Below, one piece after another: positions 1 through 33,231 of a stretch of DNA of 33,231 nt. Position 1 is the stretch's first letter. Every line of letters begins with the position of its first letter. The position numbers and the translations under genes are program-made. The stretch is from IMG/VR virus record IMGVR_UViG_3300037847_000679, positions 1 to 33,231 of that record. One strand, written 5' to 3'. The notes under the pieces are model-generated. The model did not search any database. It worked only from the letters and a program-made list of their open reading frames with translations, and was not told the origin of the DNA. The stretch is from a virus.

Positions 1-512
1 ATACCCATTTACGCGCTGTTGCTCCCACTGTTAGTAATAGCAAACTTTCTGGAAATGTTAGTCCCGGGATTGAACCCTGGGCAGCTAATGTATTTACGGA
101 ACAGTCAGCTAAAGGAACGTTCATTAGGAAAAATCCTACGTTGGTTAAGGTTTTGGAAAAAGCCGGCATCAACACGAAAGAAACGTGGGACAAAATCTTA
201 GCAGACGGTGGTTCTGTACAAGACATAAAAGAATTAGACGATGATACAAAAGAAGTATTTAAAACGTTTAAAGAAATAAATCAATTAGAATTAGTAAGAC
301 AAGCTGGTATACGCCAGCAATATATAGATCAAAGTGTAAGTTTAAATTTAGCTTTCCCTGCTGAGGCAAATCCTAAATGGATTAATCAAGTTCATTTAGA
401 TGCATGGAAAAAAGGAATTAAAACTTTATACTATATGAGAACTGAGTCTGTGCTACGTGGAGACATAGCTGCACGAGCAATGGACGAGGCGTGTTTAAGT
501 TGTGATGGATAG
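1..512 (+). CDS. nrdA: Ribonucleotide reductase class I large (alpha) subunit, C-terminal fragment
   Basis: The reading frame is open from base 3 to the TAG at 510-512, immediately followed by TAA; the 5' part lies outside the window, so about 169 C-terminal residues are seen. The frame contains SNSKLSGNVSPGIEPW, the loop that follows the active-site region of class I alpha subunits. Further on it has SVSLNLAFPAE and KKGIKTLYYMRT, where the adjacent tyrosines (codons 429-434) match the Tyr-Tyr dyad of the radical-transfer path (Y730/Y731 in E. coli NrdA). The tail EACLSCDG holds a CxxC pair that fits the C-terminal shuttle cysteines re-reduced by thioredoxin or glutaredoxin. The enzyme reduces ribonucleoside diphosphates to deoxy forms for phage DNA synthesis. 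It is the only plus-strand gene and converges on the late operon, so a nucleotide-metabolism module probably lies to the left. Family assignment is firm; the subclass (Ia or other) cannot be fixed from this fragment. Confidence 0.93.
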   Translation, partial: THLRAVAPTVSNSKLSGNVSPGIEPWAANVFTEQSAKGTFIRKNPTLVKVLEKAGINTKETWDKILADGGSVQDIKELDDDTKEVFKTFKEINQLELVRQAGIRQQYIDQSVSLNLAFPAEANPKWINQVHLDAWKKGIKTLYYMRTESVLRGDIAARAMDEACLSCDG

Positions 513-554
513 TAACTAAAAAAGGGGAGCTCGATTGAACTCCCCTTTAGTTAC
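512..554. terminator. Bidirectional intrinsic terminator between convergent genes
   Basis: The arms are GTAACTAAAAAAGGGGAG (512-529) and CTCCCCTTTAGTTAC (540-554), with a 10-nt loop. They pair over 15 bp, leaving three A residues of the left arm bulged. Read on the minus strand, the GC-rich stem is followed directly by TTTTTT, a classic Rho-independent signal ending the long late operon. Read on the plus strand, it follows the RNR stop with a weaker TTT tail. Its position between two convergent genes supports a two-way role. Confidence 0.85.
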
Positions 555-555
555 A

Positions 556-593
556 GGATCTTCGGGTATGGTACGCCCGTTATTTCTTGATCC
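556..593 (-). terminator. Second nested hairpin directly after the last late gene
   Basis: GGATC (556-560) pairs with GATCC (589-593), and inside it CGGG (563-566) pairs with CCCG (576-579). On the minus strand this structure begins right after the TGA stop at 596-594, before the stronger hairpin at 554-512. It may reinforce termination or protect the 3' end of the transcript. It has no good U-tract of its own, so calling it a terminator is inference. Confidence 0.4.
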
Positions 594-1226
594 TCAACAA
601 TTCCATCTACGTCTTGCTGCTCTACCTCTTTCTGATTTCCAGCTTCTAGATCTTGCACAAAACGATTTTCTACGTTTAGCATCTTTACTTCCTGGTTTAA
701 GCTCTGATGGCTTTTTAGTTACAGCAGTTTTTAATTTACTACCAGGATTTTTTCTTTTATATTCATTAACACCTTTTTGCGTCATACCTCCTCCAGCTGC
801 ACCACCTGTAGCGCTTTTATCTTTAGATACTTTATTAAAATTCTTACCTTTACCTATAGTACGTCTTGGTTCTGCTTTATTAGCTGGACTATCAAATGGC
901 TTATCAATTTTGTCATAAGTTAATTTAGTATCATCTGAATATACAGGACGATTAGATAATACTCCATCTTCAGGATCAACATTAACACCATGTTTAGGAC
1001 TAAAAAATGCTTTACCATACTTATTAGCTTCGGTATGTAAACTGTCTTTAGTTTTTTGATTTAAAGCTTGAAATGCTTTTTTATCAGCAGGATCATATCT
1101 AAATTTTTCACCTGATTTGTGTCCTTCACCACGACTTTCTCCATATTTTTTTAAAGGAGATGTCATAAAGTTTCTTCTTCTACCACATGAAGTGACGGGA
1201 AACGGATTACCTTTTTGTTTATACAT
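594..1226 (-). CDS. Basic Cys-containing phage protein with KRRKSFCAR...RRRWNC tail
   Basis: This is a 210-aa protein, very rich in Lys, Arg, Gly and Ser, with no signal peptide or membrane segment. The N-terminus has a VTSCGRRRNF stretch followed by TSPLKKYG (residues 22-29). A Gly-rich linker TGGAAGGG sits in the middle. The C-terminus has KRRKSFCARSRSWK and ends in RRRWNC, with the cysteine as last residue. From memory, a similar KRRKSFCAR...RxWNC tail recurs in proteins of uncultured marine phages and large viruses; its function is not known to me. The start overlaps the previous stop by one base (TAATG), so it is probably translationally coupled. It is the last gene of the late operon. 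The charge suggests nucleic-acid or capsid-interior binding, and the paired cysteines could bind metal; both are inference. Confidence 0.7.
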   Translation of the reverse strand: MYKQKGNPFPVTSCGRRRNFMTSPLKKYGESRGEGHKSGEKFRYDPADKKAFQALNQKTKDSLHTEANKYGKAFFSPKHGVNVDPEDGVLSNRPVYSDDTKLTYDKIDKPFDSPANKAEPRRTIGKGKNFNKVSKDKSATGGAAGGGMTQKGVNEYKRKNPGSKLKTAVTKKPSELKPGSKDAKRRKSFCARSRSWKSERGRAARRRWNC

Positions 1227-1582
1227 TATTCACCGCATTTTTTACTAGGGTCATCAACTCTTCTCCAGTCTTCTTTTTCAAACCAGTCTCTGAGTGTAGC
1301 TCCTTTTTTACGAGCACCCTTTACATTTGTTTTACTTGATCTTTTATAAGCACCTCTTGAAGCAGCTGACTTCTTAGAGTTTACTAATTCTTTTTTCTTT
1401 TCAGAAGATAAACTTCTGATCTTGGCAGCTGGCAAACAAGTTTTAGATGTGCCACCGCCTTTTTGTTTATTAGCAGGTGATGATGCTTTTACACAACTCC
1501 CTTTACTAAATCTCGATGTACCCGGTTTTCTTTTATATCCTTCCCAACAGTTGAAAGGTGAGTTATTTAATTTAAACGCCAT
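1226..1582 (-). CDS. Lys/Cys-rich small phage protein (DUF5872-like)
   Basis: This is a 118-aa, strongly basic protein with four cysteines. It opens with NNSPFNCWEGYKRKPGTSRF and KGSCVKASSPANK, then CLPAAKIRSLSSEKKKELV, a basic KRSSKTNVKGARKKG segment, and a C-terminal LRDWFEKEDWRRV ... KKCGE. The layout (Cys, a basic AGKGKYK-like middle, a W-x-x-x-x-W motif, terminal Cys) resembles small proteins of unknown function in phages and large eukaryotic viruses that I associate with DUF5872. I give that family name from memory and it needs a profile search. The start overlaps the end of the phosphatase gene by 11 nt, and the stop overlaps the next start (TAATG). It shares SP(F/A)N motifs with both Lys-rich neighbours, so the three may act together. 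Confidence 0.7.
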   Translation of the reverse strand: MAFKLNNSPFNCWEGYKRKPGTSRFSKGSCVKASSPANKQKGGGTSKTCLPAAKIRSLSSEKKKELVNSKKSAASRGAYKRSSKTNVKGARKKGATLRDWFEKEDWRRVDDPSKKCGE

Positions 1583-2123
1583 TTTTTTGTTTTATATGGT
1601 TATACATTGCATCTCCTAATTCTTCACCAACTCTTGAATCTGAAGCATAGTGTACTCTTCCTACTAATCTACTTTTTGAAATATTATCTGCAGCCTGCAT
1701 AAAGTCTCTTTTATATTTGGGATACATTTCACTAAATGCGTTTGCAAATAATTTTGATTGAGCAGAATGACCTGATGGATATGATTTTGTTTTAGCTGTA
1801 TCCATATTTACAACATCTAAATTTAAACCTAATCCTTTAGCTAAACCTTGTGGTCGAGTTCTACCATGGTAGTTTTTAAGTTTAGTAATTATATCAGCAC
1901 TATCATTGTTTAGTTGTTTAAATGTGTCTTCAGGAAATGGTATACCTTTTTGTTGAAAAATATCTTTAAATACTTTTTCTTGATCATCATTGTATTCAAC
2001 AAACTGTTTATCGATAGGTGTTCTTTTAATATCGTTTATTTCTTTATAAGTAGTTAAAGAACCATCGCTTGGTGGTTTTTTACCTTTAAACTGCTCAATA
2101 TTAAAATCGCTAAAAAGACTCAT
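1572..2123 (-). CDS. PAP2-type acid phosphatase / vanadium haloperoxidase superfamily protein
   Basis: This 183-aa protein has all three signature motifs of the superfamily. Motif 1, KX6RP, is K83 to R90-P91 (KNYHGRTRP). Motif 2 is PSGH at residues 116-119. Motif 3, SRX5HX3D, is S151-R152, H158 and D162 (SRLVGRVHYASD). In this family the histidine of motif 3 is the phosphorylated nucleophile and the histidine of PSGH is the proton donor. It has no signal peptide and no membrane segments, unlike lipid-directed PAP2 enzymes, so it looks like a soluble phosphatase acting in the cytoplasm. The natural substrate (lipid phosphate, nucleotide or small phosphate ester) cannot be told. It lies between two Lys/Cys-rich proteins, coupled to the upstream one by a TAATG overlap. 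The superfamily call is secure; the role in infection is open. Confidence 0.92.
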   Translation of the reverse strand: MSLFSDFNIEQFKGKKPPSDGSLTTYKEINDIKRTPIDKQFVEYNDDQEKVFKDIFQQKGIPFPEDTFKQLNNDSADIITKLKNYHGRTRPQGLAKGLGLNLDVVNMDTAKTKSYPSGHSAQSKLFANAFSEMYPKYKRDFMQAADNISKSRLVGRVHYASDSRVGEELGDAMYNHIKQKNGV

Positions 2124-2965
2124 TATTTCTTTTTACCTCCTCCGTAATTACTTGGACCACCAGCTTTAGTACATCTTACACCCCAGCCAGAAGCATAAGC
2201 ACTTGGCCATACTTTAAATTTCTTTTTAGCCGCAGCTTTACATGGACCACTAATTTTTTTCAAAGGACTATTTTGCATAATCTCTTTTGCTATTTTTTTA
2301 CCTCTTCCAATACCTAAAAGATTTAAAGCAGACTTCTTTTTTATAGTACCTAGATCAATACCAACTTGACCTTGATAATCTTGCTCTTTAATAGATTTAT
2401 CAGTTATTGATTGAGTAGCATGCATACGTCTCTTTTCAGAATCACTCATTGGTGGTTGCTTTGGAGTTGGCTTTGGCTGTGGCTTTCTCTCTTCTTTCAT
2501 AGATGGACCACCATGATACTTGATACCATGACTTGTTTTCTTGTGAGCTTTCCAATATTCATTCCCCATATCATGATCATTTCTACCACCTCTACTTTTC
2601 ATAGGTGATTTCATTGAAGGAGCTAATTGCCATTTTTCTATACCTGTTTTATCTTGCTCTTCTGCATCATTAGTAGGTATTAATTTTATTTTACCTGCTT
2701 TAGTATCATAATAAAATTCATTTTTTTCTCTATCATACTCATTTAAATTATCTTCAGCACTTAAAGGTTTTTCATATTTAGTGCCTTTCATTTTATGAGT
2801 TCTGTCCATGTAACTCTTTTTAAATTCTTTCCATGCGTTAGATGCAGCAATGCTATCATTTTCCATTTTAGCTGGACTACCTTTCTTTTTATCTGGATGT
2901 CCTTTACCGCCATCAGCTTTGTGTGCGTGAACAGCTTTTTGTTGTGCGTAACTTTTGTATCCCAT
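2123..2965 (-). CDS. Lys-rich protein with WPSAYASGW C-terminal motif
   Basis: This is a 280-aa basic protein with three visible parts. The N-terminus has MGYKSYAQQKAVHAHKADGG and KGHPDKKKGSPAK. A low-complexity middle is rich in Pro, Lys and Met (KPQPKPTPKQPP near residues 161-172). The C-terminus has a cysteine (C242), then KKKFKVWPSAYASGW (residues 247-261) and C265, and ends in a GGGKKK tail. The KVWPSAYASGW...C block is a motif I recall from small phage and large-DNA-virus proteins of unknown function; the two flanking cysteines suggest a small metal- or disulfide-stabilised fold. Three SPxK motifs occur (S30, S120, S233). The start is 1 nt from the end of the peptidase gene upstream. 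I cannot assign a function. Confidence 0.72.
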   Translation of the reverse strand: MGYKSYAQQKAVHAHKADGGKGHPDKKKGSPAKMENDSIAASNAWKEFKKSYMDRTHKMKGTKYEKPLSAEDNLNEYDREKNEFYYDTKAGKIKLIPTNDAEEQDKTGIEKWQLAPSMKSPMKSRGGRNDHDMGNEYWKAHKKTSHGIKYHGGPSMKEERKPQPKPTPKQPPMSDSEKRRMHATQSITDKSIKEQDYQGQVGIDLGTIKKKSALNLLGIGRGKKIAKEIMQNSPLKKISGPCKAAAKKKFKVWPSAYASGWGVRCTKAGGPSNYGGGKKK

Positions 2966-2966
2966 T

Positions 2967-3431
2967 TTAAATTGTTTTATACTTTGTTCTATTGTACTCG
3001 TCTTTATATGCTTTTAAACATCTATTTCTGTTGTCTTCATCAGAAACGTATGATATATGTATCCAATTAGGATTCATGTCTGTACCAAACTCCCATATCA
3101 TTTGATCAAAGTTTAAATTTTCTTTAACCCAATGATACATTTCAGCATTTGTTTTACAACCATAAACATCATCAACATCAATTGCTTGACCTTTACAATG
3201 TTGTGAAGTTTTTGAACCACCGATAGCTTCATTAAGTTCTGGTGATCTAAAAAATGAATTAACTTTTATTGGTCCACCAACCCAAGCTCTTAATGGTTCA
3301 AATATTTTTTCTGCTAATACTTTCATGTTTTCTACTTGTGTAGGATTAGGAGTATTATCTATACCTTTACGCTTAGCGGTTTGTGAATGTATTGCTTCTG
3401 CGTAAGTTATATGTTTGCTTATGTTTTCCAT
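2967..3431 (-). CDS. M15-family zinc peptidase, probable endolysin
   Basis: This 154-aa single-domain protein matches the M15 (Peptidase_M15_3 type) fold of phage endolysins and D-Ala-D-Ala carboxypeptidases. Visible signature: substrate-side FFRS (R62), zinc-binding SQHCKGQAIDVD with H78 and D85, a downstream WEFG (E114, likely catalytic base), and NWIHIS with the third zinc ligand H125. Enzymes of this family cut peptide bonds in peptidoglycan stems. There is no signal peptide, so it needs help to reach the wall. The one-helix membrane protein two genes upstream in the transcript (3990-4277) is the best nearby holin or spanin candidate. The size is normal for the family and all key residues are present. 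The start ATG is 1 nt from the stop of the 49-aa gene upstream. Confidence 0.9.
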   Translation of the reverse strand: MENISKHITYAEAIHSQTAKRKGIDNTPNPTQVENMKVLAEKIFEPLRAWVGGPIKVNSFFRSPELNEAIGGSKTSQHCKGQAIDVDDVYGCKTNAEMYHWVKENLNFDQMIWEFGTDMNPNWIHISYVSDEDNRNRCLKAYKDEYNRTKYKTI

Positions 3432-3432
3432 A

Positions 3433-3582
3433 TTATTCTACTTCGCTAAATACAGCGTAGACACGTATATTTCTTTTTCTGCCTTTGCGTATTGTAGCTA
3501 TTAGTTCTTTACGATCTTTAACTTCCTCTTCTTTTACAGGATAGTATTTAGGATTCGTACTATTTAATTTTCTTTTTTTCAT
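3433..3582 (-). CDS. Small basic hypothetical protein, 49 aa
   Basis: An ATG at 3582-3580 opens a 49-codon frame ending in TAA at 3435-3433. It fits between the stop of the thioredoxin-like gene (3584) and the start of the peptidase gene (3431) with 1 nt on each side, the same spacing as other genes in this operon. That is the main reason to believe it. The product begins MKKRKLNSTNPKYYPVKEEE and contains a basic IRKGRKRNIRVYAVF stretch near the end. It has no membrane segment or cysteine. Function unknown. Confidence 0.65.
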   Translation of the reverse strand: MKKRKLNSTNPKYYPVKEEEVKDRKELIATIRKGRKRNIRVYAVFSEVE

Positions 3583-3583
3583 T

Positions 3584-3988
3584 TTAAAATTGACTAGCAG
3601 TATTTACCTCATCAACTGCTTCTTGTATTTCATTTAAATCTGCCGGTAACATTAAATCTAGTCCTGCTTTAAAAACGGTTTCTTTAATACCATCTTTAAA
3701 TATAATTAATGTCGGCGCCATACGTACCTTATATTTCTTTTTAGCAGCTGGGCACGCAGCTATATCTGCTCTATAATATATAACGTCTTTAAGTTCTGAC
3801 CACTGTTCAAACTTGTTCGCATCATTAAACTTAGCGTAAAACTCTACAATTACAGGTTTGGTTTGATCATCACCAAAAGCTTGTCTTTCATTTATCTTTT
3901 TATCAAAGTTACCATCTGTAATCCACTCTACTTCTTGAGCAGACATGCTAAATGATAATAATAATAAAATTATATTTAAGTATTTCAT
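3584..3988 (-). CDS. Secreted thioredoxin-fold protein lacking the CxxC active site
   Basis: This 134-aa protein starts with a clear signal peptide (MKYLNIILLLLSFSMSAQ, residues 1-18, cut likely after SAQ), so the mature form should be periplasmic. The rest follows a thioredoxin fold: a beta strand PVIVEFYA (45-52), a helix, a strand DVIYYRADI (68-76), then KYKVRMAPTLIIFKDG (85-100) with the conserved cis-proline P92 and the final strand-turn. Where WCxxC should sit (residues 51-58) the sequence is YAKFNDAN, so no redox pair exists; the only cysteine is C79. It therefore cannot do thiol exchange in the usual way. It may instead act as a structural or binding protein, or as a partner of the neighbouring barrel protein. 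The fold is well supported; the role is unknown. Confidence 0.78.
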   Translation of the reverse strand: MKYLNIILLLLSFSMSAQEVEWITDGNFDKKINERQAFGDDQTKPVIVEFYAKFNDANKFEQWSELKDVIYYRADIAACPAAKKKYKVRMAPTLIIFKDGIKETVFKAGLDLMLPADLNEIQEAVDEVNTASQF

Positions 3989-3989
3989 A

Positions 3990-4277
3990 CTATCTTTGTT
4001 TACTTTGTATATCGTACAATCGTTGATCTATCTTATCAATTGTTTCTTTTATCTCCTCTACATCTTCTTGCGTATCCATAATTGTTTGACGAATTAATTC
4101 ATCTTTTAAATCATATTCTACTCTATCAATAACTGGTTTAGGTAATTCTTTAGCAAGAGCTATATCAGCTTGCATTACAAAGTATAAGCTAGCTAATGAC
4201 ACTACTCCTCCTATTATTATTCCTATTGTTTTAAGATCAAGTGTTACTTTAGTATCTTCACCTATTTGATTTGCCAT
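3990..4277 (-). CDS. Single-helix membrane protein with C-terminal coiled coil; holin or inner-membrane spanin candidate
   Basis: This 95-aa protein has a short polar N-terminus (1-13), one hydrophobic segment (about residues 17-37, IGIIIGGVVSLASLYFVMQA), then a long charged region with heptad-like spacing (about 53-92, ending DIQSKQR). The topology is one transmembrane helix followed by a soluble coiled coil. It sits two genes upstream (in transcript order) of the M15 endolysin, separated by the thioredoxin-like gene and the 49-aa gene. That position and shape fit a holin, a pinholin or an i-spanin-type protein, since i-spanins are also one helix plus a periplasmic coiled coil. No sequence motif decides between them. 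It ends 1 nt before the start of the secreted thioredoxin-like gene. Confidence 0.7.
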   Translation of the reverse strand: MANQIGEDTKVTLDLKTIGIIIGGVVSLASLYFVMQADIALAKELPKPVIDRVEYDLKDELIRQTIMDTQEDVEEIKETIDKIDQRLYDIQSKQR

Positions 4278-4278
4278 T

Positions 4279-5463
4279 TTATCTTAGTGTTATATTTAAA
4301 CCTACTGAACTGTTATATATTTTACTATCCCAAAACTTAGTATATTCACCTTCAACAAATATACCTATGTTTTTGTTAAGCTTCCAACCAAACTGCACTC
4401 CAGTTTGATAATCTTCCCATTGCTCGTGATCTGAGTCTTGTCTTAATCCACCTAATCCCCAGTTATTTCTATTTAAATAACTAAAATCAACATCACCTTT
4501 TACATACTTGTGATATGGTAGTAAATAAGAACCATAAGCATGAAGCCAGAAATTATTTTTATAATGATAAAAGTCAAAACCGACCACAGGTGATACAACA
4601 CCAAACGGATCTAATAAATCCCATTGCTCGTTATTATAACGATTAATTAGTGATTCAAATATAGTATCACGGAATTGTAAATCAGTATAAGCCACTTCAT
4701 TTCCTTGTGGATCATACCAATAGTAATCATAAACATCTTCACCATCAATATTAATAGTAACCCATTGATCAGTATAACCATAGTTATATCCTAATTGATA
4801 CCAATAGTTAACTGGCCAACCATTTTCATCTGTCTCATTTAACCATATTTCAATTGGATTATAACCGTAAGCTCTTTCATGTGTACGATACATAGCTCCG
4901 GCAGATATACTAAACTTTTTACCAATAGGTAATTTAGCTCTAACCTCAGCAGACTTATAGTTAAAATTAACTTTACCTTGTTTTCTACTTTCAAGCTTAA
5001 CAATGTGGTGTTTACCACTATGTTTTAAGAAATATCGATGATTTTTGAAAACATCATCTCTGGATCTTTCTTTTTCAACATGTATAACGTATTCTAAACC
5101 TTTAATAGATGAATTAGGAGCTGTCATAGCTACGTTAGATTCAGTTCCATCGTAGTATTGTTTACCCTTAATTTCATAATCAAATCTTGCTATCTTACGA
5201 ATACCAAAACCATAGCGATAATCAAAGTCATAATAGTCTGTACCATCAACAACAACAGGTGGTGTATACAAATTACCATCAGGATTTGTTCTTACAAAAT
5301 AATCTTTTGGATTTTCTCTAGGATTTTTAATATCACCTGCTACATATATAGTACCGTATTTAAACAGCTCGTCATAAACAGATTTAAATAAATTCTTTTT
5401 CTCTTGAGCATTAGCAGAGACCGCAATAACCGCCGCAAATAGGACACATATTATTTGTTTCAT
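4279..5463 (-). CDS. Secreted outer-membrane beta-barrel-like protein
   Basis: This 394-aa protein has a signal peptide (MKQIICVLFAAVIAVSANAQ, residues 1-20) of Bacteroidota type. The mature part is rich in Tyr, Trp, Asn and Asp with many alternating polar/aromatic stretches such as FSISAGAMYRTHERAYGYN, NFWLHAYGSYLLPYHKYV and YQTGVQFGWKLNKNIGIFVE. The last segment is a strand-like YNSSVGLNITLR. This is the look of an outer-membrane beta-barrel, with paired strands GVQFGWKL / IGIFVEGEYTKFW / SVGLNITLR at the end. The terminal residue is Arg rather than the usual aromatic, so recognition by the host BAM machinery is uncertain. Its start overlaps the stop of the upstream gene by 4 nt (ATGA). Placed beside endolysin and membrane-protein genes, it could aid outer-membrane disruption or mask the phage receptor. 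Function is inferred only. Confidence 0.72.
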   Translation of the reverse strand: MKQIICVLFAAVIAVSANAQEKKNLFKSVYDELFKYGTIYVAGDIKNPRENPKDYFVRTNPDGNLYTPPVVVDGTDYYDFDYRYGFGIRKIARFDYEIKGKQYYDGTESNVAMTAPNSSIKGLEYVIHVEKERSRDDVFKNHRYFLKHSGKHHIVKLESRKQGKVNFNYKSAEVRAKLPIGKKFSISAGAMYRTHERAYGYNPIEIWLNETDENGWPVNYWYQLGYNYGYTDQWVTINIDGEDVYDYYWYDPQGNEVAYTDLQFRDTIFESLINRYNNEQWDLLDPFGVVSPVVGFDFYHYKNNFWLHAYGSYLLPYHKYVKGDVDFSYLNRNNWGLGGLRQDSDHEQWEDYQTGVQFGWKLNKNIGIFVEGEYTKFWDSKIYNSSVGLNITLR

Positions 5464-5690
5464 TTTTCATTTTTTCTTTTTTTACGTTTTTTTCTTTTTT
5501 TCTTCTCCCACTCTGTAACAACATAAGATCTAATAGTTATTTCTTTAGGCTCTACACAGTGATTTGTTTTAATTACTTTTACCTTATAGTTAGGTAATTT
5601 TTCTTCTTCAACAGTAATACATTTTTTTATTTGTTGAGAAAACGTAGTTGTTGAGATCAATAATAATAAGATTAAAATAGTGTTTTTCAT
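5460..5690 (-). CDS. Small secreted protein with polybasic tail, 76 aa
   Basis: The ATG at 5690 is chosen over an in-frame start at 5756. It places a perfect signal peptide (MKNTILILLLLISTTTFSQQ) at the N-terminus and leaves 1 nt after the stop of the 25-aa gene, whereas the longer form would overlap that gene. The mature part is about 57 residues with two cysteines (IKKC and TNHCVEP), which could form a disulfide in the periplasm. It ends in an extremely basic tail, KKKRKKRKKRKNEK. There is no lipobox before a cysteine, so it is probably not a lipoprotein. The polybasic end suggests electrostatic binding to the outer-membrane inner face, lipopolysaccharide or peptidoglycan. It overlaps the start of the barrel gene by 4 nt, so the two are probably co-translated. 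Confidence 0.65.
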   Translation of the reverse strand: MKNTILILLLLISTTTFSQQIKKCITVEEEKLPNYKVKVIKTNHCVEPKEITIRSYVVTEWEKKKRKKRKKRKNEK

Positions 5691-5691
5691 T

Positions 5692-5769
5692 TTATTTGTA
5701 TTTTTTAAACATGAGTTTGTATAATAGCTTGTTCCAAGCCGCTTGTAATTTGTCAATAAATTTTTTCAT
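5692..5769 (-). CDS. 25-aa cationic amphipathic peptide gene
   Basis: An ATG at 5769-5767 opens a 25-codon frame ending TAA at 5694-5692. It lies 2 nt after the stop of the giant virion gene (5772) and 1 nt before the start of the next gene (5690), so it fills the space exactly. The product starts MKKFIDKLQAAWNKLL and ends in KKYK. It has eight lysines and one aspartate (net about +7). Large hydrophobic residues at positions 4, 5, 8, 12, 15, 16 and 19 fall on one face of a helix. This is the pattern of a membrane-active peptide. Being so short it could also be chance, but the packing argues for a gene. Confidence 0.5.
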   Translation of the reverse strand: MKKFIDKLQAAWNKLLYKLMFKKYK

Positions 5770-5771
5770 AA

Positions 5772-8700
5772 TTATGGTTTTTTATAGTATTGTATAATTC
5801 CGTCGTATCTTTCTATTGCTATATAATCTACACCTTCTTTTAAACCTTTTGGTATACCATTTTTCCAAGATTTTGCTCCTGTAAATGGAACTCTTTTAGT
5901 AAATCCATTTGATTTAGCATACTCTACTTGAGCTTTAAATCTTTTCTTTAATCTTTCTAGTTCTTTTTCTTCTTTCTTTATTGTACTTTCTCTACCCCAA
6001 TAAGGTAAACCAAAGTTCCAACCGTTCCAACCAAGCAATAAAGCTACTCTTTCAAATGTTCTTACATTTTCATCAGTTGCTTGTCTAATATTATTTATTT
6101 TTCTAAATAATCTATCAATAGGTATATTTGTTGCTCCAGATATAATTGAAGATATAGCTATATAAGCAGGATTATCTAAACTCCAACCTCGCTTTTTTAT
6201 GTCTGCCATGTTCCAGCTAAATGTTCTAAGTCCATTTCTTATGTTACGAACTTTTGTATCTATAACTGGTGATATATCAAATAAATTAAATAAAGCTTCT
6301 TCGTATTCCGGAGTTTTCTTACCTGCTTGATAATCTAATTCTCTTATTACGTTTTTAACTGTAGATATTAGTGCACCACCAAAACCAAGACCAAACAATA
6401 GAGAATCTACCATACCATTTATAGTATCAGCTGTTTTATTTCTATCTTTTTCTTCTTCATCTTCAAATGCTACAGCAAATAGAGCTTGTTGTAAAGAATT
6501 AAATACTAAGTTTTGTACAGCTACATAATATATAACACCAGATAAATTACTTAAATCACTTTCACGCTGTGTCATGCCTGGTCGTCTTCTTCTATTAATT
6601 AGATCAAGCAACATTTTCTTAGCCTTCCTGTTATATTGCATTGTAACGTTTTGGAAAGATAATATTAAACGACCAAATAAACTAGCTTGCTGAGATGATA
6701 TTTTACTAGGATTACTAGACTGCTGAGTTTCTTCTGCTATATCGTAAAAATCTTCAAACGCTTGTTGTTTAGCTTCAGCTTTAGTATATTTTTTACCAGT
6801 CTTTTCGTTTGTTCTATTTAATAAAGATTTTTGTCTATTCATATAGAAAGTAGCACCACCTGTAGCAATTGCTAAACTATCAAATATTCTTGTAAGTACA
6901 AAACCTTTATCAAGTAGATATGCTAACATACCTTTGAAACCACCTTTTTTTGCAGCCGCAGCAAGTTCAGCTTCATTAACATTTATCTTTAAACCATCAC
7001 GTCTATTTACCAGATAATCAGAGTTCATTAACTCCATAACTGTTGGAACATAATCTTTGCTTAAAAAAGCTTTAGCAGCTGCATATATATTATTATCACC
7101 CCAATTTATAAAGTTTACATTAGATAACATCTGCAACGTACCAGATCTCATATTAAGGAACATCGCTACAGCAACAGAGCCGTTTAACCAGTCCATCATT
7201 TCATTAACTTGACGTGATCCACTTCCTTGATATGTAGGTCTATTTGAACCTGTTTCCATACGTTTTAAAGAATCACGTAAAGCTTCTACATACTTAGAAC
7301 CAAAAGCAGCTTCAAGCTTGTTCATGTTTTTAGGAGAAAATATTACATCAACATTATCTTTCCACTCAGTTAATAATTCTTTTCTAAAACTTTTGTCTAA
7401 ACTACTTAGTATATCTGATTTAATATCACCTGCTATCCAGTAAGCTGTAGGTGCAGGATATTGTTGTTCTTTTTGTATTAACTGTATATTATCAGCAAAT
7501 TGTTTTAGTTCATAATCTGTGTTAACAGCTTCTACTAAAGCATCAATATCTGCTTGAGATATACCAGGTATTTCCATACCTTGTTTGTTCCATAAATAAA
7601 CTCTTACAGCCTGTGATTTATTATAAGGTCCAACACCTATATCATCATTTAATGGGTTTGAGAACATACCTTTTACACCTTTTTTATTTTTTAATGTAGG
7701 AAAAGCTTGTTTCAACGCATTAAAATCTTTTGCTACATTAATTTTAGCAGATATTAATTCTTGTTCTGCTCTGTTATAAGGCACTATTAAATTATCTCTA
7801 ATCCATTTTTGCTGTCTCGTACCAGTTTCACCTTTACCAACTATGTACTGTACTAATCCTAAAAAGTCATCGGCTGATGCAGTTATTGTAAGCTGCTTCA
7901 TTAATCTTCTAAAAAACCCTTTATCTTTTTTTCTACCTTCAAGCTTAGCTCTAACATCAGATATTTCTTCATCAGCTTTAATACCAGTTTTATCTTCTAG
8001 TATTTCGTTCATTTCTTTATCAAGTCTAGTAGCTTTATCTGCAATAGCTTGTTGAACTCTAGATTTGACATCTAGTTGACTTAGTATGTCTTTTACTTGT
8101 TGTACATTTAAAGCTGAATCATCTGCGAAATAAAAATCATTATATCCTTCAGCTGCTTTACTAAGAAACCAATCAGCTTTTGCTTGTGGTGATCCGTCTT
8201 CTAATGTTATAATATTTTCTAAAGGTATATTTAAACCTATATTGTCTAAAAATACTTTAATAGATTCTTGTGCTGCGCCAGGTCTAGCTGTAACAACATA
8301 TATATCTTTTGGTCCGTATTTACCTTGTCGCCTTAACGCTGTGCCAGCTAATGGACCTTTTTCTGTTGATAAATCTACATTATCAAAATTTCTGTAATCA
8401 AACTCTGCGCCTTGCTCTGATAAACCTTCATATTCTACAGCGAACTCACCTGCAGTTAATTCACCTTTTGTACCATCTGGCATTGTATATAATACTTTTT
8501 CTTTTGTTAAAGCTAAAGTATCGTCCATGTCAAAAGCACTTAATCCTTTACGTTGTTTAAATATTTTTAATCCTTTTATTTTAGCTATTAAAGAATTTAA
8601 TAATGTTTTCTTAACCTGCTTAGATGTTCTAGGAACTCTACAAGGTGATGTACATCTCTTTTCTAATATCTGTTCTGTATATTCTTGTATATTTAAATTT

Positions 8701-11700
8701 TGAGCTGCAGCGTCTTTTGCTATTTTAAGAGAAACTGCAAAATCTTTTAACACTGTAGCTTTGTTTTCGCCTTGTTGTAATCTAGTTATAGCTTGGTTTT
8801 GAACTTCAATTACATTAGGAACTTTTCTGAATCTTTTATCTACTTGAACACCATAATATTCTGCTATAGTTACACCGTGCTTAGTTAATATGTATTGATT
8901 AGGATTTATAACATTTGAATCTGTATATCTTACTAAAGAACCTAAACCTTGATAAACTTTTGATATATTACCATCTCTTAATCCAGTAAACACAAGATTA
9001 AAAGCTTCATTCATCTTAGATTTTAAACCTTGATTTGCTAAAGCAGCATGCTCAGTAGCTAACATAGCACCTTGTATATAAGATCCTTTAACTATAGGTT
9101 TAATAATACTCATTTGATCAGTAGCGGCTCCGTATAATAATAATCTAGCTAAATTTTGAGCTGGTAAACTATGTTCTTCATCTATTCTAGAAGTAAAATC
9201 AGGTTTACCTGTATTTATATCAATAGGGTAAAATGCATAAGGCGCAGCTATTCTAACCATGTGATTCATGTTGTTACCGCTATCATCAATTATACTATCG
9301 AATACGGGTAAGTATTTCATGTTATCACCTTCACGTAAAAAACTACCTAAATCATCAAATAAATCTAGAACATCATCTAAGTTTTGTTCACTATAAACTA
9401 TATCTACAGCGTTTGTATCTAATGTACCTTTTTTATTTTTATATCTAGTTCTGTTTTGTTCTAAAGTAGAACCTTCAGCTCCAGGAATAGCGTTGTCAAA
9501 CTCTGAAACAGTATTAAAATTTAATCTCTTACTTCCAGTCATAGAAGATTTAAGTAGCTCAGTATATTTTTTTCTTTTAGCAGGATCTTCTATAGTATCT
9601 AAAAATTCATTTATACCTTCTTCTCTTAATTCTCTAAATGTTAATTTTGTAGAAGCATCTTCTTTTGAAGCTATTTCAGACAACTGATCTAAATCATAAA
9701 TTATTCTTGATTTTTGTTTGCCTTTTGTTTTACCTCTTTGTCCTATATATTTTTCTTTTTTAACAGGTATTTTTTTAAAACCTAATATACTAGATAATGA
9801 TGTTCCTTCTCCATCTCTGGTAAATTCAAAATAAGTATCAGAGTCTTCTAATTTAACTTTATTTTTAGCTTTATCTATTTTCTTTTGTAATCTTTCTTTA
9901 GCTAATTGTTCTCTTGATTTCTTTTTATCTCTTTCTTTTATAGCTCTTCTACCATCAATAGGACCAGGAGGAGGAGAACCACCTGCAGCTGCTTCTTGAC
10001 CTGTAATAACATCAATTCCAGCATCTTCAACCGCTTGTGGGAAATTTTTAAATTTTTCTTGTATAGCAAGTTCTATGTTTTGTCTATCTTCACCTGTTGC
10101 ATTTTCAAGCAAAGCTCTTAATTCATCAGCACTGTTTTGAGTTTCTAAATTTTGTATCTCTGCTTTTCTTTGTTTAAGCTGTTGTTCATTTCTAGCGGCA
10201 AGTATTCTATTACCTATTTCACGGTTTTGCTCTATTAAATTATCTATAACAGCAATACCTTCAAGTTGTTGAGGTTGAGGTTGAGCGTCAACCACATCTA
10301 ATGAAGTATCTTCTTTTGTTCTAGGATCTAATTTATTTTCAAGAGTTTCCATAAACTCAGCAGCTGTGATTTCACTATCAGATAATGCGGTTTCTAATTT
10401 AGCCATAAAATCTGTATCTTGTGACAACTCATTTAAAGACTCTAAAGCAAAATCATTTGCTAAGATTTGATATAATGATTGTTGTCTTTTTTCACCAGCT
10501 AAAAAATAATCTTTAAATTCTTGTAAACCTTGTTGTGTAATTTGAGGTATGCTATATACAGGCTTGTCAAATCTACTTATCTTACCTGATTTACCAACTT
10601 GTTTTGTTTTTGTAGTACCTATTTTTTTAATACCAAATAGTTTACCAAATCTTCTTTTTATTGTAGCAGCAGGTACAGATTTAATAAAATCTGAATCGAA
10701 AGAATTTACAAAATCTTTATATGCTTGACTAGCAAAAGTACCTATATCTTTTCTTAATTGTTTAAAATAATCTTTTTTAGCATTTTCTTTTATTATACTA
10801 GCTGTAGTCGCAGGATTGTCGCCTTTATTTGCAGCTAATAATATATCTTTTTGTAACTCGTCTTTAATAATAGCTTTAGTTTCAGATACATCTTGATCTT
10901 GTACTTGATCTGTTTGAGATGAATATACTTTTTCTCTTGCTTCACTAACTTGACCTTCATCAAAATCTACTTGTTCTTCTGTATCTGCAACTTCTCTAGC
11001 TTCTTCTCTATCTAAACTTTGACCTCTTCTACCTATACTAGCTTCTTCATATATTTCTTGAGCTTTAGGTTTTAAAGAATTAGTTACATAAGTACTCCAT
11101 GTTACACCTTTTGAAGGATCAAAATTGTTTATAATAGGACCAAGTCTAGAATTAATAGCTTCTAAAACTCTATTTCTTGGTATTGTACCCGCTTCTTTAC
11201 TAAATCTAATTGCTTCTAAATATAAGTTTTGATTATTATTTATCAATGCTTCTTGAGCTTGATTTCTAGCTGCTTGACTAATACTATCATCTTTTATAGT
11301 TTCAAGTAATGTTTCATTTATACCATCATTTGAATCATCTACTTGTATTTCTGTATCTGTATCTGTATCTGCGCCTGTATCTGTATCAGCTTCATATACA
11401 GTTGTATAAGAACCATCTGCATTTCGCTTTTCTATTTTAGCAACATCATCTTTAGTGTAACTTCCTTTTAACCAACCGTCTCCTAACTCTTTATTTTTAA
11501 TTTGTACTCTACTGTCAGTTTTAGCTATATCAAAACCTTTATCTTTTTTATATGTAATTCTATAATCAGAATCTACACCTGTACTAACTTCATCAGAAGT
11601 GGTTACATCTATTCTATCTTTTTGTCTTCTACCTTCAATTGTTTTACCTTCAAGAATTGCATCTACCTCAGATTGACCTACATATCTATAAACATTTTCA

Positions 11701-14700
11701 TCTGTCCAATCTATACCGTATTTTTCTAATCTTTCTTGAGCTTCAATATCACCAGCTCTAGCTTTATCTATATCTGTATCTAACTTATTTTGCTTTTTAG
11801 TTTCTTTACCAAGACCTATAGTATCAAATAAACCGTCTAAATCTATTATACTATTTTTTATTGTACCTTCTCTAGGAGTTTGATAAGTTTCAATTATTTC
11901 TTTTATTTCTCTATTTACATCGTTTAAATCTTGAGTATTACCATTTGCTTCATTTATAACTCTATCATCTATTCTTTTTATTTCATTTTCAAGATTTTTC
12001 TTTCTTTGAATTAAATTTTGTAATCTTATTCTAGCTTTTCTTTCAGTTACAGTAGCAGGAACTTTCATAGCCGCTTCTCTAATCGCAGAAATATTATTTA
12101 TAATAGATCTTTTAGTCGGCATTGATAAAAGATTATCAGCATCAATCTGTTCTTTCATCATTTTAAAAGCGTCATCTGCTATCATAAAACTTTTACTACC
12201 AGGAGTAGACATATTATAATTTTCTACTATTTTTTGAGCCTGATCTGTGTACATGTTATTTTGAGCCGCAGCTACATTAACATTTTGAAATGAACTTATA
12301 GCACCACCAACTCCACCTGTTAACATACCTATTCTCCAACCCATTTCAGCTTCTTTAGCTATTGCTTCTAAATCTATATTTTCAGTAAGTACAGCTCCTA
12401 TTCCTTTGCCAGCCATATCCATACCTTCACCTAACTGCATAGTATTTATAGCTACTTGACCCATATAACCTTGAAAACCTTCAGTTGCAGCTTCTATAGC
12501 AGAATCTATAGGTAATGCAGCGAGTGTAATACCGCTTCTTGTTAACCATCTAGAAAATACATTTTGCATTAATCCTCTTGCTGCAGCGTTTTTTAAAAGA
12601 GTAGCAGACATATTACCTGTTAGTCTAGCACCTGCATATCCCGCAACAAATTCACTTAATGTAGTACCAGCAGCTGACATCACAGGAGCTAGTTGAGCAC
12701 CATATCTATCTTGCTGCATAGCCTGTATGTATTCTTCAGTGGTAAAACCATCTTCACCGAACTCTTTCTGCATTTGTCTTCTTGTGCCTTCTATAAAAGT
12801 ATCACCATAAACTTGACCACCCATATATAGAGAACCAGCAGCCTGTAAAGCAATACCAGCAGGTATCAAAGCTGAGCTTCCACCAGCAGTAAAAGGAGCA
12901 GCGGCAGTACCAACTGTTTGAAGTATACCACCTACAACCATTGGTAACATATGTGGAGCTTGTGATATTAATTGAGCCACAGTGCTATCTTCTAGTTTAT
13001 CACGATCTATAAGAGTACTCCACTCTTCAGCATCAGCTAATTCCTCAAGATCCTCTGTTATATCTGCTATAGTGTTGTCATATCTTGATTTTCTTTGATC
13101 AAAAAACGCGCCTAACGAGTCATCATCGTCCCATAAGCTCCACCATTTTTGATAATCATCAACTTGTTGATTTATTTTTCTAGCTTCACCAACAGTCATA
13201 TCTCTAGTTAACGCTCCGTCTATTCTTTGTTGTAAAGTTCTTCTTTCACCATCATATGCGTCATAAGGTCTATCATCTAGAATATATTTACCTTTTTCTT
13301 CGTCCCAAATTACATAATCATCATTATTAAAAACACCTTTATATTGAAGATCTTTTAATAATTCTAGGTTTTCACCATCTTTTAATCCTTGTTTTACAGA
13401 ATCATATCTTTCAAATCTATCTTCTAATTCAAATCCTTCTTGTAAAGCAATTTCTAATTTATTCATTGTTGCTTTCATTTGAATACCAGTGTCTACTGCT
13501 GCTTCTCTGTATGTTTGAAAATCCATGTTTCCAAAACTAAACATATCTACAGCTCCTGTAAATAAATTGTCTAAAATATCTCCTTTACCAGATCTAACTT
13601 CATCAATTTCTCTTAACACGTTGCTATCTAGCCAACTATCATAATTATATCTTTTATATTTTTGAGCAAATTCACCAAATAAATCATTAGTAATTACACC
13701 ATATTCTTTGTATAATCTTCCTAGTGATTCATTTTCTGTAAGTTTTTCTTTATAAGTATTATTATACCAATCAACAAAATCTTTTTCCATTAACAATTGA
13801 TCTTCTTCAGATATATTTCCATCTTCATCTTGATACCTGTCTCTTAAATCAAGTGTATATTGTTGAGCTTCTTCCATAACTTGTTTTTGAACCTGTTCAG
13901 AAATAAACTGCATTCTAGGATCATCTTTCATTGCTTTGTTTAAAGTATCACTATATGCTGTTACCATTTCTGCTTCTCCAGCGGCTTTAGCTTCGTCATA
14001 AGTATATTTTTCACCCGTATCAGGGTTTATCATTTTCATGAAGTCGTCTTCATTTTTTATATCAGCAATCTCTGGTAGCTTAGTTTTTATATAAGCTTCT
14101 GCTTCTGGATCTGTTATAGACAACTCAGATAGTTCTTCAGCTGATAGCTCAAGATCACCTCTAATATAAGCATCATATCTTTCTTTTTGCTTATTTATAT
14201 AGTCAGTTTTAATTTTTTCAGCCGCAGCTCTACCTTCTTGACTTACCCAATAATCATAGCTAGGTTCACTTCTTTGACTAGGATGTGGTGATACAAAAGG
14301 ATCTGTACCACCTTCTCTTGTGTTAATATAATCTATACCATCATAAGGATTTTCATCATTAGTATATGAAAGGATGCCAGGCCTTAAATCATTTCTATCA
14401 ATACCTGTTCTTTCTAAAAACTCTTCATCTGACAAATCTTTATGTTTTAAAGAAATATCATTGATAAATTTATCGGTCATGTAGTTTTTCCTAAGATTAT
14501 AATTCTTATCAAATCTACTATTGTGATCTACATATAATGATAAATCATTAACATCATATTTAAATTCAAGACCTTTAGGGAAAGAAGCTTGTATATTATC
14601 TAACTTGTTTTGTAAAGCTTCAAAATCAGTATTACCATTTTCATCTACAGGAACTTCACCACCACCTAATAATAATTCATCAATTGTTTGCTGTAGTGCT

Positions 14701-15326
14701 TTTACTCGTTTTTCGTAATTAGTTCCTTCTGTAGTAGTAGCGAGTTCATTATAATTCTTAGCTACATCAATATCCATGTTTTCAACTACTACGTATTTTT
14801 TAATATCACGCGGATCTGCTGCTTCCACCTCTCCAGTTCCTAACAGATCGTCTATTAATTGCTGTTCTTCATCAGGATTTTCAATTTCTTTTGGATCTTT
14901 TAATTCGTCACCAAATAATGATTTATTCCATGTATTAAAATCTGACGTTACTAAATTTTTTGCTTTTAAAAAACTATGTAGTTTTAATCTATATTTAGGA
15001 TTATTTTTAGCGTGTGTAACCCAGTTTTCATATTCACCAGCACCTTTTTTAGTAATAAGTTTTCTATCTAATAATTTATTATATAAAAACTTAGCATGCT
15101 TTTCATTACCTGTTGATAAAAAACTACTTACATCAGAAGGTATTTCTTTTTTCTTTTCTGTTTCAGGCTGTTTATAATCTTTATGTGATTTTAAATAACC
15201 TAACATTCTGTCTCTACCATAATCAACAGACTGTTGACTTGTATCTTTTATGGTGAATTTTGGTCCTCCTTTTTCCCAATAAAGACTTTTTAATTGGTCA
15301 TAGGTTAAATTATCTAAATCTTGCAT
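5772..15326 (-). CDS. Giant polyvalent virion protein (3184 aa) with HAD phosphatase and sigma-like segments
   Basis: An uninterrupted 3184-codon frame, placed after the nozzle and internal-protein genes, in the position of the T7 gp15/gp16 internal proteins that are ejected with DNA. Visible modules: acidic, helix-rich N-terminus (1-780); Gly/Ala-rich hydrophobic segments near 790-840 and 972-1012; a YRYVGQSEVDAIL...TTS segment (about 1205-1300) faintly like ADP-ribosyltransferases; an acidic DT repeat near 1312-1330; a sigma-70 region 2-like segment (about 1345-1440) with NNFDPSKGVTWSTYV; a basic stretch near 1790-1830; a HAD-type phosphatase (about 2258-2420) with FDMDDTLA, VTARP and YFADDSA; and a C-terminal region with hydrophobic helices near 2927-2952 and 2968-2992. 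The mix of enzyme and helical linker modules is that of the 'large polyvalent proteins' of phages. The HAD catalytic motifs are complete; the other modules are less sure. Role: probably packaged and injected early effector plus DNA-ejection channel. Confidence 0.85.
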   Translation of the reverse strand: MQDLDNLTYDQLKSLYWEKGGPKFTIKDTSQQSVDYGRDRMLGYLKSHKDYKQPETEKKKEIPSDVSSFLSTGNEKHAKFLYNKLLDRKLITKKGAGEYENWVTHAKNNPKYRLKLHSFLKAKNLVTSDFNTWNKSLFGDELKDPKEIENPDEEQQLIDDLLGTGEVEAADPRDIKKYVVVENMDIDVAKNYNELATTTEGTNYEKRVKALQQTIDELLLGGGEVPVDENGNTDFEALQNKLDNIQASFPKGLEFKYDVNDLSLYVDHNSRFDKNYNLRKNYMTDKFINDISLKHKDLSDEEFLERTGIDRNDLRPGILSYTNDENPYDGIDYINTREGGTDPFVSPHPSQRSEPSYDYWVSQEGRAAAEKIKTDYINKQKERYDAYIRGDLELSAEELSELSITDPEAEAYIKTKLPEIADIKNEDDFMKMINPDTGEKYTYDEAKAAGEAEMVTAYSDTLNKAMKDDPRMQFISEQVQKQVMEEAQQYTLDLRDRYQDEDGNISEEDQLLMEKDFVDWYNNTYKEKLTENESLGRLYKEYGVITNDLFGEFAQKYKRYNYDSWLDSNVLREIDEVRSGKGDILDNLFTGAVDMFSFGNMDFQTYREAAVDTGIQMKATMNKLEIALQEGFELEDRFERYDSVKQGLKDGENLELLKDLQYKGVFNNDDYVIWDEEKGKYILDDRPYDAYDGERRTLQQRIDGALTRDMTVGEARKINQQVDDYQKWWSLWDDDDSLGAFFDQRKSRYDNTIADITEDLEELADAEEWSTLIDRDKLEDSTVAQLISQAPHMLPMVVGGILQTVGTAAAPFTAGGSSALIPAGIALQAAGSLYMGGQVYGDTFIEGTRRQMQKEFGEDGFTTEEYIQAMQQDRYGAQLAPVMSAAGTTLSEFVAGYAGARLTGNMSATLLKNAAARGLMQNVFSRWLTRSGITLAALPIDSAIEAATEGFQGYMGQVAINTMQLGEGMDMAGKGIGAVLTENIDLEAIAKEAEMGWRIGMLTGGVGGAISSFQNVNVAAAQNNMYTDQAQKIVENYNMSTPGSKSFMIADDAFKMMKEQIDADNLLSMPTKRSIINNISAIREAAMKVPATVTERKARIRLQNLIQRKKNLENEIKRIDDRVINEANGNTQDLNDVNREIKEIIETYQTPREGTIKNSIIDLDGLFDTIGLGKETKKQNKLDTDIDKARAGDIEAQERLEKYGIDWTDENVYRYVGQSEVDAILEGKTIEGRRQKDRIDVTTSDEVSTGVDSDYRITYKKDKGFDIAKTDSRVQIKNKELGDGWLKGSYTKDDVAKIEKRNADGSYTTVYEADTDTGADTDTDTEIQVDDSNDGINETLLETIKDDSISQAARNQAQEALINNNQNLYLEAIRFSKEAGTIPRNRVLEAINSRLGPIINNFDPSKGVTWSTYVTNSLKPKAQEIYEEASIGRRGQSLDREEAREVADTEEQVDFDEGQVSEAREKVYSSQTDQVQDQDVSETKAIIKDELQKDILLAANKGDNPATTASIIKENAKKDYFKQLRKDIGTFASQAYKDFVNSFDSDFIKSVPAATIKRRFGKLFGIKKIGTTKTKQVGKSGKISRFDKPVYSIPQITQQGLQEFKDYFLAGEKRQQSLYQILANDFALESLNELSQDTDFMAKLETALSDSEITAAEFMETLENKLDPRTKEDTSLDVVDAQPQPQQLEGIAVIDNLIEQNREIGNRILAARNEQQLKQRKAEIQNLETQNSADELRALLENATGEDRQNIELAIQEKFKNFPQAVEDAGIDVITGQEAAAGGSPPPGPIDGRRAIKERDKKKSREQLAKERLQKKIDKAKNKVKLEDSDTYFEFTRDGEGTSLSSILGFKKIPVKKEKYIGQRGKTKGKQKSRIIYDLDQLSEIASKEDASTKLTFRELREEGINEFLDTIEDPAKRKKYTELLKSSMTGSKRLNFNTVSEFDNAIPGAEGSTLEQNRTRYKNKKGTLDTNAVDIVYSEQNLDDVLDLFDDLGSFLREGDNMKYLPVFDSIIDDSGNNMNHMVRIAAPYAFYPIDINTGKPDFTSRIDEEHSLPAQNLARLLLYGAATDQMSIIKPIVKGSYIQGAMLATEHAALANQGLKSKMNEAFNLVFTGLRDGNISKVYQGLGSLVRYTDSNVINPNQYILTKHGVTIAEYYGVQVDKRFRKVPNVIEVQNQAITRLQQGENKATVLKDFAVSLKIAKDAAAQNLNIQEYTEQILEKRCTSPCRVPRTSKQVKKTLLNSLIAKIKGLKIFKQRKGLSAFDMDDTLALTKEKVLYTMPDGTKGELTAGEFAVEYEGLSEQGAEFDYRNFDNVDLSTEKGPLAGTALRRQGKYGPKDIYVVTARPGAAQESIKVFLDNIGLNIPLENIITLEDGSPQAKADWFLSKAAEGYNDFYFADDSALNVQQVKDILSQLDVKSRVQQAIADKATRLDKEMNEILEDKTGIKADEEISDVRAKLEGRKKDKGFFRRLMKQLTITASADDFLGLVQYIVGKGETGTRQQKWIRDNLIVPYNRAEQELISAKINVAKDFNALKQAFPTLKNKKGVKGMFSNPLNDDIGVGPYNKSQAVRVYLWNKQGMEIPGISQADIDALVEAVNTDYELKQFADNIQLIQKEQQYPAPTAYWIAGDIKSDILSSLDKSFRKELLTEWKDNVDVIFSPKNMNKLEAAFGSKYVEALRDSLKRMETGSNRPTYQGSGSRQVNEMMDWLNGSVAVAMFLNMRSGTLQMLSNVNFINWGDNNIYAAAKAFLSKDYVPTVMELMNSDYLVNRRDGLKINVNEAELAAAAKKGGFKGMLAYLLDKGFVLTRIFDSLAIATGGATFYMNRQKSLLNRTNEKTGKKYTKAEAKQQAFEDFYDIAEETQQSSNPSKISSQQASLFGRLILSFQNVTMQYNRKAKKMLLDLINRRRRPGMTQRESDLSNLSGVIYYVAVQNLVFNSLQQALFAVAFEDEEEKDRNKTADTINGMVDSLLFGLGFGGALISTVKNVIRELDYQAGKKTPEYEEALFNLFDISPVIDTKVRNIRNGLRTFSWNMADIKKRGWSLDNPAYIAISSIISGATNIPIDRLFRKINNIRQATDENVRTFERVALLLGWNGWNFGLPYWGRESTIKKEEKELERLKKRFKAQVEYAKSNGFTKRVPFTGAKSWKNGIPKGLKEGVDYIAIERYDGIIQYYKKP

Positions 15327-15330
15327 ATTA

Positions 15331-16740
15331 TTAATCTTCTATAAAATCAAAACTACCAGCTTCAGCGTCTTTTACTTGTTGTAATTGATCTTTTATTAAA
15401 GCTATTTGACCTGATTCATCAACAACATCACCAGCTATTCTTTGTCTAGCGTATGCGGGTGACATCATTTTGTCATACACTTCATTAACTGTTCTATCTG
15501 TGTAAACTCTATGAAAAGCAGCTAATTGATAAGGTGTAGGCTCTACTCCATTTTCCCAAGGAGCTATAGATTCTTCCCATTTCTGTCTTAAATCATCATC
15601 AGACATAGGTGGTGGTCCCACCACTTCAGGAAATTTACCAAATGATTCTCTAATTATATCAATATCATATGGTTCTGTAGCTGTGCTTGCAGCTAATCTA
15701 TTATTCCAGTAAGCTTTAGCTTCATCTATATTTCCTGTTGTAGGATCTAAAAATCTTTTAAGATTAATATCTATAGCTGTCTGCATTTTACTTCTTAATT
15801 TCTTTTTATCTACATTATAAGTAGGATATTTATATTCATTTCCATTTTCATCTTCAAACTTCATAACAGTTACAGCATCTTCATTAATTTTACCATCTAT
15901 CCTTACATCACCATCCATTTTAATATCATTTATTAAAACAGAAATATCACCTGGGGTTGTCATTTCGCCTTTATCATTATATTCAGCACCTTTAAATATA
16001 TCAGAATCTTTAACAACAGTGTTAATAATTTCAGTTTCATTAGGTATTTCTACTAAAAATTCTTTATTATTATCCTCATAATCTTGAAGCGTATTGCTAT
16101 TAACAACGTATTCACCATCTTTAAATGAAACTTCTTTACCATTTACAGTACCACTTCCACTAAAAACATACTCTATTGAATTATTAGGACCTCTTCTTAT
16201 TTTATAATCAAAATCACTATTTTTACCAAAACCAGGTTTACTTTGTATTATATAAGCGGCTAATAAAGCATCTGAATTACCTGTTAAATCTATATCTCTA
16301 CCTTCAAAATCAAACTGAGATGTTAAGTTATCTAATGATGTTTTAAGTGTTTGAGGAGAGCTATTTATAAAATCAAGTTCAGCTTTTAAATCTCCATAAT
16401 TTTCTGGTCTAGGTTTTTGATTCATCTCCATGGTAAGCTCTTTCGCTCTTTCTGCATATGTAACTGTTCTACCATCAGATGTTTCATAATTATCAAAATA
16501 ACTATCTACCTTAGTAGTTCTAAATTCATCACCATAATTTGTATCATCAATGTCTTTTATAACTGCTGCAGAAGCATTACCTGCTTTCATTATATTTTCA
16601 TTCATTAATGTATCTGCTGCAACTTTTTCAGCAGCTATTGCTTTTTTGCTGTCAGTTACGGCTGTATTAATGGTATCTTGTAAGTTCTGGAATAAATCCG
16701 CTTGCGATTGATTTATATATTTTGGTGATTCGTATGACAT
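15331..16740 (-). CDS. Probable internal virion / structural protein, 469 aa
   Basis: No family recognised. The N-terminal 80 residues are Ala/Asp/Lys-rich and helical (TAVTDSKKAIAAEKVAADT), followed by an acidic mixed alpha/beta body with many Asp and Asn, and a C-terminal helical end rich in Gln and Asp (IKDQLQQVKDAEAG). There are no cysteines in the parts read and no signal peptide or membrane segment. It lies between a gp14-like coiled-coil protein and the giant ejection protein, with gaps of 2-4 nt. By position it is likely one of the internal core proteins of a short-tailed phage. This is inference from order only. Confidence 0.6.
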   Translation of the reverse strand: MSYESPKYINQSQADLFQNLQDTINTAVTDSKKAIAAEKVAADTLMNENIMKAGNASAAVIKDIDDTNYGDEFRTTKVDSYFDNYETSDGRTVTYAERAKELTMEMNQKPRPENYGDLKAELDFINSSPQTLKTSLDNLTSQFDFEGRDIDLTGNSDALLAAYIIQSKPGFGKNSDFDYKIRRGPNNSIEYVFSGSGTVNGKEVSFKDGEYVVNSNTLQDYEDNNKEFLVEIPNETEIINTVVKDSDIFKGAEYNDKGEMTTPGDISVLINDIKMDGDVRIDGKINEDAVTVMKFEDENGNEYKYPTYNVDKKKLRSKMQTAIDINLKRFLDPTTGNIDEAKAYWNNRLAASTATEPYDIDIIRESFGKFPEVVGPPPMSDDDLRQKWEESIAPWENGVEPTPYQLAAFHRVYTDRTVNEVYDKMMSPAYARQRIAGDVVDESGQIALIKDQLQQVKDAEAGSFDFIED

Positions 16741-16742
16741 AA

Positions 16743-17447
16743 TTATGATGTTTTAGCTAAAGCGTTAGTTATACCACCAATTGCTCCAGTTATAGCTGCA
16801 GTACCATCTCTTCTTGCTTGAGCTAATTGTGCTTGCGCGTTATCAAGCTGCGCTGCAACTCTATTAATTTTTTGCATTTCTCTTTCTTCTTTTGCTCTGA
16901 AAACAAATTCTTTACCTGAAGCTTCTGCTTGCTGTACTTTTTCAGCTTGTGACAATTGTATTCCTTCTATTCTTTGTTTTTCAGCCATTACTCTTTGCTC
17001 TAGCATTTCTTCACCTTGTGCTCTTAATTTTTCATTTTGAGCTTCTTGTTGTTCAATGCTTGCAGCAACTTCTTTTTTACTTTGTAAAGCAGCTTGTGCT
17101 AAAGCGGTAGCGCCACCTGCTCCAGAACCTGTTGCCATTAAAGTATCCAATGTATTAGCTAAAGATATGTCTGCTTGTTCAATTTGCATTTCAGCTGCTT
17201 GAGTGGCAACTGATAAATTATTATAAGCGTTTGTAAACTGTGAAGATCTATCTACAACCATACCAGATAAATCTGTTATTCCTTCATAAGGATTTATGAT
17301 TGCTTGTCTACTGTTTTCTAAAGCGTTTAATTTAGCAGATAGTCTTTTTACTTCACGCTGAGCTTTTCTTTTAGCTCTACGCGCAGCACCACCTCCAAAA
17401 ATCCCTGTCACTACACTTGACGCTATTCCTAATGTTACTGGATCCAT
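16743..17447 (-). CDS. Coiled-coil internal virion protein, T7 gp14-like in layout
   Basis: This 234-aa protein has a Gly/Ala-rich hydrophobic N-terminus (TLGIASSVVTGIFGGGAA, residues 4-21), then a basic patch RRAKRKAQREVKRL. A long Gln/Ala/Glu-rich coiled coil (about 70-210) follows, and a second small hydrophobic Gly/Ala segment lies near the C-terminus (AAITGAIGGITNALA). Small ejection proteins such as T7 gp14, which insert in the outer membrane to start the DNA channel, have this overall design of membrane-seeking ends and a helical middle. There is no sequence motif that proves homology. The neighbouring nozzle and giant protein genes support a place in the internal core or ejectosome. 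Confidence 0.6.
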   Translation of the reverse strand: MDPVTLGIASSVVTGIFGGGAARRAKRKAQREVKRLSAKLNALENSRQAIINPYEGITDLSGMVVDRSSQFTNAYNNLSVATQAAEMQIEQADISLANTLDTLMATGSGAGGATALAQAALQSKKEVAASIEQQEAQNEKLRAQGEEMLEQRVMAEKQRIEGIQLSQAEKVQQAEASGKEFVFRAKEEREMQKINRVAAQLDNAQAQLAQARRDGTAAITGAIGGITNALAKTS

Positions 17448-17448
17448 G

Positions 17449-18933
17449 TTATTTCATTATAATTTCTGTGCTGACCGCAAATAAAGCTTTTGGTCCGCCG
17501 TTGTTAGTTGTATTATCTGTTTTCATTGTTACTGTTGCGAAATATCCTTTAATACCCATCATTGAATTACCATATATTACTTCACCAGCTGTTGGATTAG
17601 GAGTATTGTTAGGTATTACCGCGTAGTATTTATTTTGTTTTCTATCAAATCCAGCTCTATATTGAATATTATCTTCAACATAAACACCTTCATTGTAACT
17701 ATAAATTCTATTATAAGTAGCATCTGTAGCAGTATCAAAAGTGTATTCCCAATTACCAGAATATAAATCTTGGCCTGTTGAATCGGATATAAACTCAGTT
17801 ACTTCCCAACCATTACTACCTTCGTAATTTATAGTTTTAAATGTTTTTATAAAGTTTGGCTGTGGATTAAATACAAACTTAATGCTTGATGGTGTTTTTA
17901 ATCCATAAAAATTATTTCTATCTGTATTACTGTAATGCTCCCATAGATAAGAGCTAGCACTCATTTGAGTAGATGATGCAAATTCAGGAGAACATGAATA
18001 GTATTTACCTTTAACGCTAAATGAATCATCAGGACCATATGTATAGAAACTTGTCCAGCCAGCATTTCTTTCGTCCCATGATAAAGTTTTATATGCTTTT
18101 GGTGTTGCGCTTGTTATATATCTACCGTTAGGTTGTAATGATATAACATAGTTTTTATTATAAACATCATAAGAACCTAATATAACACCTTCATTTCCTA
18201 TAGCACCTAATTGATCTCTAAAGAAATCAGTCATACCTGCTATAGATATTTCTTGTATTTGGCTACCTTCTATTTTTAACACCGCGTTTCTATCTTTATC
18301 TACAAAATATTTAGTATAACCATATGTAGCAAAAGACTCTGGATTATTACCAATACCCCAGTTACCAGCTATAGGAGTTATAGAACCTATAACTTGATTA
18401 GCTGTTGTCAATGCACCACCACCTTCTGCGCTATATATAGCATCTTTATCAATTAAAGCTACATTAACTTTTCGCTCTTGAAATACTGTTAAGTTAGTAT
18501 CTTCTGCAAATAATTTTTGTATTGAACCATTTACGGGATCTACAGATCTAGTTATTTCATCAGCTACGCTAAACTGATTAGTTTGATTTATACCAGTTCT
18601 AGAGTTAAATATACCTGAATATATTAAAGAGTTAGATAGACGTTGCTGAGAGTCATTCTCTTCAACTATATATGCTTTTACACCGAAATCTACACTAGTA
18701 TTATTATAACCACCTCTAATGCGAGATTCTTCTACATACCAATCATAGTCTGTATTTGCTACAATAGGTGTTTCCCATATAGTATCTCTTACACCTTGCT
18801 CATAAGCTAAAGGTATTTCTGCATTAGATGGATAACCTGGCCTACCTGTATTAGGAAACGTATTAGATCCTGTACCATATATTCTCTTTAAATAAAAGGA
18901 ATTAGAATAATTTACATCTATTGTTATAGCCAT
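17449..18933 (-). CDS. Nozzle-like tail protein, 494 aa
   Basis: A beta-rich protein with many Tyr, Asn, Gly and Thr and almost no helix. The segment NLTVFQERKVNVALIDKDAI (about residues 147-166), followed by YSAEGGG, recalls the blades of beta-propeller nozzle and tail-tube proteins of podoviruses. Short repeated strand-turn units continue (YTKYFVDKDRNAVLKI, GVILGSYDVYNKNYVISL, FDRKQNKYYAVIPNN), each of which could be one propeller blade. It follows the 1639-aa nozzle/tail protein in the transcript after a 31-nt gap and leads into the internal virion genes. It probably forms the distal part of the short tail. The identity of the exact piece (nozzle or tip) is inference. Confidence 0.62.
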   Translation of the reverse strand: MAITIDVNYSNSFYLKRIYGTGSNTFPNTGRPGYPSNAEIPLAYEQGVRDTIWETPIVANTDYDWYVEESRIRGGYNNTSVDFGVKAYIVEENDSQQRLSNSLIYSGIFNSRTGINQTNQFSVADEITRSVDPVNGSIQKLFAEDTNLTVFQERKVNVALIDKDAIYSAEGGGALTTANQVIGSITPIAGNWGIGNNPESFATYGYTKYFVDKDRNAVLKIEGSQIQEISIAGMTDFFRDQLGAIGNEGVILGSYDVYNKNYVISLQPNGRYITSATPKAYKTLSWDERNAGWTSFYTYGPDDSFSVKGKYYSCSPEFASSTQMSASSYLWEHYSNTDRNNFYGLKTPSSIKFVFNPQPNFIKTFKTINYEGSNGWEVTEFISDSTGQDLYSGNWEYTFDTATDATYNRIYSYNEGVYVEDNIQYRAGFDRKQNKYYAVIPNNTPNPTAGEVIYGNSMMGIKGYFATVTMKTDNTTNNGGPKALFAVSTEIIMK

Positions 18934-18964
18934 TTAATATATTATTACTTGTTTTTTTAATAAA

Positions 18965-21900
18965 TTACGGTGTACAAGGTCCAACTGTCATTAATTGCTG
19001 ACCATATGTGCCATCAAAAAATTCTATATAAAATATTGCATATCCTCTTGGACTAGAATTAACACTTCCAAAATTATTATATACAACTCTATATTGACCA
19101 AGTTGATCAAACTTAAAACTATAAGAAAATTTAGTTCCTACAGGATCTGTTAAATCAAAATCACCTAAACCAGGACCAGAAACTCCACCTTGATTAGCCG
19201 AATACGTATTGACAGAACCTGCAGCTGAATTTATTTCAGCCCATGGACCACTAGGTGCAAGTGTGCTATCTATAGGTCTATGTTGTATTACCCATTTACC
19301 CACGCTAGTTAATTGTGCGCCTGGTCCACCTTGACCTATTATTTCCCATGTAGGTTTTATAAGTATTGTTCCTTGGAATAAATCACCTCTACAATTTGTT
19401 CCATTGATAGTATTATATATAGTTCTAATGTTAAAAATATTTTGAGGAGGAACTAAAATAGCAGCTCCACTTACACCGCTTGGTAAATAAGTACTTCCTG
19501 TTTGTGTGAAGTTTGAATTAGCATTAGCTGTATCACCTTGTACAAAACCCCAAAACCCACTACCATTTGTAGGTTGTGTAGTAGCGTTTGGAGAAGGAAC
19601 AGAGAATATACTATATTGACTAGCTCCAGTTGCTTGACCTGTACCAATAACTTTAGGAGCGTATAATGTTCCAGCTGTAAACTGTAAGAAAACACTAGTT
19701 GTTTGTACATCTACTTGAGAGTTATTAGAATTATTTGCATCTGCTAACTGAACTGTTAATATATATGTAGCTTCATTTACCATTGTAGCTGTACTAGTTA
19801 CTCTACCCGTATTGTCTACAGCAAATGGAATATTACCCGTTTGAGGACTACCATTTTCTGTAAAGTTTTGTATACTAAAACTTAATTGCTGAGTATCATT
19901 ACTTGTGTCTGCACTACCATTTTTACCACTAAATTGATATATAAATACATCATCTACAGAAGGGTTATCTGAACCACTAAGTGCTACAGTATCGCCATCT
20001 CCTAATGCAGCTCCAGTATCATCAAATATTATAGGAGTATCATTATTTAAACTCAATGTGTATATATTTGATAAATCATCAACATATTCACTACTATTAC
20101 CTGATGTAACTTGTAAATCAAATATATAAACATCATTTTGATAAGAATTATCTCCATACCAAAACAATGAATTAGTAGTTATTTGTACTTCATTAGCTGG
20201 AGCATTACCAACTAAATCTATATCAAAAGGTAAAGTACCGTCTGGATTAAATATTGCTGTTGAAGGAGCACTTGATCTATAAACAGCTGTTATACTTATA
20301 TCTTGTATGGTTGTTATTTCAGAACCTGAACCATTTATAAATTTAATTTGATTACCAGCATTTGTATTTAAACCTTGATCTTCTGAAAATGTTCCTACAT
20401 TATTATTAACACCTATAGCTCCATTGTAATTAGTTTCAATCATACTGTTTAAAACTTCTAGTTTACCCGTCATACAAGTTTCCCAGAATATTTCTAATAA
20501 AGATTCAACTGGTTTGGTTTCTGCTACAGTTAATTTAGGTCGCATAGACATTTTTCTACTATATGTTGTAAAACCTGGATTACCACCACTACTAGCAACA
20601 ACTTCTTCTTCAAAATTTGTATCATGATATTGATTACCATATTCGCTTTCATCTATAACAATAGCGCCAATAGGATTATCAAAATTACCTGGTTGACCAA
20701 CTTTCATTATAAATGGATTTTGATCAGCTCCATAAAAACTAGCAACACTACCTACATCACCCCAAGGTATACTACCTCTTTCTGTAGTTACTACTTGGTT
20801 TGTTCCACTAGGCACATATCTAGTTGTTAATCCATATTGACCTTGATCACCAGACGTAAAACCACCTAATGGAAACTCTTGAGTTGCTTCTGTTGGATTA
20901 GTTGTTCCTGTTACTACTGGAGCTATTCTAAACTTTTGAAAAGGTACAGCTGCTAACTCATTTTCTTTAACAGTAGACATTGTTAATACATTTTGTATAG
21001 AACCTGCGGGGTAATATTGTTGATTTTCTGCAAAAATATAATAATTAGCACCAGGTGTAGTAGTTGTAGTAGTGTTTAAATTAAATGGATTAGGATTATT
21101 TACACGTATAAATAACTGTTCATCACTATTAAACTCTTGATCAGTAGGACCAACCTCTGTTAAATTTCTAGGTATTTTATTAATATTATCACTTAATACT
21201 GTAGAGAAAAATATTTTACCTCTTTCTGTTTGTATAGGGGTAAAACCAGCACTTCCAACTAAAGTAACTTTATTCCAAAGTTGATTATTAATAGGCAAAC
21301 CATTAACAAAACCAGGAATATAAACATTATAATATTCTTGTTGTTGTTGTTTAACAACTATTTTATAAGTATACCAACCTAAAGGATTTGCTGCCCCTGT
21401 TTTACCAATTTGAATAATCGCGTCATTATTACCTCCTACTACTGTTAATTCTTCATTATCTTCATATCCACCACCAGCTGTTATAATTGTAAAATCAGTT
21501 ATTTCACCGGTTAAAGCATTTATTCCAGTAACTCTTATAGTTAAACCTTTACCAGATCCTGATAATGGATTAACGTAAGTTGTGGCATATGTTACATTTT
21601 CTTCATAATCTGTGCCTGCGGCTGTTAAAGATGCTTCTCTTGCATAACCTTCTTCTCTATATAATCCAGGTTTACCAGCTGTGTTATTTATATCTGCAGC
21701 TATAGATTCATTAATAGTTAATGCTAAATTTGAACCCATCCAATCAAATACAGGTTCTGTAATCGCATCATTAGCGTCTCTATAAGGTATAGTAACTGTT
21801 GAACCTGTTACATCATTAATACTGTCATTAGAAGAAAGTATAACATCTGATTGTCTACCATAATAATCCGCTAAAACAAAACCAATTTGATATATTCTAT

Positions 21901-23884
21901 TTTGTTTAGTAGTTTGAAATGGATACTGTATAGCGTAATCAGAAGTTTCAACATCTGTATTAGTTGTTGAAGCGCTATAATCAATAGACTCAGGAGGTGT
22001 CATTCTTTCTAAAAAATTACCATATACTATTCTATTAGAAATTATTTCTTGACCCAAAGCTTTTATAGGAACTTTATCATAAACTCTTGTAGTTTGATTT
22101 TGAGGTAAAGTTTTATAAGGTTTATTTGATTTATAAACATAGTCAAAATATACTTGATCTAATAAACCATGTGTATCATCATTATAATTTATTGTCTCTG
22201 TGCTCAAATTAGGTGTAGATAAATTTACTGTCTCTAATACTTTAACAGCTAACGCATCAGATTCTTTATATAATATATCAATTTTAGATATTTTATATTT
22301 AGTTTGTAACTCTGTTATATTTCCTGGTAACGGTATTTTTAAACCTATACTATCAACATCATTTTCAAACCACTCTAAAATAGTACTACTATACGCGTCT
22401 GTTTCATCTTGATAATAATTTTTTATACCATATTTTTCACCTGCAAAACCTGGTATTTCTGTATCTATTTGTCCTAAATTAAATTGACCAAACTGCTTAG
22501 GTATAAACATTATTTTACTAAACGGAGCCATTAATGAATACTCATTGTCTTCAAATTTAAATCTATAACTAAATCTTACAAACTTATCATCTAAAAAATT
22601 AGTATCACCAGGAAAGTTTCTTTCAAAATCAGGGTTACTAGCTATTAAAATTTTATCACCTGCTGTTAAACCTGTTAAATTACCACCGGCAGTCATATCT
22701 TTATCTACTTCAATAACCATAAATCTTATATCAGGCTCTGGTATATACAGAGTTGCTCCGCTGTTACTCATATTCATAGTTACTTTGGTAATTCTTACAT
22801 CATATCTATATGCGGCTGTTTGAGTTGCGTTTGAATTAGGAATATTATTAATGTTATTACTAGGACCAACTATAGTTATTATATCACCAACTCTTGGAAC
22901 TCCTTGAAATAAAGCAGATATGTTGTTGTTTGCATCAGCATGAACTTCAAAAGATGTCGATGTTATACCAGTTGCACTAACTTCTTGTATACTATAATTT
23001 GATAAATATTCTTCTGATCTATTATGCATAGATGTTCTACTAAAATCTATTTTTGTATTAGCAGGAATAGGTCCAGTTGTGGGTGGATTATTATTTGGAT
23101 TTGTTATAATAGCAGGTGAAACTTTAAATTCAGTAGGTCCACCAGCAGCAGTGGGATCCATTATTTCTACTACTCTTACTGGAGGTCTAACATTTCTAAT
23201 AGGCATTGAAGCCACATTTGTTTTATCATTTGGTGTAACTATATCACCTACTTTTATTTTATCGTTACCTGTTGCTATTTTTATTAATGTAGAAGTATTA
23301 CCAGTTGTATCAGTAAGTACAGTTTGTCTTTCCATTGGAATAACTGGTCTAAAAGGATAGTACTTAGCTACAGATATTTGCATTTCTTCTGTGTAAGCTT
23401 GAGGATCAGCAATCGCTCTACTTATAGAGATTCTTCTTGGTTGATTAAAATTATCTGTCCAAAATATAAAATCTTCTAATATATTTGCAGCATGAATAGG
23501 AAACTTTTTATTAAAGTTTAACCAATAACCATCTACTAAAACAGTAGGTGGTTGAGGATTATTTAAATTAACTTGAATTATACTACACTCTTCAGTATCT
23601 CCAGCTCTACTAAATTCAGAAGCATCACTAAATGTTGTAGCAAATAAATAAACTATATTATTAGTTTGATCAATCACATGCCCTATAACAGATTTGTTTT
23701 TAGTTGAAGATATAGTAGATATTGAAGTATTACCTAATACATTTTCAAACTCACCAACTGTAGAACCTTCTGATCTACTTATCATTAAGTTGATAGCTTC
23801 TCTATATTCACCTTCTGGTAAAATACGAGAGTCAAGATCTTGATTCATTCTACCTTTTAAAAAGGTATTTTTAGATTCTGGCAT
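18965..23884 (-). CDS. Large tail nozzle/stabilisation protein fused to Ig/cadherin-like region, 1639 aa
   Basis: The N-terminus carries GRMNQDLDSRILPEGEYREA (10-29) and NLMISRSEGSTVGEFENVLG (31-50), a pattern I know from nozzle or P22 gp10-like 'stabilisation' proteins of short-tailed and crAss-like phages. Then come propeller-like units (GHVIDQTNNIVYLFATT; HAANILEDFIFWTDNFNQPR). The middle (about 250-1150) is beta-rich. Residues about 1180-1420 read as Ig/cadherin-like repeats (DNPSVDDVFIYQFSGKNG; NIPFAVDNTGRVTSTATMVN; YILTVQLADANNSN), which fits host-surface binding. The last 200 residues are another beta domain ending FDGTYGQQLMTVGPCTP. At 1639 aa it is about twice the length of typical nozzle proteins, so it appears to be a fusion of tail tube and receptor-binding parts. 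It starts 3 nt after the upstream ring gene. Confidence 0.75.
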   Translation of the reverse strand: MPESKNTFLKGRMNQDLDSRILPEGEYREAINLMISRSEGSTVGEFENVLGNTSISTISSTKNKSVIGHVIDQTNNIVYLFATTFSDASEFSRAGDTEECSIIQVNLNNPQPPTVLVDGYWLNFNKKFPIHAANILEDFIFWTDNFNQPRRISISRAIADPQAYTEEMQISVAKYYPFRPVIPMERQTVLTDTTGNTSTLIKIATGNDKIKVGDIVTPNDKTNVASMPIRNVRPPVRVVEIMDPTAAGGPTEFKVSPAIITNPNNNPPTTGPIPANTKIDFSRTSMHNRSEEYLSNYSIQEVSATGITSTSFEVHADANNNISALFQGVPRVGDIITIVGPSNNINNIPNSNATQTAAYRYDVRITKVTMNMSNSGATLYIPEPDIRFMVIEVDKDMTAGGNLTGLTAGDKILIASNPDFERNFPGDTNFLDDKFVRFSYRFKFEDNEYSLMAPFSKIMFIPKQFGQFNLGQIDTEIPGFAGEKYGIKNYYQDETDAYSSTILEWFENDVDSIGLKIPLPGNITELQTKYKISKIDILYKESDALAVKVLETVNLSTPNLSTETINYNDDTHGLLDQVYFDYVYKSNKPYKTLPQNQTTRVYDKVPIKALGQEIISNRIVYGNFLERMTPPESIDYSASTTNTDVETSDYAIQYPFQTTKQNRIYQIGFVLADYYGRQSDVILSSNDSINDVTGSTVTIPYRDANDAITEPVFDWMGSNLALTINESIAADINNTAGKPGLYREEGYAREASLTAAGTDYEENVTYATTYVNPLSGSGKGLTIRVTGINALTGEITDFTIITAGGGYEDNEELTVVGGNNDAIIQIGKTGAANPLGWYTYKIVVKQQQQEYYNVYIPGFVNGLPINNQLWNKVTLVGSAGFTPIQTERGKIFFSTVLSDNINKIPRNLTEVGPTDQEFNSDEQLFIRVNNPNPFNLNTTTTTTPGANYYIFAENQQYYPAGSIQNVLTMSTVKENELAAVPFQKFRIAPVVTGTTNPTEATQEFPLGGFTSGDQGQYGLTTRYVPSGTNQVVTTERGSIPWGDVGSVASFYGADQNPFIMKVGQPGNFDNPIGAIVIDESEYGNQYHDTNFEEEVVASSGGNPGFTTYSRKMSMRPKLTVAETKPVESLLEIFWETCMTGKLEVLNSMIETNYNGAIGVNNNVGTFSEDQGLNTNAGNQIKFINGSGSEITTIQDISITAVYRSSAPSTAIFNPDGTLPFDIDLVGNAPANEVQITTNSLFWYGDNSYQNDVYIFDLQVTSGNSSEYVDDLSNIYTLSLNNDTPIIFDDTGAALGDGDTVALSGSDNPSVDDVFIYQFSGKNGSADTSNDTQQLSFSIQNFTENGSPQTGNIPFAVDNTGRVTSTATMVNEATYILTVQLADANNSNNSQVDVQTTSVFLQFTAGTLYAPKVIGTGQATGASQYSIFSVPSPNATTQPTNGSGFWGFVQGDTANANSNFTQTGSTYLPSGVSGAAILVPPQNIFNIRTIYNTINGTNCRGDLFQGTILIKPTWEIIGQGGPGAQLTSVGKWVIQHRPIDSTLAPSGPWAEINSAAGSVNTYSANQGGVSGPGLGDFDLTDPVGTKFSYSFKFDQLGQYRVVYNNFGSVNSSPRGYAIFYIEFFDGTYGQQLMTVGPCTP

Positions 23885-23887
23885 ATA

Positions 23888-25111
23888 TTAATGTTTTATC
23901 CATTTGGATTTGTTACGCATTACTTGTACTATTTCATCTAACTTAATATTAGATAATCTTATTTTTGCATTACGTAATGCTGCGTATCTTTGTCTTTTAT
24001 ATTGTGGAGCAATAGCTGCTGTATCTCTTCTTGTAGACATAATGCTATATAACAAATGTTGATACATTGCTTCTTCTGCTAGCTTTGGTACTTTAGTATC
24101 TAAATCATAAGCTAAGCCATCAGATATATATTCTATTAAAACTATTTTACCTTTTAAATTACTAGAAAAATTAAATGTACCTCTTTTTTCATCTATATTA
24201 AACCAACCATTTACCTGCATGTTAACAGGATCACCACCATATCTTTGACCATACCAAGCCCAAGGACCACTAGGTTCACCCCACCAATCATACATAAATA
24301 AATCAGGTGTTTGATCTGTATTTACAGGCCAAAACCCTGTTATATTACTTGGATTTGCTTTTTGCCATCTTTCATTTATAACAGAACTACCATCAACATT
24401 ATCACTAAAATTATCCTGTATAATATTACCATCTTGATCTTGTATAGGAGCTTCCCATGGACTACTTGTTAATTGAGTAGGATATATAGTGTGTTTTACA
24501 CCTAATCCATCAACCCAGGATAATTTAACATAATTAACATAATCTTGCGGTATTATTAACGAAAGGCTATGTGGAACTGATAATTCCATAGATTTAATAC
24601 TTTTTAAAGTATCATAACTAAATTCTTGTAAACCACGTTTAGCATGAAAAATAACATCTGTTCTATTTACTCTAGGTATTAATTTATCTTGACCAACATA
24701 ACCTACAATAAAATTATTTACTATATCATTTAATGATATGTATTCATAACTACCATAATTATTTTGTACAGCGTCTGCTTTTAATTGTACTTTAACGTAA
24801 GTACCTACAGGTTGTTGAAGACCTAATGTTATTATACTAGTGGTATTAGTTCCATCTGCAGCATAAGTAAGAGCATAAGATGTAGTATATTCTGTCCATT
24901 GATCAATACCAGTAGGACTTGTATATATTCTAAAATTATTTAAAGCAAAATCAGGATCATTTGGATTCCAACTTGTACTACTGCCTAATACTAGTTTAGT
25001 ATTAAAAGTAAAATTATATACAGTTGCTGCAACGCTTGTATATATAATCTGCGCACCTGCGTAATATTGTAAATTATTTTCACGGATTAATCCGCCATCT
25101 GGTCTAGGCAT
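23888..25111 (-). CDS. Head-tail connector / ring (tail tube A-like) protein, 407 aa
   Basis: The central segment FHAKRGLQEFSYDTLKSIKS (about 154-173) and the following PHSLSLIIPQDYVNYVKLSW match, from memory, a ring/connector protein of crAss-like and related Bacteroidota phages. The N-terminal 130 residues look like an added beta domain (WNPNDPDFALNNFRIYTSPT is a recognisable strand-turn unit). The C-terminal 60 residues are helical and basic (YKRQRYAALRNAKIRLSNIK), consistent with packing in a ring under the portal. It is followed after 3 nt by the nozzle gene and preceded after 3 nt by the smaller ring gene. No catalytic motif is seen. Structural role is well supported by order; the exact ring is inferred. 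Confidence 0.7.
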   Translation of the reverse strand: MPRPDGGLIRENNLQYYAGAQIIYTSVAATVYNFTFNTKLVLGSSTSWNPNDPDFALNNFRIYTSPTGIDQWTEYTTSYALTYAADGTNTTSIITLGLQQPVGTYVKVQLKADAVQNNYGSYEYISLNDIVNNFIVGYVGQDKLIPRVNRTDVIFHAKRGLQEFSYDTLKSIKSMELSVPHSLSLIIPQDYVNYVKLSWVDGLGVKHTIYPTQLTSSPWEAPIQDQDGNIIQDNFSDNVDGSSVINERWQKANPSNITGFWPVNTDQTPDLFMYDWWGEPSGPWAWYGQRYGGDPVNMQVNGWFNIDEKRGTFNFSSNLKGKIVLIEYISDGLAYDLDTKVPKLAEEAMYQHLLYSIMSTRRDTAAIAPQYKRQRYAALRNAKIRLSNIKLDEIVQVMRNKSKWIKH

Positions 25112-25114
25112 GTT

Positions 25115-25807
25115 TTATAGTTTTGCGTTTTGTTGTTCTTGTTGTATTTCCATATTAGCTACTTCAATAATTGTAGGATCATTTATAATAACTCCTGCGT
25201 AAGCTAATATTCTAATTATTACATTTGATTGCTCACTAACGCTTAATTCAAAATCTGTTGATTGACCAGCGTTGTATTCATATTGTCCTAAATTACCTAC
25301 ACCAAAACCCCATACAACATCTGCGGGAGTTTTTAAATAAGATATACTTATATCAGAATTTATACTTGTAGGGTATACAAATAAGCTATCGTTCTCATAT
25401 AAAAAAATTGGAAAAGTTTCTGTGGGTTGAGTTAAAGGAGAGCGTAATAATTGTGTTAACTCATTTCTTTGAGCATACTGAGTTAACTCTGTATCTTTAT
25501 AAAACACCGAACCTAATCTATATATGTCTGTAGGGTTTAATGTAAATTCAGGACCTACATAAGTCGTAGCTCCTGTTCTTTGAAAATACTGTAATTTTTT
25601 CTCAATATTTTCTATACGATTAGCATATTCGGTATCATTTTGCGGCACACGATACTGTTGATTTAAATCTTCTAAATAACTTTGAAATATATTTAACTGT
25701 ACCTGAGTCGCAGTTTTGTTAAACTCATCAGGCGTCATATATCCTCTTTGTTGTTGGTTAAGTATTAATAAGACCGTTTTATAAACAGTATTTACATTTA
25801 TTGCCAT
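25115..25807 (-). CDS. Ring/connector protein, 230 aa
   Basis: The N-terminal half is helical (VNTVYKTVLLILNQQQRGYM, TPDEFNKTATQVQLNIFQSY), then a beta-rich middle (TFPIFLYENDSLFVYPTSIN) and a helical C-terminus ending in QQEQQNAKL. The opening pattern 'NVNTVYxTVLxILNxxQRGYxTPxEFN' is one I associate with a small structural protein next to the ring gene in crAss-like and uncultured marine phages. It is probably an adaptor between portal and tail tube. It is the first gene after the 247-nt leader, so it would be translated from that leader's A-rich ribosome entry site (AATAAAAAAAAATTAA just before the ATG). Confidence 0.68.
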   Translation of the reverse strand: MAINVNTVYKTVLLILNQQQRGYMTPDEFNKTATQVQLNIFQSYLEDLNQQYRVPQNDTEYANRIENIEKKLQYFQRTGATTYVGPEFTLNPTDIYRLGSVFYKDTELTQYAQRNELTQLLRSPLTQPTETFPIFLYENDSLFVYPTSINSDISISYLKTPADVVWGFGVGNLGQYEYNAGQSTDFELSVSEQSNVIIRILAYAGVIINDPTIIEVANMEIQQEQQNAKL

Positions 25808-25827
25808 TTAATTTTTTTTTATTACTA

Positions 25828-25969
25828 GGAGGGACCCTCCAGACGCTGAAACTCAAAAATAAGCTTTCAAAAGTTTCTCTTTTTAGGGAGAAGCAAATGA
25901 AACCTTAAGATTGATGGATCAATGTCCTTCGAGTGAGGGTGTCACCAGTGTTGGGTTAATCATAATACA
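25828..25969 (-). ncRNA. Candidate structured 5' leader RNA
   Basis: On the minus strand this segment can form several hairpins: ATTGA/TCAAT (within 25910-25923), AAGGTTTC (25906-25899) with GAAACTTT (25877-25870) over 8 bp including one G-U pair, and GGAGG/CCTCC (25828-25840) directly before the A-rich ribosome entry region of the next gene. Placement just upstream of a start codon suggests control of translation or processing. No known riboswitch or ribozyme consensus was recognised. Confidence 0.35.
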
Positions 25970-25975
25970 TCTACA

Positions 25976-25983
25976 CAAACCTA
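25976..25983 (-). promoter_or_regulatory. Putative Bacteroidota-type promoter (-7 element TAGGTTTG)
   Basis: Read on the minus strand, bases 25983-25976 are TAGGTTTG, a full match to the TAnnTTTG -7 box used by Bacteroidota housekeeping sigma. No clean TTG is found at the expected upstream distance, so the -33 half is weak. An inverted repeat CTACA (25971-25975) / TGTAG (25991-25995) brackets the box and could be an operator or a hairpin. It would drive the tail and later genes, with a start near 25969. Confidence 0.4.
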
Positions 25984-26054
25984 TTCTGAATGTAGTTGTC
26001 ATAATATGGTTTTCTAGTAATAGTGGACTAACTTACATCTTTAATAATTACATG

Positions 26055-26822
26055 TTAAGATAATTTTTTAGCTATAGATTTGTAAACATCTACACCTTCA
26101 TCTGTTTTAAACCAAGCAGCTAATGCTGAATATGGGTTTTCATCAAACGGTACGCTAAATAATTTCTTTTTATTTTTACCTATTGTAAAACTTCTTTGAT
26201 CATCTGCTAAGCTTAAAAATCCTTGCTCAACAGCTTTCACACCAAAGTTTCTTAATTTAACATTATCATCTTTAGCTAATTCAATAAATAATCTTGATTG
26301 TTCTTTAGCAAATAACAATAAGTCTCTTCTAAGTTCTTTTGAACTTAAGTTATTAACAGCAGAACCTATTTCTGTTCTCATAATTGCTTCAGCTTCATCT
26401 ATCTCCATTTGACGCGCTAATATAAGTGCATCAATTTCATATTCTAAATCATCAACTTCAAATTCTGCTTGTTGAACTGGCTTTAACTCTTTATATCTTT
26501 TATTTAAATCAGGGTGATATAAAGAAAGAAGTTTTTGTAAAGCTTGTTCTTCTTTTGGTACTAACAAAGATCCGTCTTCAAAAGTAATATGCTTTAATGT
26601 AACTTCACCTTTTTGTTCATCTACAAATGGTGATGATTGATTAGTAGCATATCTTAACGCTCTTTGTGAACCTTTTTGTGCATCAAAATATAACAAAGGA
26701 TATTTCTCTGTATGTCTTGACTTTATTGTATATGTTAATGGGTTTTTATCACCTCTAATAACATATGTTCTATCTTTTATTTCCCAGCCTTCTTCAGCTG
26801 CGTTTATTTTCTTTTTTGACAT
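26055..26822 (-). CDS. Conserved phage structural-module protein of unknown function, 255 aa
   Basis: Mixed alpha/beta N-terminus (DRTYVIRGDKNPLTYTIKSR; PLLYFDAQKGSQRALRYATN; QSSPFVDEQKGEVTLKHITF) and an all-helical C-terminal part (EIDALILARQMEIDEAEAIM; SSKELRRDLLLFAKEQSRLF; PYSALAAWFKTDEGVDVYKS). I recall proteins with this same run of motifs next to capsid genes in many uncultured marine phages, where they are unannotated. No catalytic residues, signal peptide or membrane segment. It follows the major capsid gene after the hairpin terminator, so it may be made in smaller amount than capsid. Possible roles are head completion or regulation of assembly; none can be shown. Confidence 0.62.
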   Translation of the reverse strand: MSKKKINAAEEGWEIKDRTYVIRGDKNPLTYTIKSRHTEKYPLLYFDAQKGSQRALRYATNQSSPFVDEQKGEVTLKHITFEDGSLLVPKEEQALQKLLSLYHPDLNKRYKELKPVQQAEFEVDDLEYEIDALILARQMEIDEAEAIMRTEIGSAVNNLSSKELRRDLLLFAKEQSRLFIELAKDDNVKLRNFGVKAVEQGFLSLADDQRSFTIGKNKKKLFSVPFDENPYSALAAWFKTDEGVDVYKSIAKKLS

Positions 26823-26845
26823 AATATAATATAATTAAATAATTA

Positions 26846-26876
26846 AAGGTATTGGGCGCCGAAGCGCCCTAACCTT
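26846..26876 (-). terminator. UUCG-loop hairpin after the major capsid gene
   Basis: On the minus strand, GGGCGC (26869-26864), loop TTCG (26863-26860) and GCGCCC (26859-26854) form a very stable 6-bp stem with a UUCG tetraloop. An outer AAGGT/ACCTT stem (26876-26872 with 26850-26846) extends it. It begins about 10 nt after the capsid stop codon. The U-tract is poor (TTTAATTATTT), so it is more likely a partial terminator or an mRNA 3'-end stabiliser that keeps capsid output above that of downstream genes. Confidence 0.7.
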
Positions 26877-26885
26877 ATATAAAAA

Positions 26886-28394
26886 TTAAGCTGTAAATAA
26901 TACGAAGTTATTTCTAGCTTGTACACATAGACATCTTTCAGATAAGAAGTTTACTTCCATTGCGTCTAACGTAGAAGTAGCAGCACCACCAACTGAACCA
27001 GTTAGCCATGATTTCATTCTTCTGTCATCAGCTTGAGAAGCTCTATATCTTACATGTAAGAAAGGTCTTCTAATGTTTGTTCCTAGTAATTGATCGTATA
27101 CTGTAGAAGTACCAGCTGGTATTAATACACCATCGATGTTATCACCGTTAACAAAGTTAGTAGAACCACCTCTTGTCGAAGCGTCGTTTAAGTATTTCCA
27201 CGATGTTTTGTAGAAATCATATGAACCTCTTCTGAAACCAGAGAATCCTAAGTTAAGCGCCATATCTTCAGAGTTTTCAAATACACCGTAAGATGTACCT
27301 CCAGCTCCGTAAGAATTTTGTTGTGCTAACATGTTGTCAAATAATAACTCAGTTTTTCTATCTAAGAAAAGCATGTTTTCTTCAATAGCTCCTTGAGTAT
27401 CTAAGTTTTCTAACACAGCATCAAAATCCTGTAAAGATCCAGCGTATCCAGAAAGTACGTTACCACCGTTGTTAATAGCTGAGAATAAACCTTCAGTACC
27501 TATTAAACCAGCGTTAGCAGCAGCACCACCAGCAGCAGCAGCAGGGAATTGCATTCCAGCTGTACCAGCGATTGCAGATGATTGAACACCATTTGCTAAT
27601 TCACCTTCTATCATTGCCATTTCTAAGTAATCTTCGAATCTCATTCTAGTTTCACCTTCAGCTTTTAGATACCATAAGTATCCAGAGTTACCATCTTCAG
27701 TAGCAACCTCAACCCAACCGATTTGAGCTGTATCAGAACCAGATACTGCATATCTGTCTCTAATGATAATTGGTTTATTACTAAATGTAGTTAACTGAGG
27801 CTGAATAGATTGACCAGTAGCACCTTGAGAAGGACCGTTAGATCCTTTTCCATATTCAGAACCGTATACAAATACTTTTAATACAGCACCTGTACCAGCA
27901 GCAGCAGCGTTAACAGCAGCTCTAGTATAAGGAATTACATCAAAGTTTTGAGCACCACCCGCATTACCTTGACCGTTAGCTCCTGTAGCTGTTACAATAG
28001 CTTTTACAGTAAACGATGGATCAGCAGGATCCATGATTACTACAGTCATGTTAGGGAAAATAGTGTTCACTTGGCCAGCAGCGATAGTAAGTCTGTTACC
28101 ACCGTTTGCACCTACAGCAGAACAAGATACACCATCGTAAGAGATGTGTAATCTGTTTTGCTCAGACCAAATTACTTGATCAGACATCATTGGCATTTCA
28201 GCGCCAACCATTCTTAAGAAGCCACCTAACGTTCTGTTTCCATAACGCTCTACCTCTGCTTCATAAATTTCTGGTAGATATTGTTGTGCGAAGTCGTTTC
28301 CTCCACCACTGTTAAAGTTTAAATAATTAGTAGTTAAAGCTTGAGTGGTTAACGAAGGTAGTAAACTTCCAAATTGAGGACTTAATACACCCAT
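26886..28394 (-). CDS. Major capsid protein
   Basis: A 502-aa protein of the size and position of the HK97-fold major capsid protein of short-tailed phages: it follows portal and scaffold genes and precedes the ring genes. The N-terminal YLPEIYEAEVERYGNRTLGG (about 39-58) and MVGAEMPMMSDQVIWSEQ (about 62-79) are motifs I associate with capsid proteins of uncultured marine phages. The middle is rich in Gly, Ala and Asn (AAAAGGAAANAGLIG) with a QDFDAVLENLDTQGAIEENM helix. The gene visibly uses more C- and G-ending codons than its neighbours, as expected for the most highly made protein. It is followed by a strong hairpin (26846-26876). The start ATG has an A-rich leader (AAAAACAATTATT) and no Shine-Dalgarno. 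Confidence 0.85.
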   Translation of the reverse strand: MGVLSPQFGSLLPSLTTQALTTNYLNFNSGGGNDFAQQYLPEIYEAEVERYGNRTLGGFLRMVGAEMPMMSDQVIWSEQNRLHISYDGVSCSAVGANGGNRLTIAAGQVNTIFPNMTVVIMDPADPSFTVKAIVTATGANGQGNAGGAQNFDVIPYTRAAVNAAAAGTGAVLKVFVYGSEYGKGSNGPSQGATGQSIQPQLTTFSNKPIIIRDRYAVSGSDTAQIGWVEVATEDGNSGYLWYLKAEGETRMRFEDYLEMAMIEGELANGVQSSAIAGTAGMQFPAAAAGGAAANAGLIGTEGLFSAINNGGNVLSGYAGSLQDFDAVLENLDTQGAIEENMLFLDRKTELLFDNMLAQQNSYGAGGTSYGVFENSEDMALNLGFSGFRRGSYDFYKTSWKYLNDASTRGGSTNFVNGDNIDGVLIPAGTSTVYDQLLGTNIRRPFLHVRYRASQADDRRMKSWLTGSVGGAATSTLDAMEVNFLSERCLCVQARNNFVLFTA

Positions 28395-28405
28395 AATAAT
28401 TGTTT

Positions 28406-29626
28406 TTAATTGTTAAATTTACTTCGTTTAATTCTAAGTTTCGAACTATCTACACCGTCTATAGCTTTGACCTTAAGACCTCCTATGAAAATATCACCCG
28501 ACGTTTGACGAGCTTCAGTTGATGGATTTTTAGATCCTTCAACCACATTTTTAATTCCATCAGATTTCCCTTGCTCATAGAAATGATTTACAATTCTATC
28601 TATATTTTGTGCAGCATACATAGCTTTATGATAACCTTTCGTATCTTTAACATTACCTTCATTGTCTAAGAACTTCTCGACGAAGTTGTTTAGATTAGAT
28701 TGATTCTCAGCAATAGCATTGGGATCTTTAACACCATATCTAAATTTTTTATCTCCAACTTGGAAATCAAAACCTTTGAAATCATTAGAAAATAATTGTT
28801 TAGTGTTGTCAATGAATTTTTTATGCTTTTGCTCAGCTATTTCTTGTTCATTATTGTAGCGGTTAAAGAAGTCCATAGCCTTTTGCTGCTCTTGCGTTAC
28901 GCCGGGCCTCAACTTGATTTCGTCGTAATATTTTTGCTTTAAGCTTTCTAAATGGTTACGTGCTTCTGCAACTGCTTCTTTTTTAGCGAGTTTTATTTTT
29001 CTGATGTCTCGCTCTTCATCAGTATCTGTATCATACGTAAATTGATCTTCCATGAGAAAAGAAACTTCATCATCGGTAAGATGTGGTTTAGTATTTTTAT
29101 AGTATTCTTTTAGTAAAGCATCTTCATTTACATTAGAATAATCTGCGTTTAATCTAACATAGTCTTGAATATCACCACCAGTTTCTTCCATAAACTTTAC
29201 CAGTTTTTCTACATTATCTGGTAATACAACTTTTTTAATAGGCTGTAATTGTGGTTGCTCTACTGTTTCTTCTTTTTTAACTTCTTCTTCTGTTACTTCT
29301 TGGAGCGGAGAAATCCCTTCAGTAGTCTCACTGGACTTTTGTACAGATTCTCCCATCTCATTGCTATTTCCGGATGGTTCTTCCACAGGAACCTCCTTTG
29401 TTTCTCCGATTTGAATGGCATCGTCTTCTGTTTTTTTAGTTAAATCTACTTTTACAGGTTCTTCTGCTTTTACATTAGGATCTTTTGTGAGATCTACTTT
29501 TACAGGCTCCTCTTTAGTAGCATTGAATTTTTTCATTTTAGGTTTTGATTTCATTTTCATATCGCCACCTTCTGATTTGACTTCTTGAGTCACCTCAGGC
29601 TTTGTTGTTTCTTTTGTTTCTGACAT
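28406..29626 (-). CDS. Acidic head scaffolding protein candidate
   Basis: A 406-aa protein between portal and capsid genes, the usual place of the scaffold. The first 130 residues are disordered and rich in Glu, Lys, Thr and Val, with a tandem repeat EEPVKVDLTK (residues 39-48 and 55-64). The middle and C-terminal parts are helical with long charged stretches (KKEAVAEARNHLESLKQKYY). A basic C-terminus (SKLRIKRSKFNN) could bind the capsid shell, as scaffold C-termini do. No protease motif is visible. It starts 21 nt after the portal stop and ends 11 nt before the capsid start. Confidence 0.7.
   Translation of the reverse strand: MSETKETTKPEVTQEVKSEGGDMKMKSKPKMKKFNATKEEPVKVDLTKDPNVKAEEPVKVDLTKKTEDDAIQIGETKEVPVEEPSGNSNEMGESVQKSSETTEGISPLQEVTEEEVKKEETVEQPQLQPIKKVVLPDNVEKLVKFMEETGGDIQDYVRLNADYSNVNEDALLKEYYKNTKPHLTDDEVSFLMEDQFTYDTDTDEERDIRKIKLAKKEAVAEARNHLESLKQKYYDEIKLRPGVTQEQQKAMDFFNRYNNEQEIAEQKHKKFIDNTKQLFSNDFKGFDFQVGDKKFRYGVKDPNAIAENQSNLNNFVEKFLDNEGNVKDTKGYHKAMYAAQNIDRIVNHFYEQGKSDGIKNVVEGSKNPSTEARQTSGDIFIGGLKVKAIDGVDSSKLRIKRSKFNN
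29435..29512 (-). repeat. Tandem coding repeat EEPVKVDLTK in the scaffold gene
   Basis: Two copies of the 10-residue unit EEPVKVDLTK lie 6 residues apart in the disordered N-terminal part of the scaffold candidate. The DNA copies differ at several third positions, so the repeat is old or under protein-level selection rather than a fresh duplication. Confidence 0.75.
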
Positions 29627-29647
29627 AATAAAATATTATAAAATTAG

Positions 29648-32032
29648 TTATACTGCCGGAGGTAAATTTTCCGGACTTGATTTTTCAAAATCTGTAGGCA
29701 TTAAATTCATTTTTCTTTGCTCAATCATTTTACTTTGTTGAGTGCCTTCCATTTTTATTCTTTTATCTTTACGATCCTCGATCATATCTTCTTTTTGCTT
29801 CATAGCCTCTACCTCCATTCTTTTTAACTCCATGTCATACATATGTTGTATTTCCATTTCTTGTCTTTTTATTTGAGACTGAGTTTCCAATTTCTTTATT
29901 TCCATCTGCGCTTTAGCTTGTTCATATTGAACATTAGCAGCTGTTAACGCTTGTTGTTTTTGCATTTCTGCTTGAGCTGTAGCTTGAGCCGCTTGTGCTT
30001 TAGCTTGTTCTTGAGCTTGCATCATTTGCATTTGCTGTTGCTCTGCTCTTTTTTGTTTTTCTTTACGTTTCTGTTTTAAAACATCATTTGCTAGTTTAAG
30101 ATTTTTTATTCTTCTAACGTCAATAGCATCTTCTAAATCTATACCTCCTTGTTGTAAAGCCATTTGTATATTCTGCTCTAACATTGCTTTTTCTTCTTCT
30201 TCTGGTTCTAATTCTAAATAAATACCAAAATCATGAAGAGGTAAGTTTTGTATTTCTGATAAAGTAGCTACATTGTAAGTAGATATAGAACTTTTTAACG
30301 AGTTTAAAGTTAATGGATTTTTTAATGAATCAGCTATTTTTAACGAAACATTTTCACAAGTTCTAATTGTCAACCATAAACTAGCTTGCATTACATGTCT
30401 TGTAGCTGTATTAGAAGCATTTACAGCCATTTTTTGTAATCCAACCAATGTATCTTTTTCTGGCATACTACCATCTCGTGCTTCATTTAAACCGGTCACA
30501 TCTCTTATCATTTGTAAATAATACTGATAAGTAGCTATTAAACTTTGTATTTTTCCTTGACCACTAGAAGTTTGTAATTCTTGAATAGGTACTTTACCTG
30601 GATTCATATCACCTTCTTGAGTCATTGATCTACCTACGATACTACCAGTTTGAAAATACATGTTTAATGCTTCTGCTGGATTATAATTTGTACCATTACC
30701 TAAATCAACCTCAGCAAGACCATCCATATCTAAAAATACACCATCAGGCACTGTACGAGAAATAACTTGTTGTAGTTTTAAATGTGTTAATTGAATCATA
30801 TCTGCAAAACCAGTAATTCTACTAACAATAGAATCTATACGACCTTTGTACAATCTAGGAGCACAAATAGTATAACTCATTTCTACTCTAGTTGTATCAG
30901 CCATTGGTCTAGTCATGTTTTCAGCAAGCTTCCACTCAATAAGTTCGTTATTACCTATAACTTTTACTCCTTTATATAAAACTTCTATTTTTCTTTCTAC
31001 TCTTTCAAAATTATCATTTGCAGGTGGATTAAAAGTATCAGGCTTTTCTAATGCTTTTTCTAAACCAGTATCTGTTTGTTTTATTTTAAACACTTGTGTG
31101 TTGTAGGTTTTATATTCAAAAAATAAAACTTGTACAGTATTTTGATCATAAGTTTGCCAACCATAAAGATTTTGACTAGTATAAGCTTTTGTTTGTTGTA
31201 TTTTTGTTAATTGATCATCAGTTAGATAAGGAAATTGTTTAGCTATTTCAGGTATAGTTAATGGTTTAACTTCTCCTACATAATATATATCTTCAAAATG
31301 TGGATCTTCTGTGTAAGAATATATTAAATTAGCTGGATCTACATAATCAATTGTAACTCCATTTGCTCTGTTCCAACTAGTTTTAGCACAACCTATACCA
31401 AGTGTAACTAAATCATAGTTAAATCTTTTCTTTACATTATCAAATCTGTTTTTAGCTAAAGTGTTATCAATAACTTCTTCTTCCGCTATTTCAACAGCTT
31501 CTTTATATGAAAGCTGCATATGTAAATCTAATTCTTCTGGAGATTCAGGTAGTTTAGTTTCATCAGTTTGAAACTCATTAACACCTAAGCTTTGTTGTAA
31601 ACCTTGTAAATAAGGTTTTGCTAACATATCTTCTAATATAGCTGTAGCATAGTCAGTTCTTTTCTTTAATGAAATAGGATCTTGAGCAAAAGCTTTTATT
31701 TCATAGTTTTTATTATTCATGCCGTTTGTAACTATATCTACAAACTTAGAAATAACAGGAACTGGTTTCCAGTCTAAATTCATATAAGACATATCACCAT
31801 TAATAGCTAGTTCATCTTTATATTTTTGTACAGGTTGTTCACCTCTAGCATATAATCTTAATGTATGAAACCTATTATAAGACGTAGCAAATCTTGTACC
31901 GTTACCGCCTTGTCTCCACCATTCACTTTCTATAGCTTGAGCTACTCTTCTTCCATAATCTGAAGAAGCTTTCTCAGCATCTGGCACAGTCTGGCTTGGA
32001 AAAGCGCTATTTGGATTTGCGTATGTATTCAT
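29648..32032 (-). CDS. Portal protein with long Gln-rich coiled-coil tail
   Basis: A 794-aa protein directly after TerL. Residues about 52-72 (YNRFHTLRLYARGEQPVQKY) and 81-96 (DMSYMNLDWKPVPVIS) match the opening of crAss-like portal proteins as I remember them. A central portal body follows. From about residue 640 to 780 it becomes a long helix very rich in Gln, Lys, Met and Ala (QKRKEKQKRAEQQQMQMMQA and similar), the barrel/crown extension that reaches into the capsid. It forms the dodecameric ring through which DNA is packed and released. Its start abuts the TerL stop. Length is within the crAss-like range. Assignment rests on motif memory plus gene order. Confidence 0.85.
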   Translation of the reverse strand: MNTYANPNSAFPSQTVPDAEKASSDYGRRVAQAIESEWWRQGGNGTRFATSYNRFHTLRLYARGEQPVQKYKDELAINGDMSYMNLDWKPVPVISKFVDIVTNGMNNKNYEIKAFAQDPISLKKRTDYATAILEDMLAKPYLQGLQQSLGVNEFQTDETKLPESPEELDLHMQLSYKEAVEIAEEEVIDNTLAKNRFDNVKKRFNYDLVTLGIGCAKTSWNRANGVTIDYVDPANLIYSYTEDPHFEDIYYVGEVKPLTIPEIAKQFPYLTDDQLTKIQQTKAYTSQNLYGWQTYDQNTVQVLFFEYKTYNTQVFKIKQTDTGLEKALEKPDTFNPPANDNFERVERKIEVLYKGVKVIGNNELIEWKLAENMTRPMADTTRVEMSYTICAPRLYKGRIDSIVSRITGFADMIQLTHLKLQQVISRTVPDGVFLDMDGLAEVDLGNGTNYNPAEALNMYFQTGSIVGRSMTQEGDMNPGKVPIQELQTSSGQGKIQSLIATYQYYLQMIRDVTGLNEARDGSMPEKDTLVGLQKMAVNASNTATRHVMQASLWLTIRTCENVSLKIADSLKNPLTLNSLKSSISTYNVATLSEIQNLPLHDFGIYLELEPEEEEKAMLEQNIQMALQQGGIDLEDAIDVRRIKNLKLANDVLKQKRKEKQKRAEQQQMQMMQAQEQAKAQAAQATAQAEMQKQQALTAANVQYEQAKAQMEIKKLETQSQIKRQEMEIQHMYDMELKRMEVEAMKQKEDMIEDRKDKRIKMEGTQQSKMIEQRKMNLMPTDFEKSSPENLPPAV

Positions 32033-33231
32033 TTATTTAATTATTTTTGATAACGTTCCTTTATTATCATATTTTTTTATACCTAAATCAATTGGTTGTC
32101 TTTTTCTTCTACTAACTGGTGCGTATCTATTTTTATTACAAGCCATTATAGCAAGACCTGAACTAATAGACGCATCATGACTTGTTCTGTTATTTATATC
32201 AAAAGCAGCCCAATCTTCTAATGTTCTTTGAAAATATAAATCTCCGTAACTATCACCATTAAAACCTATAGAATTTTCTATATAAGATTCAATAGCAGCA
32301 GCGTGAGCTTGTTTTATATCTTCACTTGAATTAGGTATACCACCTATTTCTTTTTCTGTCACTGACAATTTATTCCAAACCTTATCTGGTCTGTTCATTG
32401 AAAAACCTCTATAACCTCTACGTTTAAAATGATAGAGTAATCTAGGTTTATTATTTTCTACTAATATTGGCATGCCGTAAAATACACAAGCCATTAATAC
32501 ATCTTCAAAAAATATTTCTGCTGTTTGTGGTCTAGCAATATATTCTAAAAAGAAATGATCAGCAGGAGCATTTTCCATGCTAAACTTTGTTAAACCATGT
32601 AAAGATCCATTAGAACCTCTTTTATCTACAGTACCTGATATATCATAAGGGTCACAACCAAATGCTCCCATATGTTCGTTACCAGCATATTTAATACCAT
32701 TTTTTTCTATGTATCTATTTTGTAAATTAGCATCTGGTATCCAAGTTATATAAAATCTACCTTGACTGTTAGGAGCAAATATAACTCTTGTATCTTTTAT
32801 ACCATTTTGCCATAAAAAGTTTCCTTGTGTTATAGAAGATTTATTATTAGAGTCTTCATTGAAATCTATTTGTTGATATATTTTAGTAAGATTAAATAAA
32901 GAAGATTTAGATTCATCTCTAAAAGCATGCTTTGTTGTTCTTGGAAACTGTCTATAAAATTCGTTTAAAGCATCTTGATCATCTTTTAATCCGTCAACTT
33001 CGTTTTCCCAGTATTCAATGACTCCGAGATCGATAAACTCTCCTTGTGGTCCTTGAACTTCTGTATCTGGGGTATTGAAGACAGGTAAGCCAAAAGAATC
33101 AATGTATCCCTCGTAGTTCCATTCCATAGGTATGAACAAAGAATATAATCCCGAGCTAGTCTGTCCATTGCGGTTTCTTTTTGTAACATCTGAATCGTCG
33201 TATAATTTTTTGAAGTTTCTACCACCTTTGT
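32033..33231 (-). CDS. terL: Terminase large subunit, C-terminal part (5' end outside window)
   Basis: The frame is open to the right edge, so the gene is cut by the window; the first base-complete codon is at 33229. A TTG at 33139 is not the real start because coding sequence (KLYDDSDVTKRN, SGLYSLFIPMEWNYEGYIDS) continues upstream of it. About 398 residues are visible, covering the linker and nuclease domain. Nuclease-type features are the acidic GAFGCDPYDISG, the helix EIFFEDVLMACVFYGMPILV followed by ENNK, and the C-terminal DINNRTSHDASISSGLAIMA, the HDA-type motif near the end of TerL nucleases. The ATPase domain with Walker motifs must lie beyond the edge. The enzyme cuts concatemeric DNA and drives it through the portal encoded next door. 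Confidence 0.88.
   Translation of the reverse strand, partial: KGGRNFKKLYDDSDVTKRNRNGQTSSGLYSLFIPMEWNYEGYIDSFGLPVFNTPDTEVQGPQGEFIDLGVIEYWENEVDGLKDDQDALNEFYRQFPRTTKHAFRDESKSSLFNLTKIYQQIDFNEDSNNKSSITQGNFLWQNGIKDTRVIFAPNSQGRFYITWIPDANLQNRYIEKNGIKYAGNEHMGAFGCDPYDISGTVDKRGSNGSLHGLTKFSMENAPADHFFLEYIARPQTAEIFFEDVLMACVFYGMPILVENNKPRLLYHFKRRGYRGFSMNRPDKVWNKLSVTEKEIGGIPNSSEDIKQAHAAAIESYIENSIGFNGDSYGDLYFQRTLEDWAAFDINNRTSHDASISSGLAIMACNKNRYAPVSRRKRQPIDLGIKKYDNKGTLSKIIK

Follow-up and report, generated by a model that had tools for sequence, protein, structure and literature searches.

A late-operon cassette of a Bacteroidota podovirus as a candidate lysis module with a predicted outer-membrane barrel

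The window analysed here comprises the 33,231 bases of the virus record IMGVR_UViG_3300037847_000679, a genome fragment from an uncultured marine podovirus of Bacteroidota that is akin to the elemo phages. Its capsid protein shares 42–48% identity with those of Maribacter phage Panino, MW202828 and the Flavobacterium elemo phages. The late genes are located on the minus strand in the order C-terminal part of the terminase, portal, capsid, other virion genes, a 3184-aa gene, the cassette and four further genes. All seven tightly packed genes of the cassette reported in the initial annotation were found; they are co-directional and are separated by 1–2 nt or overlap by 4 nt. The cassette follows the 3184-aa late gene and lies upstream of an intrinsic terminator of the late operon (521..548, minus strand; a 12-pair stem and a T-run), which faces a convergent gene. 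The operon continues beyond the last cassette gene to position 594, and no terminator-like site was found on the minus strand between 7000 and 548. Compared to relatives, the median dN/dS values are 0.14 (M15), 0.13 (b49), 0.19 (TRX), 0.20 (TMCC), 0.18 (BARREL), 0.32 (pb76) and 0.07 (amp25, only four usable pairs). These low values indicate purifying selection; the seven open reading frames are therefore genes and not chance occurrences. The signal peptides of the secreted cassette proteins end ahead of a Gln, and a corresponding Q rule has been described in Bacteroidota (PMC10367356).

The last cassette gene (M15; 2967..3431, minus strand) codes for a peptidase of 154 residues, which is a cytoplasmic-type endolysin judged by its sequence. 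It matches PF08291 with an E-value of 1.9e-17 (63.8 bits at a cut-off of 23.2) and the endolysin family phrog_894 with 7.4e-32. The zinc-site motifs SxH..D and WIH are contained in the stretches SQHCKGQAID and NWIHIS, and the protein lacks a signal peptide. A sequence search of the PDB identified no relatives at an E-value of 0.001. The adjacent gene b49 (3433..3582, minus strand) codes for a basic protein of 49 residues, which is conserved in 34 loci. It is followed by the gene for TRX (3584..3988, minus strand), a secreted protein of 134 residues whose thioredoxin fold, suspected from the beginning, is supported by PF00085 (2.8e-7, above the cut-off), by an AF2 model with a pLDDT of 86.5 and by Foldseek matches to thioredoxins (E-value 1e-7). 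The active site motif CxxC is, however, replaced by FNDAN, and the cis-Pro is retained. Among 137 homologs, none contains CxxC and all contain the cis-Pro; TRX is therefore probably not an oxidoreductase. Residue Q18 is invariant in the alignment.

TMCC (3990..4277, minus strand) consists of 95 residues. The alignment indicates one hydrophobic segment, a single transmembrane helix, which precedes a coiled coil with indels of seven residues, i.e. of one heptad. This architecture is that of an inner-membrane spanin subunit (i-spanin), if an N-in orientation is assumed. In some relatives, a lipoprotein gene (LP143) is located upstream of TMCC, and in most of these loci the two genes overlap by exactly 32 nt, which corresponds to the arrangement of a spanin pair. 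LP143 was considered as a replacement of TMCC; this was rejected, because the TMCC gene is present and overlapped by that of LP143. In one 54.9 kb contig, LP143, TMCC and TRX are kept and BARREL was not found. Divergent TMCC relatives occur in SAR11 phages, where they adjoin M15 or are immediately followed by terminase genes. The Rz gene of phage T7 is likewise located immediately upstream of terminase genes.

BARREL (4279..5463, minus strand) is a predicted secreted outer-membrane β-barrel of 394 residues. The AF2 model (pLDDT 70, moderate confidence) shows 12 long strands with a large, conserved loop at about residues 200–286; the signal peptide was judged by eye. A comparison by means of VIA yielded Z values of 13.6 for KdgM and of 11.2 for OMPLA, the latter being below those of general porins. 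A known enzyme barrel was considered and not adopted, as porins and autotransporters are resembled about equally and no match is decisive. The best BFVD match is A0A516LKJ4 (23% identity). At least 559 relatives were found in viral contigs. A cellular origin was rejected as well: the six genome matches lie on MAG contigs with the same cassette and a phage-like appearance.

The two remaining genes code for small proteins. As had been noted, pb76 (5460..5690, minus strand; 76 residues) possesses a Sec signal and a polybasic C-terminus; it also contains two Cys residues and was found in 16 loci. The first cassette gene, amp25 (5692..5769, minus strand), encodes the peptide MKKFIDKLQAAWNKLLYKLMFKKYK of 25 residues. 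It had been described as cationic and amphipathic; the peptide is indeed strongly cationic (net charge +7) and conserved, with homologs in 54 loci, but the calculation gives no significant helical amphipathicity (moment 0.33, P 0.13). In about 50 of the 54 loci amp25 directly follows the giant gene, and in three loci it is located inside the cassette. It is regarded as a candidate for an accessory membrane-active factor.

With M15 as a query, 462 related places in viral contigs were identified, and the genes surrounding M15 and BARREL matches were clustered. Furthermore, 50 loci with sufficient flanking sequence were collected by means of BARREL, independently of M15. TMCC and TRX are present in all 50 of these, and M15 or an amidase in 46. 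Additional hydrolases are an endolysin of the phrog_33083 type (L157) and a PF01832 glucosaminidase (L166). The suggested test for conserved co-occurrence with the endolysin thus gave a positive result: the envelope triad TMCC-TRX-BARREL lies near a murein hydrolase in at least 48 of the 50 loci. In the neighbourhood of the triad, two loci (L163 and L164) yielded no endolysin. Among 50 long contigs, 49 contain TMCC, 46 BARREL and about 46 TRX, most relatives being incomplete contigs. Three gene orders were distinguished. Group a, to which the window belongs, has the order giant gene, amp25, pb76, BARREL, TMCC, TRX, b49, M15. In group b, the order is TMCC, TRX, BARREL, M15, a holin with three transmembrane helices (3TM), and fibres; in group c, an Amidase_2 (PF01510, 2.3e-12) takes the place of M15 in the order TMCC, TRX, BARREL, Amidase_2, 3TM holin. 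The same capsid family is shared by groups a and b and by the single long contig of group c that was tested. This family is absent from two contigs of 111 kb (G044) and 88 kb (G048), both of which contain the triad; the triad thus exists in at least two viral backgrounds. In G044, the triad adjoins a phrog_33083-type endolysin, and in a shorter contig the glucosaminidase is about 3 kb away. The triad is thus kept through changes of gene order and of the hydrolase, for which four unrelated types were found (M15, Amidase_2, phrog_33083 and PF01832 glucosaminidase).

The initial annotation had treated the seven genes as one unit. The genes are real, but the fixed core consists only of TMCC, TRX and BARREL plus some murein hydrolase; the proteins of 25, 76 and 49 residues are optional among relatives. 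Co-inheritance of the whole triad was assessed by correlating distance matrices. It is clear for TRX and TMCC (0.64–0.86) and inconsistent between samples for BARREL, whose correlation with TRX is 0.76–0.88 in groups a and b and 0.46, equal to that of M15, in the BARREL-seeded set. A tblastn search of 50,697 phage records with BARREL, TRX, TMCC and LP143 gave no real match, and no isolate carrying the triad was found in this collection. The proposed restriction to Bacteroidota seems to apply to the full triad, but not to TMCC, given its divergent relatives in SAR11 phages.

The reported absence of a holin is an edge effect. A 3TM holin-family gene (phrog_3427 / GTA_holin_3TM-type) occurs once in 47 of 50 long relatives and adjoins the endolysin gene in groups b and c. 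The closest long relative (G001) carries it at 57366–57821, about 2–3 kb upstream of the terminase sequence, which follows at 60148. The corresponding holin gene would lie just past the end of the window, which stops too soon to show it. Scattered genes, accompanied by a normal holin and a spanin at other sites, had been named as evidence against a common lysis function; of these, only the holin was found.

Every frame of the window, itself a fragment, and of relatives was scanned for spanin lipoproteins with a simple lipobox pattern. Neither the window nor G029 yielded a lipobox reading frame, and the candidates in G042 and G049 are implausible, antisense or off-frame. In G001 and G040, LP143 is the one plausible lipoprotein, and it would qualify as the lipoprotein subunit of a two-component spanin. 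A protein combining a lipobox with a C-terminal transmembrane helix, as expected for a unimolecular spanin, was not found in the same scan. The absence of a recognisable spanin thus extends from the window to three scanned relatives: no plausible lipoprotein, and therefore no classical o- or u-spanin, was found in them, and both types appear to be absent from the triad-only genomes examined. In the survey of Kongari et al. (PMC6139136), about 13% of the phage genomes have no recognisable spanin, among them Bacteroides phage B124-14 and Croceibacter phages. For Bacteroidetes phages, a survey from 2025 lists unimolecular spanins only (PMC12596118). How spanin-less phages break the outer membrane has been stated as an open question (PMC6139136; PMC12819732), and Kongari et al. 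remarked that "an OMP could act as an o-spanin" (PMC6139136).

On balance, we lean towards the interpretation that the cassette is a holin-dependent lysis module in which TMCC, TRX and BARREL, instead of spanins, would accomplish the outer-membrane step. Most likely the cassette is a lysis module; the endolysin, the late operon, the linkage to hydrolases and the holin-family gene in relatives are observed. Contact among TMCC, TRX and BARREL and the disruption of the outer membrane are what we infer. The 3TM holin would open the inner membrane at a programmed time; its gene probably lies outside the fragment, a short way upstream of the terminase. The wall would then become accessible to the M15 endolysin, a protein without a signal peptide, and be cut by it. 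The inner membrane would hold TMCC, with its coiled coil reaching into the periplasm if the assumed orientation is correct, and BARREL would be seated in the outer membrane. The periplasmic TRX may link or regulate these two proteins. Once the wall is gone, the triad would bridge both membranes and the outer membrane would be disrupted, possibly aided by amp25 as a disruptin-like agent.

Three other readings are less well supported than the lysis function of the triad. The triad might be a late module for envelope remodelling or superinfection exclusion that merely shares the operon with an ordinary M15 endolysin; BARREL would then be a receptor mimic or porin and TRX and TMCC its assembly helpers. 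The resemblance of BARREL to general porins and autotransporter barrels is consistent with this explanation, as are the phage-encoded porin-like proteins known in the BFVD library and the two loci without an endolysin found near the triad. However, exclusion genes are usually early and variable between relatives, whereas the triad belongs to the late operon, is present in nearly all relatives (46–49 of 50 long contigs), and keeps a murein hydrolase as its neighbour although hydrolase type and gene order have changed several times. Given also the purifying selection on BARREL, we consider this explanation unlikely.

That TMCC itself is a single-helix holin, with BARREL, TRX and amp25 as accessories and another role for the 3TM protein, is still less probable. 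It is true that 12 of 35 TMCC members match the "holin" family phrog_1296 (best E-value 4.1e-5) and that in group a TMCC is closer to M15 than the 3TM gene. However, 47 of the 50 long relatives have a single 3TM holin-family gene, which in groups b and c is a neighbour of the endolysin gene, and TMCC is present in these groups as well. Moreover, a few TMCC members weakly match the Rz-like spanin families phrog_7686 and phrog_739, and in many loci TMCC overlaps a lipoprotein gene. Finally, amp25 (amp45 in group b) could be the main outer-membrane disruptor, analogous to the disruptins, which are short amphipathic antimicrobial peptides of spanin-less phages (PMC12819732), and the triad would do something else. 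The charge, the number of loci and the low dN/dS of amp25 would fit this role. Yet amp25 is absent from many loci with a triad that is itself almost never missing, for most copies the fixed neighbour is the end of the giant gene and not M15, and the amphipathicity is not significant; this explanation is therefore highly improbable.

The lysis function of the triad suggests a wider and more tentative proposal, namely that a three-layer trans-envelope machine of coiled coil, CxxC-less TRX linker and barrel may replace lipoprotein spanins in a large group of marine Bacteroidota phages. If this is true, BARREL would be the first outer-membrane barrel known to act as an o-spanin. A barrel-based lysis system of Bacteroidota was not found in the open literature searched, and a barrel-containing design that replaces spanins appears to be previously undescribed. 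A large uncultured marine clade appears to lack spanin lipoproteins and carries a conserved barrel-containing triad beside its endolysin. The triad is a concrete, expressible set of candidates for outer-membrane breakage by spanin-less phages.

Compared to two-component spanins of the lambda Rz/Rz1 class (PMC6139136), TMCC has the same combination of one helix and a coiled coil, assumed to be periplasmic, and would have a partner in the outer membrane. Further common features are the late-region site near the endolysin, the lack of a catalytic domain and, in relatives, the overlap with a lipoprotein gene. In contrast, the partner encoded in the window would be a 12-strand barrel and not a lipoprotein, and a CxxC-less thioredoxin-fold protein is added. 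Like the disruptins, whose archetype is that of phiKT (PMC12819732), amp25 is a short cationic peptide in a phage without spanins; unlike these, it has only 25 residues, is weakly amphipathic by calculation and is optional. In the Pelagibacter phages HTVC027P (gp15–gp17) and HTVC041P (gp46–gp47), a TMCC relative is located beside an M15 peptidase or terminase genes; HTVC027P gp15 matches phrog_20984, a TMCC relative, with 4.1e-32. These phages differ in their alphaproteobacterial host, and no recognisable BARREL or TRX was found in them by tblastn of the phage records. The Flavobacterium elemo phages and Maribacter phage Panino share the capsid family (42–45% identity) and a late-region endolysin with the window; their endolysins differ from that of the window, and no triad was found. 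As a lead only, elemo gp32, which combines an N-terminal helix with C-terminal β-strands, may be a one-protein counterpart.

Single proteins encoded near the endolysin were found in an elemo phage of Flavobacterium (L004, 12429-12983), in MW202828 (L003, 9670-10293) and in a 111-kb contig (L157, 9563-10030). Each consists of an N-terminal helix or signal, followed by a periplasmic or coiled-coil stretch and by C-terminal beta strands. It is possible that these proteins are one-protein inner-to-outer-membrane spanners of Bacteroidota phages.

Small YfiM/VanZ-like membrane proteins occur repeatedly in the cassette (L011, 5379-5702; L136, 11069-11437; L077, 3565-3795), often occupying the position of the 25-residue cationic peptide or of the secreted 76-residue protein. 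Their match to the YfiM model (2.2e-8) lies under the model's own cut-off. In one related contig (G005; L012 and L025), two differing copies of the thioredoxin-fold and M15 genes are separated by approximately 67 kb; this contig is perhaps a chimeric assembly.

Downstream of the M15 gene, the window encodes a PAP2-type phosphatase (1572-2123; PF01569, 1.3e-7), which only some relatives possess. A Pfam domain search of the 3184-residue late gene product (5772-15326) gave no significant match; by eye, a HAD-like stretch (FDMDDTLAL) and a sigma-like stretch were noticed. The convergent plus-strand ORF at 141-512 ends in CLSCDG and, judged by eye, encodes the C-terminal end of the large subunit of a ribonucleotide reductase.

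In SAR11 phages, relatives of the coiled-coil membrane protein are followed by small proteins whose N-terminus is hydrophobic and which contain two cysteines (L168, 6386-6610; L170, 3225-3440); these proteins are reminiscent of the window's 76-residue protein (5460-5690).

Follow-up and report, generated by a model that had tools for sequence, protein, structure and literature searches.

A predicted outer-membrane beta-barrel of a marine Bacteroidota phage belongs to a recurrent three-gene module that is a candidate for the outer-membrane step of lysis

The window, by which we mean the whole 33,231-nucleotide stretch analyzed here, is a virus record of 33 kb. Its portal has relatives in an uncultured Manatee Spring podovirus, in Flavobacterium elemo phages and in Cellulophaga phages. 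The late operon lies on the minus strand and runs from the terminase and portal through to a terminator-like site at 548-521; no Rfam match was found in the window. The gene under study, which we call OMP, is placed in the 3' part of this operon, downstream of the portal, the capsid and a 3184-aa virion-type protein. The latter (5772-15326) is encoded just upstream of the genes of interest, where the elemo phages (gp18) and the Manatee podovirus have their very large structural proteins. The relevant features, in order of transcription, are as follows.

5460-5690, minus strand: PRE, a small secreted lysine-rich protein, upstream of OMP
4279-5463, minus strand: OMP, 394 aa, predicted secreted 12-stranded outer-membrane beta-barrel
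3990-4277, minus strand: TMCC, 95 aa, one transmembrane (TM) helix and a charged, probably helical tail
3584-3988, minus strand: TRX, 134 aa, signal peptide and thioredoxin fold (PF00085), no CxxC
2967-3431, minus strand: endolysin of the peptidase M15 family (PF08291, E 1.9e-17; phrog_894, E 7.4e-32)
521-548, minus strand: terminator-like hairpin (12 bp stem) that follows the last operon gene

The genes are tightly packed. PRE, whose likely start is the ATG at 5690 (the open reading frame as listed runs to 5756), shares 4 nt with the start of OMP and is present in only part of the OMP family, and TMCC starts 1 nt past the OMP stop. TMCC is the clearest TM protein of the late operon, signal peptides aside. 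Residues K16, E54, K58, D59 and R63 are invariant, and K/R stand at 2.5 before the TM helix and 1.3 after it, which suggests an N-in topology. Among the hits of the TRX model, 218 of 220 are without CxxC, as is the TRX of the window; CxxC is the active site of redox-active thioredoxins. The M15 endolysin has no signal peptide. The same operon encodes a soluble PAP2-superfamily phosphatase (1572-2123; PF01569, E 1.3e-7), and PAP2-related genes adjoin the M15 endolysin in some other loci, e.g., L259 and L266. At the operon end are two genes for small, very basic proteins (594-1226 and 1226-1582), one of them a DUF6321 protein (PF19846, E 5e-11); genes of this basic type are also found near the module on other contigs.

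A sequence-only reading of this DNA had singled out the 394-aa frame as a late-operon gene with a Bacteroidota signal peptide and many amphipathic strands, flanked by genes for secreted or membrane proteins, and proposed an outer-membrane barrel. Each of these points was borne out, with the gene on the minus strand and its neighbors encoding a protein with a signal peptide, another with one TM helix, and a secreted protein of thioredoxin fold. By inspection, the N-terminus of OMP is hydrophobic and ends SANA/QE, a typical Bacteroidota signal peptide of the ordinary kind, without a lipobox. Polar and hydrophobic faces alternate along the strands in the family average. An AlphaFold2 (AF2) model built from an alignment of 72 diverse sequences, down to ∼30% identity, has 12 membrane strands (pLDDT 82.3, pTM 0.73); a shallow alignment of sequences 70-90% identical gave a useless model (pLDDT 51). 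In the better model, a large domain is seen in the predicted extracellular loop 4 (196-286), and the stretch 94-119 is of low confidence. When this model was searched against the PDB with Foldseek, 74 matches were obtained at E ≤ 0.001, and the best 50 of these 74 were all outer-membrane barrels, autotransporters and porins among them. The modeling that had been suggested as a check thus returned a barrel rather than a soluble non-barrel fold, and the predicted fold confirms OMP as a genuine outer-membrane barrel, with the fold class secure. The accompanying remark that phages rarely carry whole outer-membrane barrels was only partly right, as the viral structure matches to OMP include several proteins annotated as phage-encoded outer-membrane proteins.

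By sequence, OMP stands apart. No sequence match to the family was found in Pfam, PHROG, NCBIfam or the PDB, a search of 25 diverse members gave no hit to a Pfam outer-membrane family (Ail/Lom and porins included) at E ≤ 1, and tblastn found no relatives in 50,697 sequenced phage records; TMCC and TRX, sought in sequenced phages, gave no convincing match. Each IMG/VR scan returned at least 523 to 541 candidate stretches that encode OMP relatives. In cellular genomes, OMP matches were found on only five GTDB contigs. Three of these, from MAGs assigned to Woesearchaeota and Alphaproteobacteria (L088, L089 and L090), encode the barrel, with TMCC and TRX also on L088 and L090, and are probably misbinned phage DNA. 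A host origin of OMP was considered and rejected: when 299 genomes were sampled from the family of a positive Flavobacteriaceae MAG (L091), a single one was positive, and its match lies on a 3.7-kb contig that carries the phage module itself. Judged from these searches, the OMP family is viral, is found almost only in viruses of marine Bacteroidota, and is absent from the family libraries searched. A likely distant member, on structural grounds, is the unnamed viral protein A0A516LKJ4, whose BFVD model matches OMP with a Foldseek E of 4.9e-26, TM scores of 0.58/0.65 and 23% identity.

Loci related to the window were found by similarity search, and their genes were compared by means of profiles built from the window genes. 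Among these loci, some of which overlap and which are not independent samples, 114 of the 117 OMP loci with full flanks have both TMCC and TRX on the OMP strand and no more than 4.5 kb away, and in none of the 117 are the partners missing from the whole locus. TMCC and TRX are adjacent in 109 of the 114 loci, with a median overlap of 1 nt. Viewed from the TMCC side, loci with full flanks contain TRX in 45/45 cases and OMP in 38/45; the seven TMCC-TRX loci without a recognizable OMP mean that OMP is not strictly needed for TMCC and TRX. The module recurs in podovirus-like contigs and in contigs of 100-245 kb, where OMP is only ∼33% identical. Gene order varies, with OMP first or last, and some loci hold two TMCC-TRX pairs around OMP (L207, L208, L211 and L229), which might represent a working pair and a regulator pair. 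On one 245-kb contig (IMGVR_UViG_3300030098_004828), the barrel occurs twice, 119 kb apart (L177 and L179), each copy accompanied by TMCC, TRX and a holin; this may reflect a duplication, or the assembly may have joined two copies. We note that the distance correlation of OMP with TMCC (0.49) is hardly different from that of OMP with the endolysin (0.43), so shared ancestry may explain it. Lipoprotein genes near the module are sporadic (34 of 179 loci), and the idea that a lipoprotein takes the place of a missing barrel was unsupported (32/171 versus 2/8 loci). In the literature we searched, no relevant account of such a module was found, and a phage outer-membrane barrel inside a lysis-linked module spanning three compartments is not described.

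The link to lysis is seen in the gene neighborhoods. An endolysin, either M15 or amidase, lies within 6 kb of OMP in 96 of 155 loci, and none was recognized by the models used in the other 59. In one branch related to the window (L055, L033 and L069), the order is TMCC, TRX, OMP, a small protein, M15 endolysin and a 3TM holin, in a compact cassette with 4-nt overlaps or gaps of a few nucleotides. The module shares with spanins its location in the lysis cassette. Of the 16 whole records tested, 12 encode the holin family phrog_3427, close relatives of the window among them, and the classical Rz family (PF03245) was found in 0/16, with the E. coli control positive. A survey of spanins found none in 91 of 677 phages, Bacteroides phages and those of the flavobacterium Croceibacter among them (PMC6139136). 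The lysis genes described in a paper on flavophage genomes are mainly endolysins that have TM proteins nearby, plus a few spanins or holins (PMC8776804). The cultured or complete sister phages (elemo, phi38:1, Gundel and Manatee) have instead a single membrane-anchored protein encoded close to the endolysin, without a functional annotation in PHROGs. These proteins (L083:2383-2937, L084:19185-19784, L087:27342-27989 and L082:35390-36013) are ∼200 aa long, with an N-terminal TM segment and a beta-rich-looking C-terminal end, and are possibly u-spanins of unusual layout.

Taken together, the holin and endolysin steps have genes in these phages and Rz has none in the 16 records, which leaves the outer-membrane step without a gene; with the other steps covered, the three envelope proteins are, by elimination, natural candidates for it. 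In the mechanism we propose, the holin and endolysin would first open the inner membrane and cut the peptidoglycan. TMCC would be fixed in the inner membrane and extend its helical tail into the periplasm, which would also be the compartment of TRX with its redox-inactive thioredoxin fold, and OMP would be the outermost component, in the outer membrane. The three would then bind and jointly breach the outer membrane in the place of spanins. The predicted periplasmic turn of OMP (91-121) has a mean relative entropy of 2.85, compared with 2.49 in the extracellular loops, a conservation that would be expected of an inward-facing partner site if the model is right.

Of the three functions the sequence-only reading had offered (receptor masking, permeabilization of the outer membrane at lysis, and a change of surface traits), permeabilization at lysis fits best, as the linkage of OMP with an endolysin and two envelope partners is found across different phage types. 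The three-gene module, our main result, had not been noticed in that reading. In our view, the data are best explained by a lysis module of marine Bacteroidota phages in which the barrel acts at the outer-membrane step, an explanation with about an even chance of being correct. The more specific proposal, that TMCC, the redox-dead TRX and OMP form a barrel-based disruption machine that replaces spanins in a large group of marine Bacteroidota phages with different genome types, is put forward more tentatively and falls somewhat short of an even chance. Several observations count against the lysis reading: the 59 loci where no endolysin was recognized near OMP, the seven TMCC-TRX loci with no recognizable barrel, and, in the large-contig branch, the position of OMP near a gene that in the members tested has a type IX secretion (T9SS) sorting domain, which may point to another role at the surface. 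A spanin-like reading is further weakened because OMP is no lipoprotein, unlike the outer-membrane component in the published definition of spanins. Many Gram-negative phages are without a recognizable spanin, and the module offers a concrete and abundant three-gene candidate for outer-membrane breakage; it also supplies partners and a context for a barrel family that is absent from the public family libraries searched and whose viruses infect an important group of marine bacteria.

The strongest rival is superinfection exclusion or receptor replacement, in which the barrel would mask or displace a receptor so that other phages cannot adsorb or inject, with TMCC and TRX helping inside. Phage-encoded porins and lipoproteins that block receptors exist, such as the Lc porin of PA-2 and Llp of T5, and OMP has both the fold of surface barrels and the large predicted extracellular domain of loop 4. 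However, OMP lies with the endolysin at the 3' end of the late operon, which implies that exclusion would come late, and the phage types in which OMP is conserved need not have a receptor in common. Its extracellular loops are also not strongly diversified: conservation in the predicted loops is only slightly below that of the remainder, which speaks against the receptor masking offered earlier, and comparison with close relatives gives dN of 0.06-0.09, dS of 0.60-0.80 and dN/dS of ∼0.1. The OMP gene is under strong purifying selection. We regard exclusion as unlikely.

A little less probable again is a substrate channel, that is, a 12-stranded porin like Tsx, KdgM or NanC that brings nucleosides or sugars into the infected cell. 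In VIA-align, Tsx is the top match to the OMP model (Z 14.7, rmsd 4.4, 194 residues), with EstA, KdgM, NanC, NalP, OMPLA and others no more than a few Z units behind. The lumen-facing polar side is the more conserved face in most strands and lumen residues are among the most conserved, with W306 and H308 in strand 9 as examples. These structural matches are at 7-13% identity, though, and the fold likeness is spread over autotransporters and enzymes, so no particular function follows from it; a channel would also leave the constant TMCC and TRX partners and the endolysin linkage unexplained. An enzymatic reading modeled on OMPLA (Z 11.6) or OmpT was provisionally set aside because there is no invariant serine over 72 members, as sought by conservation for the Ser-His-Asn triad of OMPLA, and no recognizable motif.

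We also considered that TMCC acts as the holin and TRX as a periplasmic antiholin, in the manner of T and RI of T4, with OMP a separate passenger gene in the operon. TMCC has one TM helix and a probable N-in topology, is the clearest TM protein of the late operon other than those with signal peptides, and adjoins TRX in 45/45 loci; the holin family phrog_1296 matches it weakly (E 0.033 for the window, 8.8e-4 for L068). The recognized 3TM holin in 12 of the 16 records, including close relatives of the window, and its place beside the endolysin in one branch argue against this, and the presence of OMP in 38 of 45 TMCC loci is too regular for a passenger. We therefore regard this alternative as improbable, and the narrower idea that TMCC is the only holin was dropped once the 3TM holin was found in most records. 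Least probable of all is a T9SS-linked surface or secretion function, in which OMP would help display phage-encoded T9SS cargo. In the large-contig branch, 74 of 81 loci have a BIG994-type gene in the neighborhood of OMP, and TIGR04183, the type A sorting domain, was identified in both members tested (E 1.7e-14 and 4.2e-13), but such a gene occurs in 0 of 90 loci of the window's own branch, so this display cannot be the common function. The ∼1000-aa secreted proteins with TIGR04183 on two large marine phage contigs (L092:5015-7999 and L113:9037-12522) are, by their sequences, apparent phage-encoded cargo for the type IX secretion system of the host.

The lysis module that we favor can be set beside three kinds of known system. 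Like Lom of lambda, the Lc porin of PA-2 and the outer membrane protein of Aeromonas phage phiAS5, the last of which is among the viral structure matches to OMP, OMP is a complete outer-membrane barrel of phage origin. Lom and Lc are known as prophage-borne surface genes. OMP differs from these proteins in having no sequence relation to them by Pfam or PHROGs and in belonging to a conserved module linked to lysis. With holin T and antiholin RI of T4, the module shares the pairing of a one-TM inner-membrane protein that has a predicted periplasmic domain with a secreted periplasmic partner; unlike T and RI, to which there is no sequence relation, the partner has a thioredoxin fold and another holin is encoded in most records. 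The module also has a likeness to the spanins, Rz/Rz1 of lambda and gp11 of T1, in that a gene set beside the endolysin covers the inner membrane, the periplasm and the outer membrane. The predicted layout of TMCC, one N-terminal TM segment and a helical periplasmic tail, would fit an i-spanin, with no family match. In contrast to spanins, a 12-stranded barrel whose signal peptide is of the ordinary kind stands in place of the outer-membrane lipoprotein, an extra periplasmic protein of thioredoxin fold is present, and PF03245 has no match in the 16 records. With neither a lipoprotein component nor an Rz family member, the module is by definition no spanin, but it may work like one.
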